DNA of 64,000 nt from Pseudonocardia sediminis (GTDB lineage Bacteria; Actinomycetota; Actinomycetes; Mycobacteriales; Pseudonocardiaceae), in assembly GCF_004217185.1 (NCBI RefSeq), contig NZ_SHKL01000001.1, forward strand, positions 2,664,001 to 2,728,000, in the 5' to 3' direction. Positions 1-64,000 of the stretch are shown here, piece by piece. The notes below the pieces were generated by a model. The model was not told the origin of the DNA. It made no database searches and was given only the letters and a program-made list of their open reading frames with translations. The translations under genes and the position numbers were made by a program. Each line of letters opens with the position of its first letter. The stretch's first letter is position 1.

Positions 1-2078
1 ACGCCGGGCCGGAGAGGCGGGTCGCCGACCTGCGCCGCAGGCTCGCCGTCGCTGCGGTCCTCGCCGTTCCGCTCGCCGACATGTCGCTGGCATTATCCCT
101 GTTCCCGGAACTGCGGTTCTCCGGCTGGGAATGGGTGTTCCTCGCGCTGGCGGCGCCGATGGTGGGGTGGTGCGCCTGGCCGTTCCACCGTGCCGCGCTG
201 AACGGGTTGCGGCACCGCACGTCGTCGATGGACACGCTGGTCTCGCTCGGCGTCGTCGCGGCGACGGCATGGTCTCTCTGGGTGATCTTCCGCGGCGGGG
301 CGGCGGAGCCGGGCTTCGGCACCGGGTGGGCCGCACTGACCCGGACCGACGACGCCCTGTACCTCGACGTCGCCGCGGTCGTGATCACGTTCCTGCTGGC
401 CGGCCGGTTCTTCGAGGCGCGGGCCAAGCGCACGGCGGGTTCGGCCATGCGTGCACTGCTCGCCTGGGGGGCCAAGGACGTCGAGGTCCTCCGGGACGGC
501 CGGGCGGTCCGCGTCCCGGTCGCCGACCTTCTCCTCGGCGACCGTTTCACGGTGCGTCCGGGGGAGAAGGTCGCGACGGACGCGGTGGTCGTCGAGGGTC
601 GCTCCGCGCTGGACACGAGCGTCATCACGGGTGAGGCGGTACCCCGCGAGGTCCTGCCCGGTGACGACGTGGTGGGCGGCACGGTGAACACGGGCGGGCG
701 GCTCGTCCTGCAGGCGACCCGGGTCGGGGCCGACACCCAGCTGTCGCGGATGGCCCGTCTCGTCGAGCAGGCCCAGGAGGGCAAGGCCTCGGCCCAACGC
801 CTGGCCGACCGGGTCTCGGCGGTGTTCGTCCCGGCCGTCGTCGTCCTCGCGCTCGCCACCCTCGCCGGCTGGCTGCTCGCCGGGCAGCCGGTGTCCGCCG
901 CCGTCACGGCCTCGATCGCCGTGCTCATCGTGGCCTGCCCCTGCGCACTCGGGCTGGCCACCCCGACGGCGATCCTGGTCGGTACCGGGCGGGGCGCTCA
1001 GCTCGGCATCTTCCTCAAGGGACCCCAGGCCCTCGAGTCGACCCGGGCGCTGGACACGGTCGTCTTCGACAAGACCGGCACCCTCACCGAGGGGCGGATG
1101 CGCGTCGACGAGATCCGCGCCGGCGCGGGATCCCCACCTGACGAGATCCTGGCCGTCGCCGCAGCCGTCGAGCAGGCCTCCGAGCACCCGATCGCCGCGG
1201 CGATCGTCGCGGCGGGCCCGGACCGTCCCCCGTCGGTCGAGGACTTCGAGGCCCTCGCCGGCCTCGGCGCCCGGGGCCGGGTCGGCCGCCGCGAGGTGCT
1301 CATCGGCCGACCGCGGCTGCTGGCCGAACACGGCTACCCGCCGGACCCGGACCTCGACGAGGAACGGCATCGTATGGAGGCGCAGGGCACCACGGTCGTC
1401 GTGGTCGGCTGGGACGACAGGGTCCGGGGGCTCCTGGCGGTGACCGACCAGGTCCGCCCGACGGCGGCGGCCGCCGTGACCGCCCTGCGGCAGCTCGGGC
1501 TCACCCCCGTGATGCTCACCGGCGACAACCCCCGTACGGCCGCCGCGGTCGCCGAGGCCGTAGGGATCGACGACCACGACGGCGGCGTGATCGCCGAGGC
1601 GATGCCCGAGGACAAGGTCGAGGTCGTCCGTCGCCTCCGGTCGCAGGGGCGGACGGTCGCCGTGATCGGCGACGGGATCAACGACGCCGCGGCCCTCGCC
1701 GCCGCCGACCTCGGCATCGCGGTGGGCCGCGGAACCGACGCCGCGATCGAGGCGGCCGACGTGGTCCTCGGCCGCGACGATCTCCTGATCGTCGCCGACG
1801 CCGTCGAGCTTGCCCGGCGTACCCACCGGACGATCCGCTGGAACCTGGTGTGGGCGTTCGGCTACAACGTCGCGGCGCTGCCGCTCGCCGTCGCCGGACT
1901 GCTCAACCCGCTGATCGCGGGCGCGGCGATGGCGTTGTCCTCGGTGTTCGTCGTCGCCCACAGCCTGCGGCTGAGACGGTTCGAGCCAAGCCGGCCATCG
2001 CCGACCCCGTCCGGCGCCTCGCGATGTTCCACGGTGCCCGGACTTGGGCGTGACCATCGACGGCCGGTGGCGCGGTGA
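1..2078 (+). CDS. Cu(I)-exporting P1B-type ATPase, 5' end outside window
   Basis: This is the C-terminal two thirds of a copper-translocating P-type ATPase that pumps Cu(I) out of the cytoplasm. The frame is already open at base 3, upstream of the first ATG (81), and reads an RRRLAVAAVLAVP stretch typical of CopA before TM1, so the true start and any metal-binding domain lie to the left. Visible motifs are TGEAVP (actuator), the membrane CPC in ACPCALG, the phosphorylated Asp in DKTGTLTEG and the hinge GDGIND. The YN..P in GYNVAALP and the MxxSS in MALSS are the P1B-1 copper signatures. The last roughly 30 residues are proline/arginine-rich and unlike the family end. It is a paralogue of the copA at 28205-30505. 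Confidence 0.93.
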   Translation, partial: AGPERRVADLRRRLAVAAVLAVPLADMSLALSLFPELRFSGWEWVFLALAAPMVGWCAWPFHRAALNGLRHRTSSMDTLVSLGVVAATAWSLWVIFRGGAAEPGFGTGWAALTRTDDALYLDVAAVVITFLLAGRFFEARAKRTAGSAMRALLAWGAKDVEVLRDGRAVRVPVADLLLGDRFTVRPGEKVATDAVVVEGRSALDTSVITGEAVPREVLPGDDVVGGTVNTGGRLVLQATRVGADTQLSRMARLVEQAQEGKASAQRLADRVSAVFVPAVVVLALATLAGWLLAGQPVSAAVTASIAVLIVACPCALGLATPTAILVGTGRGAQLGIFLKGPQALESTRALDTVVFDKTGTLTEGRMRVDEIRAGAGSPPDEILAVAAAVEQASEHPIAAAIVAAGPDRPPSVEDFEALAGLGARGRVGRREVLIGRPRLLAEHGYPPDPDLDEERHRMEAQGTTVVVVGWDDRVRGLLAVTDQVRPTAAAAVTALRQLGLTPVMLTGDNPRTAAAVAEAVGIDDHDGGVIAEAMPEDKVEVVRRLRSQGRTVAVIGDGINDAAALAAADLGIAVGRGTDAAIEAADVVLGRDDLLIVADAVELARRTHRTIRWNLVWAFGYNVAALPLAVAGLLNPLIAGAAMALSSVFVVAHSLRLRRFEPSRPSPTPSGASRCSTVPGLGRDHRRPVAR

Positions 2079-2185
2079 TCGCCTTGCCGCCGGTGGGCCC
2101 GAGCCGTAGGTGAGGCGTCGGGGCGCAGATGACGGCGGCCGATCTCACTCCGTTCCCCGGAGGGGCGGACCCGGGCCCGGGCAGC

Positions 2186-3256
2186 TCAGCGGGGGAGTCC
2201 CTCGCCGGACGTCGCGAAGTGGGCAACGGTCCCCGCGACGGTGCGGAGGTAGTTGTTCAGCACGACGGTGTTGACGTTGTCGAGGCGATCGCACGCCGCG
2301 TGGTAGCAGCGGTCGAATGCCAGACCCGGTTGTCCACCCCACCGTCGAGCCTGGTCCTCGCTCTTGGTCCCGCTGTCCCCGTTCTCCGCTCCACCGCTTG
2401 GGATGCCCGCTTCGACGAACGGCGATTCGTCGTCTCCGACGAACTCGATGGTCTCCGGGCCGGGCACCGTCCGGCTCATCCGGTCGGCGAGTACGCGGGC
2501 GACCGCGGCCGAACCAGGAGGGCCGGCCGTCGCCGCGTCGTCGCCCTTCCCGCCCTGCACGAAGTAACCCGCGTTCGGTGACGCGGCCATGTCGACGTTC
2601 AGGTATAGCTTGATCTTGCGGCGATCGTCGGCGGACAGGCCGTCCAGGTAGCTCGTCGAACCCACCAGTCCTTCCTCCTCCGAACCGAAGAAGGCGAACC
2701 GGATGGCGTTCCGGGGCGGCGGCGAGGCGCTCAGGCGGGTCGCGATCTCCAGCAGGATCGCCACACCCGATCCGTTGTCGACCATGCCCGGGCCCTCGCG
2801 AACGGAGTCCAGATGCGCTCCGACGACGACGACCTGTCCTGTGTCGCCGTTTCGCGTCTGCGCGATGACGTTCCGGAGAGAGCCGTCGCCGCCGGTGCCC
2901 TCCTCATCAGGAGGCTCGTACGACGGGGTGGTGACGTCGAGGCCGGCTGCGTCCACCACCCCGACCACGTAGTCGACACTTGCGTCGTATCCCGGTCCTG
3001 GGGAAGCACGGTTGCCCCCGTTCCGGTCGGCGATCTCCTGCAGCGCTCGGAGGTGGGCCAGCGCACCGGTCTCGCTCACCTCGCCCGAGAGCGCTCCAAC
3101 CAGCTCTCCGTCGGGTGAGACGACGGCCGGGGGTTGGCCGATCGGTGGTGCCTCTCGGGTCGCCGATCCGCAGGCCGATACCAAGACAGCGGCCACGGCC
3201 ACGGCCACGGTGGTCAACGCCCCACGGCTCCGCTCCGATCCCGTCGCCCAGAACAT
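2186..3256 (-). CDS. exported M28 family zinc aminopeptidase (lipoprotein)
   Basis: Predicted secreted metallo-aminopeptidase of the Streptomyces/PepX M28 type. I start it at the ATG at 3256 because GGGAGG lies 8 nt upstream and the protein then begins with a basic, hydrophobic signal ending in the lipobox LVSAC. Zinc-site motifs are HLDSV, the D in VDNGSG, the catalytic/ligand Glu pair in FGSEEEG, the Asp in NVDMA and a late His in CYHAACD. It probably acts outside the cell on short peptides. It converges with the ATPase gene and stands alone, with a 280-nt gap before the next gene. The frame stays open upstream to 3373 but without a good ribosome site. Confidence 0.9.
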   Translation of the reverse strand: MFWATGSERSRGALTTVAVAVAAVLVSACGSATREAPPIGQPPAVVSPDGELVGALSGEVSETGALAHLRALQEIADRNGGNRASPGPGYDASVDYVVGVVDAAGLDVTTPSYEPPDEEGTGGDGSLRNVIAQTRNGDTGQVVVVGAHLDSVREGPGMVDNGSGVAILLEIATRLSASPPPRNAIRFAFFGSEEEGLVGSTSYLDGLSADDRRKIKLYLNVDMAASPNAGYFVQGGKGDDAATAGPPGSAAVARVLADRMSRTVPGPETIEFVGDDESPFVEAGIPSGGAENGDSGTKSEDQARRWGGQPGLAFDRCYHAACDRLDNVNTVVLNNYLRTVAGTVAHFATSGEGLPR

Positions 3257-3537
3257 CACAACAGCCTCCCTGAACGTCGCCGGAGCCCTGAGCGCCGGGA
3301 TCTGCGTGACGGCGGCGCTCTCGCCGTCACGGGAAGACCATCCCGCGCGACAGTGCCGCGGACAACGGGCCAAACAGTCGAATTGCCTTGCCGTTGTCCG
3401 ATTTGCGAAGTGGATCGATCGTTGCCTGCGGTGGTCGCTGTCCGACCGGGCACTGCACGTCTGATTCCGACCTCGGCTAACCTCGGCGATATGTCCGGGT
3501 CGTACGACTCGGACGCCAACGCTGCCGGGAGGTCGTC

Positions 3538-4125
3538 ATGGCTCGCGCCGCGGCTGCCCCGATCCGCGCAGCGGTGATGTTCGCCGCCGTCGCCACAGTG
3601 TGTGTGGCGGTCGGAATGGACATCCTGGCCGGAGAGCACGCGTCACACACCCTGACGGTGGGTCTGATCGCAGGTGTCGTCGCGGTGATGAGGCTGCGTC
3701 TGGCAGGGAGCTACCAGGGATACTTCGCTTCCCTCAGCGGAGCGATCGTCGCCCAGCCCGCCCTGCACGCCGCGTCCAAGCTGTTCCCGCCCGCGCCGGA
3801 GACTGTCGCCGGGCATGCTGCCGAGTCGTCGGTCTCGTTGGCTCACGTACTGCTGGCCGCGCTGGTCGTCGCCGTGATCACCGGCGCCGAGAGCCTGTTT
3901 CTGCTGCTGTCCTCGGTGCGTCCGATTGCTCGACTGGCGTGCCTGATCACGCGTCCGGCCGCGCCCCGGGGGCCCATCCAGCCCCGGCGTCGGCCCAGCG
4001 CCACAGCGATCGTCCGTCGCTTCGTCGAGGCGGACGTCTCCCTGCGTGGCCCTCCCAGGCGGCGCACTCGCCGCCGCCTGACCGAACCCGGCTCCGACGC
4101 GCTCGGAGCGCCGGCGTTCGCGTAG
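3538..4125 (+). CDS. small integral membrane protein, unknown function
   Basis: A 195-residue protein with a good GGGAGG ribosome site 5 nt before the ATG. Hydrophobic segments lie at roughly residues 9-28, 40-52 and 105-128. The last about 60 residues are Arg/Pro-rich and probably cytoplasmic. I do not recognise a family. It is followed by the GNAT gene after about 100 nt on the same strand. The clean start and membrane pattern make it a likely real gene. Confidence 0.6.
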   Translation: MARAAAAPIRAAVMFAAVATVCVAVGMDILAGEHASHTLTVGLIAGVVAVMRLRLAGSYQGYFASLSGAIVAQPALHAASKLFPPAPETVAGHAAESSVSLAHVLLAALVVAVITGAESLFLLLSSVRPIARLACLITRPAAPRGPIQPRRRPSATAIVRRFVEADVSLRGPPRRRTRRRLTEPGSDALGAPAFA

Positions 4126-4232
4126 CGCTCCTGCGCGATCCGAGTCTTGGGACCCGACCGGTGGTGGCGAGACCGAGCCGTCCTGCCCGTCGACTCGTTC
4201 TTCTCCCACGGGTCGCGTCCCTGGAGTCACGT

Positions 4233-4985
4233 ATGTACGCATTTCCACTCGCCGGCTGCCGGGATCCCGCTGCTGCTCTGCCGACATCCACCTCACCCGT
4301 TCCCCGAAACGGACAGGTGTTCATCCGTACCGCCGTCTCCGGTGACCTGGAGGCCACGGCCGCTCTTCAGATCGTCGACCTGCCGATGGGGCTGTTCCCG
4401 AGTCTGGGTCGCGGGTTCGTGGCTCGCTGGCATCGGACGTTCCTCGACAGTGCCCACGCCGTCGCGCTTGTCGGGGTGCGTCGCCACGAGGGCGACCTCG
4501 ACGAGGTGCTGGGTTTCCTGGTCGGGACCACCGACCGGGGGGCGTTTCGCCGCGAGGTGCTGACACGCCACCGGTTCGGACTCGTGCTCCGCGGAGTCAC
4601 GGCTCTCGTCGTCCGGCCCCGCGTCCTCGCCGGGTTCCTCCGGACGCGGTTGCTCCCGTACATGCGTCGCCTCGGCTCCCCCGATGTGTCCACACACTCC
4701 GGTGACGCGGGTCGCCCGGGCACCGTCGGCGATCTGACCGCCATCGCGGTGAGCGTGTCGGCGCGGCGAGGCGGGACCGGTCGCCGGCTGGCCGAGATCT
4801 ACCTGGCCCGGTGTGCCGCGGCGGGCGCCGACCGGGTGGAGCTGGTCACGACGGCGGAATCGACCGGTGCGCACGAGTTCTACTCGAAGACCGGGTGGAC
4901 GGCGCTGGAGGTCGGCCGCACCCGGGACGGGCTCAGGGTCCAGCGGTTCGGTCGTCACCCGGGGTCTCCGGAAGGCGTGACGTGA
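4233..4985 (+). CDS. GNAT family N-acetyltransferase
   Basis: Predicted acetyl-CoA-dependent N-acetyltransferase, substrate unknown. The ATG at 4233 is preceded by GGAG at 6 nt. The fold starts near residue 30 (VFIRTAVSGDLEATAALQ). The acetyl-CoA-binding motif A is the TAIAVSVSARRGGTGRRLAE stretch near residue 175, and motif B follows in TTAESTGAHEFYSKTGW. Its stop overlaps the GTG of the downstream M15-like gene (GTGA), implying translational coupling with the cell-wall genes. It could modify a peptidoglycan or amino-sugar precursor, but that is inference from position only. Confidence 0.8.
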   Translation: MYAFPLAGCRDPAAALPTSTSPVPRNGQVFIRTAVSGDLEATAALQIVDLPMGLFPSLGRGFVARWHRTFLDSAHAVALVGVRRHEGDLDEVLGFLVGTTDRGAFRREVLTRHRFGLVLRGVTALVVRPRVLAGFLRTRLLPYMRRLGSPDVSTHSGDAGRPGTVGDLTAIAVSVSARRGGTGRRLAEIYLARCAAAGADRVELVTTAESTGAHEFYSKTGWTALEVGRTRDGLRVQRFGRHPGSPEGVT

Positions 4986-5984
4986 GGCTGTCACGGGCGC
5001 TGGCACTGATCGCCACGACGGCCGTCGGAATGGCCGGTGTAGGGGTTGCCGTGGCCGTGGGTCCGGACACCGTGCCGGGTGCGGGAACCGATCCGACGCC
5101 GCTACCGGGGGTTGCCGAAAGCCCCGGTCTCGACGGCTCCGGACGCGTCCCCGTCCGGCGGAGAGGTCCGGGCCGATCTCAAACGGCCGGCCACGGAGTT
5201 CGTCGAGCGGGTGGGAACCTGGGCAAGGGCCACCCCGCCGGATCCGCCGGCGCAGGTGACGAACGCCGGGTATCCCCGGGAGCTCGCCGCGACCGCCGGG
5301 CCGCTGTTCGACCGTCCGTCGCCGCGGGCCATCACCGAGGTCGTCTACCCGCAGCTGGGCGGCCTGACCCCGACCACGGCCAGCGTCATCGTGGTCGCGC
5401 GGCAGACGCTGCCGGGCGCTCCGGCGGCCGGTGCCCGCGAGGTCACCCTGGACGTCCGTCTCAGGTACGTGGGGCGAAGCTGGGTGGTCTCACCCGTCGT
5501 CGATCCACCGCGGCCGGAGAGTGTGCGTGCGCGCACCGGGGGGCCGTCGACCGAGGGCCGGTCGCTGCTCGCCTCCGCCCGCGCGGACCTGCCGGGCCCG
5601 GTGCGCCACGACGTGGAGACGCGCCGGCTCGGCGACCGCGTGATCGGGATGGTCCGGGCACTGGCCCGTGGGTACGAGATCGAGTTGCAGGTCGCCGTCT
5701 CGGGTCATCCCGGCACGGTCTTCCCCAGCACGCGGCTGTCCAACCATGCGGTGGGTCGAGCCGTCGACGTCCGGTCCATCAACGGCACCCGTGTCGCCGA
5801 CATCCGCCGCGACGACCCACTGCTCGTTCGGTTCATGGTGGACGCGGCACGGGCCGGCGCCACCGAGGTCGGTGGCCCGATCGTGCCGCCGGGACGGGGG
5901 TTCTTCACCGACGAGGTCCATCAGGACCACATCCATGTCGGATTCACCCCGGGCAAGCCTGCTGCAGCGGCGAGCTCGTCATGA
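4982..5984 (+). CDS. exported M15-like D-Ala-D-Ala carboxypeptidase-type protein, frameshifted
   Basis: Starts at GTG 4982 inside the GNAT stop. The first about 40 codons read a signal peptide (LSRALALIATTAVGMAGVG). The remainder is in a frame shifted by +1 from about 5100-5150, where APDASPSGGEVRADLKR begins. The C-terminal domain carries SNHAVGRAVDV and HQDHIHVGF, the zinc His/Asp/HxH pattern of M15/VanY-type peptidases. It would trim peptidoglycan stem peptides outside the membrane. The stop overlaps the ATG of murJ (ATGA). One extra base near 5110-5130 would explain the break, so this is either a sequencing error or a recent inactivation. Confidence 0.7.
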
Positions 5985-7639
5985 CCGCTCGCCGGGCGGA
6001 CTCCGCTGGATCGGCGGCGTGCGGCGTCCGGCCCGACGAGGGGGGTCTTCGGCAGGTCTCGTGGCTGGCTGCGGGGACCGCGCTCTCCCGGGCAACCGGC
6101 TTCGTCCGCACCTCGGTGTGGGCGGCGGCGCTGGGGCTCTACACGGTGGGGAGCGCGTTCTCGATCGCGAACACCGTTCCGACGGTCCTGTACACGCTGC
6201 TGGCCGGCGGGGCGGTGAGCGCGGTGTTCGTGCCCCAGCTCGTCCGGGCGCTGAACCGGGGTGAGGCCGAGGGTGCGGCCTACGCCGACCGCCTGCTCAC
6301 CGTGATCATCGTGGTGCTCGGCCCGGCGACGATCGGTGCGGTGTTCGCCGCGCCCGTCCTCGCCGGGCTGTACGCGGGGAAGGGATGGAGCCGGGCCGAG
6401 CTCGATCTGGCCGCAGCCTTCCTGGCGTGGTGCCTGCCACAGGTGTTCTTCTACGGGGTCTTCGGCGTACTGAGCCAGGTTCTCCAGGCCCGTGGGCGGC
6501 CCGGGCCGATGATGTGGGCGCCGATCGCGAACAACGTGATCGCCATCGCGGTCGGCGTGGTGTTCCTCGTCTACGGGTCGGCCGAGACCGGTCCGCAGCC
6601 GGATGCGGTTGCATCGATCTCGACGACGGAGATCGCGCTGCTCGGCGGCGGCGCCTCGCTCGGGGTCGTGGTCCAGGCGCTGATCCTCGTCCCGGCGCTG
6701 CGCACGGTCGGGTACCGGTTCCGACCTCGGCTCGACCTGCGCGGCTCGGGTCTGGGCCGGTCGGCCCGGTTGGCGGTCTGGACCCTCGTGTTCGTTGCGG
6801 CGAACCAGGTCGCCTACTCGGTGACCGTCGTGATCGCCAACACGGCGGGCAAGGCAGCAGAGGGTTCTGCGCAGTGGGCTGCGGGACTGCCCACCTACAC
6901 GAACGCCTACATGATCATGCTGGTCTCGCACGCCCTGGTCGCGGTGTCGCTTGCGAACGCGCGGACTCGTTCGATGAGCGACGCTTCCGTGCGGGGCCGG
7001 GCTGCAGAGGCCGGTGTCGCGGTCGGTCGGTCCCTGCGTGATGCCGGACGGGTGCTCGTCCCGGTGGCCGCCGCCACCGCCGTCATGGCTCCGACCGTGA
7101 CGCGACTGCTGTTCCCCGGCAACCCCGTGCCCGACACGCTCTACATGGGGCTGGTGCTCGCGTGTTTCGCGCCGTCCATCGTCATCTACTCGGCCCAGTT
7201 CCTCGTCGTCCGTGGCCTGTACGTCCTGGAGGACACACGCCGGCCGGCCCTGGTCCAGCTCCTCATCACGGGGTTGCAGATCCTGCTCGCCGTGTTGGCG
7301 GGCTCCGTTCTGCCGCCGGAGTGGGTGGTGGCGGGTCTGGCGGCGAGCTTTGCTCTCGCCTACCTCGCGGGGCTCGTCCTCAGCGTGAGGCTGCTCCACC
7401 GGGCCACCGGTGAACCGGGCCTTCGCGGGCTTGCCGTCAGCTACGGGCAGAACCTGATTGCAGCTTTGCCGGCGGCCGGAGCCGCCTGGATCATCAGCCG
7501 GCTCGTGGTCGAGCAGTGGGGGCCCGGACTCATCGCTGGAGCGGTCGCACTGCTGAGCGGAGCCATCGTCTTCTGTGCCGGCTACAAGACGGTATCGCAG
7601 GTCTTCGAGAACGCGGTGCACGGCGAGAATGCACCGTAG
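5981..7639 (+). CDS. murJ: MurJ/MviN-type lipid II flippase
   Basis: A 552-residue polytopic membrane protein of the MOP superfamily. N-terminal motifs such as GTALSRATGFVRTSVWAAAL and IANTVPTVLYTLLAGGAVSA are typical of MurJ, which flips lipid II across the cytoplasmic membrane for peptidoglycan synthesis. The start ATG overlaps the stop of the M15-like gene, and three genes (GNAT, M15, murJ) form a tightly packed set. Because it sits in an accessory neighbourhood it may be a second copy rather than the housekeeping one. No domain beyond the transmembrane core is visible. Confidence 0.88.
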   Translation: MTARRADSAGSAACGVRPDEGGLRQVSWLAAGTALSRATGFVRTSVWAAALGLYTVGSAFSIANTVPTVLYTLLAGGAVSAVFVPQLVRALNRGEAEGAAYADRLLTVIIVVLGPATIGAVFAAPVLAGLYAGKGWSRAELDLAAAFLAWCLPQVFFYGVFGVLSQVLQARGRPGPMMWAPIANNVIAIAVGVVFLVYGSAETGPQPDAVASISTTEIALLGGGASLGVVVQALILVPALRTVGYRFRPRLDLRGSGLGRSARLAVWTLVFVAANQVAYSVTVVIANTAGKAAEGSAQWAAGLPTYTNAYMIMLVSHALVAVSLANARTRSMSDASVRGRAAEAGVAVGRSLRDAGRVLVPVAAATAVMAPTVTRLLFPGNPVPDTLYMGLVLACFAPSIVIYSAQFLVVRGLYVLEDTRRPALVQLLITGLQILLAVLAGSVLPPEWVVAGLAASFALAYLAGLVLSVRLLHRATGEPGLRGLAVSYGQNLIAALPAAGAAWIISRLVVEQWGPGLIAGAVALLSGAIVFCAGYKTVSQVFENAVHGENAP

Positions 7640-7825
7640 AAGAACCTTTCTCGAGCAGGCACGGTCGGTGCCGCTCGATGGCAATAGAGAGAATCGTGAG
7701 CCGAGCAGGTCGGAAGGGAGGTGCGGCAAACCGAGGCGGGTGCCTCGCACTTCCATGCGCCTCGGATCTTCAGATGCATCAGTCCTGCAGTAGCGCCGTT
7801 GTCGCATTCATTCTTTCGGTTTACC

Positions 7826-7865
7826 GTGACGGTTCGAACGCCAGAAGAAGGGCTCGAACCGTCAC
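7826..7865 (+). promoter_or_regulatory. 12-bp perfect inverted repeat abutting the MFS start
   Basis: GTGACGGTTCGA at 7826-7837 is repeated in reverse complement at 7854-7865. The second arm ends on the base before the ATG at 7866. The purine-rich AGAAGAAGGG that could serve as ribosome site lies in the 16-nt loop. It may be an operator for a dimeric repressor, an mRNA hairpin that gates translation, or both. Confidence 0.6.
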
Positions 7866-9197
7866 ATGCGAATCCTGCTCCGCAACCGCGCCTACCGACG
7901 CCTGTTCACAGCCCAGGTGCTGGCTCTGGTCGGTACCGGCCTGGCCACCGTGGCCCTCGGACTTCTGGCCTATGACCTGGCCGGCGGGCGGGCCAGCGAG
8001 GTGCTCGGCACGGCTCTAGGGATCAAGATGATCGCCTACGTGGCAGTGTCGCCGCTGGTGGGAGCGTTGGCGGACCGGGTGTCACGCCGGCTCCTGATGG
8101 TGAGCGCCGACGCCGTGCGCGCAGGTGTGGTCCTGCTGCTGCCGTTCGTGGACCAGGTGTGGCAGGTGCACGTGCTGATCGCCGTCCTGCAGGCGGCCTC
8201 GGCTGCGTTCACGCCGACTTTCCAGGCCGTCCTGCCCGATGTTCTCCCCGACGAACGTGACTACACGAGCGCGTTGTCTGCGTCACAGATAGCGGTGAGC
8301 ATGGAGAACATCGCGAGCCCGCTGCTGGCCGCAGCTCTTCTTCTGATCGTCGATTTTCACTCGCTGTTCGTCGGAACCGCGATCGGATTCGTCTGTTCCG
8401 CAGTTCTGGTCGTGGGCGCGGTGGTGCCGGCAGCTCCGCGGAGCGACCGGAGCAGGTTCGCCGACCGTCTCGTGGTCGGCGTCCGGATCTTCACCCGCAC
8501 ACCGCGGCTGCGTGCGGTCATGGCCCTGAACATGGTGGTGGCCACCTGTGGAGTGATCACGCTGGTGAGCACGGTGAACGTCGTGCGGGACCTTCTCGGA
8601 GGTAGCGAGTCCGACGTCGCTCTTCTGCTGGCGGTCAGTGGCGCGGGAACGGCGGTCACTGCGCTCGCGGTGTCGGCCCTGCTGCGCGACCGTGGCGAGC
8701 GGGTCGTGATGCTGGCCGGAGCCGGAGTCTCGGTCGGTGCCGTCGCCATGGCGTTCGTTCTGGCGTTCTGGCCGTCGTGGCCGCTGGCCGCAGGGGCGTG
8801 GTTCGCCATCGGATGTGGCACCGCTCTGGTCGTCGTCCCGGTCGGCCGGGTCGTTCGCTCCTCCGCGTCCCCGGCCGATCGCCCGGCGGCCTTCGCCGCG
8901 CAGTTCTCGCTGTCGCACCTGTGCTGGCTGCTGACCTACCCCCTCACCGGATGGTTGGGATCACTCGCCGGGTTCACCACCGCATGGGGTGTCCTGCTCG
9001 TCCTGGTCGTGGCGGCGTCGGTGGCCGCCGTTCGGCTGTGGCCGCGTGCGCTACCGCAGACGATTCGCCATGGCCACACCGAGCCTGTCGACCACAACCA
9101 TCTGGATGCGCAGGCGGTATGGGACGGAGCGGTATGGGTGCACACCCATCACATCGTCATCGACCCTGACCACACTCGCTGGCCGACGCCGGTATGA
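7866..9197 (+). CDS. MFS exporter with His-rich C-terminal tail (NreB-like)
   Basis: A 443-residue major-facilitator transporter with the motif-A loop GALADRVSRRL after TM2 and about 12 hydrophobic segments. After the last helix (about residue 400) the cytoplasmic tail contains HGHTEPVDHNH and HTHHIVIDPDH. That tail suggests metal-ion binding, as in NreB-type nickel/cobalt exporters, although the substrate is inferred only. The gene is alone on its strand. The start is set by the inverted repeat that ends at its ATG. Confidence 0.82.
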   Translation: MRILLRNRAYRRLFTAQVLALVGTGLATVALGLLAYDLAGGRASEVLGTALGIKMIAYVAVSPLVGALADRVSRRLLMVSADAVRAGVVLLLPFVDQVWQVHVLIAVLQAASAAFTPTFQAVLPDVLPDERDYTSALSASQIAVSMENIASPLLAAALLLIVDFHSLFVGTAIGFVCSAVLVVGAVVPAAPRSDRSRFADRLVVGVRIFTRTPRLRAVMALNMVVATCGVITLVSTVNVVRDLLGGSESDVALLLAVSGAGTAVTALAVSALLRDRGERVVMLAGAGVSVGAVAMAFVLAFWPSWPLAAGAWFAIGCGTALVVVPVGRVVRSSASPADRPAAFAAQFSLSHLCWLLTYPLTGWLGSLAGFTTAWGVLLVLVVAASVAAVRLWPRALPQTIRHGHTEPVDHNHLDAQAVWDGAVWVHTHHIVIDPDHTRWPTPV

Positions 9198-9519
9198 GTG
9201 CACGCACCGCGGCTGTCGCTGTTCTGCCGGGCTCATCACTCAGCATGAAAGGTTCGTCGGGACCAACGACGGCAGCCACCGGTACCGAGCATGTCCTGAC
9301 CGTGCTGGGCGATCGTGGGCACGACACGCTCGTGGTCGTTCTGTTCCACTGTGGTGGTCCCGTGTCCTGCCCAACGGCGAGGTCCGGCTCGACTCGAACA
9401 GCCGGCTTTCGTTGACCGGACAGGCCCGGGAACAACGACGGTCGACAGCGATGATGGCTGGCGGTGCTGGGCACATGTGATACTCGGGTGGCGATATCGG
9501 GTTCGTCACTGGAGGTCGG
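9198..9519. other. 322-nt gap before the PadR gene
   Basis: A 73-codon frame (9194-9415) overlaps the MFS stop by ATGA, but its composition (Ser/Thr/Gly-rich, no motif) does not convince me that it is a gene. The right end (9477-9519) holds the PadR promoter region, duplicated at 10974-11017. Confidence 0.4.
9477..9519 (+). promoter_or_regulatory. PadR promoter/operator region, copy A of a repeat
   Basis: Contains GATAC...GGCGATATCGG with the palindrome CGATATCG at 9492-9499, immediately before the PadR ribosome site (GGAGG 9511-9515). The GATA(T/C)...CGATA pattern recurs before the APC gene (11101) and the ArsC-like gene (12468). It is a likely autoregulatory PadR site. Confidence 0.5.
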
Positions 9520-9819
9520 GTGCGGGAGTTCCAGCGTGGAGCGGTGCGGCTGCACATCCTCCATCACGCCGCTGAGCAGGAGATCCACGGTGCATGGATG
9601 ACCAAGGAGCTGGCCTCGCACGGCTATGACATCAGCCCGGGCACCCTCTACCCGACCCTGCACCGGCTGGAGAGCGACGGGCTGCTCGCCTCCGAACAAC
9701 AGGTGGTGCACGGTCGAACCCGGCGCGTCTACCGGGCGACCGAGGCGGGCCGCACGGCGCTGGCCCAGGATCGTCGCGCGTTGGCCGAGCTGGCCCGTGA
9801 GGTGCTGCCGGAGCGCTGA
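9520..9819 (+). CDS. PadR family transcriptional regulator
   Basis: A 99-residue winged-helix repressor. Starts at GTG 9520 with GGAGG 4 nt upstream. The recognition region ISPGTLYPTLHRLESDGLL and the wing HGRTRRVYRATEAGRTAL are diagnostic of PadR. The protein lacks the longer C-terminal helix of the larger PadR subclass, so it is of the compact type. Similar GATA-containing inverted repeats before this gene, the APC permease and the ArsC-like gene suggest that it controls those three genes. Confidence 0.92.
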   Translation: MREFQRGAVRLHILHHAAEQEIHGAWMTKELASHGYDISPGTLYPTLHRLESDGLLASEQQVVHGRTRRVYRATEAGRTALAQDRRALAELAREVLPER

Positions 9820-9984
9820 GCACCATCACCCCGGCCCCGACATCGCGACCCGATCCTCTGCGGCGGGCGGATCCGGCGGCGGGGGTTCCAGTGACGCGGT
9901 GGGTGGCGGGGCCGGGCTCGCTGCCCGGCGCCGGGAGGGGGTTCGCCCCGTTCGTCCCCCGCCGGGCTCGAGGGGCCCGGCCTC

Positions 9985-10821
9985 TTATGCCGCGGACAGG
10001 ACACCGGTGGACAGGGCGATGAGCAGGGCGACGCCGACGGTGACGCGGTAGCCGATGAACACGGTGATCCGATGCCGGGTGACCAGGCGCAGCATCCCGG
10101 CGATCGAGGCGTAGGCGACGGCGAAGCTGACCGCGGTCGCGACCCCGGTGGCGACCCACCCCACGGAGGCCGAGATCGCACCGCCCTCGCTGAGCGCCTG
10201 CTGTCCACCTGCGGCGACCAGGGCGGGGATGGACAGGAAGAACGACGACCGGGTCGCGCTCACCCGGTCCAGACCGCGCAGCAGCCCGGCGCTGATCGTC
10301 GCCCCGGACCGCGACACCCCGGGGACCAGCGCCACGCACTGCACCACCCCGACGACGAGCGCGTCACCGAGGCCCAGCGCGTCCTCGCCGCGGTCCTGCG
10401 AGGCCCGTCGCTCGGCCCAGAACATGACCGCGCTCCACCCGATCAGCGCGACCGCGACCACCCACAGGCTGCGCAACGACCCGGAGACGACGTCCTTGGC
10501 CAGCAGCCCGACCACCCCGATCGGCACCGACCCGGCGATCACGTACCAGGCCATCCGGTAAGCCGGCCCGGTCCGCAGACCGCGATCGAGCAGGCCACGA
10601 CACCACGCGGCCACCAGCGCCGTGATGTCTCGGCGGAAGTAGACGAGCACCGCGGCGATCGCGCCGACCTGGATGACGGCGGTGAACCCGGTGACCCCGT
10701 GATCAGCGGCCGGGAGGCCCAGCAGCTGCTCGGCGATGGTCAGGTGCCCCGTACTCGACACCGGGAGGAACTCGGTGATCCCCTCCACGATGCCCAGCAC
10801 CACCGCCTGCCACAGATTCAC
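9985..10821 (-). CDS. uppP: undecaprenyl-diphosphatase UppP (BacA)
   Basis: A 278-residue membrane phosphatase that recycles undecaprenyl pyrophosphate for cell-wall synthesis and can give bacitracin tolerance. I start at the GTG at 10821, which gives the family's usual N-terminus and length. The active-site motif 1 is GIVEGITEFLPVSSTGHL, and motif 2 is VPGVSRSGATISAGLLRG. The open frame continues far upstream with low-complexity sequence that is not part of the protein. It is flanked by the two copies of the 9477/10974 repeat together with padR. Likely an accessory copy. Confidence 0.93.
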   Translation of the reverse strand: MNLWQAVVLGIVEGITEFLPVSSTGHLTIAEQLLGLPAADHGVTGFTAVIQVGAIAAVLVYFRRDITALVAAWCRGLLDRGLRTGPAYRMAWYVIAGSVPIGVVGLLAKDVVSGSLRSLWVVAVALIGWSAVMFWAERRASQDRGEDALGLGDALVVGVVQCVALVPGVSRSGATISAGLLRGLDRVSATRSSFFLSIPALVAAGGQQALSEGGAISASVGWVATGVATAVSFAVAYASIAGMLRLVTRHRITVFIGYRVTVGVALLIALSTGVLSAA

Positions 10822-11100
10822 GTCCGACCCGGTCTCGCGCGTGCCATGACGAGGAGTCGACCAGACCGGGTCATCCGGCGGGCGGGCGGGACCCCGCACG
10901 CCCGCCGGGGCGGCGCCGGGAACGCGCCGGACCCTCGACGCTGCCGAGCTGCCACCCCGGGCCGCTCGGCCGCGTGATGCTCGGGTGGCGATGACGGGTT
11001 CAGCACTGGTTGGTCGGAGACGGTCCGCGCCAGGGTCGCTGTCCCGGGCCGGCCCGGGAGAGGTCCTGTCCGGCCACTGACCGCTCCACTCGATTCTCGA

Positions 11101-11115
11101 TATCGCTCGGCGATA
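11101..11115 (+). promoter_or_regulatory. TATCGC-TCG-GCGATA inverted repeat, APC promoter
   Basis: A perfect 6-3-6 inverted repeat ends 4 nt before the GTG at 11120. It overlaps what would be the -10 region of a leaderless transcript. It shares its core with the PadR promoter site. Confidence 0.55.
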
Positions 11116-11119
11116 CGCT

Positions 11120-12382
11120 GTGCGGGTGGCGGATCCGGGGTTGGTGCGGCGGCTGGGTTTCGGCGACGCCGTCGTGCTGGGGTTGGGCTCGATGCTCGGT
11201 GCCGGGGTGTTCGCCGCCCTCGGTCCGGCGGCCGCCGCGGCCGGCACCGGGCTGCTGATCGCGCTCGCGGTGGCGGCGGTGGTGGCCTACTGCAACGCCA
11301 CCGCCTCTGCGCGGCTGGCGGCGGTGTATCCGGAGTCGGGCGGGACCTATGTCTACGGGCGGCGGCGCCTCGGCCCGGTGTGGGGATTCACCGCCGGGTG
11401 GGGGTTCGTGGTCGGCAAGACCGCGAGCTGCGCGGCGATGGCGCTGACCTTCGGCGCCTACGCCTGGCCCGCCCATCCGGTCCCGCCGGCCGTCGCGGCG
11501 GTGGTGGTGTTGACCGCGGTCAACTACCTCGGGGTCACCAAGACCGCCGGGCTGACCCGGCTGCTGGTCGCCGCGACACTGCTCGCGCTGGCCGCGGTCG
11601 TGGCGGCCGGGCTCGGCGGCGGCGCCGCGGACCCGGCGAACCTGACCGGCTGGACCGGGGGCGGGGTGCTGGGGATCGGGCAGGCCGCGGCGTTGTTGTT
11701 CTTCTCCTTCGCCGGCTACGCCCGCATCGCCACTCTCGGCGAGGAGGTCCGCGACCCGGCGACCACGATCCCGCGGGCGATCCCGGTCGCGCTCGGGATC
11801 GTGCTGGTGATCTACGCGGTGATCGCGGTGACCGCGCTGCTGGCGGTCGGCCCGGGCGGGTTGGCTGCCGCGGCGGCGCCGCTGGCGGCGGTCGCCGGGT
11901 CCGGCACGCTGGCGTTCCTCGCCCCGGTCGTGCGGGTCGGTGGGGCGCTCGCCTCGGCCGGGGTGTTGTTGTCGTTGATGGCCGGGATCGGGCGGACCAC
12001 CCTGGCCATGGCCCGCGACCACGAGCTGCCCGCCGTGCTGGGGGCGGTGCATCCACGGTTCCGGGTGCCGCACCGCGCCGAGCTGGTCCTGGGCGTGGTC
12101 GTGGTCGTGGTCGTGCTGGTCGCCGATGTGCAGGCGGCGATCGGGTTCTCCAGCTTCGCGGTGCTGGTCTACTACGCGATCGCCAACGCCGCCGCGTTCA
12201 CCCTGCCCGGGCACCAGAGCCCACACCGCGCCCGGCTGCGCGTGGTGACCGTCATCGGGCTGCTGGGCTGCCTCGCCCTGGCGTTCACCCTGCCCCCGAC
12301 CACCATCGCGATCGGGGTCGTGGTCCTCGCGGTAGGGGTGGCCGGGCGCGCGGTCCTGCGGACGGTCCGCGGACGCGGTTGA
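11120..12382 (+). CDS. APC family amino acid permease
   Basis: A 420-residue secondary transporter with about 12 membrane segments. The N-terminal LGLGSMLGAGVFAALGPAAAAAG is the APC TM1 substrate-site motif and VYPESGGTYVYGRR is the TM3 region. Later FSFAGYARIATLGEEVRDPATTIPRAI is the TM6 region and loop of the YjeH/cationic amino acid subgroup. The substrate is unknown. GTG 11120 or 11126 may be the start; there is no ribosome site, consistent with leaderless translation. It probably belongs to the PadR regulon with the next gene. Confidence 0.88.
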   Translation: MRVADPGLVRRLGFGDAVVLGLGSMLGAGVFAALGPAAAAAGTGLLIALAVAAVVAYCNATASARLAAVYPESGGTYVYGRRRLGPVWGFTAGWGFVVGKTASCAAMALTFGAYAWPAHPVPPAVAAVVVLTAVNYLGVTKTAGLTRLLVAATLLALAAVVAAGLGGGAADPANLTGWTGGGVLGIGQAAALLFFSFAGYARIATLGEEVRDPATTIPRAIPVALGIVLVIYAVIAVTALLAVGPGGLAAAAAPLAAVAGSGTLAFLAPVVRVGGALASAGVLLSLMAGIGRTTLAMARDHELPAVLGAVHPRFRVPHRAELVLGVVVVVVVLVADVQAAIGFSSFAVLVYYAIANAAAFTLPGHQSPHRARLRVVTVIGLLGCLALAFTLPPTTIAIGVVVLAVGVAGRAVLRTVRGRG

Positions 12383-12467
12383 TCTCCGCGCGCAGGCGGA
12401 CTGATCGGGCGCAGGTGAACTTCTGCTGAACGCCCCCGTCGGGCCGCCCCGGTGCCGCTCGCTGATG

Positions 12468-12486
12468 GATATCGTGCCGCGATATC
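12468..12486 (+). promoter_or_regulatory. GATATCG-N5-CGATATC inverted repeat
   Basis: A perfect 7-5-7 inverted repeat about 35 nt upstream of the ATG at 12521. It matches the PadR-type sites at 9492 and 11101 and is the most symmetrical of the three. Confidence 0.6.
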
Positions 12487-12520
12487 GGGAACCGGGTCGA
12501 GGGGTTGTGGAGGTGCGGTC

Positions 12521-13216
12521 ATGGGTCGCGACATCGAGGAGTTCGAGCTGCTCAACACCGCATCGCAGCTACGGCGCGCGGCGGTGCACGCGTTCGACTA
12601 CTACCGCGGCGCGATCCCGATCGAGGACTGCCAGTCGATCGTCGAGGAGTCCTACGAACTCCTCGGCCAGAGCGCGGTCATCACGACGCACCTGGTGGCG
12701 TTGGCGGATCGGTGGTCGATCGAGCGCCTACGCCGGGTCGGGATCCTGGACAACCGGCTCGGGCGCACCGCACCCGAGGTGCTCTTCGTCGACCTCGACG
12801 ACTCCGGCCCCGCCGCCGCGGCGGCCGCGCTGCTGGCCGGCTACGCGCGCGGGCGGGTCAACACCGGCTCGGCCGGGCAGAAACCCGCCGCGGGCACCGA
12901 CCCCGCGCTGGCCCGGGTCGCCGCCGGCGCCGGACTGGACCTGACCGAGGTGTTCCCCAAGGCCGTCACCCGCGAGGCCCTGCAGGTTGCCGACGTCGTC
13001 ATCACCCTGGGCCGGGCCGGTCTCGACCAGGAGTACCCCGGCCCCGAGCCCGTGACGGGCGCACAGGTGGCGGGCCGTCACCGCCGCGTGCTGCACTGGG
13101 AGCTGCCGGTGCTCGACGGGCAGTCCGACGACGTCGTGCGCGCCGCGATCGACGACCTCGATCGTCGGGTGCTCGGGCTGCTCGTCGAGCTGCTCAACCC
13201 GTCTGATCGGGGCTGA
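12521..13216 (+). CDS. ArsC/LMW-phosphatase-like protein lacking the catalytic P-loop
   Basis: A 231-residue protein with the same two-part build as the arsenate reductase at 19672: an N-terminal three-helix domain (residues 1-80) and a LMW-PTP fold. At the P-loop, where the paralogue has LFLCTHNAGRSQM, this protein has LFVDLDDSGPAAA. The nucleophile Cys is Asp91, the Arg is Pro97 and the Ser is Ala98. The later general-acid Asp also appears replaced. The fold is otherwise kept (NTGSAGQKPAAGTDPALARV, FPKAVTREALQVADVVITLG). GGAGG sits 7 nt before the ATG. It is best read as a pseudoenzyme, perhaps a sensor or binding partner, not a reductase. Confidence 0.75.
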   Translation: MGRDIEEFELLNTASQLRRAAVHAFDYYRGAIPIEDCQSIVEESYELLGQSAVITTHLVALADRWSIERLRRVGILDNRLGRTAPEVLFVDLDDSGPAAAAAALLAGYARGRVNTGSAGQKPAAGTDPALARVAAGAGLDLTEVFPKAVTREALQVADVVITLGRAGLDQEYPGPEPVTGAQVAGRHRRVLHWELPVLDGQSDDVVRAAIDDLDRRVLGLLVELLNPSDRG

Positions 13217-13253
13217 TCGGGGCGGGCCTGTTCCGGTGGTCCGTCTCCTCGGA

Positions 13254-14198
13254 TCAGACGGGTGATCGGTGCTCGGTCACGGCCCGATCGATGTCGTGGG
13301 CGAGCAGGTGGTGGTTGGCGGCGATCGCGGCGGTGACCCCGGAGGCGGCTGAGACGATGGCTTGGGTGTCGCGCGCGAGGTTGCCCACCGCCCAGAGGCC
13401 GGTCACGCTGGTCTGGCCGGTGGCATCGACGGCGAGAGCTCCTGATGCCTCGCGGGTGCAGCCCAGCTCGGTGAGCACCTCGTCGCGGGGCAGGAACCGC
13501 GGCCCGACGAACACCGCGGCACCGGGCAGTACCCGGTGGTCGGCGAACTCGACGGCGACCGGGGTCCGGTCGTGGTCGATGACGGCGGTGACCGGGGTGT
13601 CGATGACCTCGATGCCGCGCGCGGTGAGGCGCTCGCGTTCGTTCCCGTCGAGTTCGATTCCGTTGGTGGCGAACACCACCGCGGCGCTCCACTGCCGCAC
13701 GAGTTGGACCTGGTGCAAGGTGAACGGCCGGTTCTGCCCGCCGAGCACGATCAGCGGGGCGTCGCGGACCTCGAAGCCGTGGCAGTAGGGGCAGTGCAGC
13801 ACGGTGTGGCCCCACCGGGCGGCGAGTCCGGGGATCGGTGGGAGCTCGTCGCGCAAGCCGGTCGCGGCGATCACCGCGCGCGCGGTCAGCCGGCGTCGGT
13901 CGTCGAGCTCGACCACGAAGCCACGGTTCCCGTCGCCGGCAATCCGTCTCGCGGTGCCGGTGATCAGCTCACCGCCGTAGTGGCGCACCTCCGCGGCTCC
14001 GCCCGCCAGCAGTTCCGCGGGGGAGGCCTCGTCACGGGAGAGGAACCCGTGCACGTGCTCGGCCGCGGTGTTGCGCGGCGACCCCGCATCGACGCAGGTG
14101 ACCCTGCGCCGGGCCCGGGCCAACATCAGCGCCGCGGACAGACCGCCGACACCACCGCCGACGATCACCACGTCGTGGTTCGGGTCGTTGTCGGGCAC
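13254..14198 (-). CDS. thioredoxin-reductase-like FAD/NAD(P) oxidoreductase
   Basis: A 314-residue flavoprotein. It has an FAD-binding GGGVGGLSAALMLARA near residue 14, the redox-active CPYC at Cys136/Cys139 and a C-terminal ATGQTSVTGLWAVGN FAD motif. It would pass electrons from NAD(P)H to a small dithiol protein, plausibly one serving the arsenate reductases or methyltransferases nearby. The GTG at 14198 follows GGAGAGG. It is the last gene of a minus-strand run with three methyltransferases and the ArsR-rhodanese gene. A decayed second copy lies at 17110-17447 on the other strand. Confidence 0.88.
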   Translation of the reverse strand: MPDNDPNHDVVIVGGGVGGLSAALMLARARRRVTCVDAGSPRNTAAEHVHGFLSRDEASPAELLAGGAAEVRHYGGELITGTARRIAGDGNRGFVVELDDRRRLTARAVIAATGLRDELPPIPGLAARWGHTVLHCPYCHGFEVRDAPLIVLGGQNRPFTLHQVQLVRQWSAAVVFATNGIELDGNERERLTARGIEVIDTPVTAVIDHDRTPVAVEFADHRVLPGAAVFVGPRFLPRDEVLTELGCTREASGALAVDATGQTSVTGLWAVGNLARDTQAIVSAASGVTAAIAANHHLLAHDIDRAVTEHRSPV

Positions 14199-14202
14199 GT
14201 GC

Positions 14203-14862
14203 TCACCTCTCCGGAGGGGTCGGGGTGCGAACGGCGTGGCCCAGCACGTGGGGACTGGCCGGGACCGTGGGCCGCTGCGGGTAGTGCAGGTAGCGGTGCC
14301 GGGCAACGTCGAACCCGGCGGCGCGGATCGACCCGAGGGGGTCGCGGGCGGTGTGGCAGCCCCCGTAGAGCCGCGGCCAGATGGTGGCGTCGGCGACGTG
14401 CTGGGCCGTCCGCAGCAGCCGGCCCTCTGCCAGGGTGTGCTCGAGGAACACCAGCCGCCCGCCCGGACGCAGCACGCGGGTGAGCTCGGCGAGGGTCCGA
14501 TCCGGGTCGGGCATCGCGCACAGCACCAGGCACAGCACCGCGGCGTCGACGGCCTGATCCGGCAACGGGATGGCTTCCCCTCGACCGGGGGTGACCTCGA
14601 CCGGGACCGGTGCGGTCGCCGCCGCCTGCGTCGCGAGTGCACGTAGGTGCGGTTCCGGTTCGATCGCGTGTACCGCGGTGACGGTGTCGGGGTAGTGGGC
14701 GAAGTTGCGGCCGTTGCCGCATCCGATCTCGACGACCTCTCCGCGCAGGTCGGAGACCAGCTCGGCGCGGAGCCCCCGGAGGCCGTGGCGGTCCATCTCC
14801 TCGGTCATCCGGGCGTAGAAACGCGCGAACCGCGGCCGCGGCCGGTCGCCGCCGGTCCTCAT
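14203..14862 (-). CDS. class I SAM-dependent methyltransferase
   Basis: A 219-residue methyltransferase. SAM motif I is VVEIGCGNGRNF, motif II/III includes IPLPDQAVDAAVLCLVLCAMPD, and VLRPGGRLVFLEHT is the post-motif region. The substrate is not evident; the UbiE/PhcB-like end (TIWPRLYGGCHTARDP) resembles small-molecule methyltransferases. The ATG overlaps the stop of the upstream methyltransferase (ATGA), so it is co-translated with it. It may act on thiols or metalloid species given the arsenic context, which is inference. Confidence 0.85.
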   Translation of the reverse strand: MRTGGDRPRPRFARFYARMTEEMDRHGLRGLRAELVSDLRGEVVEIGCGNGRNFAHYPDTVTAVHAIEPEPHLRALATQAAATAPVPVEVTPGRGEAIPLPDQAVDAAVLCLVLCAMPDPDRTLAELTRVLRPGGRLVFLEHTLAEGRLLRTAQHVADATIWPRLYGGCHTARDPLGSIRAAGFDVARHRYLHYPQRPTVPASPHVLGHAVRTPTPPER

Positions 14863-15548
14863 CCGAGCACCGTCCCCGGGCAGGGTTCGGGTCGGCGGCG
14901 TTGCAGTACCAGCCAGGTGAAGTGCTGATCGGTGCCCCACGGGGTGCGATGGTGCTCGTCGCGGGCGGTCACCGGGTCAAAGGCCGGCCGGAACTGCGCG
15001 GCGAGCGCGTCCGGGCCGTATCTGATGACCGGCAGACCCGAGCACCGGTCGGGCCCGTCCGCGGCGAACGTTCCGATCACGAGGTGCCCGCCCGGGTCGA
15101 CGTGCGCCGCGGCGAGTTCGGCGTAGCGGGAACGGTCGGCGGGATCGGTGAGGAAGTGGAACACCGCGCGGTCGTGCCAGAGCCGGAAGGTCCCCGACGG
15201 CTGCCAGGCCCGGACGTCGGCGACAACCCACGTGACCGCGCCGGTCGGGTGCCCGGCGCTCTCGACGCGGCGGCGCGCGATGGCCAGCGCCTGCTGCGAG
15301 GCGTCGAGCACGGTGATCCGGCGGCGACCGGCGGCCAGGAGATGATCGACCAGCACACCGGTGCCGCCGCCGACGTCGACGACCCGCTCACGGGCTTCGA
15401 CCGGCAACGAGTCGATCAGCTCGGCGGAGGCACCCGCGTCCGGCTGGGTCCACGACAGCTGATCGGCCGCGCGGGTGGAGTAGAGATCGTCCCAGTGTCC
15501 TGCCGCCGCCGCGGCGGAGTGTTCGTCGCTGGACCGGGCGCTGGTCAT
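14859..15548 (-). CDS. class I SAM-dependent methyltransferase (thiol/metalloid-type context)
   Basis: A 229-residue enzyme with AGHWDDLYSTRAADQLSWTQPD at the N-terminus, a signature of a small methyltransferase group often placed near thiol or metal-resistance genes. SAM motif I is VVDVGGGTGVLVDHLL. The start is ATG 15548, which overlaps the end (TGA at 15547-15545) of the extended reading frame of the upstream methyltransferase. That overlap is only seen if the in-frame TGA at 15634 is read through. The stop overlaps the next gene. Confidence 0.86.
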   Translation of the reverse strand: MTSARSSDEHSAAAAAGHWDDLYSTRAADQLSWTQPDAGASAELIDSLPVEARERVVDVGGGTGVLVDHLLAAGRRRITVLDASQQALAIARRRVESAGHPTGAVTWVVADVRAWQPSGTFRLWHDRAVFHFLTDPADRSRYAELAAAHVDPGGHLVIGTFAADGPDRCSGLPVIRYGPDALAAQFRPAFDPVTARDEHHRTPWGTDQHFTWLVLQRRRPEPCPGTVLG

Positions 15549-16207
15549 GACGCCGCGTCGTGTGGCACCCGGGCGCTGGCGACGAAAATCGGAATGTCCA
15601 CGGTGACCTCGACCGAGGCCGACGTGATGTTTCAAGCAGTGCCCAGCGCGGCATGGTCGAACCCGACCAGACCCGCGCCGGCGAACCACTCGGCAAGCTG
15701 CTCGCGGTCGAACCCGAGCCAGACATCGGCCTGCTCGGTCCGCATCCACTCGTGCTCGTGCGACATGCAGTCGGTGATCGCGACCGTCCCACCGGGGCGG
15801 ACCACCCGGGCCATCTCGGCCAGCATCGCCGCCGGGTCCGGGGCGTGGTGGAGCACCATGTTGGCCACCGCCGCATCGGCGGAATCGTCGTCGAGCGGAA
15901 TCCGGTCCGCAGGCGCCTCCGTCAGGGTGACGTTGTCGATCCCGAGCCCGTCGAGGTTGGTGCGGGCCTGGGCGAGCATCCCGGTCGAGGTGTCGGTGCC
16001 GGTGACCCGCGCCGCACGCCCGGCCAACCCGCCGGCGACGAACCCGGTGCCGGTACCGACGTCCACGACGTGCCCGCGGCCATCAAGGCCGCACCGCAAC
16101 GCGAGGGCTTCGACGACGGTCTCGTCGTAGAAGCTCTCGTGCATCTCGTCCCACGCCCCGGCATGGGCGTCGAAGAACTCCCGCACCTGCGTGCTGTCCA
16201 TACTCAT
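15545..16207 (-). CDS. SAM methyltransferase with in-frame TGA: candidate selenoprotein
   Basis: The frame starts at ATG 16207 and runs 191 codons (SAM motif VVDVGTGTGFVAGG, then ADAAVANMVLHHAPDPAAMLAEM and DVWLGFDREQLAEWF) to a TGA at 15634-15632. The same frame continues after it as NITSASVEVTVDIPIFVASAR and ends at a TGA overlapping the next ATG. The tail is the final beta-strand the fold requires. From memory, unverified, relatives carry Cys at the TGA position. A GGUC-loop hairpin lies 17 nt downstream. It reads as a 220-residue selenoprotein, or else a nonsense-truncated gene. Confidence 0.7.
15605..15620 (-). promoter_or_regulatory. SECIS-like hairpin of the methyltransferase gene
   Basis: On the mRNA strand GGCCTC-GGTC-GAGGTC forms a 6-bp stem (one G-U pair) with apical loop GGUC starting 17 nt after the TGA. 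Bacterial SECIS elements sit just after the Sec codon and have a conserved G (GGU) in a small apical loop. The position and loop fit; the lower stem is weak. Confidence 0.5.
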
Positions 16208-16258
16208 CCTGCTGGTCTCCCTCTGGCGTCGTCGCCCTGTCGGTCGAGCATCGGTTGA

Positions 16259-16942
16259 TCACACGGAGGTGGACTCGGCCGGGCGTTCCACCGGGAGCTG
16301 GGCCAAGCGCCACTCGAGCATCCCGTCGGCCAGGCGCACCGCACGCCGCCCGTGCGCGGTCAGCAACCGCACCGCGTCGTAGGACAGCACGCAGTACTCA
16401 CCCCGGCAGTAGGCCACGACCTCCACGTCAGGGAGCTCGGCGAGCCGGTCGGCGAGCTCGTCGAGCGGGATCGACACCGCGCCCGGGATGTGCCCCGCGG
16501 CGTACTCCCGCCCCGGTCGCACATCGAGCACCACCGCCCGACCCGCCGCGACCCGCTCCAGCAGGGCCTGCCGGTCGATCTCCTCGCACGCCGGGTCGTC
16601 CGGGCCGCGCCGGCCCAGGAACCGGTCCCGCGCCGGAGCGACCCCGTCGAGATGGGTCGCCGCGACCCGCCGCAGCAGATTTAGCAGCTCGCCCACCTCC
16701 GGGCCCGCGAGCCGGTAGACGATCGAGGTGCTCTGACGGCGGGTGCGCACCAGGCCCGAGGCCTTCAACGTCTGCAGGTGCGCCGACGCAGTGCTCAGCT
16801 TCAGGCCCGCGGCCGCGGCCAGCGGCTCCACCGGACACTCGCCCTGCGCGAGCAGGTCCAGCAGCTCCAGGCGCGCCGGGTGGGCCAGGCCCTTGCCAGC
16901 CGCCGCGAACTGCTCGAACAACTCCGTCTTCGCCCGCACCAT
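16259..16942 (-). CDS. ArsR-family regulator fused to a rhodanese domain
   Basis: A 227-residue protein. Residues 1-95 are a winged helix (LAHPARLELLDLLAQGECPVEPLAAA, then the recognition helix LSTASAHLQTLKASGLV). Residues 130-225 are a rhodanese domain with the persulfide-site loop YCRGEYCVLS and the DVRPGREYAAGHIPGA motif. It probably senses sulfane sulfur, thiols or metalloid and represses the downstream minus-strand genes. The ATG is at 16942; GTG 16939 has better spacing to GGAGG and is an alternative. It heads the run of methyltransferase and flavoprotein genes. Confidence 0.9.
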   Translation of the reverse strand: MVRAKTELFEQFAAAGKGLAHPARLELLDLLAQGECPVEPLAAAAGLKLSTASAHLQTLKASGLVRTRRQSTSIVYRLAGPEVGELLNLLRRVAATHLDGVAPARDRFLGRRGPDDPACEEIDRQALLERVAAGRAVVLDVRPGREYAAGHIPGAVSIPLDELADRLAELPDVEVVAYCRGEYCVLSYDAVRLLTAHGRRAVRLADGMLEWRLAQLPVERPAESTSV

Positions 16943-17109
16943 CTCCTCCAACCTTCTATGGAAGAACGTACGACACGCACCCGGCGCCCGACAACAGCGC
17001 CACGGGACGGTCTCGCCCGAGTCCCGAAAACGATCGTCGACGGCACCCGTCCAGCTGTACGGCGGACGCTCAGCCGAGCTCATCTCCCGCAGAGCTGTCG
17101 GCGAGCGGC

Positions 17110-17447
17110 GCCGACGACGTGCTCCCGCCACTGCCCGGGATCGCCGCCCGGTGGGGCCGAACCGTGCTGCATTGCTCCTACTGCGCGGTGTCGTCGGGCC
17201 CCGGTTCGTCCCGCGCATCGAGCTCCTGACCGGGCTGGGGTGCGCGCACGACGAGGCGGGCACGGTCGCCATCGATGCCACCGGCCAGACCAGCATGGTC
17301 GGTGCACGGGCGGTGGGGAACGTCGTACGCGACCCCCAGGCCCTCGTGTCGGCCGCTTCGGGTGTCACCGCCGCGACAGCTGTGAACCACTACCTGCTCG
17401 CCGGCGACTTCGATCGGGCCGTGACCGAGCACCGGTCGGCCATCTGA
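17110..17447 (+). pseudogene. thioredoxin-reductase-like gene remnant
   Basis: Two fragments in different frames match the intact flavoprotein at 13254-14198. DVLPPLPGIAARWGRTVLHCSYC comes first. After an internal deletion and frame change, VVGPRFVPRIELLTGLGC follows, ending ATGQTSMVGARAVGNVVRDP...YLLAGDFDRAVTEHRSAI with its natural stop. The N-terminal FAD domain and the NAD domain are missing. It is on the strand opposite to the intact copy, so an inverted duplication followed by decay is likely. Confidence 0.75.
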
Positions 17448-17489
17448 GGTCCGGGCACGGCGGTGTCGGCCGGATCGTTCTGCTCGGGC

Positions 17490-17975
17490 TCATCCTGATG
17501 CGGCCGGGGTGCAGCACCGCGGTGCCGCAGTGCTGGTGGAGACGTCGTCCGTCGATGTGGTCGGGGCGCCGGTCATGGTGCCCGCGATCCCGTCGGTGCC
17601 GTAGGTCGGTGAGTCGTCCTTGACGGTGTAGACCTCCCACGGCTCCTGGCCGGGGCCGTGCACCCAGACCTTGTCCTGGAGGGCATAACAGCAGGTGGTG
17701 TCGTCCTCGATCTGTGTGAACAGTCCCAGCTCCGACAGCCGCGCGGTCGCGTCGGTGACCTCGTCGGTGGTGGCGACCTCCACCCCGAGGTGGTCCATCG
17801 CCGTCGGCCGGTCGGGCTCGCCTTCGAGCAGGACCAGCTTGAGCGGCGGCTCGCTGATCGCGAAGTTGGCGTAGCCGGGGCGGCGCTTGGCCGGTTCGAC
17901 CCCGAACAGGGAGGTGTAGAACGCGATGGAGCCCTCCAGGTCGGCGACCCGTAGTGCCAGCTGAACCCGAGACAT
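17490..17975 (-). CDS. arsI: ArsI/CadI-type C-As lyase (glyoxalase fold)
   Basis: A 161-residue vicinal-oxygen-chelate enzyme of the ArsI family, which cleaves the carbon-arsenic bond of trivalent organoarsenicals such as methylarsenite using Fe(II) and O2. The paired Cys95-Cys96 in TTCCYALQDKVWV bind the arsenical. MDHLGVEV and EPWEVYTV hold the metal His and Glu ligands. GGAG lies 6 nt before the ATG at 17975. It is divergent from arsR and shares a 99-nt control region with it. The last about 35 residues are Thr/Ser-rich as in other members. Confidence 0.93.
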   Translation of the reverse strand: MSRVQLALRVADLEGSIAFYTSLFGVEPAKRRPGYANFAISEPPLKLVLLEGEPDRPTAMDHLGVEVATTDEVTDATARLSELGLFTQIEDDTTCCYALQDKVWVHGPGQEPWEVYTVKDDSPTYGTDGIAGTMTGAPTTSTDDVSTSTAAPRCCTPAASG

Positions 17976-18068
17976 GAGCAACTCCTCGATCGTCGATTGA
18001 GCGGCCGTCCGTGTGATTCGACGGCTGTCGATACAGAGGTTGCGCCCTGCTTCGGCAACTGTCAAGGT

Positions 18069-18082
18069 AGACGCATGTCTAA
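18069..18082 (+). promoter_or_regulatory. TAGAC-N4-GTCTA inverted repeat over the arsR start
   Basis: A 5-4-5 inverted repeat overlaps the ATG at 18075 in the arsI-arsR divergent region. It could be part of the ArsR operator and fits leaderless translation of arsR. Confidence 0.35.
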
Positions 18083-18488
18083 CCAGAAGGGGCTGCCGGC
18101 CTCGCGGAGCGATGTGGTCGGGTGCTGCGCGCCGTTGGTGGGGGAGCCGCTCTCGGGTGAGCAGTCGGTGGAGCTGGCCCGGGTGTTCAAGGCTCTCGGG
18201 GATCCGGTTCGGCTGCGGCTGTTGTCGTTGATCGCCTCGCACGCCGGCGGTGAGGCGTGTGTCTGCGATCTGACCGACGTGTTCGAGCTGACCGGGCCGA
18301 CGATCTCGCATCACCTCAAGGTCCTGCGCGAGGCCGGGCTGATCATCGGGGAGCGCCGGGGGACGTGGGTCTACTACCGGGTGCTGCCCGAGGCCCTGGG
18401 ACGCCTGTCCGAGCTGCTCATGCCGGCGACCGTCTCCGAGCTGTCGATCCCGGCGCCCGCGCAGGCGCAGGCGGTGGTGGGGGCATGA
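18075..18488 (+). CDS. arsR: arsenic-responsive ArsR repressor
   Basis: A 137-residue ArsR/SmtB winged-helix repressor. The recognition helix is TGPTISHHLKVLREAGLI. The As(III) site is the CVC in EACVCDLTDVF at the start of that region, and a CC pair near residue 17 may add a third thiol. It should release DNA on binding As(III), inducing acr3-arsC and perhaps the divergent arsI. There is no ribosome site at 18075. The stop overlaps the start of acr3 (ATGA). Confidence 0.94.
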   Translation: MSNQKGLPASRSDVVGCCAPLVGEPLSGEQSVELARVFKALGDPVRLRLLSLIASHAGGEACVCDLTDVFELTGPTISHHLKVLREAGLIIGERRGTWVYYRVLPEALGRLSELLMPATVSELSIPAPAQAQAVVGA

Positions 18489-19618
18489 GCACCGAGAATG
18501 CGACCGGCGCCGCCCAGGAGGCCGCGAACGACCCCGGGGAGGCCGGGATCGTCGCGAAGCTCTCCACCCTCGACCGGTTCCTGCCGGTGTGGATCGTCGT
18601 CGCGATGGCCGTCGGGCTCCTGCTCGGCCGGCTGATCCCCGGCCTGGCGCCGGCGCTGGACGCGATCGCGATCAACGGCACGTCGGTGCCGATCGCGATC
18701 GGGCTGCTGGTGATGATGTACCCGGTCCTGGCGAAGGTCCGCTACGACCGCCTCGACTCCGTCACCGGCGACAAGCGCCTGCTGATCTCCTCGCTGGTGC
18801 TGAACTGGGTCCTCGGCCCGGCGCTGATGTTCGCCCTGGCCTGGCTGCTGCTGCCCGACCTGCCCGAGTACCGGACCGGCCTGATCATCGTCGGGCTGGC
18901 CCGCTGCATCGCGATGGTCATCATCTGGAACGACCTCGCCTGCGGTGACCGCGAGGCCGCCGCCGTGCTGGTGGCGCTGAACTCGGTGTTCCAGGTGATC
19001 GCGTTCGGGCTGCTCGGCTGGTTCTACCTCTCGGTCCTGCCCGGCTGGCTCGGTCTGCCGGTCGCGGACCTCAACATCTCCACCTGGACGATCGTCGGAT
19101 CCGTGCTCGTCTTCCTCGGCGTCCCACTCGTCGCCGGATACCTCACCCGCACGCTGGGGGAGAAGGCCAAGGGCCGCGAATGGTACGAGTCGAAGTTCCT
19201 TCCGAAGATCGGCCCGCTGGCGCTCTACGGGCTGCTGTTCACGATCGTCCTACTCTTCGCCCTGCAGGGCCGCCAGATCACCAGCCAGCCCCTCGACGTC
19301 GTCCGGATCGCGCTGCCGCTGCTGGCCTACTTCGCCATCATGTGGGCCGGCTCCTACGCCCTGGGCCGCGGCGTCGGCCTCGGCTACGAACGCACCACGA
19401 CGCTGGCCTTCACCGCCGCGGGCAACAACTTCGAGCTCGCCATCGCCGTCGCGATCGCCACCTTCGGCGCCACCTCGGGCCAGGCCCTCGCCGGCGTGGT
19501 CGGCCCGCTGATCGAGGTGCCCGTCCTCGTCGCCCTGGTCTACGTCTCGCTGTGGCTGCGCCGCCGGCTCTTCCCTGCGCCCTCGGCCCCCACCGCGAGA
19601 TCCGGGCCCCGAACCTGA
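18485..19618 (+). CDS. acr3: Acr3-type arsenite efflux permease
   Basis: A 377-residue, ten-helix arsenite/H+ antiporter. Family motifs include MMYPVLAKVRYDRL, LNWVLGPALMFALAWLLLP, LARCIAMVIIWNDLACGD (with the essential Cys) and FTAAGNNFELAIAVAIATFG. Length and topology are those of Acr3 rather than ArsB. It is coupled to arsR by an ATGA overlap and followed 53 nt later by three arsenate reductase genes, a typical export-after-reduction operon. Confidence 0.95.
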   Translation: MSTENATGAAQEAANDPGEAGIVAKLSTLDRFLPVWIVVAMAVGLLLGRLIPGLAPALDAIAINGTSVPIAIGLLVMMYPVLAKVRYDRLDSVTGDKRLLISSLVLNWVLGPALMFALAWLLLPDLPEYRTGLIIVGLARCIAMVIIWNDLACGDREAAAVLVALNSVFQVIAFGLLGWFYLSVLPGWLGLPVADLNISTWTIVGSVLVFLGVPLVAGYLTRTLGEKAKGREWYESKFLPKIGPLALYGLLFTIVLLFALQGRQITSQPLDVVRIALPLLAYFAIMWAGSYALGRGVGLGYERTTTLAFTAAGNNFELAIAVAIATFGATSGQALAGVVGPLIEVPVLVALVYVSLWLRRRLFPAPSAPTARSGPRT

Positions 19619-19671
19619 CCGACCTGTCCGACCGCACGCCTCCTGCTGTCCTTCGAGGAAGAAGGCACGCC

Positions 19672-20328
19672 ATGACCAGCACGTGGCACCGAGACACCCT
19701 GTCCATCGACCAGCACCTCGCCCTCACCACCGCCGCGAACAACTTGGCCCGCGAGTTCGACGGCACCTTCGGCGCCGAGACCATCGAACGGTTCCTGCAC
19801 GCCTCCTACGACGAGTTCGCCGGGCGCGCGGTCGTGCTGAACTACCTGCCGCTGCTGGCTGAACGCTTCGCCCGCCAGCGCCTACGCGCCCTGGCCAAGG
19901 TCGAGGGCCGAAGCAGCGACAGCCGGCCCGTCGTGCTGTTCCTCTGCACCCACAACGCCGGCCGCTCGCAGATGGCGCTCGGGTTCTTCACCGCGCTCAC
20001 CGGAGACCGGGCGATCGGCTGGTCGGGCGGCTCGACACCGGGCAGCGCAGTCAACCCGGCCGCGATCGCTGCGATGGCCGAGGTCGGCATCGACATCAGC
20101 GGCGAGTTCCCCAAGCCCTGGACCGACGAGGTCGTCCAGGCCGCCGATGCCGTCATCACCATGGGCTGCGGCGACGCCTGTCCGGTCTTCCCCGGACGCC
20201 GCTACGAGGAGTGGGCGATCGCCGACCCCGACGCTCTCACCGTCGACGACGTCCGCCCCATCCGCGACGAGATCGAGCGCCGGGTCCGCGCACTGGTTGC
20301 CGAACTCGTCCCCGCCACCCCTGCCTGA
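19672..20328 (+). CDS. arsC: arsenate reductase (LMW-PTP type) with N-terminal helical domain
   Basis: A 218-residue protein that reduces arsenate to arsenite, which Acr3 then exports. Residues 1-80 form a predicted three-helix bundle found in actinobacterial ArsC proteins. The P-loop CTHNAGRS holds the nucleophile Cys92. A second pair of cysteines in MGCGDACPVFPG supplies the resolving thiols, pointing to a thioredoxin or mycothiol-linked cycle. GAGGAAGAAGG lies 6 nt before the ATG. It is the live counterpart of the degenerate protein at 12521. Confidence 0.93.
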   Translation: MTSTWHRDTLSIDQHLALTTAANNLAREFDGTFGAETIERFLHASYDEFAGRAVVLNYLPLLAERFARQRLRALAKVEGRSSDSRPVVLFLCTHNAGRSQMALGFFTALTGDRAIGWSGGSTPGSAVNPAAIAAMAEVGIDISGEFPKPWTDEVVQAADAVITMGCGDACPVFPGRRYEEWAIADPDALTVDDVRPIRDEIERRVRALVAELVPATPA

Positions 20329-20358
20329 TCACGTCACGAACCGAGGAGAGAAACCCTG

Positions 20359-20781
20359 ATGGCCGACGCCATCCCCGAAGTGCTGTTCGTCTGCGTCCAC
20401 AACGCCGGCCGCTCGCAGATGGCCGCCGCACTGCTCGACCACCACGCCGCCGGCGCGGTCACCGTCCGCTCAGCCGGCTCGGCCCCGGCCGAGACGATCA
20501 ACCCCGCCGTCCGCCAGGTCATGGACGAGATCGGGATCGACCTGTCCCGGGAGATCCCCAAGAAGCTCACCACCGACGCGGTCGACGCCGCCGACGTCGT
20601 GATCACCATGGGCTGCGGCGACGCCTGCCCCGTCTTTCCCGGCAAGCGCTACCTCGACTGGGAGCTCACCGACCCCGCCGGCCGGCCCGCCGACGAGGTC
20701 CGCGCCGTCCGTGACGACATCGACGCCCGCGTACGGAGCCTGCTCGCGGAGCTGACCAACGCGGGGAGCACGACTCGATGA
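20359..20781 (+). CDS. arsC: arsenate reductase, thioredoxin-type
   Basis: A 140-residue single-domain arsenate reductase. Cys12 in FVCVHNAGRSQM is the nucleophile, and MGCGDACPVFPG supplies the resolving cysteines. GAGGAGAG precedes the ATG. It lies 30 nt after the longer arsC, and its stop overlaps the next ATG. The two intact arsC genes differ in the N-terminal helical domain, so they may have different partners. Confidence 0.93.
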   Translation: MADAIPEVLFVCVHNAGRSQMAAALLDHHAAGAVTVRSAGSAPAETINPAVRQVMDEIGIDLSREIPKKLTTDAVDAADVVITMGCGDACPVFPGKRYLDWELTDPAGRPADEVRAVRDDIDARVRSLLAELTNAGSTTR

Positions 20782-21218
20782 CGGTGACCGCTCCCGATGG
20801 GACGAGCACCCCGTCGGTGCTGTTCGTCTGCGTCCGCAACGGCGGCAAGTCCCAGATGGCCGCCGGACTCATGCGCCACGCCGCCCACGGGCGGGTGACC
20901 GCGCACTCCGCCGGCACCGAGCCGGGCACGGCGATCAACGCACTGTCCGCCGAGTCACTGGCCGAGGTCGGAGTCGACATCAGCGGCGAGTCCCCGAAGG
21001 CGATCGACCCCGCACTGCTCCGCGACGTCGACCTGGTCGTGACCCTTGGCCGGGAGGCGAAGGTCGACGCACCGGCTGGGACGACGGTGCGGAACTGGGA
21101 CACCGACGAACCCTCCGAACGCGGCATCGACGGGATCGAACGCATGCGACTGGTCCGAGACGACATTGCCGTCCGTGTCTCGAAGCTGATCGGAGAGCTG
21201 GGGTCCGACGTCTGTTGA
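20778..21218 (+). CDS. ArsC-like LMW phosphatase with variant P-loop
   Basis: A 146-residue third member of the tandem. Its P-loop is CVRNGGKSQ with Cys18, so the usual NAGRS is NGGKS and the catalytic Arg is replaced by Lys. The downstream GCGDAC cysteine pair is absent: the corresponding region is VTLGREAKVDAPAGTTVRNWD. It could be a phosphatase or an arsenate reductase using another thiol donor. The ATGA overlap couples it to the preceding arsC. Confidence 0.85.
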   Translation: MTVTAPDGTSTPSVLFVCVRNGGKSQMAAGLMRHAAHGRVTAHSAGTEPGTAINALSAESLAEVGVDISGESPKAIDPALLRDVDLVVTLGREAKVDAPAGTTVRNWDTDEPSERGIDGIERMRLVRDDIAVRVSKLIGELGSDVC

Positions 21219-21316
21219 AGCCTCCAGCTCGCTTTCGTGAAGCCGTGAGAAGCCAGCCAGGCCATTCGATGGCCCGTAAGTCGCGTGACCAAGGTGCTGC
21301 GGGTCCAGGCGGTGGC

Positions 21317-21727
21317 TCACTCCGCAGATAACCCGGAATCCGGTGGACCGTGCCCCTTGTTCGGCTCGGGTTCGCGGACGGGAGTGTCCAAGACGTCCTT
21401 GAGTCGGGTCTGCTGATCCTCGGGGAGCTCGCCGACGAACCGCAGCAGTACGAGGTCTTCGTCGCCTCCGTGAGTCATTGCCTCGCGCATCAGTCGGGCC
21501 GCGTACTCGGCCCGGCTCAGCGTCGGCTCGTAGCGGTGCGCTCGTCCTTCTGAGACGCGGGTGAGATAGCCCTTGTCCAGAAGGTTGCCCATCGTCGAGA
21601 GCACGGTGGTGTATGCCAGGTCGCGGCTGATGCGCAGACCGTCCAGAACCTCGCGGACGGTGTGTGAGCGGTCTGCAGACCAGAGCTGGCCCATCACCTC
21701 GGCTTCGAGTGCCCCGAGCTGTCGCAC
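21317..21727 (-). CDS. BlaI/MecI/CopY family repressor
   Basis: A 136-residue winged-helix repressor starting at GTG 21727 with GAGGAG 4 nt upstream. The core reads LGALEAEVMGQLWSADRSHTVREVLDGL and LAYTTVLSTMGNLLDKGYL, diagnostic of the family. It should be cleaved or released by the M56 peptidase encoded 88 nt downstream. The C-terminal tail is charged and disordered. Confidence 0.92.
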   Translation of the reverse strand: MRQLGALEAEVMGQLWSADRSHTVREVLDGLRISRDLAYTTVLSTMGNLLDKGYLTRVSEGRAHRYEPTLSRAEYAARLMREAMTHGGDEDLVLLRFVGELPEDQQTRLKDVLDTPVREPEPNKGHGPPDSGLSAE

Positions 21728-21815
21728 CTGTCTCCTCGGCTGTCGGGTGGATGGACGCCACTCATCTGTGTTGGGAGATGAAGACTACCGACGTCGCACT
21801 GGCGGACAGTTGCCG

Positions 21816-22757
21816 TCACGCGCACGAGACGAGGAACAGCAGCAGGGCAGCGGCTGAGCCGGCGAGAAGCGGGAGCATGGTGCCGGTGACTATGGCGAGC
21901 GTGCACTCTCCGATCTGACGTTCCCGCGAGTGTTGCCGCTGGTCGTGGGTCAGGCGACGCAATCGGTGCTCCACAGATGTTCCTGCGGCGCCCAGGGCTC
22001 CGGGAGGCACCTCTGAGTGCCCTCCTGATGCGATGCCGAGCAGGGCGCGACGAAGAACTGTCCGGTCGTTGTATCGCGCGGCTCGCTCGTCTGCGGCGAG
22101 CTCGACGAGGTGGCGGATGGCCTGTGGTGCTCGCCGGAACAGGGGCAGCACGGGGAGTGCGCGCGCAAGGGCCTCGGCGATCAGGACCTGGACGTGGTGG
22201 CGGCCGACCAGGTGTGATCGCTCGTGGTCCAGGACGGCCTGTATCTCGGAGGCCCCGAGACGCCGGCGGAGGCCGGTGCTGGCCACTACCGCCTGTGCCC
22301 GGCCGCCGAGGCTGAACGCCAGGGCGTCGGAGTGGTCGATCCAGAGGACCCCTTGCTCCCACTCGCCGATGGGGCCGAGCATCGTGAGCAGCGTTCTGGA
22401 TCGGTTGCGCACCGTCGCGAGGCTGCGTCCGATGCGGGTCGTGGCCCTGACCGCGGCGACGGCGAGAAGCGCTGTTACTGCGAACGCTGCGGCTCCGTCG
22501 AGATGCAGGGGCCCGGAGCGCAATGCGGCCCAGCAGCTGGCGAGAAGCCATTCGGCCGCGGCGAGACCGCCGTGACCGGGGAGCAGCAACACGAGGAGCG
22601 CGGCCACGGCGCTCAGCCCGGTGCTGGCGATGGCCGACCACCACATACACAGGTGCGCCGCCGGGCTGAGCGATGTCCTGCTCAGTGTCGACAGTACGGC
22701 CGGCATCGCCACGCCCGTGGTGACCACGCCGACGACCAGCACTAACGCTGTGATCAC
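21816..22757 (-). CDS. M56 (BlaR1/MecR1-like) membrane metallopeptidase
   Basis: A 313-residue membrane protease. GTG 22757 with GAAGAGG 7 nt upstream gives a clean hydrophobic N-terminus (ITALVLVVGVVTTGVAM). The zinc site is HERSH in AVLDHERSHLVG, with the third ligand in ELAADERAA. There is no external penicillin-binding sensor domain, so the input is not a beta-lactam in the BlaR1 manner. It lies between the BlaI-type repressor and the MFS gene, and probably relays an envelope or metal signal. Confidence 0.9.
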   Translation of the reverse strand: MITALVLVVGVVTTGVAMPAVLSTLSRTSLSPAAHLCMWWSAIASTGLSAVAALLVLLLPGHGGLAAAEWLLASCWAALRSGPLHLDGAAAFAVTALLAVAAVRATTRIGRSLATVRNRSRTLLTMLGPIGEWEQGVLWIDHSDALAFSLGGRAQAVVASTGLRRRLGASEIQAVLDHERSHLVGRHHVQVLIAEALARALPVLPLFRRAPQAIRHLVELAADERAARYNDRTVLRRALLGIASGGHSEVPPGALGAAGTSVEHRLRRLTHDQRQHSRERQIGECTLAIVTGTMLPLLAGSAAALLLFLVSCA

Positions 22758-22902
22758 GACGGTGCCTCTTCCTGGACTGCTGCTCTGGAGGACGACGCAC
22801 AGGGCCCTGTCGCGCGGCCGCGGCGTCTCGCGCAGGGTAGGCGCCACTGCGGCGGTTGGGCAGGCGTGTGCAGAGCTGCTCGCCGACGTGCGGGGCGTTC
22901 GT

Positions 22903-24573
22903 TCACCGGCGCCTTGACGACCGGCGCTCGGGCCCTCCCCGCGGCGCCGTCCCTGGCAGTACGAAGGCGCTGTCCGGGAGTGGTCGCGGATGGCCATCAG
23001 GAGTGCGGGGATCGGAACGGGCCCCGGGCCCCGTGGCGGTGGGAGCCTCAGGCAGTCCTTCGCGTCCCGGCGGGAACGGCCGCTCGGCGCCTCGAGCGGC
23101 ACTCATCCGAAGGTGATGTGCAGGCCGTTGCACGGGCGCGGCCGGCACGAGCCGGATCGGCTCGGTGGGGGGTTCATTGCGGGAGTGGGGCTCGAAGGAT
23201 GACCGGTAGCGGGTGATGGGAGCGGTCGGATAGTCGTCGACGGCCGCGGAGACCGAGTCTGCCGGGGTCGTCGCGCTGGTCTCGGCGGCCGAGGCCAACG
23301 TCGTGACTGTGAGTAGCCCACGCCGGTGCAGGGCCGTGAGCGCCGCGGCAGAGAGGAGTCCGATCGTGATCAGGACGGCCCACGGGGCCGGAGCGAACCC
23401 CGCGGAGCGTGCGATGTCCATCGCCCAGCCGGTCCCGAGGTTGCCGAGCAGGATCCCGATCCCGCAGATGGTGTTGTAGAAGCCGTAGTGGGTGGCGACC
23501 AGCCTGTCTCGGGAAAGGGCCACGATCGTGTCCATCTCGAAGGGGAAGACGACTGCGGTGCCCAGGGCCAGGATCGCCGCGGCCGTCAGTAGCGCGCCGA
23601 CCCCAATCGTCGTGCCGGCGACGGTTCCGGCGAGAGCCGGGAACCCCCATGACAACAGCTCGGCGAGCAGCAGAGGCACGAACGCCGCGGCGAGCACGGC
23701 GAGCCCCCTGCCCAGCGAAAGGCCCGGGCCCCAGCGCGCCCGGCACCAGGCGGTCACCTTCATCTGGGCGGCGATCGTGACCCCGCCGGAGACCGCGAAC
23801 ACCGCGGCCACCACCACGGTCGAGCCCGTACCGGTGCTGACCAGCGTCCGCGCCTGCAGCGGCAGTGCCAGATACACCTGGTAGGACAGGACGTAGGAGC
23901 CGATCATGGCGATGGAGAACAGCAGGAACCCTCGATTGGCGGCGATGCCACGCCACTGTGCGAGTACCCCGCCGGTCTCGGATCCGGACGGCGGCTCATT
24001 TCCCCGTGCCGGTGGCAGGGCGCGGACCTGGAGCACTGTGAGTACGGCGAAGACGCCGGCGGCGACCAGGCAGGTGACCGAGAAGTCGATCCCGGTCAAG
24101 GCGAGCCCGATGAGAGGGCCGATCAGGATCCCGGTCTGGTAGAAGACGCTGAACAAGGCGAACGCCTCGACGCGACGGTCCCCGGAGTCGCGCGCCAGGT
24201 AGGCGCGCACGGCCGGGTTGAACAGGGCGCCGGCGAATCCGGTCGCGGCGGAGGCGATGATCAGCGTCGGGACGTTGTCGACGAGCCCGAGCAGTGCGAA
24301 CCCTCCTGTGCGCAAGGTGCACCCGGCGACGATCATCGGTTTGTAGCCGAAGCGGTCGGCGAGGCTGCCGCCGATCAGGAACATCCCCTGCTGGGAGAAG
24401 TTGCGCACCCCCAGGATCAGCCCGACCAGCAGGATCGACAGGCCGAGTCCCTGGGACAGGTGATCTGCCAGGTAGGGGATCAGCATGTAGAAGCCGAGGT
24501 TGATCGTCAGCTGGTTGAGCAGCAGCAGCTGGACCGATCGCGGAAAGGACCGGTACCGGCGCAGGATCCGCAT
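22903..24573 (-). CDS. MFS transporter with long disordered C-terminal tail
   Basis: A 556-residue 12-helix transporter. The motif-A loop is GGSLADRFGYKPM after TM2. The transporter core ends near residue 425. A 130-residue Pro/Arg/Thr-rich tail follows, unusual for the family. The start at 24573 overlaps the stop of the upstream PLP enzyme by one base, so the two are co-translated. The pairing suggests that it exports or imports the amino-acid product of that enzyme; the compound is unknown. Confidence 0.85.
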   Translation of the reverse strand: MRILRRYRSFPRSVQLLLLNQLTINLGFYMLIPYLADHLSQGLGLSILLVGLILGVRNFSQQGMFLIGGSLADRFGYKPMIVAGCTLRTGGFALLGLVDNVPTLIIASAATGFAGALFNPAVRAYLARDSGDRRVEAFALFSVFYQTGILIGPLIGLALTGIDFSVTCLVAAGVFAVLTVLQVRALPPARGNEPPSGSETGGVLAQWRGIAANRGFLLFSIAMIGSYVLSYQVYLALPLQARTLVSTGTGSTVVVAAVFAVSGGVTIAAQMKVTAWCRARWGPGLSLGRGLAVLAAAFVPLLLAELLSWGFPALAGTVAGTTIGVGALLTAAAILALGTAVVFPFEMDTIVALSRDRLVATHYGFYNTICGIGILLGNLGTGWAMDIARSAGFAPAPWAVLITIGLLSAAALTALHRRGLLTVTTLASAAETSATTPADSVSAAVDDYPTAPITRYRSSFEPHSRNEPPTEPIRLVPAAPVQRPAHHLRMSAARGAERPFPPGREGLPEAPTATGPGARSDPRTPDGHPRPLPDSAFVLPGTAPRGGPERRSSRRR

Positions 24574-25688
24574 CAGCGGCTCACCCCGTGGTGGTGGCCG
24601 CCTCGGGGGTCGAGGACGGTCGTGCAGCGGGCCCATCTGGTGACGTCGCGCTCCATGGGGTGGGCGAGCTCGTCGGGCTCAGTGCTCGGTGGCGCCTCGA
24701 GCAGGTTGTGTTCGTGGCAGAAGTCGTCGTTGTAGACGGTGTCGAAGTAGCGCTGCGGCCCGTCCGGGAACACTGCGGCGATCCGAGTCCCGGCCGGCAT
24801 CGACCGCGCCAGCCACCCGGCCACCAGCCCGACCGCGCCGACGCTCCATCCGCCGCTGGCGTAGGTCGCCGCGGCCATCGCCCGGCAGGCCCACACCGCT
24901 TCGGCCGGGGCGACCCAGTGGATCTCGTCGAAGGTGGGGTAGTCGACGTTGCGCGGGTAGATGCTCGACCCGAGCCCGCGCATCAGCCGGGGGCCCGCGG
25001 TCTGGCCGAAGATCGTCGAACCGACCGTGTCGACGCCGACGACCCGCAGGTGCGGGCTGTGGTGACGCAGGCTGCGTGCGATCCCCGCCGAGTGTCCACC
25101 GGTCCCGACGGAGCAGACGAGGACGTCGATCTCGCCGAGCTGGTGGCGCAGCTCGGCGGCCAAGGGCCGATACGCCTCGACGTTGTCCGGGTTGTTGTAC
25201 TGATCCGGGCACCAGGATCCGGGTTCGGCACCGAGCAGTTCGCTCACCCGGTCACGGCGCGCCTGCTGCCAGCCGCCCGAGAGCGCGGGGCGGGGCACGG
25301 TCTCGACCTGAGCGCCGTAGGCGCGCAGCAGCCGGAACATCAACGGTTCCATGCCCGGGTCGCTGACCAGCGTCACCGGGTGCCCGTGTGCGATCCCGGC
25401 CAGAGCGAGACCGAGCCCGAGCGTGCCGCTGGTCGACTCGACGATCCGGCACCCGGGGAGAAGGTCACCGCGCTCGCGGGCGCGGCGCACCATGTGCAGG
25501 GCCGGCCGATCCTTGATGCCGCCGGGGTTCGAGCCCTCGAGCTTGGCCCAGAACCCCCTCCCTGCCGGTGCGAAGGGCTCGTCGATCCAGACGATCGGGG
25601 TGTTTCCGACCACCTCGCTGAGACGGGGTGATCGGTGTGGGTTGGGTGTGGACCCGGTCGGCAGGGGCAGAACTGTCGCAGAGCTCAT
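24573..25688 (-). CDS. PLP-dependent cysteine synthase family protein
   Basis: A 371-residue fold-type II PLP enzyme. The PLP lysine is in [15 protein letters not shown], the substrate loop is [15 protein letters not shown], and the glycine-rich phosphate cup is [12 protein letters not shown]. It resembles cysteine synthase/cystathionine beta-synthase relatives and SbnA-type enzymes used to make 2,3-diaminopropionate. The ATG at 25688 has GGAAG nearby. It is coupled to the MFS gene, suggesting synthesis and export of a small metabolite. No other biosynthetic gene is beside it. Confidence 0.85.
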
Positions 25689-25782
25689 GAGGATCTTCCG
25701 TGACGTGCGCGCCGTCGAGGCACGCTTGGGGGAGCGAGGGCGGTTGTCGCACGGCGACACGTGCTGCGTGCCGCCTCGCCCC

Positions 25783-26193
25783 TCACGTCCGGAAGATCGA
25801 GGTCTCTCTGAGAAGGTCCCGGCCCGCCAACGGCCGGCTCGGTGATGGATCCGCCGCGGCTCGGACCGATCCCGGCCAGAGGTTCGGGCTGTACCCGGCG
25901 TCGTGAAACGTCACCGGAGATCCGAGGAGATCGGGTACCGGCTGGGCGCGGTCGGCAGAACGTGAGGCAGACAGCGACTTGGCCGCCTGGTCGCTCTGAT
26001 GACAGGACGGGCCGCTGTCGCCACCATGGTCGTGCGAGATTGCGGAGGCGGCGGCGGTCGTGTGGGGATGCAGCTCCCCGCCCGCTCCGCAGCTCATCTG
26101 GAACAGCGCAGCCACCAGGACGAGCAGAGTCGCCCCGAAGAGACGACGTCGCGGCGTCGACCACGACGGCAGCTCTGACCACATCCTGCTCAC
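25783..26193 (-). CDS. small exported His/Cys-containing protein, metal-associated
   Basis: A 136-residue protein with one N-terminal hydrophobic segment ([19 protein letters not shown]) that is a signal or anchor. It is followed by [17 protein letters not shown]. The His/Cys cluster and the location next to copper genes suggest periplasmic metal binding. I do not recognise a family with certainty; it is reminiscent of DUF6153-type proteins. It is divergent from the next gene. Confidence 0.5.
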
Positions 26194-26237
26194 AGTCGCT
26201 GGACCGTATCAGCCAGTCACGGCCGCCGAAGACCCGT

Positions 26238-26256
26238 CTACGGTCCAGGTCCGTAG
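26238..26256 (+). promoter_or_regulatory. CTACGG-N7-CCGTAG inverted repeat in a divergent promoter
   Basis: A 6-7-6 inverted repeat in the 137-nt divergent region between the His/Cys protein gene and the beta-propeller gene. Its size and spacing are MerR-operator-like, but no MerR gene is in the window. Confidence 0.4.
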
Positions 26257-26330
26257 ATGGCTACCATCGTGATCCGAAGATCGCCGATGCGAGGGAGACG
26301 CGTCCTGATGACCAGCACGGAGCGTTGCAG

Positions 26331-27242
26331 GTGATCCGCTCGGGGCGCGATCGCCGACCCTGGGAACGCACCCTCGTCGCTGCGGTCGTCGCCGCAACGG
26401 CCCTAGGACTCGTGGCGTGTGGTGCCGCGCCCCCCGACCAGTCGGATGCGCCCTCCGGCCCCCAGGGGTCGGCGGGCGACGGGTCCGACGCGCCGCAGTT
26501 CGATCACGTCCACGGCATGGGAGCCGACCCCGCCGATGGCACCGTGTATGTGGCCACCCACGACGGGCTGTTCCGCGCTGCGGGCGGTCCACTCAGCCGT
26601 GTCGGGACCTCCGGTCGGGACCTGATGGGGTTCACCATCACCGGCCCGAAATCGTTCCTGTCGAGCGGACATCCCGGGCCCGGCGAGCAGGCTCCGAACC
26701 CCCTGGGCGTCGTCCAGAGTGCAGATGCCGGCGCCACCTGGTCTCCCCTCGGTCTGACGGGGGAGGTCGACTTCCATGCGCTCGAGGTCCGCGGTGGAGT
26801 CGTCTACGGCTACGACGCCACCAACCGTGTGCTGCGAGCCAGCTCCGACGGCGGCCGCAGCTGGTCGTCGCGGAGCGAGCTGCTGGCGCTCGACATCACC
26901 GCCGAGCCCTCGAACCCGGCCACGGTGCTGGCGACCGTGCCCGGGGGTGTGGCAAGCAGTCTGGACGGCGGCCGCACCTTCAACGCCCCCACCGGCCCCC
27001 AGCTCGCCTACCTGTCCTGGGCACCGGACGGGGTCGTGTACGGCATCGGACTCGACGGGGCATTGTTCGCCAGCACCGACCGCGGGCTGAGCTGGGAGCA
27101 ACGGGGCACCGCCCCCGGTGGCCGCCCTCAGGCGCTCACTGCGATCCCGGATCCGGCAGCCAGTACCGACCTCCTGATCGCCACCGCGGGTGGTCTGTTC
27201 CGTTCCCAGGATGCCGGCCGATCCGTCGTCCCCCTCGCCTGA
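26331..27242 (+). CDS. F510_1955-type exported beta-propeller (sialidase-like) lipoprotein
   Basis: A 303-residue exported protein starting at GTG 26331 with GGAG 8 nt upstream. Lipobox is LVACG. The propeller opens with FDHVHGMGADPADGTVYVATHDGLFR. Asp-box repeats follow (SADAGATWS, SSDGGRSWS, STDRGLSWE, SQDAGRS). Such proteins are often found beside copper-resistance genes in actinobacteria. A glycosidase activity is not shown by the sequence; a metal-binding or envelope role is as likely. Confidence 0.85.
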   Translation: MIRSGRDRRPWERTLVAAVVAATALGLVACGAAPPDQSDAPSGPQGSAGDGSDAPQFDHVHGMGADPADGTVYVATHDGLFRAAGGPLSRVGTSGRDLMGFTITGPKSFLSSGHPGPGEQAPNPLGVVQSADAGATWSPLGLTGEVDFHALEVRGGVVYGYDATNRVLRASSDGGRSWSSRSELLALDITAEPSNPATVLATVPGGVASSLDGGRTFNAPTGPQLAYLSWAPDGVVYGIGLDGALFASTDRGLSWEQRGTAPGGRPQALTAIPDPAASTDLLIATAGGLFRSQDAGRSVVPLA

Positions 27243-27309
27243 CGATCACCTCGTCCTGCCGGGCCCGGCGGCACCGTCTCGGCGAGACCGCAGCATCTAC
27301 GGACTTACT

Positions 27310-27346
27310 CAGTAGTTTCACAGGCAAGCAGACATACCGTGCAGGC
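27310..27346 (+). promoter_or_regulatory. TACT-C-AGTA palindrome before the SDR gene
   Basis: CTTACTCAGTAG (near 27306-27317) is a short palindrome about 30 nt upstream of the ATG, with CATACC as a possible -10. TetR-like sites often contain such symmetry; evidence is weak. Confidence 0.25.
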
Positions 27347-28174
27347 ATGCCCACAGCAGTCATCACCGGGGGAACCCTGGGTCTCGGCGCCGCGTACGCG
27401 CACCACCTCTCCGAGCGAGGGTTCGACCTGGTGCTCGTCGCTCGTGACCGAACGCGTCTCGATGTCGTCGCCGAGCGGATCGGCCGCCGGAGCGGAGTGA
27501 TCGTCGAGACGATCGCGGCCGATCTCACCGACCCGCGGGAGCGGGCCCTGGTCGAGCTGCGCCTCACCGACCCGGACCGCCCGGTCGAGCTCCTGGTGAA
27601 CAACGCCGGCACCGAGTGCCCGGAGGTGTTCGGGACCGCCCCGCTGGAGTCGCTGCTCTACGAGATCGACCTCAACATCGTCGCCCTGATGTGCCTGACC
27701 CGGGCGGTCCTGCCGGGCATGACCGCGCGGGGGCGCGGAGCCGTCATCAACGTGGCCAGCTTCGCCGGCTACCTGCCGCCGGGCGGCTGCGCCTACGGCG
27801 CCAGCAAGGCGTGGGTGCTCACGTTCACCGACACCGTCGCCGCGTCGTTGTCGGGCACCGGGGTCCGGATGCTGGCGGTCTGCGCCGGTCGGATCCGCAG
27901 CGATGCGACCGGCGGGACCGGGCGCTCGCCGCTGTGGCTCACCCCGGAGCAGGTCGTTCGCTCCTCGATGACCGATCTGGACAAGGGGCGGACGCTATCG
28001 ACGCCGGGGTGGCTCTACCGCGGGCTGGTGTCGTTCCTGGAGTCGCCGCGCTCGGCGCTGCGGCTGACTGCGACCGCGGCCGGGCGGGGCCGTGAGCGAT
28101 GCGCCCGACTGCCCGATCGGCCGGTTACGGCCGGACACATGGCCTCCGATGCCGATGGGCGGATCGATCGGTGA
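27347..28174 (+). CDS. short-chain dehydrogenase/reductase
   Basis: A 275-residue SDR. The NAD(P) motif is TGGTLGLGAAYAHHL, the structural motif is LLVNNAG, and the active site is S...YGASK with the Tyr in CAYGASKAWVLTF. It oxidises or reduces an unknown alcohol or ketone. The last roughly 40 residues (from ATAAGRGRERC) are not typical. The TGA stop sits in the loop of a 19-bp perfect hairpin, so the true end of the ancestral protein may have been earlier. No ribosome site is obvious. Confidence 0.8.
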   Translation: MPTAVITGGTLGLGAAYAHHLSERGFDLVLVARDRTRLDVVAERIGRRSGVIVETIAADLTDPRERALVELRLTDPDRPVELLVNNAGTECPEVFGTAPLESLLYEIDLNIVALMCLTRAVLPGMTARGRGAVINVASFAGYLPPGGCAYGASKAWVLTFTDTVAASLSGTGVRMLAVCAGRIRSDATGGTGRSPLWLTPEQVVRSSMTDLDKGRTLSTPGWLYRGLVSFLESPRSALRLTATAAGRGRERCARLPDRPVTAGHMASDADGRIDR

Positions 28175-28194
28175 TCCGATCGATCCGCCCATCG
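28153..28194. terminator. 19-bp perfect inverted repeat between convergent genes
   Basis: Arms at 28153-28171 and 28176-28194 are exact reverse complements with a 4-nt loop. The element lies between the ends of the SDR (+) and copA (-), fitting a bidirectional terminator, though there is no T tract. Confidence 0.6.
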
Positions 28195-28204
28195 AGAACG
28201 TCCG

Positions 28205-30504
<2,300 letters not shown>

Positions 30505-30505
<1 letters not shown>

Positions 30506-31503
30506 CAGTGGCCTCCCTCGCCGTGAGCGTGTCCGGCCTCGGCCGAAGGGGCCGAGGCGACGGGTGCCGCCGCGGCGACAGCTCCGGTGGTCGGGACCGT
30601 GAACTGCACGGTCCGCACCTGCGAGCCGTGCTGGAAGTCCAGGAACAGCCGGTAGGTCCCTGCGGAGGGCACCTCCGCGGCGAAGCGGATCTGCGGGCCG
30701 GCGGTCGTGGCGCCGTCGCCCGGGGTGCCCTCGGGGTGGACGTGTAGGTACCCCAGGTCGCCGCCGCGCAGTGCCACCAGGTGCCCGTAGGCGCCGAGGT
30801 AGGGCTGCAGGTCGGTGACCGGGCGGCCGTTGCGGGCGACGGACAGGGTCAGCTCGCCGGCCTGGCCGGGCTTGAGGTCTCCCTCGAGCCAGACCTGATA
30901 GCCGCCGGGGGCGGTAGCGATGCGGTTGGGCTCGGGGGCCACGGGTGTGAACGCCCCGGGGGCGAACAGGTCGGTCCGCAGTGTGGTGGCCTCGCCACCG
31001 CTGGGGGTGAAGTCGGCGAAGGCCCGGTAGGTCCCGCCGCCACCGAGGGTGACCGGCACCCGCCAGGTCCCGTCGGCGGACATCACGGGATGCAGGTGCT
31101 GGAAGTCCGCCGTGTCGCTGCGGACCAGGATCAGGTGCATCCGCTTCTCATGCTCGACGTCGAAGGCGGTGACCGGCTTGGAGTCCGGGCCGGTGATGCG
31201 GAAGGCGAGCTCGGTGGGCTTTCCCGGGGTCAGCGTCGTCGTGGCCGGTACGAACGTGTAACCGGCTTCGGTGGACGCCAGCCCGGCGGGCTGAGTGGTG
31301 TTGCTGGCAGGGCCCCCGGGCTCGGGCGCCCCGACCTCCGCGACGGCGCCGCTGTGGGATCCCCCGTGACCGGCAGGACCGCTCTGGGCGGTCGGCTGCA
31401 GGTGTGTGGTGGGGGCATCGACAGCGGACCCGGTTCCGTACGCGCCTGCACCGAGCAGGACGACGGCCGCGCCGTAGGCGGAGAGTCGCATGGCAGTGTT
31501 CAT
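30505..31503 (-). CDS. exported copper-associated protein with His-rich ends
   Basis: A 332-residue protein with a signal peptide ([17 protein letters not shown]) and His-containing N- and C-terminal tails (GHGGSHSG near residue 45, GHAHGEGGH at the end). The middle has beta-rich segments, including [33 protein letters not shown] and [10 protein letters not shown], whose His/Met pattern suits copper binding in the cell envelope. It is translationally coupled to copA. Similar proteins occur in actinobacterial copper operons, and the role is likely copper capture or hand-over outside the membrane. Confidence 0.8.
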
Positions 31504-31571
31504 CCTCGACTCCTCGTGTCGTGCCCGGCGCGTCCGCGGGTGCGGGCGGTAGCCGGGCTGATCGGGCTCTT

Positions 31572-31781
31572 CTACGAGCCGGTTACCTCGTAGCCGGCTT
31601 CACGGACCGCGGCGTGCACAGCGTCGTCGGAGATCTCACCGTCGCTGGTCACGGTGACCGCACCGGTGGGCAGGTCCACGGCCACGTCGGTCACCCCGGA
31701 GATCTCGGTGACCTCCTCGGTGACCGAGCTGACGCAGTGCCCGCAGGTCATGCCGGTGACGGTGTAGGTGGCGGTGCTCAT
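31572..31781 (-). CDS. copZ: CopZ-like copper chaperone
   Basis: A 69-residue heavy-metal-associated domain. The MTCGHC motif at residues 11-16 binds Cu(I), and the fold ends with AVREAGYEV. It carries cytoplasmic copper to CopA. It lies between csoR and the exported copper protein in the same orientation. Confidence 0.93.
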   Translation of the reverse strand: MSTATYTVTGMTCGHCVSSVTEEVTEISGVTDVAVDLPTGAVTVTSDGEISDDAVHAAVREAGYEVTGS

Positions 31782-31883
31782 GGTGCTGTTCCTTCCTGGT
31801 GGGTCCTGATCCGTCGGGTGGGCAGGATCGGGCGGGCGACGGCAGAGGTGTCGTCGCCCGGGGACGTGGTCGGCGTAGGACCG

Positions 31884-32165
31884 TCAGGAACGGACCAGAC
31901 GCGCGATGGCCGCGCTCGCCTCCTCGATCTTCTGGTCGGCGATCTGGCCGCCCTCGGTGACCGCGTCGGTCACGCAGTGCTTGAGGTGCTCGTCGAGCAG
32001 GCCCAGCGCGACGGCCTCGAGCGCCTTGTTGACCGCGGAGACCTGGGTCAGGATGTCGATGCAGTACTTGTCCGACTCGATCATCTTGGTGATGCCGCGG
32101 ACCTGGCCCTCGATCCGGCGCATCCGCTTGATGTGGGATTCCTTGCTGTCGGCGTAACCGTGCAT
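31884..32165 (-). CDS. csoR: copper-sensing repressor CsoR
   Basis: A 93-residue all-helical repressor that leaves DNA when it binds Cu(I). The Cu ligands Cys35, His60 and Cys64 (DKYCID, DEHLKHC) match the known C-H-C set. RMRRIEGQVRGI is the DNA-contact helix. I choose ATG 32165, with GGAGGG upstream, over a longer frame. A perfect CsoR-type palindrome lies 30 nt before the gene, so it is autoregulated. Confidence 0.96.
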   Translation of the reverse strand: MHGYADSKESHIKRMRRIEGQVRGITKMIESDKYCIDILTQVSAVNKALEAVALGLLDEHLKHCVTDAVTEGGQIADQKIEEASAAIARLVRS

Positions 32166-32194
32166 CGTGTTCCCTCCTCGATCCTGTCTCCACA

Positions 32195-32211
32195 ATACCC
32201 TTAGGGGGTAT
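32195..32211 (-). promoter_or_regulatory. CsoR operator upstream of csoR
   Basis: ATACCCTTAGGGGGTAT is a G-tract palindrome of the CsoR type, placed where it would cover the csoR-copZ-copA promoter. Confidence 0.85.
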
Positions 32212-32399
32212 CGGCATCAAGTTGGCCGGCGACACGGGGGTTGAGAGCCCGCTCACCAGGCCGAACGTCCCCCGGTGAGCACGTTGAGGGGTGGTGATCG
32301 TCGAGACCATCTCGCGGGGCTCAAGCGCGGAGGGCAGGGCAGGTGTCCTACGTCCGGGGGAGCCGGTCGAGGCGAGACAAGGGTCCTCCCAGTTGCCAA

Positions 32400-32416
32400 A
32401 TACCCTCAGGGGGTAT
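32400..32416 (+). promoter_or_regulatory. CsoR operator upstream of the Nuo-like module
   Basis: ATACCCTCAGGGGGTAT differs from the csoR site at one position. It lies 109 nt before the first NuoA-like codon, in a 313-nt region (32212-32524) that has no other visible gene. It points to copper induction of the complex-I-like operon. Confidence 0.8.
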
Positions 32417-32524
32417 AAGGCTGTACATCAACAAGGGGTATCACTGCTGCGCCGTGCCCGTTCCGCGCGTGATGCGCTGCGGGGGTACTGCACGGCAGCC
32501 CTATGGCTGACCAGGAGGTGAGTG

Positions 32525-32875
32525 GTGCAGGCTTTTGCTCCTGTGATCGCGCTGGCAGCGGTCGTTCTGATCGGGGTGGCAGCGCTCGTCGGGGCCGCCC
32601 GCCTCCTGGCCGTGGGTCCGACGGTCGTTGATCTGTTTCCTCATCTCGGAGGTCGGCCGCCGGTCGAGCACGCGGTGTCGCGGTTCCATGTCCGCTGGTA
32701 CGCCGTCACGATGATCTTTCTTGCCTTCGACATGGAGATGATCTTCATGTACCCGTGGACGGTGGTCGTGGCCACGATGGGGCCTTCTGCGGTGGTGGAG
32801 ATGTTCCTGTTCCTGGCGATCCTGCTGGCCGGCGTCGTCTACGCCTGGCGCGAAGGCGCGCTGAGATGGACCTGA
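32525..32875 (+). CDS. NuoA-like subunit of a complex-I-like membrane module
   Basis: A 116-residue protein with three membrane helices. The conserved NuoA region FHVRWYAVTMIFLAFDMEMIFMYPW is present, including the acidic residues of the TM2-TM3 loop. I pick GTG 32525, 6 nt after AGGAGG, over GTG 32522. The end overlaps the next ATG by 10 nt. It is the first gene of an eight-gene operon. Confidence 0.9.
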   Translation: MQAFAPVIALAAVVLIGVAALVGAARLLAVGPTVVDLFPHLGGRPPVEHAVSRFHVRWYAVTMIFLAFDMEMIFMYPWTVVVATMGPSAVVEMFLFLAILLAGVVYAWREGALRWT

Positions 32876-34089
32876 CCGCCGTGCTGCTGAGGCTCGCCGC
32901 CGGCTCGCCGCACGTGCTGCTCGTACCGGTGCCCGGCCACGCGCGGGTACGCAGGTCCGCCGAGCGGGAACTGGCCCGCCGCGGGTGGGCCGAGGCGACG
33001 AGCCCGGCCGACGCCGACGTCCTGCTGGTCGCCGGACGTCCGGGCCCCGGGCTGGCCGCTGTCATCGACGCCGTCTGGACGCGGATACCCGCACCACGCG
33101 TCCGGATCGAGATCGACACCGAGCCCGACCTGGCGCGTGTGCTCGACTCGGTGATCGCTGCCCTGGCCGACCCGTCGAGGGCACGTTCCGAAGCCCGTAC
33201 AGTGGCTGCGACCGAGCTGACGAGCCTCCCGCCCGATACGGGGACACCGCGGTGGGCCGGCGCTGACGGCGCGGAGTACGACCACGACTCGCCCTCCGGG
33301 CACGGCTCGTCGGGGTCCGAGCACGCCGGGCACGCCGCCGAGCAGGAGCCCGGCCACGCAAGCGCCGCGGAGAGCGACGGTCATACCGATCACGGCAGCC
33401 ACGAAGGGCACCATCATCACGGCGGGATGGAGCTTCCGGGTGGGCTGTCGATGGCCGACCTCGCCGAGGATCGCGACGGCCTGACCCTCGACGTCCTCCA
33501 TTTCCCCCTCGGCCCGGTCCTGCCGGAGTGGCCCGCCGGGTTGATCGTCGAGGTCGCCATGCAGGGCGACGTGATCACCCGGGCCGATGCCCGTGTACTC
33601 GACCGGGGCCACACCATGGCTGCTGGTCCCGGTGATCTGCAGGACGCGGTCGTCCGAGACCTCGACGTGGTCGCCCGCCTGCTCGGGGTCGCCGGCTGGG
33701 ACGGCCCTGCCGGGACGGCACGGCATCTGCGGGACCGGCTCGAGGACGGGGGGCCGTCCGGCTCACTTCGCGGACAAGCCGAGCGTTGGTCACGCCGGGT
33801 CCGGCGGTCGCGGGCGCTACGGCTGATGCTGTGCCGCATCGAGACCGCGGACGGCAGTGATGTCGCCGGGCTGCTGGAGCGGCGTCTGGACCGGATCGAG
33901 GCCCACCTCGCCGGTCGCGCCCCGATCGACGACGTGACCGAGGTCGACGTCGCGGACCTCGGCCGCCATCTGAGCGGCGTCGAGCTGGCCGGTGCGCGCC
34001 TTCTGATCGCTGCACTCGACCCGGATGTGGACAGCCGGGCGGCAGACGCCGGTCCTTCGGGAAGCCGCCGGGCGGGGGTGGACCGATGA
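32866..34089 (+). CDS. cysteine-poor NuoB/NuoD-like fusion with His-rich linker
   Basis: A 407-residue protein at the place where nuoB-nuoC-nuoD would be. Residues about 15-85 resemble NuoB (ADADVLLVAGRPGPGLAAVIDAVWTRIPAPR) but lack the Fe-S cysteines. Residues 140-187 hold 12 histidines, ending GHHHHGG. Residues 208-250 resemble the start of NuoD (LPEWPAGLIVEVAMQGDVITRADARVLDRG), then a degenerate helical part. It cannot hold cluster N2 as seen. It likely replaces the peripheral arm with a metal-responsive piece. Stop and next ATG overlap. Confidence 0.7.
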   Translation: MDLTAVLLRLAAGSPHVLLVPVPGHARVRRSAERELARRGWAEATSPADADVLLVAGRPGPGLAAVIDAVWTRIPAPRVRIEIDTEPDLARVLDSVIAALADPSRARSEARTVAATELTSLPPDTGTPRWAGADGAEYDHDSPSGHGSSGSEHAGHAAEQEPGHASAAESDGHTDHGSHEGHHHHGGMELPGGLSMADLAEDRDGLTLDVLHFPLGPVLPEWPAGLIVEVAMQGDVITRADARVLDRGHTMAAGPGDLQDAVVRDLDVVARLLGVAGWDGPAGTARHLRDRLEDGGPSGSLRGQAERWSRRVRRSRALRLMLCRIETADGSDVAGLLERRLDRIEAHLAGRAPIDDVTEVDVADLGRHLSGVELAGARLLIAALDPDVDSRAADAGPSGSRRAGVDR

Positions 34090-35012
34090 TCGTCGAGGTC
34101 CTGTCGCTGCCGCTGCTGATGGCGGTGGCGGTCTGGTTCGTCTCCGCTCTCGACACCGTGCTGGGTGCGCGGGCCGCGTCGCGTCCGGTGCGGCTGGGGG
34201 CGGCAGCGATGGCACCGGTGCGGGAGTCGGCCCGGCTCCTGGTCGGGCAGCGTCGGGTCACGCTCGCCGCGGACGGTCTGCTGCGCTGGGCAGGCACCGT
34301 CTCGCTGATCCTGGGGGCGGTGCTGGCGGCGGCCGTGGTGCCGCTGGGGCAGCGTCCGGTCGCCGACCTGTCGGTGGGTGTCGTGTGGTTCAACGCGATG
34401 GAGGTCGTCGCCTGGGCCGCGGTCTGGCTGGTCGGGTGGGGCCCGAACGGTGCGCTGTCGTTGGTGGGTGGATACCGATTCGTGGCACAGGGGTTGTCCT
34501 ACGAGCTCCCGCACATGTTCGCCATCATCACCGCCGCTCTCGCGGCCGGGAGCCTGCGCCTGACCGACATCGTCGACGCCCAGGCCGGGTTGTGGTTCGT
34601 GGTGCTGATGCCGGCGGCGTTCGCCGCCTACGTTCTCAGCGCGGCCGCGATGTCGTTCTGGGGGCCGTTCGACGCCCCGGTCGCCCGGGACGTCGCGGGC
34701 GGCGCGGCCTCGGAGCTCTCCGGTGTCGAGCGGCTGCTGTTCGAGGGCGGGCGCCGGCTGCTGCTGGTCGCCGCCGCCGCGATGGCGGTGCCGCTGTTCC
34801 TCGGCGGAGGCCACGGCCCGTGGTTGCCGGCCTGGACGTGGGTCGTGCTCAAGACCGTGGCCGTTCTCGCGCTGCTGGTGTGGCTGCGGCACCGGTCGCC
34901 GACGATCCGGATGGACCGCTGGACCGAGATCTCCTGGGTGGTCCTGCTGCCGCTGACGATCGTGCAGGCGCTGGTCGTGGCCCTGGTCGTGCTCGCCCGG
35001 GGAGGGGTGTGA
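34086..35012 (+). CDS. NuoH-like subunit
   Basis: A 308-residue membrane protein homologous to the complex I quinone-site subunit NuoH. Landmarks are VVWFNAMEVVAWAAVWLVGWG, GGYRFVAQGLSYELPHMFAII and FWGPFDAP. The quinone-cavity loops are kept only in part. The ATGA overlap couples it to the fusion gene. It would link the odd peripheral subunit to the membrane arm. Confidence 0.88.
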   Translation: MIVEVLSLPLLMAVAVWFVSALDTVLGARAASRPVRLGAAAMAPVRESARLLVGQRRVTLAADGLLRWAGTVSLILGAVLAAAVVPLGQRPVADLSVGVVWFNAMEVVAWAAVWLVGWGPNGALSLVGGYRFVAQGLSYELPHMFAIITAALAAGSLRLTDIVDAQAGLWFVVLMPAAFAAYVLSAAAMSFWGPFDAPVARDVAGGAASELSGVERLLFEGGRRLLLVAAAAMAVPLFLGGGHGPWLPAWTWVVLKTVAVLALLVWLRHRSPTIRMDRWTEISWVVLLPLTIVQALVVALVVLARGGV

Positions 35013-35013
35013 G

Positions 35014-35589
35014 ATGGCCGTCGACCCCGTCCAGCTCGCCGTGTTCGCGGTGCTCGGGCTGCTCGCGATCGTGTCCGGCGTCCTGGTGTTCGTCGTGGAC
35101 TCGATGGCGCGTGCGACGTTCGCCCTGCTGGTCTCGTTTCTCGCCGTCGCCACCCTGGTGCTGATGACCGGCCTGGCCTATCTCGGCGTCGTCATCGTTC
35201 TCATGATGATCATCGAGATGGTGATCATGGCCGTTTTCATGATCATGTTCATGATGAACCCGGCCGGCTTGATGCCGATGTCGATGTTCCACAACACCCG
35301 AGGGGCCACTGTGATCTCCGGACTGGTGTTTGCCGGTCTGGCCGCGGGGATCGTCGGGGTCGACTGGCCGCAGCGGCGCGCCGCGCCGCCCGCGGATGCG
35401 ACCGTCGCCCTCGGTGAGGCCCTGATGGGCGGCCACATGCTCACGATGATGGTGCTCGGGGTGACCCTGTTCGCGACGATCGTCGCGACCGTGGTGCTGG
35501 CCACCGACCGCGGCCGCTACGACCGTCTCGGCGACGACCTCGACGCCGAGCGCGCCGACGACCCGGCGGGAGGGGGTGTCGGGCGGTGA
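35014..35589 (+). CDS. NuoJ-like subunit
   Basis: A 191-residue, five-helix subunit. The TM3 region LAYLGVVIVLMMIIEMVIMAVFMIMFMMNP is the NuoJ hallmark, here very Met-rich, which is notable in a copper context. It starts 2 nt after the nuoH-like stop and overlaps the next gene (GTGA). Confidence 0.88.
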   Translation: MAVDPVQLAVFAVLGLLAIVSGVLVFVVDSMARATFALLVSFLAVATLVLMTGLAYLGVVIVLMMIIEMVIMAVFMIMFMMNPAGLMPMSMFHNTRGATVISGLVFAGLAAGIVGVDWPQRRAAPPADATVALGEALMGGHMLTMMVLGVTLFATIVATVVLATDRGRYDRLGDDLDAERADDPAGGGVGR

Positions 35590-35888
35590 TCCTGGAGGCG
35601 TTCCTGCTCGTCGCCGCGGCGTTGTTCGCGATCGGGCTGTTCGGCGCGCTCACCCAGCAGTCGGTCGTGATGCTGATGATGGGGCTGGAGCTGATGATCA
35701 ACGGGATCATCCTGGCCGCGGCCGCGTTCTGGTTCTTCCTCGCTCCGGCGCCCGACGGCCAGGTGATCGTGGTCGCCGTGGTGACCGCGATGGCCGTCGA
35801 GATGGCGATGGGCTTCGCCGTGGTGACGGCGATCTACCGGGCCAAGCAGATCGACATGACCGACTCCGCCGCCGAGCTGGAGGGCTGA
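35586..35888 (+). CDS. NuoK/MrpC-like subunit
   Basis: A 100-residue, three-helix subunit shared by complex I and Mrp antiporters. MMLMMGLELMINGIILAAAAFW carries the conserved membrane Glu. It starts at GTG 35586 within the previous stop. It is followed 3 nt later by the NuoL-like gene. Confidence 0.93.
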   Translation: MILEAFLLVAAALFAIGLFGALTQQSVVMLMMGLELMINGIILAAAAFWFFLAPAPDGQVIVVAVVTAMAVEMAMGFAVVTAIYRAKQIDMTDSAAELEG

Positions 35889-35891
35889 TCG

Positions 35892-37709
35892 GTGCTGATC
35901 GCCGTGCTGATCGGGGTTCCCGCGGTGGCCGGGGCGCTGCTGCTGGTCCTGCGCCCGGCCCGTGGTGCGGCAGCGGTCGGGATCGGCACGGCGGTGGCGG
36001 TGCTCGCGCTGGCCGTCGCCGCAGCCCTCACCCGGCCCTCGCTCGATCTGCCGCTGCTGGCGGGGATCCGGGCCGGTCTCGCCGTCGACGACCTGTCCGC
36101 GGTCCTGGTTCTCACGGTCGCGTCGGTGCTGCCGGCCTCGTTGGTGGTCGCGGCCGCGGAGGGCGAGCTGCGCACCGGTCGTTTCCAGGGCCTGATGCTG
36201 CTCTTCGCCGCGGCGATGCTGGGCACCGTCACCGCGACGACGGTGCCGCCGCTGCTGATCGCCTGGGAGATCATGGGCGCCACGAGCTGGGCGCTGATCG
36301 GTTACCGCAGCGCCGACCGTGCGGCCGCGCGGGCCGGGGCCGTCGCATTCCTGACCACCCGTACGGCCGATCTGGGCATCTACGTGGCCGCTGGTGCGAT
36401 GCTCGCCGGCGGCATCGGCGGCATCGGCGGCATCGGCGGCATCGGCGGCCTGGAGCTGGCCGATCTCACCGGGACCGAGGGCGGATGGCTGCACGTGGCG
36501 GTGGGTGGCCTGGTGCTCGCCGCGCTGGGCAAGTCGGCGCAGCTGCCGTTCAGCTTCTGGCTCTCGGGCGCGATGCGCGGTCCCAGCCCGGTCTCGGCCC
36601 TGCTGCACTCGGCGACGATGGTCGCCGCCGGCGCCTACCTGCTGCTGCGGGTGTCCCCGGCACTGGCCGCGACCGGATGGGCCGGGCCGGTCGTGACGTG
36701 GATCGGGCTCGGCACCGCGGTGCTGCTCGGTCTGGTCGCGGCCGCCCAGACCGACCTCAAGCAGCTGCTCGCCGCATCGACCTGCTCGCAGATCGGCTTC
36801 ATCGTCGTCGCCGCGGGCAACGCCGCTGTCGGCGCCGGCCTGCTGCAGACCGTCGCGCACGCCGCGGCGAAGAGCCTGCTGTTCCTCGTGGCCGGCATCT
36901 GGCTGGCGCGGCTGGGCACCCGCAGCCTCGACGGTGGCCTGCGCGGCGCCGCCCGCCGGGCCCCGGTGGTGGGTGTCGCGTTCACCGTCGGCGCTTTGGC
37001 GCTGGCCGGGTTCGCGCCGTTCGGGCTGTGGATAGGGAAGGACGCGGTGCTCGCGACCTCGCTGGCGGTGTCGCCGGCACAGTACGTCGTCGGCCTGGTG
37101 GCGGCTGGGATCGCCGCTGTCTACAGCGGAAAGGCGCTGTGGTTCGTGTGGCGACCCGCCCGCGACGACAGGGTGGCCGTGGCCGCGCCGTCGGTGCTGG
37201 TGACGGTCGTGCTCGCGGCGGGCGCGGCGGCCGCCGGGCTGCTCGCGTTCGCGCCCGCGCTGCGACCGGACCCCGTCCCGCACCCGGGGGAGCTCGTGGC
37301 CTCTGCTCTGATCGCGGTCGCCGGGGTCGCGGTGGCGTGGCGGATCGGTGACCGCTGCGCCGCGCCGCGGTCGTTGTCGGGGTGGCTGGGCCTGGAATCG
37401 CTGGCGGTGCGAGGACTCGCCCGGCCGGTGCTCGTGGCCGCGGCCGCGCTCGCCCGCGCCGACGGTGGTCTGGACCGCGCGGTGACCGGTGCCGCGCGCG
37501 GCGTTCTCTCTCTGGCGCTGCTGACCGATCGCCGGGCGGAGCGCGGGGGGCTCGAGGCCACCGTCCGGGCGGTGGCCCGCGGTGCCCGGGAACTGGGTGC
37601 GGCGGCGCGGCGACCGCAGACCGGGCAGGTCCACCAGTACTACGCCCAGGCCTCGGTGGGGTTCGGCCTGCTCGCGGCCCTGGCCGTGCTCGTGATCGTG
37701 GTGAGGTGA
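35892..37709 (+). CDS. NuoL-like proton-pumping subunit
   Basis: A 605-residue antiporter-like subunit. The core signature ALGKSAQLPFSFWLSGAMRGPSPVSALLHSATMVAAG holds the conserved Lys and His of the proton path. AAQTDLKQLLAASTCSQIG is the second landmark. The long amphipathic C-terminal helix region is present (roughly 450-605). A Gly-Ile-Gly tandem repeat lies at residues 174-186. Likely pumps or conducts protons or another cation. Confidence 0.93.
   Translation: MLIAVLIGVPAVAGALLLVLRPARGAAAVGIGTAVAVLALAVAAALTRPSLDLPLLAGIRAGLAVDDLSAVLVLTVASVLPASLVVAAAEGELRTGRFQGLMLLFAAAMLGTVTATTVPPLLIAWEIMGATSWALIGYRSADRAAARAGAVAFLTTRTADLGIYVAAGAMLAGGIGGIGGIGGIGGLELADLTGTEGGWLHVAVGGLVLAALGKSAQLPFSFWLSGAMRGPSPVSALLHSATMVAAGAYLLLRVSPALAATGWAGPVVTWIGLGTAVLLGLVAAAQTDLKQLLAASTCSQIGFIVVAAGNAAVGAGLLQTVAHAAAKSLLFLVAGIWLARLGTRSLDGGLRGAARRAPVVGVAFTVGALALAGFAPFGLWIGKDAVLATSLAVSPAQYVVGLVAAGIAAVYSGKALWFVWRPARDDRVAVAAPSVLVTVVLAAGAAAAGLLAFAPALRPDPVPHPGELVASALIAVAGVAVAWRIGDRCAAPRSLSGWLGLESLAVRGLARPVLVAAAALARADGGLDRAVTGAARGVLSLALLTDRRAERGGLEATVRAVARGARELGAAARRPQTGQVHQYYAQASVGFGLLAALAVLVIVVR
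36411..36446 (+). repeat. four tandem 9-bp repeats (GGCATCGGC) inside the NuoL-like gene
   Basis: Four exact in-frame copies encode Gly-Ile-Gly units in a membrane-loop region. Copy-number change would keep the frame and only lengthen the loop. Confidence 0.85.
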
Positions 37710-37712
37710 GCA

Positions 37713-39218
37713 GTGCTCTCGGTGATCGTGTTCCTGCCCGTCGTGGTGGCGGCTGCCATCACCGTCCTGCCCGCCCGGCTCGGGACCCGGTGCTTCGCCG
37801 GTGCCTGGGTCGCGACCGGGCTCGCCCAGCTGGTGCTCGTCGCCGTCGTCTGGTCCGCCCTGCCGGGCACCGGGTACGGCGCGGTGGAACGCGTCGAGTG
37901 GATCCCCAGCGCCGGGATCTCGTATCACCTCGGGGTCGACGGGCTCTCACTGCCGCTGCTCGCGCTGGTCGCCGTCGTGTTCACTGCCGCCGCGATGTAC
38001 ACCCTGCGCGGTGTGGACCGCCCGAAGAGCTATGTGCTGCTGTTCCTGGCCCTGCAGGCGGTCAGCGCCGGGTTGTTCGTCGCCCTCGACCTGATCCTGT
38101 TCTTCCTGTTCTTCGACCTGTCGATCGTGTTCATGTACTTCGTGATCGCGGGGTGGGGGACCGGGGCACCCGCCCGGCGGGCCGCTCTGACGTTCTTCCT
38201 CTACACCTTCCTCGGATCGCTGGCGCTGCTGCTCGGGTTCATCCTGCTCGCGCTCGCCGCCGACCGACCCTCGTTCGACATCCCGACCCTCGCCCAGCAG
38301 AACCCGCTCGGCGGCGGTGGGACGTATGCGGCGCTGACCCTGTTGGCGATCGGGATCGGCCTGGCCGTGAAGACGCCGGTGTTCCCCTTCCACACCTGGC
38401 TGCCGCCCGCGCACACCGAAGCGCCCGCCGCAGGGTCGGCGATCCTCGCCGGGATCCTGCTCAAGATGGGTACCTACGGGTTCGTGCGGATCGCGATGCC
38501 GTTGCTACCCGCCACGTGGCGTCAATTCGCGATGGTCGTGGTCGTCGTCGGAGTGGTCTCGGTGATCTGGGGAGCGCTGGTCGCGCTGGCCCAGACCGAC
38601 CTCAAACGGATGATCGCTTACACCTCGATCAACCACATGGGCTATGTCCTGCTCGGTCTCGGTGCGGCCGGGATGGTCGCCGGGTCCGGGGAACAGGCCC
38701 GCCAGCTCGCCACCGCCGGCGCGACTTACCAGATGGTCAGCCACGGCCTGATCACCGCCGCGCTGTTCCTGCTCGCCGGGTCGCTGCACGAGCGCGGCCA
38801 CACCTACGCCATCGACGCCTACGGTGGTCTCGCGACCCGCACGCCGCGGTTCGCGGGGCTGTTCGCGGTCGCGGCGTTCGCCTCCCTCGGCCTGCCCGGC
38901 TTCTCCGGGTTCATCGCCGAGTTCCAGATCTTCACCGGTGCGCTCGGTGCGGCCCCGGTCGCGACGGTGATCGCTGTCACGGGTGTGCTGCTGACCGCGG
39001 CGGTATTCCTGCTCGTGATGGGTCGCATGCTCGCCGGGCCGGTCCGGGTCCCGGACGGGCCGGGGACGCCGCGGCCGTTCGCCGACCTCAGCGTCTCCGA
39101 GCTGCTCGCGATCGTGCCGCTGCTCGCCGGGGCCACCGTCCTCGGGCTGGCCCCGCGGGTGGTGCTCGATGTGATCGAGCCCGCCGCGCGGGTCCTCAAC
39201 GACTTCCTCGCGCGGTGA
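37713..39218 (+). CDS. NuoM-like proton-pumping subunit
   Basis: A 501-residue antiporter-like subunit. GVDGLSLPLLALVAVVFTAAAMY is the N-terminal quinol-oxidoreductase motif. VKTPVFPFHTWLPPAHTEAP contains the conserved Lys, and LAQTDLKRMIAYTSINHMGY the second half-channel. It starts at GTG 37713, 3 nt after the NuoL-like stop, and is full length for the family. Confidence 0.94.
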   Translation: MLSVIVFLPVVVAAAITVLPARLGTRCFAGAWVATGLAQLVLVAVVWSALPGTGYGAVERVEWIPSAGISYHLGVDGLSLPLLALVAVVFTAAAMYTLRGVDRPKSYVLLFLALQAVSAGLFVALDLILFFLFFDLSIVFMYFVIAGWGTGAPARRAALTFFLYTFLGSLALLLGFILLALAADRPSFDIPTLAQQNPLGGGGTYAALTLLAIGIGLAVKTPVFPFHTWLPPAHTEAPAAGSAILAGILLKMGTYGFVRIAMPLLPATWRQFAMVVVVVGVVSVIWGALVALAQTDLKRMIAYTSINHMGYVLLGLGAAGMVAGSGEQARQLATAGATYQMVSHGLITAALFLLAGSLHERGHTYAIDAYGGLATRTPRFAGLFAVAAFASLGLPGFSGFIAEFQIFTGALGAAPVATVIAVTGVLLTAAVFLLVMGRMLAGPVRVPDGPGTPRPFADLSVSELLAIVPLLAGATVLGLAPRVVLDVIEPAARVLNDFLAR

Positions 39219-39222
39219 CGCC

Positions 39223-40641
39223 GTGGAGATGATGGCCCCCGGCGACCCGTCGTCGCTGATCCCGGAGATCGCGCTGCTGCTCGGCGCGGTCACCGGGCTG
39301 CTGCTGGGCGCTTGGACCCCGCGCCGCCGGCAGTGGATCGTCCGCGGCCTCGCCGCGGTCGCCGCGGGGGTCGGCCTGGCCGCCACGGCGGTCGCGGCGA
39401 ACCGCCCGCCGGACGTGGTGTTCGGGACCTATGTTCTCGACACCGCCACCCATGCCACCCGGGCGATCGTGCTCGTCGCACTGCTGCTGCTGCTCGCCCT
39501 CTGCGGCGACACCGTCGCCGGGCACCGCAGGGAGACCGAGTTCGTGGTGCTCCTGCAGCTCGGCGCGCTCGGCTCCATGCTGCTCGGCGGCGCCGCCGAC
39601 CTGATCCTGTTGTTCGCGGCGTTCCTGCTGGCCAGCGTCCCGCTCTACGCCCTGACCGGCTGGTCGAAACAGGGGACCGCACCCGAGGCCGCCCTGAAGT
39701 ACTACCTCGCCGGCGCTCTGGCCGGGGTGGTGACCGCGGCCGGGGTCACCCTGCTGTTCGCGGTCTCCGGGGCCACCGGCTACGACGCGCTCGCCGCCGA
39801 GCTCACTCGGGGCCCGGCCGCCGTGGCCTCGGTGGGGCTGGTCGCGGTGTTGGCCGGTCTGGCGTTCAAGGCCGGCGCCGTGCCGGCACATTTCTGGGTC
39901 CCCGACGTCAGCGACGGCACCCCACCGGCGGTCGCGGCGGTCGTCACGACGCTGCCCAAGATCGGCGCCGTGGTCGCCATGGCCCGGCTGCTGGAGGCGG
40001 CCATCCCGCCCGTCGTCGTCGACTGGCCCCTGCTCGTCGCCGTCCTGGCGGCTCTGAGCATGACCGTGGGCAACCTCGCCGCGTTCGCGCAGACATCGGT
40101 CCTTCGGCTGCTGGGCTACTCGACGGTCTCGCAGGTCGGCTATCTGCTGATGGGGGTCGCCGTGGCGGGGCGGACGGGGCGGGCCGAACCGGCGCTGCTG
40201 TTCTACCTCGCTGCCTACGCGGTCACCAACGTCGCCGCGTTCGCCGTGGCTGCAGCCACCGGCCGGCGCACGCTGGCGGGACATCGTGGCCTGGCCCGCC
40301 GTGATCCCGTGCTCGCGGTGGCACTCGTCGTCGCTCTTCTCGGGCTGGTGGGGACTCCGCCGACCGCGGTGTTCCTCGGCAAGCTGACAGTGTTCAGCGC
40401 GGCGGTCGACGGTGGTTTCGCCTGGCTCGCCGTGCTCGCCGCGGTGAACACCGTCGCCTCATTGTTCTACTACCTGCGATGGGTCGCCCCGGTGTTCCGC
40501 GATCCTGTCGACGACGCAGACACAGCGGTAATGCGCACGCGGGGGTGGGCTCGCGACACCGCGATCGGCGCAGCCGCGCTGTCCGTCCTTCTCGGCGTTG
40601 CCGGTGGTGTGGTGCTGACCGCATTCGGCTCGGTCACGTGA
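39223..40641 (+). CDS. NuoN-like proton-pumping subunit
   Basis: A 472-residue antiporter-like subunit. Key motifs are KAGAVPAHFWVPDVSDGTPPAVAAVVTTLPK and FAQTSVLRLLGYSTVSQVGYLL. It completes the A-H-J-K-L-M-N membrane set. No nuoC, E, F, G or I homologue is present nearby, so the module has no NADH dehydrogenase or Fe-S chain of its own. The stop overlaps a possible GTG (40638) of the next gene. Confidence 0.92.
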   Translation: MEMMAPGDPSSLIPEIALLLGAVTGLLLGAWTPRRRQWIVRGLAAVAAGVGLAATAVAANRPPDVVFGTYVLDTATHATRAIVLVALLLLLALCGDTVAGHRRETEFVVLLQLGALGSMLLGGAADLILLFAAFLLASVPLYALTGWSKQGTAPEAALKYYLAGALAGVVTAAGVTLLFAVSGATGYDALAAELTRGPAAVASVGLVAVLAGLAFKAGAVPAHFWVPDVSDGTPPAVAAVVTTLPKIGAVVAMARLLEAAIPPVVVDWPLLVAVLAALSMTVGNLAAFAQTSVLRLLGYSTVSQVGYLLMGVAVAGRTGRAEPALLFYLAAYAVTNVAAFAVAAATGRRTLAGHRGLARRDPVLAVALVVALLGLVGTPPTAVFLGKLTVFSAAVDGGFAWLAVLAAVNTVASLFYYLRWVAPVFRDPVDDADTAVMRTRGWARDTAIGAAALSVLLGVAGGVVLTAFGSVT

Positions 40642-40676
40642 GCGGCGCATGGAGCGGCGCAGGTAGCGTCGGTGTC

Positions 40677-41114
40677 GTGAACGGGCGACGGTGGGGGCGG
40701 GTACTGCTCCTGACCCTGCCGGTGTTGTTCGGGCTCCTGGGCATGCACGCGCTGGTCGTGGTTCCGGCTACCGGCACCGGCGGCATGGATCACCCGCCGG
40801 TCGCGGAGGCGACGCCGGTCCCCGGTCCGCACGTCGCTGCCACGACACCGGTTGTCGCTGCCGCCACCCGTGGCGAGCAGAGCCCTCCGGCCGGGCACGG
40901 TGGACATGACGGGGGCATGGGCCACCTGATGCACCTGTGCCTGGCTGTCCTGGCCGGTATCGCTGCGGTCCTGCTCGTGGCCGGGATCATCCTCGGCCTC
41001 GTGCCGCTTCCGGTGTCGACGGGTCGTGCCCGCCGGTGGGCGCGTGCGATGTCGGTTGCCCGTCCGCCCCCGGTCTCGAGACGGCTCGCCCAGCTCTGCG
41101 TGATGCGGAACTGA
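40677..41114 (+). CDS. DUF6153-type small membrane protein
   Basis: A 145-residue protein with two hydrophobic segments. The first is the N-terminal LLTLPVLFGLLGMHALVVV (GMHAL is typical of DUF6153). A His-rich GHGGHDGGMGHLMHLCLAVL precedes the second. DUF6153 proteins recur beside actinobacterial copper genes and may bind copper at the outer membrane face. GTG 40677 gives the best N-terminus; GTG 40638 would be coupled to the NuoN-like gene. Confidence 0.78.
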   Translation: MNGRRWGRVLLLTLPVLFGLLGMHALVVVPATGTGGMDHPPVAEATPVPGPHVAATTPVVAAATRGEQSPPAGHGGHDGGMGHLMHLCLAVLAGIAAVLLVAGIILGLVPLPVSTGRARRWARAMSVARPPPVSRRLAQLCVMRN

Positions 41115-41188
41115 TCGGCCCCCAGCGCGGGAGAGCGCTGGATCACGGCCGATCACAACGTTCCGTCATGACAGGAGTCCACCACACC

Positions 41189-41812
41189 ATGAAGATCAAG
41201 AACGTGGCGCTGGCCGCCACGTCGCTCGCCGCTGCCCTCGTCCTGTCCGCCTGCGGCTCGGGGGACTCCCCGGGCACCGCCGCCGGCGCACCGCCTGTCC
41301 CGAGCTCGGCGGCGTCGCCCGGCTCGCAGCAGGTCTCGGCTGAGCACAACGCCGCCGACATCGCGTTCGTCCAGGGGATGATCCCCCATCACCGGCAGGC
41401 GGTGGAGATGGCGAAGCTCGCCGACGACCGTGCGGGCGACGGGGTCAAGGACCTCGCTACCCGGATCGAGCAGGCCCAGGGGCCGGAGATCGAACAGATG
41501 CGGGGCTTTCTCACCGCCTGGGGTGCGCCGGAGTCCGGGCCCATGAGCTCCATGCCGGGCATGGAGTCCGGGGCCATGGGGGGCATGCAGGGGATGATGT
41601 CCGGGCAGGAGATGGCGCAGCTCGGGCAGGCATCCGGTGCCGAGTTCGACCGCATGTTCCTCCAGATGATGACCGCTCACCACGAGGGGGCCGTGCAGAT
41701 GGCTCGGACCGAACTCTCGGCCGGTGTCAACCCGCAGGCCAAGGCCCTGGCGCAGCAGATCATCGACGCGCAGCAGGCTGAGATCACCGAGATGCGGGGC
41801 CTTCTCGGCTGA
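41189..41812 (+). CDS. DUF305 copper-associated lipoprotein
   Basis: A 207-residue exported lipoprotein (lipobox LSAC near residue 22). Two DUF305 half-motifs are FVQGMIPHHRQAVEMAKLA and FLQMMTAHHEGAVQMARTEL. Between them is a Met-rich linker (MSSMPGMESGAMGGMQGMM). The His and Met content fits copper binding in the envelope. GGAG is upstream of ATG 41189; ATG 41168 is also possible. A strong terminator follows, ending the copper block. Confidence 0.9.
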   Translation: MKIKNVALAATSLAAALVLSACGSGDSPGTAAGAPPVPSSAASPGSQQVSAEHNAADIAFVQGMIPHHRQAVEMAKLADDRAGDGVKDLATRIEQAQGPEIEQMRGFLTAWGAPESGPMSSMPGMESGAMGGMQGMMSGQEMAQLGQASGAEFDRMFLQMMTAHHEGAVQMARTELSAGVNPQAKALAQQIIDAQQAEITEMRGLLG

Positions 41813-41823
41813 CCTCGTCGCCG

Positions 41824-41854
41824 GTGGGGGCCGCGGAGTCTCCGCGGCCCCCAC
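41824..41854 (+). terminator. 14-bp hairpin terminator after the DUF305 gene
   Basis: Perfect 14-bp GC-rich arms at 41824-41837 and 41841-41854 with a 3-nt loop, 12 nt past the DUF305 stop. No T run follows, as is common in actinobacteria. Confidence 0.75.
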
Positions 41855-41859
41855 TGGCA

Positions 41860-41876
41860 ATACCCCCAAGGGGTAT
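41860..41876 (+). promoter_or_regulatory. orphan CsoR operator
   Basis: ATACCCCCAAGGGGTAT, a third CsoR-type palindrome. A partial match (ATACCCCC at about 41895 with TATAAG behind it) follows. The next reading frames downstream are gene remnants, so this may be the promoter of a lost copper gene. The 41813-42115 gap holds nothing else that I can support. Confidence 0.7.
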
Positions 41877-42061
41877 GTAACCTGGATCGTGTGAATACCC
41901 CCCACTCGTATAAGAATGAAGTGGGCGCAGTCGAGTTCCGGACACCGACCACTCGACGTCTACCTCGAACCGCAACCTATGGCCGGCCATCGTCGCCGCG
42001 GCGACCTCGGGGCCCGGACGTGCTGTCGGGCGCTGCCTGACAGGCTGCCTACTCGTCGCAC

Positions 42062-42093
42062 TTCGAACCGCCACGTCACCGGCGCGGTTCGAA
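42062..42093 (+). promoter_or_regulatory. TTCGAACCGC inverted repeat, 10-bp arms
   Basis: Arms at 42062-42071 and 42084-42093 with a 12-nt spacer, 23 nt before the ATG at 42116. The arm core (GGTTCGA) is shared with the repeat at 7826-7865. Confidence 0.5.
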
Positions 42094-42115
42094 CGACGGT
42101 GCGCGAAGGCTGCCG

Positions 42116-42302
42116 ATGAGGCGCGATGAGGAGACGGCCGACCCCGTCTTTTCCAGTGAACTGGTGGCGCGGTCGTACCGCGTGCTCGACGAGGCCCGGT
42201 ACCTCGCTCTCGCCACGGTCTCGCCGAACGGGATGCCGTGGTCGGCGGTGCTGCAGTACACCTGGCTCGACTTACCTCTACGGTTCGTGGTCGGATCCGC
42301 AA
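42116..42302 (+). pseudogene. pyridoxamine-phosphate-oxidase-like (flavin-binding) N-terminal fragment
   Basis: About 62 codons read a typical PNPOx-fold start (VLDEARYLALATVSPNGMPWSAVLQYTW), then similarity ends abruptly near 42300. The rest of this frame is low-complexity. It has an intact start and an upstream inverted repeat, so it was once an expressed F420/FMN-binding split-barrel protein. Confidence 0.6.
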
Positions 42303-42800
42303 CCGGCTCTCAGTTACGAGGATCTCGGGTTCGGCCGGCTCGCCGCGCGGATGATCAGGGCGGGTCTGAACGGCGACCGCGCCAACGCCGTCGGTGTCGC
42401 CGAGCACGCGAACAGGTCTCCGGACGAGCTGGTGGCCATGGCACGTGAGCACGTCCAGCCCAGGGGTCTGACGTCGATGATGGGCGGCCGGATCGCCCTG
42501 ACCGACGGCATGATCCACCACCAGGACATCCGCCGGCCCCTCGGAATGCCACGAGAGATCCCCGCCGACCGGCTCGTCGCCGCACTCGAGACGGCGAAGA
42601 CGGCACCGACGATCAGCGCCGCGAAGCGCATCAAGGGCCTGCGGCTGGTCGCGACGGATCTGGACTGGAGCACCGGTGACGGCCCCCTGGTCGAGGGCAC
42701 GGGGGAGGCGTTGCTGATGGCGATCGCGGGCCGTCGCGGCATCGTCGCGGAACTCTCCGGCCCGGGTGCGGCGACGTTGATCGACCGGATCGGCGGCTGA
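42303..42800 (+). pseudogene. maleylpyruvate-isomerase/DinB-like (TIGR03083 type) C-terminal fragment
   Basis: In the frame that joins right after the previous fragment, LSYEDLGFGRLAARMIRAG, GGRIALTDGMIHHQDIRRPLG and the domain end LIDRIGG match the mycothiol-dependent maleylpyruvate isomerase family. The N-terminal half, with its first metal His, is missing. The fragment is joined without a linker to the PNPOx piece, so a deletion fused two genes out of frame. Confidence 0.6.
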
Positions 42801-42895
42801 CCCGCTGCGGGGAACTCTTCACGCTGAGGAAACCCACGCCGTCCGCAGCGCCGTAGCGTTCACCGGACGTCGATCCACACCAGGAGGTGCGACTC

Positions 42896-43507
42896 ATGGC
42901 GCGAATCCCACTCGTCGACCACCACGACCCGAATGTCGACCCGACCGCCCGCGCACTGTTGCAGGCCGCGGAGGACGCTCAGCCCGACGTCGGGGTCCTC
43001 AACGTCCACAAGGCGCTGGCGAACCACCCGGCGGCGTTGCAGAAGTTCATGGAGTTCGCGCAGGTCGTGTACTTCGAGAACTCGATGCCGGACGCGAAGA
43101 CCCGCGAGCTGCCCTACCTGACCTCGGCGGTCGCGAACAACTGCTTCTATTGAACGCCGACCCACTTGGTGCTCGGTCGAGCATCCGGACTGACCGACGA
43201 GCAGATGTCGCACCTGCTCGACGACCCCCTGCCGGAGGGCATGTTCACCCCGGCGGAAGAGGCGATCATCGTCTACGCGCGCACCTCGACGTGGTTCCAA
43301 CCGATCACCGACGAGATCTGGGACGACCTGCGCGCGCACTTCACCGAGAAGCAGTGCATGGAGATCTCGTTCACCGTCGGCCTCGACCAGCTGGTGAGCC
43401 GTTTCCACGCCACGGTGCAGACCGACGTCGACTCAGTCACCACCGACCAGCTCACCGGGTCGTGTCCGGTGGCTCTACCACCGCCGCCGGGGGCGCCGCC
43501 GTCGTAG
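42896..43507 (+). CDS. AhpD-like carboxymuconolactone decarboxylase family protein with in-frame TGA: candidate selenoprotein
   Basis: Starts at ATG 42896, 8 nt after AGGAGG. Codons 1-85 end NNCFY; codon 86 is TGA (43151-43153). The same frame goes on TPTHLVLGRASGLTDEQMSHLL to a stop at 43507 (203 codons). The AhpD active site is Cys-x-x-Cys followed by His four residues on. Here it would be Cys83-Phe-Tyr-Sec86 with His90, exact spacing. Both halves are well conserved in style. AhpD-like selenoproteins with CxxU are, to my knowledge, a reported family. It would reduce peroxides or another oxidant via a dithiol partner. Confidence 0.8.
43168..43186 (+). promoter_or_regulatory. SECIS-like hairpin of the AhpD-like gene
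   Basis: GGTGCTC-GGTC-GAGCATCC folds into a 7-bp stem with one bulged U and apical loop GGUC, beginning 21 nt after the TGA. Loop sequence and closing pairs (CTC-GGTC-GAG) are identical to the methyltransferase hairpin at 15605-15620. Confidence 0.55.
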
Positions 43508-43592
43508 CGAAGCGGGTTCGCCCGTGCTCCGGTCGCATGGTCACCGTGCTACCGGAGCACGGGGACGCGGCTGTACCTCGGGTGATGGCCCG

Positions 43593-44186
43593 CTATATAC
43601 CGAAGGCCCCGCCTTCGATCAGGATGACCAGGCCGATCCCGATCAGCACGACCGGCAGGATGATGTGTCCCCACCGGGCGAGGGTGCGGGCGACCGGCGG
43701 CCGGGTGGCGAAGAACCGGCCGGTCGCGCACCAGACGGCGACGAGCACCAGGAACACTGCGACGTAGGTGACCATCCCCGCGGTTCCGGCGTTGGCGAGG
43801 ACCGGAACGTACACACCGATGTTGTCCCCGCCGTTGGCCAGCGTGACCGTCGCGACGGTGAGTATGCCGACGTCACCGTCGTTCGGAGAGTCGGTCTCGG
43901 AATCGTGGCGCTCGCGCCAGGCCGTCCACGCCGCTCGGATCCCGAGCAGCAACGGCAGGATCCCCAGGTAGGGCAGAACGGACTCCGGGAGAAGGCCGGC
44001 GCCGAGCGCTCCGACGACGGCTGCCGCCACGATGCCCGCGAATCCCAGGTACTGCCCGATCACCACGATCGACGCTCCGCGCGGCCGTCCGCGGACTCGT
44101 GCGAAGAACAGCGCGAGGATGAGGATGTCGTCGATGTTGGTGACGGCGAACATGCCTGCGGCCTGGGCGACCACCCCCAGCGACAT
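43593..44186 (-). CDS. CadD family cadmium resistance transporter
   Basis: A 197-residue, five- to six-helix membrane protein. AVTNIDDILILALFFARVRG and VTLANGGDNIGVYVPVLA are the two acidic CadD/LysE-like motifs. It probably exports Cd(II) or a related cation. GAGAGGGG lies 6 nt before the ATG. It stands alone, between the AhpD-like and glyoxalase genes. Confidence 0.88.
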   Translation of the reverse strand: MSLGVVAQAAGMFAVTNIDDILILALFFARVRGRPRGASIVVIGQYLGFAGIVAAAVVGALGAGLLPESVLPYLGILPLLLGIRAAWTAWRERHDSETDSPNDGDVGILTVATVTLANGGDNIGVYVPVLANAGTAGMVTYVAVFLVLVAVWCATGRFFATRPPVARTLARWGHIILPVVLIGIGLVILIEGGAFGI

Positions 44187-44396
44187 ACGGTGCCCCTCTC
44201 CGGCTGCGGATCGGTTCTGTTTCCTTGCCGGCCATGATGCTGTGTGAGATCAGGCCAGCGCGGGGCGCCTGCCCGACGTCCGGGTTCGCGGACGGGGCGA
44301 TCCGCTGACTGCCGGGTTCGGATGAGCCTCGCGTCCACGCGGCGCCGGATATGCCCGGCTCCCGCTACGCTCCCGGAACCGTCGGAAGGGGACATC

Positions 44397-44882
44397 GTGA
44401 CGGACGGTTCGGACGAAGCCACTCTGACCTGCGCGTGCTGCGGCCTGCCCAAGGAACCGGCCGATGTCGCGCGACTCGGAACCCGGCCCGAGATCGCAGT
44501 GTGCGGCAGTTGTGCTCACGGTATGGCCGGGCGTCTGGCCAATCGCCCCTCGATCACACCGATCTTCCCCGTTCACGACATGCCCGCCGTGCGGGACTTC
44601 TGGACCCGCGCCGGCCTGCGCGTCGAGGAGTACAGCCCCGAGTACGCCTTCGTCATGTTCGGTGACGCCGAGGTTCTGCACCTGGACCTGGCGCCGGGCC
44701 TGGAGCCGGAGCGCAACGCCGCGGCCTGCTACATCCACATCGCCGACCCCCGTGAGTGGCACCGGCGGTGGAAGGAGCAGGGCCTGCCGGTGAGCGACGT
44801 CGTCGTCGAGCCATGGGGGATGGTCGAGTTCAGCGTGCGGGACCCGAGTGGAAACCTGATCCGGATGGGCCGTAACGACTGA
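44397..44882 (+). CDS. zinc-ribbon plus glyoxalase/bleomycin-resistance domain protein
   Basis: A 161-residue protein. The N-terminal 40 residues hold a Cys4 ribbon (TCACCGLPKE...VAVCGSC pattern, cysteines near 12-14 and 36-39). Residues 50-160 are a vicinal-oxygen-chelate domain (PIFPVHDMPAVRDFWTRAGLRVEEY, then WGMVEFSVRDPSGNLIRMG). Such domains bind hydrophobic drugs or are metal-dependent enzymes; the target is unknown. GTG 44397 follows GGAAGGGG. Confidence 0.82.
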   Translation: MTDGSDEATLTCACCGLPKEPADVARLGTRPEIAVCGSCAHGMAGRLANRPSITPIFPVHDMPAVRDFWTRAGLRVEEYSPEYAFVMFGDAEVLHLDLAPGLEPERNAAACYIHIADPREWHRRWKEQGLPVSDVVVEPWGMVEFSVRDPSGNLIRMGRND

Positions 44883-44989
44883 CCGGCGCGGCCCCGTTCT
44901 CAGCTGGTGTGGAGTCCGGGGTCATCCCGCCTCATTCGCCAGCCGTGGCCTGCCCGGCCTCGACAGGTGCTCGCTCTAGGATTGCCGTC

Positions 44990-45388
44990 GTGGCGTTCTT
45001 CCGGATCTCGTTCGCGGCCGATCTGCTCGGGGTCAGCAATGACACGGTCCGTCGGTGGATCGAGAGCGGAACCCTGCCGGCGACCACGGACGCGTCGAAC
45101 GTGAAGGTCGTCGACGGGCTGGCTCTGGCCGCTCTGTGCCGGGATCACGCGATCGCGGCTTCGGACCCGTTGACGGTGCAGACCTCGGCCCGGAACCGGT
45201 TCGTCGGTCTGGTGACCGAGGTGGAGACCGATCCCGTCATGGCCCAGGTCGAGATCCAGAGCGGCTCGCACCGGGTGGTGTCGCTGATGACGTCGGAGTC
45301 CGTCCAGGAGCTCGGCCTCGTCCCTGGGGAGCTCGCGGTGGCAGTCGTGAAGTCGACTGATGTGATCATCGAGGTTCCGAGGAAGTAG
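44990..45388 (+). CDS. HTH plus TOBE (molybdate-binding-type) regulator
   Basis: A 132-residue protein. The N-terminal excisionase/MerR-like helix-turn-helix is FAADLLGVSNDTVRRWIESGTLP. The C-terminal TOBE/Mop domain is TSARNRFVGLVTEVETDPVMAQVEIQSG. This layout is common in actinobacterial molybdate-sensing or storage proteins. I use GTG 44990 because the HTH begins directly after it; the earlier open frame has no motif. Confidence 0.85.
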   Translation: MAFFRISFAADLLGVSNDTVRRWIESGTLPATTDASNVKVVDGLALAALCRDHAIAASDPLTVQTSARNRFVGLVTEVETDPVMAQVEIQSGSHRVVSLMTSESVQELGLVPGELAVAVVKSTDVIIEVPRK

Positions 45389-45455
45389 CGGAGTCGGGGT
45401 TCCCAGCGCCCGCTCCGGGCCGCATCGGTATGGAGTATCGGGACCGTTCCGCCGG

Positions 45456-46235
45456 TCAGGCGTGGACCGCCTGGACGACATAGGTGAGGGCGAGCCCGAC
45501 GGCCAGGGCGCCGAGGAGAGTCCGAAGTGCGGCCTCGGGGACCCTCGGCTGTAGGCGCGCACCGAGGTAGCCGCCGATCAGACCGCCGAGCCCACACAGG
45601 AGCCCGACACCCCAGTTCGGGCTGACCGGACCCTCTGCGGTGAGCGAGAGGAACCCGTACGTGGCGACACCGGCAATCGAGGTCAGAAACGTCGCGGCCA
45701 GGGCCGCGGGGGCCACCGTCGCCACGGACAGGCCCGCGCCGACGAGAAGCGGGCCGAGCAGCGACCCGCCGCCGATGCCGTAGATGCCACCGACCGTTCC
45801 GACGGCCAAGCCGAGCGCGGCGATCGCCCTGGCGCCGATCGGGCGCGCTCGCGGGGGCCGGTCGCGACGGCGGGTGCACAGCCAGATCCCCAGCGGCAGG
45901 AGGACCGCGGCAGCGAGAAGCCGAAAGACGCGATCGCCGGGCGCGATGTAGACCCGGATCGCTGTGCCGACCACGACGCCAGGCAGCGTCCCGCTGATCA
46001 GCTGGCGGGTCAGGGACCCGACGAGGATGCCGGTCTGGCGATGTCGCAGCAGCGCTCCAGGTGTGGAGACGACGTTGAACAGCAGGTTGGTCGGGGTCAC
46101 GGCTGGACTGGGGATGTGCAAGATGTCGAGCTGGACCGGGAGCAGGAACACCGCGCCGGACACACCGACCGGGGCCGTGACGATCGCAACGACCAGACCG
46201 GCGCCGAACGCCAGGAGTGCGACCTGCAGGCTCAC
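45456..46235 (-). CDS. TauE/SafE family membrane permease
   Basis: A 259-residue protein with about eight helices and the duplicated TauE/SafE motif (VTAPVGVSGAVFLLPVQL and GTVGGIYGIGGGSLLGPLLV). Members move sulfite, organosulfonates or other small anions. I choose GTG 46235; upstream sequence is not membrane-like, and an AT-rich TTCTTAT just before it suggests a leaderless promoter. Confidence 0.87.
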   Translation of the reverse strand: MSLQVALLAFGAGLVVAIVTAPVGVSGAVFLLPVQLDILHIPSPAVTPTNLLFNVVSTPGALLRHRQTGILVGSLTRQLISGTLPGVVVGTAIRVYIAPGDRVFRLLAAAVLLPLGIWLCTRRRDRPPRARPIGARAIAALGLAVGTVGGIYGIGGGSLLGPLLVGAGLSVATVAPAALAATFLTSIAGVATYGFLSLTAEGPVSPNWGVGLLCGLGGLIGGYLGARLQPRVPEAALRTLLGALAVGLALTYVVQAVHA

Positions 46236-46690
46236 ATAAGAATTGTTACCGAGCGCGGCCGCGCGGTCCCAATCGCCCGATAGCTTGGCACCGGCGACGT
46301 TCCAGGTGCCCGACCATGACACGAGCGACGCCGCCGTCGAAGCCGCCACAGAGGTTCGCGGTCGGCACTTCACCGAGTGGATTCCGCACCTCAACGAGCT
46401 GCGAGCCGCAAGGCTCGCGAGGCGCCGGTTATGGCACCTATCAACTCTTTTGATTCTGTGATGCTTTCTACGTACGCGTCGGCAAGATACTTCTTCGCGA
46501 AATATACGGCTTTCTGAAACAACGTTGTCCGGGGCGGCATGCCGGCGAGGCTAGCGGGGACCACCGACAAGACTGGGTGCGATGCTCCTAAGGAGGTAGT
46601 GCCCATGTCCTTGGTCTCAGCCATCCGGGCGCTCGACGATCGCGAGGAACATCGAGGGAACATCCTGGCTGACGCTCTCGGCCGACTACG
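46236..46690. other. 455-nt AT-richer region near the island end
   Basis: It contains an open minus-strand frame (46391-46663) ending LFQKAVYFAKKYLADAYVESI and a plus-strand 50-codon frame (46605-46757) with a perfect AAGGAGG ribosome site. Neither matches a family I know. Composition is less GC-rich than the surroundings. They may be remnants of the integrated element. Confidence 0.4.
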
Positions 46691-46757
46691 ATGGCCGCCA
46701 TGTCGGCCAGGCCCTCACCACCTTTCCCGGATCCAGACTCTGAAATCTTGCGCTTGA
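46605..46757 (+). CDS. short ORF with strong ribosome site
   Basis: A 50-codon frame beginning MSLVSAIRALDDREEHRGNI, with AAGGAGG 7 nt before the ATG. The C-terminal part looks out of frame (proline/arginine-rich). It may be the real start of the frame-disrupted gene that follows in another frame at 46691, which would make both one damaged gene. Function unknown. Confidence 0.3.
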   Translation: MSLVSAIRALDDREEHRGNILADALGRLRWPPCRPGPHHLSRIQTLKSCA

Positions 46758-46980
46758 TCATTACGAACGCGGTCAACGCCATAAAGACCGGCGAGACCGA
46801 CGCACGGGGTGCGATCCTCCACGCCGCCGTGCACGCCTGGTACGAGGGGGCACATCCAAGGCGAGGACGCCTGTCCCGGCTGTGACTTCCGTGGTGAGTT
46901 GCGCAAGCAGCAAGATCGAGGCTGGGTAGATCCCGACATGAACAGATCGTCGGGGCGGACTGCCGCTGGGGACCGTCTGG
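46691..46980 (+). pseudogene. frameshifted small zinc-ribbon protein
   Basis: Frame 1 reads PDPDSEILRLIITNAVNAIK and then ARGAILHAAVHAWYEG. A G5 run (46846-46850) shifts the frame, and HIQGEDACPGCDFRGELRKQ follows in the next frame, giving a CxxC zinc-ribbon end. One extra G would account for the break. No stop occurs in the second frame until 47354, past the tRNA fragment, so the natural C-terminus is gone. Family unknown. Confidence 0.5.
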
Positions 46981-47081
46981 GGACCACACGCTGTGCACGC
47001 CTCCGAACATCCCCAGCGTCGGTACCGTCGTCGATGACCTGCCGGACGCGCATGACGTGCGAAAACGCCAGAACCCACGTC

Positions 47082-47124
47082 CTGGGGGTCAAGGGGTCGC
47101 AGGTTCAAATCCTGTCGTCCCGAC
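47082..47124 (+). other. 3' fragment of tRNA-Pro(GGG): putative attachment site
   Basis: From the anticodon loop onward (CTGGGGG, then TCAAG, GGGTC, the T-arm GCAGGTTCAAATCCTGT and the acceptor strand CGTCCCGAC) this matches tRNA-Pro. The 5' half is missing and the sequence upstream is unrelated. This is the usual footprint left at one end of an element that integrated into the 3' half of a tRNA gene. Confidence 0.75.
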
Positions 47125-47130
47125 AGGCCG

Positions 47131-47168
47131 AAGGCCGGTATCCGAGAACGTCGGGTACCGGCCTTTCT
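47131..47168 (+). terminator. intrinsic terminator behind the tRNA-Pro fragment
   Basis: AAGGCCGGTA at 47131-47140 pairs perfectly with TACCGGCCTT at 47156-47165, followed by TCTTCG. It is likely the original tRNA-Pro terminator, which supports the view that the chromosome resumes here. Confidence 0.75.
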
Positions 47169-47199
47169 TCGTTTGAACTGCGGTTTCGCATAGCGGTTG

Positions 47200-47796
47200 G
47201 GCCGGGCGCAGCCAAGTGGAAGGGCCGCAAGGAGAAGCCCCACCGAGCAGATCGGCACTGGGCCACAGCGTGGAGCCCGCAACAGATCAGCCACCGTCTG
47301 CGGCTCGAGTTCCCCGATGATGAGTGCATGCGGATCAGCCACGAGGCGATCTAGCAGGCGTTGTTCATCCAGGGACGCGGTGCTCTCAAGCGTGAGCTCG
47401 TCGCGTGCTCGCGCACCGGGCGCGCGCTACGAGAGCCGCGGTCCAGGACGCGGAACAAGCCGCACGGGCACGTCACCGCCGACGTGGTCCTCTCCGAGCG
47501 TCCGGCCGAGGCCGCGAGCCGTTCCACACTCCTGGTTTCATCTGCCGCGGCCGGCCGGTTGGGGCGAGAAGACGCCAGTGAAGAACGGGCGCTCGCTCGG
47601 CGGTTACGGCGCCGTCGCGATGAACGCCGCGCTCGCGGCGTCGACGGCGCAACTGCCCGAGCAGCTACGAAAGACGCTCACCTGGGATCGCGGCAAGGAA
47701 CTGTCCGGGCACCGGCGCCGACACTCCCGGTTGGGCAACCTGAGCCCCGCTGCCTACGAACAGCAGATCACGACACAGACCGAGGTGTCCGGCTGA
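47200..47796 (+). mobile_element. decayed transposase mosaic (IS30-like with an IS3-like end)
   Basis: Pieces in three frames match IS30 transposases in order: WSPQQISHRLRLEFPDDECM, then FIQGRGALKRELVACSRTG, HVTADVVLSERPAEAA, GGYGAVAMNAALAAS and LRKTLTWDRGKELSGH. A central segment including the DDE residues is deleted. The final HSRLGNLSPAAYEQQITTQ instead resembles the IS3-family C-terminus. It is inactive, and lies just outside the tRNA attachment site. Confidence 0.7.
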
Positions 47797-48413
47797 TGGG
47801 GGTCACTTCAACGGCCTGTGGTCAAGGCCTGGAACGCGATCGGTTCCGGTTCCCTGGCCAACCACGGAAAGCCGGCCGGAAGCCCGCCCGCATCGCCATC
47901 CCCGTCGCTGCCGACGACCAGCGGGATCGCGAGATCGGCATGAACTGGTCGATGACACCCGGGTTCGACGGGCTCGACGCGGGGACGCTCGCGGAATCCT
48001 GGCGACAGCAGCCAGGCACTCCCTGCTACTGCTCCGACCTCACCAGCGGCGAAATGCCCGGCGCCCTGGCAGCGACGGACGCGGCGCGTGCACCGATACG
48101 GCGAGACCTCGCCGTCGCCGCGATCCAGGAACGGGTCGGCGACCCCACCACGAACCCGGGACCGGAGTGGGGCGTCCGTCTGAGCCGAGTCATGGTCATG
48201 TGACCCCTCACGGATCAGCTTCGACGTCCCTGGCGATCTCAGGGAAGCTTCCGGTTCACACCGGGACAGAACGTTCTTCTCAGCCCACGAGGGATCCGGT
48301 CGCCCGCGACCACGAGCGTTGACACAGCATCAGCCCACAGCGGCGGTTCGATCGTGCGGGGGAGGTCGAGGTGGACAAGGACCTGCCCACATCGGAGGAG
48401 CTGGCGGACGCGA
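47797..48413. other. 617-nt region without a recognised gene
   Basis: One frame stays open to 48203 (containing DDQRDREIGMNWSMTPGFDG and TPCYCSDLTSGEMPGAL), but I recognise no family and no start. It may be further transposon debris. Short stretches before 48413 (VEVDKDLPTSEELADANRL) look like the tail of a lost protein. Confidence 0.4.
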
Positions 48414-48435
48414 ATAGATTATGATAAAAATCTAT
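48414..48435 (+). promoter_or_regulatory. AT-rich ATAGATT/AATCTAT inverted repeat
   Basis: 7-bp perfect arms with an 8-nt spacer, strikingly AT-rich for this genome, about 100 nt upstream of the SDR start. The shape is that of a TetR-family operator; a TetR gene lies 3 kb downstream. Confidence 0.5.
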
Positions 48436-48537
48436 CTGCCCTGGGGAGTTCCCACTTTGTCCGCCCGGTAGTTCTTCCCGGCCGTGTTCATGGAGGACTC
48501 GAGGCGGCGACGTTCGGACGACATCGAGGAGCACGGC

Positions 48538-49239
48538 ATGACCGACATTCCCGGAGCGGTGGCGCTGGTGACCGGCGGGCAGCGCGGACTGGGTGGAGCC
48601 TTCACCCGAGCGCTGCTCGACCGCGGTGCGGCGAAGGTGTACGCCACCGCGCGCGAGCCCCGGCCGTCCGACGATCGGCGGATCGAGGCGGTGGGGCTCG
48701 ACGTCACCGACCAGGCGTCGGTCGACGCGCTGGCTCGCCGGGCCGGCGACGTGACGCTGGTGTTCAACAACGCCGGGGTGCTCCATCCGAGTCCGCTGCT
48801 CAGCGGTGACATATCCGAGATCGCCGCGACGTTCGAGACCAACGTCTTCGGGGCGCTGCGGATCGCGCGGGCCTTCGCCCCCGCCCTCGCGACGAACGGT
48901 GGCGGCGCGCTGGTCGACATCCACTCCCTGCTGTCCTGGGGGTCCGGTGCCGGGGCCTACGGGGCGTCGAAGGCCGCGCTGTGGTCGATCACCAACTCGC
49001 TGCGGGGTGAGCTCGCCGGTCAGGGGACCCACGTGGTCGGGGTGCATCTCGGTTTCGCCGACACCGAGATGGTCGCGGCGGTCCCCACGGACAAGATCGC
49101 ACCGTCGGAGGTGGCACGCATCGTGCTCGACGGCATCGAGCGCGGCGACACCGAGATCCTCGTCGACGACGCCACCCGTGCGGTGAAGGCGGCGTTGTCG
49201 GGGCCGGTCGAGGGACTGGCCGTCCCGATCGGCCGCTGA
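48538..49239 (+). CDS. short-chain dehydrogenase/reductase
   Basis: A 233-residue SDR with TGGQRGLGGAFTRALL for NAD(P) binding, LVFNNAG and the active-site YGASK. It starts at ATG 48538, with GAGGA 7 nt upstream. It is first in a run with a tautomerase and an Fe-S protein. The AT-rich palindrome upstream may control it. Substrate unknown. Confidence 0.9.
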   Translation: MTDIPGAVALVTGGQRGLGGAFTRALLDRGAAKVYATAREPRPSDDRRIEAVGLDVTDQASVDALARRAGDVTLVFNNAGVLHPSPLLSGDISEIAATFETNVFGALRIARAFAPALATNGGGALVDIHSLLSWGSGAGAYGASKAALWSITNSLRGELAGQGTHVVGVHLGFADTEMVAAVPTDKIAPSEVARIVLDGIERGDTEILVDDATRAVKAALSGPVEGLAVPIGR

Positions 49240-49329
49240 ACCAGCACGTTTTCTGAAGGGCACGAGCAGCTCGCCGTGCGCCGTCGACGGCGGGACCGGC
49301 CGGGCTGCTCGACAACGTGAGAGGGAACC

Positions 49330-49788
49330 ATGCCGCTCTGGTCGGTCCACCACCCGCCGAAGGCGTACTCCGCGCAGGACAAGCGTGACTTCGCCACGGC
49401 CGTCACCGGCTACTACACCCGCGTCGGGCTGCCGAAGTTCTACGTCGTCGTGAACTTCCAGGAGGTCGACGCGGAGTCGCTGTTCGTCGGAGGCGAGCCG
49501 GCCACCGACACCGTCCGGATCGTCATCGAGCACATCGCCCGTCACAGCAAGGACCCCGAGAGCCGGAAGCGGATCGGGGAGAGCATCCAGAAGGTGATCG
49601 CGCCCTTCACCGTCGACCGCGGCCTCCACACCGAGTTCCACGTCGACGAGACACCCCAGGACCTCTGGATGATCGACGGGCTGTGGCCGCCGCCGGGCGG
49701 CAGCGACGCCGAGAAGCTGTGGGTCGAGCAGAACCGCCCGATTCCGTACCAGCTCGACCAGGAGCCGAACCCGGTCTCCGGGCACTGA
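49330..49788 (+). CDS. tautomerase-superfamily protein (cis-CaaD-like)
   Basis: A 152-residue tautomerase with the catalytic Pro directly after the initiator Met (MPLWSVHHP). The length and the RIVIEHIARH region fit the Tautomerase_3 / cis-3-chloroacrylate dehalogenase-like subgroup of fused two-domain tautomerases. GAGGGAA precedes the ATG. It probably acts in a catabolic route with the neighbouring SDR. Confidence 0.85.
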   Translation: MPLWSVHHPPKAYSAQDKRDFATAVTGYYTRVGLPKFYVVVNFQEVDAESLFVGGEPATDTVRIVIEHIARHSKDPESRKRIGESIQKVIAPFTVDRGLHTEFHVDETPQDLWMIDGLWPPPGGSDAEKLWVEQNRPIPYQLDQEPNPVSGH

Positions 49789-49827
49789 CGCGTCCACCGT
49801 GCACGATCCCGGCCAGGAGGCCACCAC

Positions 49828-51232
49828 GTGAGCAGACTCGAGGACCATCCCACCGTTCGTGCGGTCCGTGCCCAGCGGGCCACGGTGCACTCCGGTGACC
49901 CCGCCGTCGGCGCCCACACGAAAGCCGGCGGCGAGGCGGCAGAGCCACTCGACGCGGACCGGCTGCGTCAGCTGTGCCTCGACCTCGGTGCCGACGACGT
50001 CGGTTTCGTCGAGATCGAGCGGGCGGAGATCGCCGATCAGCGGGCCGACGTCGAGGCGGCTCTGCCGGGTGCGCGCACCCTGATCAGCCTCGTGCGCAGG
50101 ATGAATGTCGAGGCGATCCGCACCCCGGCCCGCTCGGCGGGCAACGTGGAGCTCCACCACACGGTCGACTCCCTCGACGACCTCGGCCACGACATCTGCC
50201 GCGCGTTGCAGGAACGCGGCGTCCGGGCGTTGAATCCCGCGGCCGCCTTTCCGATGGAGACGGGGAACTGGCCCGGCAAGATCTGGGTCGTGAGCCACAA
50301 ACCGGTCGCCGTCGCGGCCGGCATGGGGAAGATGGGCATCCACCGCAACGTCATCCACCCGCGCTTCGGGAACTTCATCCTGCTCGGCACCGTGATCATC
50401 GAGGCCGAGGTCGACCGCTACGACCGGCCGATCGACTTCAACCCCTGCCTGGAGTGCAAGCTCTGCGTCGCGTCGTGCCCGACCGGCGCGATCAGCAAGA
50501 CCGGCGAGTTCAACTTCTCCGCCTGCATCACCCACAACTACCGCGAGTTCATGACCGGCTTCGGGGACTGGGTCGGAGACGTCGCGGCGGCGTCGGGGCC
50601 CGAGGACTACCGGGGACGGGTGTCCGATCCGGAGACCGTCTCGATGTGGCAGAGCCTGTCGTTCGGACCCCAGTACAAGGCCGGGTACTGCGTCTCGGTC
50701 TGCCCCGCGGGCGAGGACGTCATCGGACCGTTCCTCGACGACCGCAAGGCCCACATGAACACCGTGGTCAAACCCCTGCAGGACAAGCAGGAGCCGGTCT
50801 ACGTGCTGGCCGGCGGGGACGCCGAGGAGCACGTCGAGAAGCGCTTCCCGCACAAGACCGTGCGACAGGCCGGGCTCGGCATGCGGCCCGGCACGCTCGA
50901 CGACTTCGTCCTGGGGCTGTCCCTGCTGTTCCAGCGACGTCCCGCCGCAGGCCTCGAGGCGGACTACCACTTCACCTTCACCGGCGCCGCGGACCGCCGT
51001 CTCACAGTGGGCATCCACGACCGGGCCGTGACCGTGTCGGAGGGCCTGCACGGGCGACGCCGACGTCGCAGTCGTCGCCGACACCGACGCATGGCTCAGG
51101 TTCGTCGCGCGTGGCCCGTCGAACCCGGTGGCGAGCGTCCTGGCGCTGGCTCCGGCCCTGCTGCGCCGCAGGATCAGCCTGCGTGGAGACCCCCGCCTGC
51201 TGCTCCGCTTCGGCGCCTGCTTCCCGTTCTGA
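49828..51232 (+). CDS. QueG-like Fe-S reductase with C-terminal SCP2-like domain, frameshifted
   Basis: Starts at GTG 49828 after CCAGGAGG. The main body has the ferredoxin motif CLECKLCVASCPTGAI and a second cluster set ending YCVSVCPAGEDVI, similar to epoxyqueuosine reductase and respiratory reductive dehalogenases. From about residue 370 an SCP2-type sterol-carrier domain begins (YHFTFTGAADRRLTVGI). At the GGG near 51048 the frame shifts, and DADVAVVADTDAWLRFVARG...FGACFPF continues in the +1 frame to TGA 51230-51232. One extra G explains this. Activity is unknown; likely a corrin-independent redox enzyme. Confidence 0.75.
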
Positions 51233-51336
51233 GCGGCCGCGGCACACCGGAGGGGTGGGCCCTGAACGGGCGTAATCTATCGGCGGCGCGCGGGGGTCCG
51301 TCCTCGGCGACCTCATCAGCAGGCAGGGGAGGTTCG

Positions 51337-51960
51337 ATGCCCAGGGTGTCGCGCGAGCAGCGGGCGCTCAACCACGAGCGGGTCATGGAACAGGCATCGC
51401 GCCTGGTTCGGGAACGTGGCTCCGGGGTGAGCGTCGCCGAGCTCATGGCGTCGGTGGGGCTGACGCCCGGAGGCTTCTACAAGCACTTCGCCTCCAAGGG
51501 CGACCTGCTGGCACAGGCGAGCGCCGCCGCGTTCGAGGAGCGTCTGGCCTCACTGTCCCGGCTCGCCGACACCCCGGACCGCGCCGCGGCCCGCGAGAGG
51601 TTCGTCTCCGATTACCTGTCGACCGGACATCGCGACCACCCTGCGCAGGGCTGTGCCGCAGTCGCCCTGGCGACCGACGCAGCCCACCGGGAGGCCGATG
51701 ACCCTCTCCATCGCAGCTACGTCGCCGGGCTGCGTGCCATGGTGGAGGCACTGGTCGCGCTGGGCCCCGCCGCACACGGCGAGCAGCCACCGGGGCCGGG
51801 TCGGTCCGGCGCCCCGGATGCCGACGGTGATCCCGAAGCCACGGCGCTCGCCGACCTCGCCACCCTCGTCGGGGCGGTGGTCGTCGCCCGTGCCACCGTC
51901 GGCGACGACGTCTCCGAGCGTGTCCTCGCCGCCGCGCGTGACCGCTTGCTGCAGCGCTGA
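51337..51960 (+). CDS. TetR family transcriptional regulator
   Basis: A 207-residue repressor. The HTH is VAELMASVGLTPGGFYKHFASKGDLL, and the C-terminal ligand domain (about 90-200) resembles the AcuR/YxaF subgroup. GGGGAGG precedes ATG 51337. It probably controls the SDR-tautomerase-QueG-like genes upstream. The preceding gene's frame runs into it only because of the frameshift; it is a separate gene. Confidence 0.9.
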   Translation: MPRVSREQRALNHERVMEQASRLVRERGSGVSVAELMASVGLTPGGFYKHFASKGDLLAQASAAAFEERLASLSRLADTPDRAAARERFVSDYLSTGHRDHPAQGCAAVALATDAAHREADDPLHRSYVAGLRAMVEALVALGPAAHGEQPPGPGRSGAPDADGDPEATALADLATLVGAVVVARATVGDDVSERVLAAARDRLLQR

Positions 51961-51969
51961 CGGCTCAGG

Positions 51970-52125
51970 CTACGGAACACCGCGGTCTCCCAGCGTTCGA
52001 CGTAGCGGCGGCGCCGCCGGTCGAACGCCTTGCGCCACGGCTCCTCCAGCGACCGGTCCTCCCGCTGATAGATGCTGACCAGGTCGTGGCGGGCCAGGGT
52101 GAAGCCGACGTGGAGGAACGCTCCG
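51970..52125 (-). pseudogene. TetR-family C-terminal-domain remnant
   Basis: About 50 codons (HVGFTLARHDLVSIYQRE, then EEPWRKAFDRRRRRYVERWE) look like the middle of a TetR ligand-binding domain, with no DNA-binding part. It abuts the acyl-CoA dehydrogenase remnant in the same direction. Confidence 0.5.
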
Positions 52126-52738
52126 CGGCTCCGCGACTTGACGCGGCGATGATCGGCCGCTCGACGCCCAGGCCGCCGTTGAGCTGCCGCCGTACCCCGC
52201 CGAGGCTCCCGACGACCGCCTCGGCGGGCACCGGGGACCCCGGTGAAGTAGACGTCGTTGACGGTGTGCCCGTACATCGTGTCGATCGGACGGATCACGA
52301 CACCGAGCGCGTCCGCGGGAACCATCAGCAGAGTGAGGCCCTCGTGCTTGCTGCCGGAGGAGTCGGGGAGGGCCAGCACCAGGATGTGCCGGGCCAGGTG
52401 GTCCAGGTGGTCCACGTCTTCTGCCCATCGAGCACGAACCCGTCCTCGTCGCGGACCGGGGGCATCCGAGCCGCGGCGAGATCGGATCCGGCACCGGGCT
52501 CGCTCAACGCGATCGCTTCGAAGTTCCCTGCGCAGATGGGCTCGACGACGGTCCGCTTCTGTTCGTCGGTCCGCCAGCGCAGGCAGGTCTGCGCGGCGGT
52601 CAACCCGGTTCCGTAGGCCGTGGTGGGAGCGCGTCCGCGCGCGGACCTCCTCGAGGAACAGGCATTCTTCGACGAACGTGCCTCCCTGCCGCGCCGGACG
52701 GCGCCGGCGAAGCCACGCTGTTCCACGGAGAAGCGCAT
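52126..52738 (-). pseudogene. acyl-CoA dehydrogenase remnant
   Basis: Fragments in at least two frames, read from the right: a start MRFSVEQRGF, an internal deletion, then YGTGLTAAQTCLRWRTDEQK, AIALSEPGAGSDLAAARM (the FAD signature) and DEDGFVLDGQKTW. A shift follows near 52415-52400, then HEGLTLLMVPADALGV and YGHTVNDVYFTGV. The C-terminal catalytic domain is lost. It is likely a former partner of the downstream hydratase. Confidence 0.7.
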
Positions 52739-52739
52739 G

Positions 52740-53540
52740 TCAGTGGGTGCGGTAGCTGCCGAAGTCCGGCTGCCGCTTCTCGTTGAACGCGGTGATGCCT
52801 TCCTTGGCCTCCTCGGTCTCGCCGAACAGCTTCAGCGTTGTGTAGGCCATGTTGCCGATGCTGATGAGATGTTCGGTGTCGGTGTTGAAGGACTGCTTGA
52901 GCACCTTCAGCGCGGTGGGGGAGTAGGCGTTCATCGTGTCCGCCCACTCGCGGACCGCGGTGCGCAGCTCCGCTGCCGGGACCACCTTGTTGACCAGGCC
53001 CCAGTCCAGGGCCTCCTCGGCGGACAGCCTGCGCAGCATGAACCAGATCTCGCGGGCGCGCTTCTCCCCGACGACCCGGGCCAGGTAGCCGGAGCCGAGG
53101 CCGGCGTCGAACGATCCGACCTTCGGCCCGTTCTGTCCGAACGTCGCGGTGTCGGCGGCGATGGTCAGATCGGCGAGCACGTGGAGCACGTGGCCTCCAC
53201 CGATGGCGATGCCGTTGACCGCGGCGACGACCGGCTTGGGCACATCCCGGATCACCCGGTGCAGGGACTCGACCTCGAACAGGCCGGACTCCGAGGGCCC
53301 GTAGTCCCCGGACTCCATACGCTGCTTCTGGTCCCCGCCGGAGCAGAACGCCTTGTCGCCCGCGCCGGTCAGCGCGATGACCCCGACCCCGTCGTCGGCC
53401 CAGGCGAACTTGAAGGCGAGGACGAGCTCGTCGACCGTGCGAGCGCGGAACGCGTTGTACCGCTCGGGACGATTGATGGTGATCCACGCCAGGCCGTCAT
53501 CGACCTCGTAGGTGATGTCGGTGAGGTCCTCGGGCTTCAT
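52740..53540 (-). CDS. enoyl-CoA hydratase/isomerase family (BadI/MenB-like)
   Basis: A 266-residue crotonase. The oxyanion-hole motifs are KAFCSGGDQ and GIAIGGGHVLHVLADLTIA. SFDAGLGSGYLARVVGEKRAREIWFM is characteristic of MenB and of 2-ketocyclohexanecarboxyl-CoA hydrolase (BadI), which open or close a ring on CoA esters. No menaquinone genes are near, so a BadI-like catabolic role in alicyclic acid breakdown is the better guess. AAAGGGA precedes the ATG at 53540. Confidence 0.88.
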   Translation of the reverse strand: MKPEDLTDITYEVDDGLAWITINRPERYNAFRARTVDELVLAFKFAWADDGVGVIALTGAGDKAFCSGGDQKQRMESGDYGPSESGLFEVESLHRVIRDVPKPVVAAVNGIAIGGGHVLHVLADLTIAADTATFGQNGPKVGSFDAGLGSGYLARVVGEKRAREIWFMLRRLSAEEALDWGLVNKVVPAAELRTAVREWADTMNAYSPTALKVLKQSFNTDTEHLISIGNMAYTTLKLFGETEEAKEGITAFNEKRQPDFGSYRTH

Positions 53541-53752
53541 CTCGTCCCTTTCCTCGACGGTGAGTACGGCGTGCGGACCGTAGCGCTTGTCGACGACGGC
53601 GGTACCTGCTGAGGATGATCGTCTCGTCGACGCGGAAGGTGTTCTCGGACAGCGCGGCGGCAGCCCGAGCGTCGAGCAGCTCGCCGGCGAACGGCAGCTC
53701 GCTCTCGTCGAGCCGCAGGCCGCGCACAGCCGGGTCCGGATGTCCAGGCGAC

Positions 53753-54556
53753 TCAGCGGTCGATCGTCGCGGCGCTGAAGGCCGTGAGCACGTCCTGTCC
53801 CTCGGCGGCCAGGGACGTGTAGCCGTACGTCCCCTCATCGCGGAGCTCGCGCGCGGCCCGGGCCATCGCGGCGTACGCGACCTGCCCGAACGCGCCGCCG
53901 ACGGAGATCCGGGCGACTCCGACCGACGCGAGCTCGGCCACCGGCGGTAGCCCGGCCCGGGCCAGCACGGACACCGGTCGGTCCACCGATGACACGACGG
54001 CCCGCACCTCGTCGAGTGTCGTCAGGCCGGGCGCGTACAGCACGTCGGCTCCGGCCTCCTGGAACGCCTGCAGGCGCGCGATCGTGTCGTCGAGGTCTGG
54101 GTTGCCGCGGAAGAAGTTGTCGGCCCGGGCGGTCAGGACCAGCCGCCCACGAGCCGCGTTCGCGGCCGCGGTGACCCGCTCGACCGCCTCGGGCAGCGGG
54201 CAGATCGCGCCGCCGACCCAGTCCTCGATGGAACAGCCGGCGAGTCCGGTCGAGGCGGCTCGGCCGACGATGGCGCGGATTCCCGCCGGTCCCTCCGCGA
54301 ATCCGTCCTCGAGGTCTGCGGAGACCGGTACGTCGACGGCCGCGACCAGCTTCGAGGCGTGATCGAGCGCCTCGCCCGGAACGACCGAGCCGTCCGGGCG
54401 CCCGAGCGTCGCCGCGTGCCCGCTGCTCGTCGTCCCGAGCGCGCGGAAGCCGAGCGACGCGAGGACCCGGGCGCTGCCGATGTCGTACGGGTTCGGCATC
54501 AACAGTGGGCTGCCCGGGACGTGCAACGCGGCGAACGCCTCAGCGCTGTTCTCCAT
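53753..54556 (-). CDS. isocitrate lyase/PEP mutase superfamily protein
   Basis: A 267-residue TIM-barrel enzyme. PYDIGSARVLASLGFRALGTTSSG, VSADLEDGF (Mg-binding), IEDWVGG and LTARADNFFRG are the superfamily landmarks. It probably cleaves or forms a C-C bond in a 2-hydroxy or oxo acid; it lacks the isocitrate lyase KKCGH loop. It is separated from the hydratase by 212 nt with no convincing gene. Confidence 0.87.
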   Translation of the reverse strand: MENSAEAFAALHVPGSPLLMPNPYDIGSARVLASLGFRALGTTSSGHAATLGRPDGSVVPGEALDHASKLVAAVDVPVSADLEDGFAEGPAGIRAIVGRAASTGLAGCSIEDWVGGAICPLPEAVERVTAAANAARGRLVLTARADNFFRGNPDLDDTIARLQAFQEAGADVLYAPGLTTLDEVRAVVSSVDRPVSVLARAGLPPVAELASVGVARISVGGAFGQVAYAAMARAARELRDEGTYGYTSLAAEGQDVLTAFSAATIDR

Positions 54557-54671
54557 GCCGCCGAGTCTAGGTGCCCGCCACGACGTCGATCACGACGCAC
54601 GGGGTGACGACCGCGCTCCCGAAACGAGTGCCGACGGTGGTCCGACCGGCCGGGCCGAGTACGGTGCGCCG

Positions 54672-55638
54672 GTGCACGGGGGCCGGACGATCATGGCCCT
54701 CGTCGCACTGGTCCTGGCCGGCACCGTCGGCTGCGCTGCCTCTCCGGCACCGGCCACCGCACCGAGGGCCACACCGTCGCCGCCCCTGTCGCGGCTGACC
54801 GGGCTACCGTCGGACCCGGGTGCTCCGGTGTTCGCCGTGAAGATCGACAACACGGCGAAGGCGCGCCCGTGGGACGGCGTGGAGTCCGCCGACATCGTCT
54901 ACGTCGAGCCGGTCGAGGGTGGTCTCACCCGGCTGCTGGCCGTGTTCGCGTCCCGGCTGCCGACGTCGGTCGGGCCGGTGCGCAGCGCCCGTGAGACCGA
55001 CATCGGCGTTCTCGGCGCCTACGGCAGGCCGGCCCTCGTCTTCTCGGGCGCCGCCCCGCCCGTCCTGGACCAGATCCTCACCGCGCCGGTGGTCCCGACC
55101 GTGCCGCGCGACGTACCGGGGGCGTTCCGGCGCGACGACCGGCGGCCGGCGCCGGTGAACGTCTACGTGGACCTGGCGGCCCTGCGCGGATCGGTCCCGC
55201 AGGCCGGCCCGGCCCGCGACATCGGACTGCGCTTCGGTCCGGTGCCGGCCGGAGGAGCGCCGGTCCCGGGGCGCACCGTGCAGGTGGGCTCCACCCCGGT
55301 CACCGTCACGTGGAACGGCCGGGACGACGCCTGGACGGTCGCGACCGGCGGTGAGACCGCGGTGTTCGGTCCCGACCGGCGACCGGTGCAGGCGGACACG
55401 GTGCTCGTGCAACGGGTCCGCGTCGGGGAGTCGTCGATCCGGGACAGCGCCGGCTCCGTCTCCCCGATCGCGATCACCGTGGGCGAGGGCGAGGCCGAGG
55501 TCCTGCGTGACGGCCGGTCCTTCCCCGCGCGGTGGTCCCGCCCGGCTCCGGGCGCCCCCACCCCGCCTGACCGGGCCCGACGGCCGGGAGGTGCCTCTGA
55601 GCCCGGGGCGTACGTGGGTGCTGCTCACCGCGCAGTGA
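54672..55638 (+). CDS. DUF3048 (YerB-like) lipoprotein, frameshifted near the end
   Basis: An exported protein with a lipobox (GTVGC). The DUF3048 core reads RLTGLPSDPGAPVFAVKIDN, SADIVYVEPVEGGLTRLLAVF and VGPVRSARETDIGVL. Near 55556-55565, a C-rich stretch, the frame shifts by +1. The expected tail RLTGPDGREVPLSPGRTWVLL then continues to the stop at 55638. Start GTG 54672 or ATG 54693. Family function is not established. It converges on the next gene, overlapping it by 14 nt. Confidence 0.75.
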
Positions 55639-56776
55639 CGCGCCGGCCGGGGTCGGTGTCCGAGGCGGGGGCGGGGGCGGGGCCGATGTCGCCATCTCGT
55701 GCCCGGCACGGCGTGAGCACGGTGCGGGTGAACGGGCCGCCGTTCGCCGCGGCGTGCGCGACCGCCTCGTCGGCCCGGTCGAGCCCGAACGTCGTGACCT
55801 GCTCGTGGTCGAGGTCGAGCAGCCCGGACCGGACCAGCGCCACCACCCCGGTGACGGCGTCGCGCGGGTACATCCACTGCCCGCGCACGGTGACCGAGTT
55901 CCGCATCAGCCACGGGTAGGGCAGCGCCAGGTCGTCCCCGCCCAGCATGCCGACCCCGCCCATCAGCACCACGCGCCCGTACTCCCGCACCGCCATCGCC
56001 GCGGCGCGCACCACCGCCGCGTCGGCGGCCGGGGGCAGGAGGTCGAGGACGACGTCGACCGGGCCCGCGGCCGCACGCAGCGCGGCGGTGTCGGCCTCGG
56101 CGTCCCCGCCGAGCACGACGGTGCGGACCCGGGGACCGAAGCGCTCACGCAGGTCCTGCAGCACCGCGCGGTTGCGCCCGGCGGCCACGACCGCACCGGC
56201 CCCCATCGCCAGCCCGGTGGCCACCGCGGCGCTGCCGAAGTTCCCGGTCGCCCCGCTGACCAGCAGCGTCTCGCCGGCCTTCAGCCCGGCCGCGAGGAGC
56301 CCGCCGTAGGGGACGAGATACACCCCGACGGCACTGAAGCCGACGGGGTCCACACCCTCGTGGAGCGGTGCGACGTTCTCGGTCGGCACGACCATCCGCT
56401 CCGTGAACGATCCGTCGTGGAAGTGCCGCGACAGCCGCAGCCCGCCCTCGCCCCGCGAGCTCCAGCCCTGCAAGGTGATGTCCGGCGTGCGTGCGTCGTC
56501 GCGTGAGCGCACGGTGGCGTCGCACCACACCAGGTCGCCGGTGCTCAGCCGGGTGGCGTCCGGGCCCGCGGCGAGCACACGGCCCACCCCTCCCAGCCCG
56601 GGGACCACCGGCGGCTCCAGGGGATAACGCCGCTGCCCGGAGAAGACCTCTGCGGCGTAGGGCAGGACGCACGTCGCGAGCACCTCGACGAGGACCTCGC
56701 CGCCGCCGGGTCGCGGTTCGACGACCTCCCTCACGACCAGCGGTTCCCCGAACCGTTCCAGCACTGCAGCTCTCAT
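55625..56776 (-). CDS. zinc-type alcohol dehydrogenase-like (MDR) oxidoreductase
   Basis: A 383-residue medium-chain dehydrogenase/reductase. GroES-like part: MRAAVLERFGEPLVV and VPGLGGVGRVLAAGP. The cofactor domain has VSGATGNFGSAAVATGLAMGAG, more like quinone oxidoreductases. Structural zinc cysteines are absent. AAGGGA precedes ATG 56776. It is divergent in function from and adjacent to a LysR gene, which may regulate it. Confidence 0.88.
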   Translation of the reverse strand: MRAAVLERFGEPLVVREVVEPRPGGGEVLVEVLATCVLPYAAEVFSGQRRYPLEPPVVPGLGGVGRVLAAGPDATRLSTGDLVWCDATVRSRDDARTPDITLQGWSSRGEGGLRLSRHFHDGSFTERMVVPTENVAPLHEGVDPVGFSAVGVYLVPYGGLLAAGLKAGETLLVSGATGNFGSAAVATGLAMGAGAVVAAGRNRAVLQDLRERFGPRVRTVVLGGDAEADTAALRAAAGPVDVVLDLLPPAADAAVVRAAAMAVREYGRVVLMGGVGMLGGDDLALPYPWLMRNSVTVRGQWMYPRDAVTGVVALVRSGLLDLDHEQVTTFGLDRADEAVAHAAANGGPFTRTVLTPCRARDGDIGPAPAPASDTDPGRRVTAR

Positions 56777-56914
56777 CGTGAACCGTCCCTTCCGTTGTCG
56801 TGAACCCGACGCTAGGCCGGTGCGTGGCCATGCGGCCAACGACTCTTCGGCATACCGGCCATGCGTCCTCGTCATGGACCCGGGCGTTGCGCAGGCCGGT
56901 CGGCGGGCTCGAGA

Positions 56915-57811
56915 TCAGGCGGGTCCGCCCAGTGCCCGGGCGACGGCGGCGACGGCAGCGGGGCGCGGTCCGGGTGGTTCGGCCAGCACGGTCCGTCGCT
57001 GCTCGACCGAACCGGCGTCCTCCACGGGCAGAAGCAGGATTCCCGGTGGGAGTGCGGGGGCGAGTGCCTCGGGCACGGTGGTGATCCCGCAACCCGCCTG
57101 CACCAGGTGCAGTTTGGTCAGCCAGTCGCGGGCGTGGTGACGCACCCGGGGGTGTCCGGGCAGGCCGGGCCAGACCCCGAGGAGCGGCTCGGTCGCGGTC
57201 GCGGGGCCGGCGATCCAGTCGGCGTCGGTGAGGTCGGCGACGGTCAGTGCCCCGAGGCCGGAGAACGGGCCGGGATCGGCCACCGCCACCCGCAGGGCGC
57301 CCTCGTCGAGGGTCTGCAGCCGCAGCCGGGGAAGTTCGGTGTCCGGTGGGTGGTGCGGCGGGCGGGAGCTGATCACCGCGAGGTCGAGGGTGCCGGCGCG
57401 CAGGGCACGGACCAGGGCCGGGGTGGTGCCGTCACGGGTGATGACCTCGATGTGGGGGTGCCGGCGGCGCAGCGTGGACAGCGCGCGGGGGAGCAGTGCC
57501 GCACCGGCGCTGAGGTAGACGCCCAGACGAACCGGTTCGATGGTCGCCTCGGCCCCGGACAGCTCGCGTCCGGCCGCCGCGATCGCATCCAGGGCGACGC
57601 GGGCGTGCCGGAGCAGCGTCTGGCCGGCGGGGGTGAGCCGGGCGCCGGCGGCGGAGCGCTCGATCAAGGCGGCGCCTGCGGCCCGTTCCAGTGCGGCCAC
57701 CTGCCGGGACACCGCGGGCTGGGTATAGCCCAGCGCAGCTGCCGCCGCGGTGAAGGTGCCGCGTTCGGCGATCGCGCGGAGCACACGCAGACCGGTGATC
57801 GTCGGCTCCAT
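56915..57811 (-). CDS. LysR family transcriptional regulator
   Basis: A 298-residue regulator. The HTH is GTFTAAAAALGYTQPAVSRQVAALERAAGAAL, and the effector domain starts near residue 90 (RLGVYLSAGAALLP). There is no ribosome site. A TTATAC box 9 nt upstream of ATG 57811 suggests a leaderless transcript. It lies upstream of the MDR gene in the same direction. Confidence 0.92.
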   Translation of the reverse strand: MEPTITGLRVLRAIAERGTFTAAAAALGYTQPAVSRQVAALERAAGAALIERSAAGARLTPAGQTLLRHARVALDAIAAAGRELSGAEATIEPVRLGVYLSAGAALLPRALSTLRRRHPHIEVITRDGTTPALVRALRAGTLDLAVISSRPPHHPPDTELPRLRLQTLDEGALRVAVADPGPFSGLGALTVADLTDADWIAGPATATEPLLGVWPGLPGHPRVRHHARDWLTKLHLVQAGCGITTVPEALAPALPPGILLLPVEDAGSVEQRRTVLAEPPGPRPAAVAAVARALGGPA

Positions 57812-57869
57812 TATCGGATCGTATAAGCGACCTACCGGATGTGCGTGCGATGCATGACGTGGCTCGGCG

Positions 57870-58340
57870 TCACGGTCTCCGGTCCGTCCGCCTCGGGCGG
57901 TTCTCGAGGTCTTCGAAGATGAGTGACGTGCGGGTTCCGAGCACCCCGGGCATGTCCTGCAGGCGTTCGAGGACCAGGCGGCGTAGTGCGTCGTTGTCGG
58001 TGGTCCGCACCAGCAGGATGACGTCGAACTCGCCACCTACGAGGGCCATGTGGTGGATCTCGGGGATCTCACGCAGGCGTTCGCGCAGCTCCCGCCAGGC
58101 GCTCTGGCGAACCGTCATCGTCACGTAGGCGGAGGTCGTGAGGCCCATGGCGGCGGGGTCGGTGAGGACGGTGAACCCGGTGACCACGGAGGAGCCGGTG
58201 AGGCGCTCGAGCCGGGTGTAGGCGGCGGCACGGGAGATCGGGATCCGTTCGGCCAGCGCCCGGACCGAGAGCCGGCCGTCGGCCTCCAGCTCCGCGATGA
58301 TCCGCCGGTCCACCTCGTCGAGTCGCGCCGCGTCGTCCAT
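57870..58340 (-). CDS. Lrp/AsnC family regulator
   Basis: A 156-residue regulator. The HTH reads LDEVDRRIIAELEADGRLSVRALAERIPISRAAAYTRLERL, and the RAM ligand domain includes VGGEFDVILLVRTTD. GGGGAGG precedes ATG 58340. It is divergent from the aminotransferase-like operon, with 193 nt between, and probably regulates it in response to an amino acid. Confidence 0.94.
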   Translation of the reverse strand: MDDAARLDEVDRRIIAELEADGRLSVRALAERIPISRAAAYTRLERLTGSSVVTGFTVLTDPAAMGLTTSAYVTMTVRQSAWRELRERLREIPEIHHMALVGGEFDVILLVRTTDNDALRRLVLERLQDMPGVLGTRTSLIFEDLENRPRRTDRRP

Positions 58341-58533
58341 GCTCGCCTCCCCTGATCGGGCCGATGGTCCGGTCGCCCACCGTGCCGCGGTGCCGCCGCG
58401 AGACGGATGGCGCGGCCGCAGCACGACCGGCGGTCATCCGTCTCGACATGGTTGCCGGTACTTTACGTTCGTCGGGGCCGGGGGACATCGTGATCAACGA
58501 AGTGTTCGTCGATCGCTCGAAGAAGGTGTGACC

Positions 58534-59646
58534 GTGCAGGTCATCGAGTCACCGCAGTCGTCGCACGTGCGGATCGCCGGTCGCGAGGTGCTGAACTTCG
58601 CCACGAACGACTACCTGGGGCTGGCCGACGACCCCGGGGTGATCGAGGCCGCGAAGCGGGCGCTCGACCGTCGGGGCTTCGGGATGGCGAGCGTCCGGTT
58701 CGTCGCCGGGACCCAGGACCTGCACGTCGAGCTGGAGTCGGCGCTCTCGGACCTGCTGGGCACCGAGGGGACCGTGCTGTTCTCCTCGTGCTTCGACGCG
58801 AACGGCGGCCTGTTCGAGGCGCTGCTCGACGAGCGGGACGTCGTGATCAGCGACGAGCTGAACCACGCGTCGATCATCGACGGCATCCGCCTGTGCCGTG
58901 CCGGGCGCCGCCGTTACCGCCACCGCGACACCGACGATCTGGGCGAGCAGCTCGCGCTGACCCGCGGGGCTCGCCGCCGGGTCGTCGTCACCGACGGCGT
59001 CTTCTCGATGGACGGCTCCTACGCCCCGCTGGCGCAGATATGTCGTCTCGCGGCGGTCCACGACGCCCTCGTGGTGGTGGACGACTCGCACGCGGTCGGC
59101 GTCGTCGGGGCGACCGGCGCAGGCACCCCCGAGCTGCTCGGGGTGGCCGATCAGGTCGACGTGGTGACCGGGACGCTGGGCAAGGCCCTCGGCGGCGCCG
59201 CCGGCGGCTACGTGAGCGGGCGTCGTCACGTCGTCGACGTCGTCCGTCGGCGGGCGCGGCCCTACCTGTTCTCCAACGCCCTGCCGCCGCCGATCGTCGC
59301 GGGCGCCGCCACGGCGCTGCGCATCTCGGTGACCGACGTCGAGCGACGTGCGCGGGTGCAGCGCAACGCGGCCGATCTCCGGGCGATGCTCGCCGACGAG
59401 GGCTTCGACCTGCTCGGTACGGACCATCCCATCGTCCCGGTGATGATCGGCGACGTCGACGAGGCCGAGCGGATGGCGTCCTCGCTGCGGGAGCGCGGGA
59501 TCCACGTCGTCGCCTTCGGGTACCCGGTGGTTCCGCACGGTTCCGCACGCCTGCGCATCCAGGTCTCCGCGGCGCACACACCGGACGACCTCCGGCGCTG
59601 CACCGCGGCGCTCGTCGCGGCCCGGGCCGACCGGGAGCGGTCGTGA
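58534..59646 (+). CDS. alpha-oxoamine synthase (Kbl/BioF-like) PLP enzyme
   Basis: A 370-residue fold-type I PLP enzyme that condenses an amino acid with an acyl-CoA or splits the product. NFATNDYLGLADDPGVIEAA, VVVDDSHAVGVVGATGAG and TGTLGKALGGAAGG (with the PLP Lys) match 2-amino-3-ketobutyrate CoA ligase and AONS. The N-terminus is about 25 residues shorter than usual. GTG 58534 lies 7 nt after AGAAGG. The stop overlaps the next GTG. Confidence 0.88.
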   Translation: MQVIESPQSSHVRIAGREVLNFATNDYLGLADDPGVIEAAKRALDRRGFGMASVRFVAGTQDLHVELESALSDLLGTEGTVLFSSCFDANGGLFEALLDERDVVISDELNHASIIDGIRLCRAGRRRYRHRDTDDLGEQLALTRGARRRVVVTDGVFSMDGSYAPLAQICRLAAVHDALVVVDDSHAVGVVGATGAGTPELLGVADQVDVVTGTLGKALGGAAGGYVSGRRHVVDVVRRRARPYLFSNALPPPIVAGAATALRISVTDVERRARVQRNAADLRAMLADEGFDLLGTDHPIVPVMIGDVDEAERMASSLRERGIHVVAFGYPVVPHGSARLRIQVSAAHTPDDLRRCTAALVAARADRERS

Positions 59647-60518
59647 CCGGGCCGTGGCACGGCACCGCGCCGGCGTGGTCCGGCTGGCCCGGTGACCGGA
59701 AGCTCGCCGTGATGATCACTGTGATGGTCGAGCTCTGGTCGCCCGGCGGGTGGCCTCCGTACGCGCCCATGGCGGCCGCCTGGCCCCTGCCCGGCGCACC
59801 GGACCACCACAGCATCTCGTGGTCGCGCTACGGGATCGACGACGGAGCGTGGCGGCTGGCCCGGATCCTGAACTCGAGGTGCATACCGGCGACGTTCGGG
59901 GTGAGCGGGCTGGTCGGCGAGGAGCGCCCCGACCTCGTCCGCGCCCTGCACCGCGACGGGCACGAGATCGCCGCGCACTCCTGGACCCAGGACGTCGTCC
60001 CCGCGCTGCTCGACGCGGAGGCCGAGGAGGCGAACCTGACGCGGTGCCTGGACGGCATCGGGTCGCTCACCGGCCACCGTCCGGTGGGATGGATGAGCCC
60101 CCGCGCGGGGTTCTCCGACCGCACCGCCGACCTGCTGGCCCGGCACGCGATGACCTGGTGGGGCGACCACAACGACCGGGACCTGCCCTCGGTGCTCGCG
60201 ACGGACCACGGTCCGCTCGTGAGGATCATGCACAGCGACGTCACCGACGTGCGCAGCACCGGAGGCCCGGCCGCCTACCACCGGGACCACCGCGACCTGC
60301 TGGCCGTTCTGCTGGCCGAGCCGGGGCCCGGCGTGCTCAACGTGACCGTGCACGCACATGTCGGAGGACGGCCGCTCCCCGCGGCGATGTTCGACCGCGT
60401 CCTGACCGAGATCCAGAAGGCCGGGGACTCGGTGTGGATCGCCACCCATCAGCAGGTCGCCGAGCATGTCCTGGCCGACCCGGCAGCCGACGGGAACGGA
60501 GGATCAGCCCGATCATGA
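59643..60518 (+). CDS. polysaccharide deacetylase-like (NodB-fold) hydrolase
   Basis: A 291-residue enzyme of the PuuE/cyclic-imide hydrolase branch. ITVMVELWSPGG replaces the usual TFDDG. RYGIDDGAWRLARIL, HEIAAHSWTQD (metal His), WMSPRAGFS and TVHAHVGGRP follow. The odd first motif suggests amide or imide hydrolysis rather than chitin deacetylation. It is translationally coupled on both sides (GTGA, ATGA), so it belongs to one pathway with the synthase and the NmrA-type enzyme. Confidence 0.82.
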   Translation: MTGPWHGTAPAWSGWPGDRKLAVMITVMVELWSPGGWPPYAPMAAAWPLPGAPDHHSISWSRYGIDDGAWRLARILNSRCIPATFGVSGLVGEERPDLVRALHRDGHEIAAHSWTQDVVPALLDAEAEEANLTRCLDGIGSLTGHRPVGWMSPRAGFSDRTADLLARHAMTWWGDHNDRDLPSVLATDHGPLVRIMHSDVTDVRSTGGPAAYHRDHRDLLAVLLAEPGPGVLNVTVHAHVGGRPLPAAMFDRVLTEIQKAGDSVWIATHQQVAEHVLADPAADGNGGSARS

Positions 60519-61519
60519 CCACCACACTGGTGATCGGCGGCACCGGCGCCATGGGCACCCGGGTCGTCGAACGACTGTTCCGTGCCGGACGGGGTGATGT
60601 CGTCGTCCTCACCCGAGACCCCCGGTCCGCGCAGGCGCTCGAGCTGGCCCGCCGGGGCGGCGACCGGCTCCGGCTTGCCGCCGGCGACCTGACCTGCGAC
60701 GACGACGTCCGCCGCGCGCTCCGCGGCGTCGACCGCGTCTTCTGCAACACCGACTTCTTCTCCAGCCGCAGCGTCCTGACCGAGTACGAGCAGGGACTGT
60801 CCGTCCTGCGAGCGGCCTGCGACGCCGGGGTGGACCGGTTCGTCTACTCGTCGCTGGACAACGCCGTCGCACTGACCGGCGGTGCCATCGAGGTCCCACA
60901 CTTCGACTCCAAGGCCGCGGTCGCCGCCTGGATCGGCCTGCAGCGTTCGGAGGAGATGATGCGACACGAACACGACGGCTGGTACCGCGAGCACGTCTCG
61001 ATCATCACCACGTCGCCCTACTTCGAGAACCTCACGCTCCGGCTCGCGCCCCGCTTCGGCGACCTCCCCGACGGGCGGCAGGGGTACCTGTTCTCCCTCC
61101 CCCTGGGCCGGGGCCGCTACCCGTTGATCGCCCTCGACGACATCGCCTGGTTCGCCGACTTCATGTTCGAGCACTGGCAGAGCTGGGGTGCCCGGGACCT
61201 GGCCGTCGCCGGGGACAACCCGACCGGTGACGAGATCGCCGCGACCTTCGAGGCGGTCACCACGGTCCCCGCCGCCTACGCGCCACTGCCGACCGCTGTC
61301 GTGGAGTCCGTCCCGGACGTCGGGCACGACTACGCCGCCCTCGCCCGGTTCATGCAGCACCGCGACATCGTCGCTCGCGACCGCGACATGGAGGCCCTGC
61401 GCGGCATCCACCCCGATCTGATGAACCTCGAAGACTGGCTGCGCGCCACCGGCTGGGACGGGACCGAGCGCCGGGCCCAGAGGTTCCCGATCCGGATCGG
61501 ACCCCGAGACGCCCCCTGA
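60515..61519 (+). CDS. NmrA-like NAD(P)-binding protein
   Basis: A 334-residue atypical SDR. VIGGTGAMGTRVVERLFRAG is the Rossmann loop, and FVYSSLDNAVALTGG and HFDSKAAVAAWI follow the NmrA/HSCARG pattern. It may be a redox sensor or a reductase. Third gene of the coupled operon. Confidence 0.85.
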   Translation: MTTTLVIGGTGAMGTRVVERLFRAGRGDVVVLTRDPRSAQALELARRGGDRLRLAAGDLTCDDDVRRALRGVDRVFCNTDFFSSRSVLTEYEQGLSVLRAACDAGVDRFVYSSLDNAVALTGGAIEVPHFDSKAAVAAWIGLQRSEEMMRHEHDGWYREHVSIITTSPYFENLTLRLAPRFGDLPDGRQGYLFSLPLGRGRYPLIALDDIAWFADFMFEHWQSWGARDLAVAGDNPTGDEIAATFEAVTTVPAAYAPLPTAVVESVPDVGHDYAALARFMQHRDIVARDRDMEALRGIHPDLMNLEDWLRATGWDGTERRAQRFPIRIGPRDAP

Positions 61520-61610
61520 GAACCCGTGCCAGGTCCGCCCGTGCGCCCCGGCGGGGGAAGGTCGTCCCCGACCTGAGCCGCACCGGGTAGTCGCTCGGCC
61601 CCTGCGTCGA

Positions 61611-62594
61611 TCAGGTGTCCATGAGGTCGGGTGCGAAGACCTCGTCGATGGTGAAGCGGTGGGCGGACAGGCCCTGTTCGTGCTGGTAGCGCAGGAACGT
61701 CTCGAGTGCCGCCCGGTTCGCGGTGATGCCGTAGGGCCACCAGTCCTCGCCCATGAGCGCGATGTCGTCCTCGGCCAGCCGGCTCGCCCACGGCAGCATG
61801 GTGTGGACCTGGTAGAGCCGTCGTCCCGCGCCGAGGTAGTGCTCACGTGCGGCGTTCTTGGCGTCGAGGAAACCCTGGTAGGCCGCGCGGGCGAGGTTGG
61901 GGTGCGCGGCCAGGGCGTCGGCGCGCACGACGACGGCGTGCATCATCGGGAACAGCCCGGTGCGCCGGTACCAGTCCTGCTCGACCGGGACGTAGTCCTC
62001 GAAGAGCCGCCGTACGCCGGGCCCGCCGTAGCTCGCGGGCACGTTCGCGCTGAACAGCGCGTCGATCTCGCCGGTGGCCAGCAGGTCACCGAGGGCCCGC
62101 TCGGTCTCGACGGCGATCTCGACGCCCTCGGGCCGGCGCTGCGGTACGAAGTCGAACGGCGCCATCGGGATGTCCAGCCCTCCGAGCACCCAACGGTTGC
62201 GCCGCGGGTCGAACCCGTACTCGTCGGCAAGGATCCCTTTGGCCCACACCCCGGAGTCCTGCGAGTACATCCCGAACTCACCGATCGTGCGTCCGACGAG
62301 GTCGGCCGGGGTCTCGATGCCGGAGCCGGCATGGACGTAGACGCAGGAGTGCCGGAACACCCGGTTGGGGAACGCGGGGATCGCGACGAACGCCCCCGGT
62401 TCCTCCTCCAGCACCCGCAGGAGGAACCCGAGCCCGAGTTCGGCGACCTCGAACTCCCGGTCGCGGAGCATGCGGGCGAAGACGTCTGGGACGACGGGCC
62501 CGGTCCGCATCTCGATGTCGTGGCCCGGGAAGGTCGCCGCGCCCTCGAACAGGGCGGCGGTGGTGTCGTAACGCATGGAGCCGACGGTGATCAT
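61611..62594 (-). CDS. 4,5-dihydroxyphthalate decarboxylase-like / substrate-binding-fold protein
   Basis: A 327-residue cytoplasmic protein without a signal peptide. FPGHDIEMRTGPVVPDVFARMLRDREFEVAELGLGF and FRHSCVYVHAGSGIETPADLVGRTIGEFG resemble PhtD-type decarboxylases, which share the periplasmic-binding-protein fold. It probably decarboxylates an aromatic acid. It is divergent from the LysR gene at 62663, with 68 nt between, a classic regulator-target pair. Confidence 0.85.
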   Translation of the reverse strand: MITVGSMRYDTTAALFEGAATFPGHDIEMRTGPVVPDVFARMLRDREFEVAELGLGFLLRVLEEEPGAFVAIPAFPNRVFRHSCVYVHAGSGIETPADLVGRTIGEFGMYSQDSGVWAKGILADEYGFDPRRNRWVLGGLDIPMAPFDFVPQRRPEGVEIAVETERALGDLLATGEIDALFSANVPASYGGPGVRRLFEDYVPVEQDWYRRTGLFPMMHAVVVRADALAAHPNLARAAYQGFLDAKNAAREHYLGAGRRLYQVHTMLPWASRLAEDDIALMGEDWWPYGITANRAALETFLRYQHEQGLSAHRFTIDEVFAPDLMDT

Positions 62595-62662
62595 GGCTCC
62601 ACGATGCGCCGCCGGGTCCCTCGGGGTCCAAGACCATGTTGCGCTGGGATTCAGCGCGAACG

Positions 62663-63583
62663 ATGCTCAATGCCGTGGAGCTGCGACAACTCACCTACTT
62701 CGAGGCCGTCGTGCGGTGCGGTGGGTTCACCCGGGCCGCCGGCGACCTGCGGGTGGCGCAGACGGCGATCTCCGCGCAGGTCCGGCGGCTGGAGTCGGAG
62801 CTGGGGGTCACGCTGCTGGCGCGCACCACCCGGCGGGTGAGGCTCACCGAGGCGGGGGAGCTGTTCCTCGATCGGGCCCGGCGGGTGCTGGCCGAGCTGG
62901 CGGCCGCGCGCGACGAGGCGGCGCAGGTGGCCGACGTCGTGCGCGGCTCGGTCGCGGTCGGGACCACCGGGGTGCTCGGCGGCCTCGACCTGCCCGCGGT
63001 GCTGGCCGGCTTCGCCGCCCGGCACCCGGGCGTCACGCTCTCGTTGCGCACCGGGCTCGTGGACGCCCTCGCCGGCGACCTGGCCGCCGGTGAGCTGGAC
63101 CTCGTGCTCGGCCCGGTCCATCCCGGTCCGCCGTCGGGAGTCCTCGTCACACCCCTGTCCGACGACCGGCTGGTGCTCGTCACGCCACCGGGCCGGGCCG
63201 GCGGCGACCTCACGGCGTTCGCCGGCGAGCCGTTCGTGTGCCTGCCGGTGGGCAGCGGGCTCCGCGAGCTTCTCGACGGCCTCGCCGCCCGGCTCGGGGT
63301 GGACCTGCCGGTCCGGTTCGAGGCGTCGGCGCCGGACGGGGTGCGCGACCTCGTCGCCGCCGGGCTCGGGGTCGCGGTGATGGCCGCCTCCGTCGTCGAG
63401 CGGCCGGGACCCGCCGTCGGGGTGCACGAGGTGGTGCCGCCGACCTCGCATCCGCCGTTCGGCGTGCTGCACCGCTCGTCGATGTCCCCGGCGGCGCGGG
63501 CGCTGCACACCTGGATGATCCGGTCGGCGGGGCCGCCGCCGGGCCGGGAACACCGGCCGGGAACCACCGGTCCGCGCCGGTGA
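62663..63583 (+). CDS. LysR family transcriptional regulator
   Basis: A 306-residue regulator. The HTH is GGFTRAAGDLRVAQTAISAQVRRLESELGVTLL. The effector domain includes GSVAVGTTGVLGGLDLPAVLAGF. I use ATG 62663. It likely controls the divergent decarboxylase-like gene. The C-terminal 20 residues are disordered. Confidence 0.92.
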   Translation: MLNAVELRQLTYFEAVVRCGGFTRAAGDLRVAQTAISAQVRRLESELGVTLLARTTRRVRLTEAGELFLDRARRVLAELAAARDEAAQVADVVRGSVAVGTTGVLGGLDLPAVLAGFAARHPGVTLSLRTGLVDALAGDLAAGELDLVLGPVHPGPPSGVLVTPLSDDRLVLVTPPGRAGGDLTAFAGEPFVCLPVGSGLRELLDGLAARLGVDLPVRFEASAPDGVRDLVAAGLGVAVMAASVVERPGPAVGVHEVVPPTSHPPFGVLHRSSMSPAARALHTWMIRSAGPPPGREHRPGTTGPRR

Positions 63584-63631
63584 TCGGCCCCCTCACCGGC
63601 GGGCCGCGTGTCCGGCACGGTCGGGGGCCAC

Positions 63632-64000
63632 TCACACGGCCGGTGTCGACGGACCGACGCGTGTGCGGCGCGCGCCGAGGTCGTCGGCGGTCGAGCGGAG
63701 GCGGGCGAAGGCCTCGGTGGTGAGCGGCTCGGGCAGGCCGTAGGGCAGGCGGAGGTGACGTTCGAAGGCTCCGCCGAGGCCGAACCGTGGCCCGGCGGCG
63801 AGGCGCAGGCCGTGGTCGGGGGCGGCGGCCGCGAGCGCGGAGCTGATCGGTGCGTCGAGCCCGACCCAGAGCGACAGCCCGCCCGGTCCCGGCGACACCG
63901 TCCACGACGGGAACCGGTCGCCGAGAAGCTGCAGCAGGTGCGCGCGCCGTCCGCGCAGCTCGTCGCGCCGGTGCGGGAGATGGCTGTCGAGCTGTTCGAG
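63632..64000 (-). CDS. MocR-type (GntR-aminotransferase) regulator, C-terminal part only
   Basis: The 122 visible codons run off the right edge. The end matches the C-terminal domain of fold-type I aminotransferases in MocR regulators: RRDELRGRRAHLLQLL, then GGLSLWVGLDAPISSALAAAAPDHG, RFGLGGAFERHLRLPYG and RLRSTADDL. The DNA-binding domain and PLP lysine would lie outside. A plain aminotransferase cannot be ruled out. Confidence 0.75.
   Translation of the reverse strand, partial: LEQLDSHLPHRRDELRGRRAHLLQLLGDRFPSWTVSPGPGGLSLWVGLDAPISSALAAAAPDHGLRLAAGPRFGLGGAFERHLRLPYGLPEPLTTEAFARLRSTADDLGARRTRVGPSTPAV

Follow-up and report, generated by a model that had tools for sequence, protein, structure and literature searches.

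What does an assembly built like the membrane half of respiratory complex I do when its genes adjoin a copper-resistance locus? In the window, the 64,000-nucleotide stretch of the Pseudonocardia sediminis genome analyzed here, an eight-gene operon (32522-40641) encodes nuoA, a fusion protein, and nuoH, J, K, L, M, and N, and adjoins csoR, copZ, and copA. All seven Nuo membrane homologs named in the initial annotation are above their Pfam cut-offs and lie on the plus strand in the order A, H, J, K, L, M, N: NuoA (32522..32875, E 3.4e-25, with a GTG start codon at 32522), NuoH (34086..35012, 2.5e-45), NuoJ (35014..35589, 8.6e-12), NuoK (35586..35888, 1.5e-13), and the antiporter-like subunits NuoL (35892..37709, 4.8e-44), NuoM (37713..39218, 7.2e-67, with TIGR01972 also over its cut-off), and NuoN (39223..40641, 1.4e-50). 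By ORF coordinates, the genes are closely spaced, with overlaps of 4-10 bases or gaps of 1-4 bases. On the minus strand lie a csoR-type repressor (31884..32165; PF02583, E 2.3e-29), a copZ-like chaperone (31572..31781; MTCGHC motif in the translation), and a predicted copper-type P-type ATPase, copA, with an HMA domain (28205..30505; Pfam E1-E2_ATPase 1e-52, HMA 6.7e-15); placed between copZ and copA is a 332-aa ORF (30505..31503) whose translation has a signal-like N-terminus, His-rich ends, and no Pfam match over cut-off, and whose homolog was matched at 19/94 loci. On the other side, on the plus strand, are a His/Met-containing DUF6153 protein (40638..41114, start inferred; PF19650, 3.4e-11) and a His/Met-rich DUF305 protein (41189..41812; PF03713, 1.5e-51), so the copper-related flanks reported earlier are all present. 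Three unstranded palindromes match the CsoR-type motif, one on the csoR side (32194..32211), one 3' of the DUF305 gene (41860..41876), and, as had been described, one ahead of the operon (32399..32416), where it forms a predicted regulator site 105 bases upstream of nuoA; 100 shuffles of the window gave a mean of 0.00 matches per shuffle.

These genes are neither chance ORFs nor a decayed respiratory cluster. All eight were found at 123/135 related actinobacterial loci, and we reject chance ORFs because the expected A-fusion-H-J-K-L-M-N order is kept in 122 of those 123, the sole exception being on a contig of 7.7 kb, on which the N query matched the M gene. A degraded copy of the host nuo genes is also rejected: the host has its own canonical nuo cluster elsewhere, at about 5.70-5.72 Mb (L, M, and N by Pfam; A, B, D, H, J, and K read from sequence). 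Searches for canonical NuoB, D, F, G, and I gave no match at E 1e-10 in 120 homologous loci including the window, so we reject an NADH dehydrogenase. The reported absence of F, G, and I is thereby borne out. The proposal of an ion-translocating frame that lacks a working redox arm is supported, and canonical nuoB, D, F, G, or I genes that might have stood beside the operon in relatives are not found there.

All of the membrane frame is in place, with the majority of proton-path residues retained in NuoL and NuoM. Specific residues of the antiporter subunits have roles in the proton path, and among 113 loci NuoL E126, K214, K290, H323, and K383 and NuoM K220 are kept in 100% and NuoM K251 and E403 in 97%. 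Several canonical charged NuoL residues are changed, for example one His and one Lys, NuoM has an Asp where the canonical subunit has Glu, and NuoN is missing one canonical Glu.

At the position of NuoB-C-D stands, as the initial annotation had it, one fusion protein without Fe-S cysteines (32866..34089, plus strand), a 407-aa ORF between nuoA and nuoH that on its own matches no Pfam family. Profile comparisons resolve it into a NuoB-like front part, a His/Met-rich linker, and a NuoD-like rear part. In a search of the family profile against the PDB, 41/42 matches were NuoB or its relatives (best E 5.9e-7), the remaining one being a cobaltochelatase. The NuoD-like assignment comes from other comparisons, Foldseek among them; when the D part of 54 class members was set against canonical NuoD with hhalign, no match resulted (E 0.91). 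All Foldseek E values exceed 0.001 (best 6.1e-3), but nearly every listed hit, 49 of 50, is to a chain of complex I, NDH, MBH, MBS, or formate hydrogenlyase. No Cys is conserved in the family (at most 11/54 in any column), and gaps stand opposite the canonical NuoB cysteines in the profile alignment. Most fusions carry a His/Met tract: at least 8 His and Met residues within 40 residues in 86/113 (14/113 have fewer than 5 in any 40 residues), and in one clade a heavy-metal-binding domain (HMBD) in the linker, which is present in 4/6 tested fusions from other classes. The HMBD also occurs in copper ATPases and CusB-type proteins. A probable copper-binding protein stands in for the electron-carrying half of this complex I relative, so the machine may move copper rather than electrons.

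Soft-metal ligand residues are also conserved, as residues, in the membrane subunits A, H, J, and K. Eighty loci had been fetched with patterns that contain NuoJ methionines and further genomes with a NuoJ profile; since counting ligands in NuoJ-fetched loci would be circular, the fixed positions were recounted only in loci found through the fusion, without NuoJ as a query. In those loci 25 Met/His positions are fixed or nearly so (15 in NuoJ, 4 in NuoK, 4 in NuoA, and 2 in NuoH), and the same positions are almost absent as Met/His from canonical subunits. In the window they comprise H50, H56, M73, and M76 of NuoA, M144 and M175 of NuoH, M29, M31, M69, and M73 of NuoK beside the kept E35 and E72, and, in the Met-rich NuoJ, 14 fixed or nearly fixed Met and H93, along with E68. 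The share of Met is raised solely in J, K, and A. We make no claim of a Met stripe along one side of NuoJ helix 3, where conserved Met and Glu cluster only weakly on one face (8.9% of random draws did as well). In complex I the A-J-K-H junction couples quinone chemistry to the antiporter subunits, and residue conservation makes it likely that this junction holds Cu(I) ligands here.

Could the copper instead take over the redox task? NuoA and NuoH frame the quinone site of complex I, and both are retained together with the NuoD-like part; copper in the fusion might then trade electrons with a quinone held by NuoH, replacing the Fe-S chain and driving or using proton movement, and multicopper oxidase homologs do lie near 13/94 loci. 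We consider such a copper-redox pump improbable, because an electron partner was not found, the fixed ligands are mostly membrane Met, which suits holding of Cu(I) better than electron transfer, and the stretch GPQHPSTHG of the host NuoD, which we take to carry the quinone His, reads GPVLPEWPAG in the window fusion. Junction ligands alongside retained proton-path residues could also describe a copper-gated proton valve or sensor that tunes the proton gradient under copper stress and moves no copper; eight subunits would be costly for a valve, however, and Met at several inferred depths suggest a path rather than a single site, so we regard this alternative as quite doubtful.

The tie to copper extends to gene neighborhoods and regulation. 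Copper-gene homologs, among which copA matches may include other P-type ATPases, occur at 54/94 loci and at 11/27 loci of the class sample versus 0/13 canonical nuoB loci (11/27 against 0/13, one-sided Fisher 0.0056). Other classes of the phylum have copper genes at 10/14 loci and csoR at 7/14, and in four proteobacterial plasmid records, two of them from one strain, the operon stands with other copper systems in 4/4, with CueR annotated in 3. Within 400 bases before nuoA, an exact CsoR-type box was found at 19/90 and 2/26 loci and a box with at most one mismatch at 37/90 and 5/26, compared with 0/12 canonical loci and, in shuffles, 0-1/116 (exact) and 2-5/116 (at most one mismatch). One genome in which the operon has no nearby copper-query match contains the strict box at four places: before copA, at a homolog of the 332-aa ORF, before the operon, and at one unassigned site; in a second genome, 2/3 box sites are unassigned. 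Neither a copper gene nor a box was found in the stretch at 28/93 and 11/27 loci. The copper link is therefore frequent but not universal: the proposed tie is backed by genes, boxes, and Met/His positions, with a large minority of loci standing outside it. Overall, we hold a copper role to be very probable.

We put roughly 55% on the reading that the operon encodes a non-redox, copper-dedicated relative of the complex I membrane half, which would use protons to drive Cu(I) export as a backup to CopA. That it transports, in which direction, and with what coupling are proposals, the direction being guessed from gene company, and proton-driven export itself we put at about even odds. Cu(I) handed over by CopZ or by the cytoplasmic His/Met tract would enter at the interface of the fusion and NuoA (H50, H56), pass the NuoJ loop (M89, M91, H93) and the Met-lined A-J-K-H junction, and exit to the outside, where it might be received by DUF305, DUF6153, or multicopper oxidase proteins; protons flowing in through L, M, and N would supply the driving force, which is what would make the machine a proton-driven exporter. 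The outer end of this proposed path is the least secure since NuoJ M87, M138, and M145 are not kept in three aligned proteobacterial NuoJ. Counting in favor of a copper role, all three proteobacterial NuoJ read have His-rich tails. Of the two functions suggested by the initial annotation, copper transport gains from the fixed Met/His positions and membrane-potential repair gains nothing because no electron input was found. Import, or delivery of copper to cuproenzymes under copper control, would also fit the ligands and regulation, and cupredoxin or oxidase genes lie near some loci; we nevertheless think it unlikely, given that the neighbors are mostly of resistance type (copA, csoR, copZ), that control by CsoR-type regulators or CueR generally signals induction when copper is in excess, and that the His-rich tracts presumably face the cytoplasm.

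Known systems share parts of this architecture. Respiratory complex I has in common with it the membrane arm A, H, J, K, L, M, N and the counterparts of the NuoB/NuoD remnants, but the operon has no electron-input subunits found and no Fe-S ligands, its B and D parts are fused around a metal tract, and Met/His residues stand at the junction. Mrp, MBH/MBS, and DAB complexes put complex I-type antiporter subunits to other uses, Mrp and DAB being non-redox. MrpE, F, and G and the DabA-type partner of DAB/Mps complexes have no Pfam match in the operon, where only Nuo-type families are matched over cut-off (none by the fusion), and the metal-cluster Cys of the large and small subunits of MBH/MBS and energy-converting hydrogenases are absent; unlike these complexes, the operon retains NuoA, H, J, and K, has a remnant of NuoB and NuoD, and is linked to copper. 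The copper exporters CopA (a P-type ATPase) and CusCBA probably share its task, with an unrelated frame, and the energy source proposed here is the proton gradient. There is an even chance that this is a new class of copper transporter, in which Cu(I) passing through the A-J-K-H junction, not quinone reduction, would be coupled to the L, M, and N proton channels. If so, a metal ion could take the place of electrons in complex I coupling, and the drive from junction to antiporter could be tested in a machine without redox chemistry.

The gene set had been thought to have no described counterpart, but it is already in print as a 'partial nuoAHJKLMN operon' among 'marine adaptation genes' of marine actinomycetes, interpreted in the passages concerned as pumping protons or sodium to cope with salt and as marine or osmotic adaptation (PMC3314556, PMC4018334, PMC6002675, PMC6676996, PMC8622039). 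That operon has identical genes in the same order, and in those passages the hypothetical protein after nuoA is given no role and no copper connection is drawn; searches of the open-licence PMC literature yielded no copper reading of it. It is almost certainly the operon described here, Salinispora and Kocuria being likened by description; Streptomyces griseus, named in passages of the marine literature, has a locus in our set (L028). New here are the 25 fixed or nearly fixed Met/His positions of the A, H, J, and K subunits. A partial complex I pumping H+ or Na+ in seawater would fit the marine strains of those five reports and the marine sources of our four proteobacterial records. We think it very unlikely: no electron input to power such a pump was found (120 loci), soil, sputum, and glacier isolates carry plasmid copies as well, the copper regulators and Met/His positions are left unexplained, and passages of the marine papers themselves mention a Streptomyces whose source was copper-rich mine fluid and a Kocuria obtained from a copper mineral. 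If true, the copper-exporter reading would supersede the marine-adaptation explanation of this common gene set, bring in a further kind of copper transport, and assign a role to the published 'hypothetical protein'.

The operon is spread over Actinomycetota and plasmids of Pseudomonadota; no NuoH relative was confirmed on viral contigs. In a NuoM tree of sampled sequences (19 actinomycete, 12 other-class, 3 proteobacterial, and 20 canonical), the copper-type sequences form one group (34/34, support 0.959) and canonical NuoM was not recovered as a separate group. Public records label these proteins as NADH-quinone oxidoreductase subunits, and such labels mislead metabolic models.

The eight-gene operon at 32522-40641 on the plus strand (nuoA, a 407-aa fusion protein and nuoH-J-K-L-M-N, tightly packed) is a genuine non-redox relative of complex I, widely distributed and linked to copper. 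In the window, the csoR-copZ-orf332-copA group (orf332 being a 332-aa frame) adjoins it in divergent orientation and DUF6153 and DUF305 genes lie downstream. Elsewhere in the host genome, at ~5.70-5.72 Mb, lies a distinct canonical nuo cluster. Three CsoR-type palindromes occur in the window, where chance predicts none, and one stands 105 bases upstream of nuoA. The strict palindrome is found at seven places in the host genome, two of them away from copper genes and five near them: the three in the window, one at a second csoR-copZ pair, and a fifth at an ATPase giving a copA-like match.

The operon recurs widely. Scanning genome contigs with NuoJ gave at least 400 confirmed relatives; we used the best 80, whose titles mark them all as actinobacterial. 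Among plasmid records the fusion search found 16, all actinobacterial, and the NuoJ search 18, including 4 proteobacterial. At 1e-25, NuoJ is matched in 24 of the 296 genomes of the phylum sample, 21 of them outside the class, and loci from 14 of these 21 were fetched. All eight genes are present at 12/14 window and plasmid loci, 74/80 contigs (the best 80 of at least 400), 25/27 class-sample loci and 12/14 other-class loci, and in 122 of the 123 complete loci their order is kept on one strand; where genes are missing, the locus is often a short contig or a broken copy. The annotated order is identical in all four proteobacterial records, two of which are plasmids of one strain. A Pseudarthrobacter plasmid (L022, 12653-13815) carries a shortened fusion beside an IS3 transposase gene, and plasmids of Ornithinimicrobium (L021) and Rhodococcus oxybenzonivorans (L020) carry fragmentary genes; these three are likely broken copies.

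The fusion occupies the place between nuoA and nuoH, and alone it has no Pfam match. Its family profile searched against the PDB matches NuoB-type chains in 41 of 42 cases (best E 5.9e-7; 2.9e-5 with the 54-member profile) and aligns with canonical NuoB at E 5.5e-7 and probability 86, the Fe-S cysteines of the latter falling in gaps. In the class sample the profile matches 223 of 394 genomes, 27 of them strongly (E <1e-30). The other 196 matches are weak (best E 9.4e-7 to 1e-3) and, among those listed, mostly cover one stretch (profile positions ~44-83); we read them as canonical nuoB because 12 of the 13 fetched lie beside nuoA- and nuoH-like genes. The rear is NuoD-like: PF00346 is matched weakly by 13 of 54 members (best 0.0015) and above cut-off by all six other-class relatives tested (E 1.5e-18 to 6e-13), which host NuoD as query also finds (E down to 7.7e-11). 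An AlphaFold model reaches a pTM of 0.78 and a mean pLDDT of 83.6, which falls below 50 over residues 132-186, and complex I-type chains make up 49 of its 50 listed Foldseek matches, every one at E >0.001. The linker is commonly metal-ligand rich, 86 of 113 fusions having at least eight His+Met within 40 residues and 14 fewer than five, and four of six tested other-class fusions carry an HMBD heavy-metal domain in it (E 1e-22 to 1.7e-12). Two Pseudonocardia plasmid fusions (L011, 14001-15485; L016, 12001-13413) have long HGE repeats in the linker, dozens in L011, and public annotation splits or misses the gene.

Queries with csoR, copZ, copA, multicopper oxidase, DUF305 and orf332 within the fetched stretches found homologues at 54 of 94 loci (csoR at 25), a set that includes the best 80 of at least 400 contigs and near-duplicates such as L012 and L023, at 11 of 27 class-sample loci (csoR at 5) and at 10 of 14 other-class loci (csoR at 7), against 0 of 13 canonical control loci, which were unmatched by species. 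The copA matches may include other P-type ATPases; at other-class locus L188 the link is one moderate ATPase match, and at L193 it is DUF305 alone. Counting copper genes, Cys-rich DUF326 neighbours or palindromes with at most one mismatch, 65 of 93 loci are marked, as are 16 of 27 in the class sample with one cupredoxin neighbour added; 28/93 and 11/27 have none of these in the fetched stretch. CueR, copA and oxidase genes are on three of the four proteobacterial records and copAB-type genes on one. On Mycobacterium avium and M. intracellulare plasmids (L012, L023) the operon, with copA/copZ, lies near nocobactin-type genes. The Cys-rich DUF326 protein of locus L099 (6187-6834), the one member of a cluster at nine loci that was run against Pfam, is perhaps of a copper-storage type.

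Methionine is enriched in some membrane subunits, the median share being 9.6% in copper-type versus 3.2% in canonical NuoJ, 8.9% versus 5.1% in NuoK and 5.2% versus 3.2% in NuoA (113-117 copper-type and 19-20 canonical sequences), with no rise over canonical in NuoH, L, M and N. Among loci found through the fusion, NuoJ M31, M64, M65, E68, M69, M72, M76, M80, M81, M87, M89, M91, H93 and M138 are present in 37/37 and M142 and M145 in 36/37, all 16 being 0/19 in canonical NuoJ; likewise NuoK M29 and M31 (37/37) and M69 and M73 (36/37; canonical 0/19), NuoA H50, H56, M73 and M76 (39/39; canonical 1, 0, 1 and 0 of 20), and NuoH M144 and M175 (36/36; canonical 0/20). Together these subunits have 25 fixed or nearly fixed Met/His positions, several adjoining acids retained from complex I (NuoA D70 and E72, NuoK E35 and E72). 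Aligned proteobacterial NuoJ has M87, M138 and M145 replaced, and a His-rich tail closes the three proteins examined (9, 19 and 35 His per protein). Along the proton path, NuoL retains E126, K214, K290, H323 and K383, NuoM retains K220, K251 and E403 with Asp in place of one Glu, and NuoN retains three Lys and has lost one Glu. The membrane placement and the roles assigned to all these residues are transferred from the structure of complex I.

Most simply, Cu(I) would take the place of electron input in a complex I-like frame, since the proton machine is kept, the redox arm is dead and bears metal tracts, and soft-metal ligands are fixed round the junction. Gene company and plasmid carriage favour copper export, driven by protons; both the coupling and the direction of copper movement we infer, and the mechanism is likely but unproven. 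Passages of earlier papers treat the nuo gene set as a marine or osmotic adaptation (PMC3314556; PMC4018334; PMC8622039; PMC6002675; PMC6676996). In one, the gene order has a hypothetical protein following nuoA, and SM254, which comes from copper-rich mine fluid, is noted to carry a copy (PMC6676996); another lists nuo in Kocuria from a copper mineral (PMC6002675). Our searches of the open-licence PMC literature found no copper reading of the gene set; the genes are already known and their assignment to copper is new.

The third palindrome of the window (41860-41876) lies past DUF305 with no obvious copper gene after it, and the region beyond may be rearranged. Remnant-looking genes occupy 42126-43440: one matches MDMPI_C in part, and in another a carboxymuconolactone decarboxylase frame ends at 43153 though the reading goes on. 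A cadmium transporter of the Cad type follows at 43593-44186. The protein at 25842-27242 has weak BNR-repeat matches; of the 117 loci that were clustered, 16 have a member of its cluster nearby.
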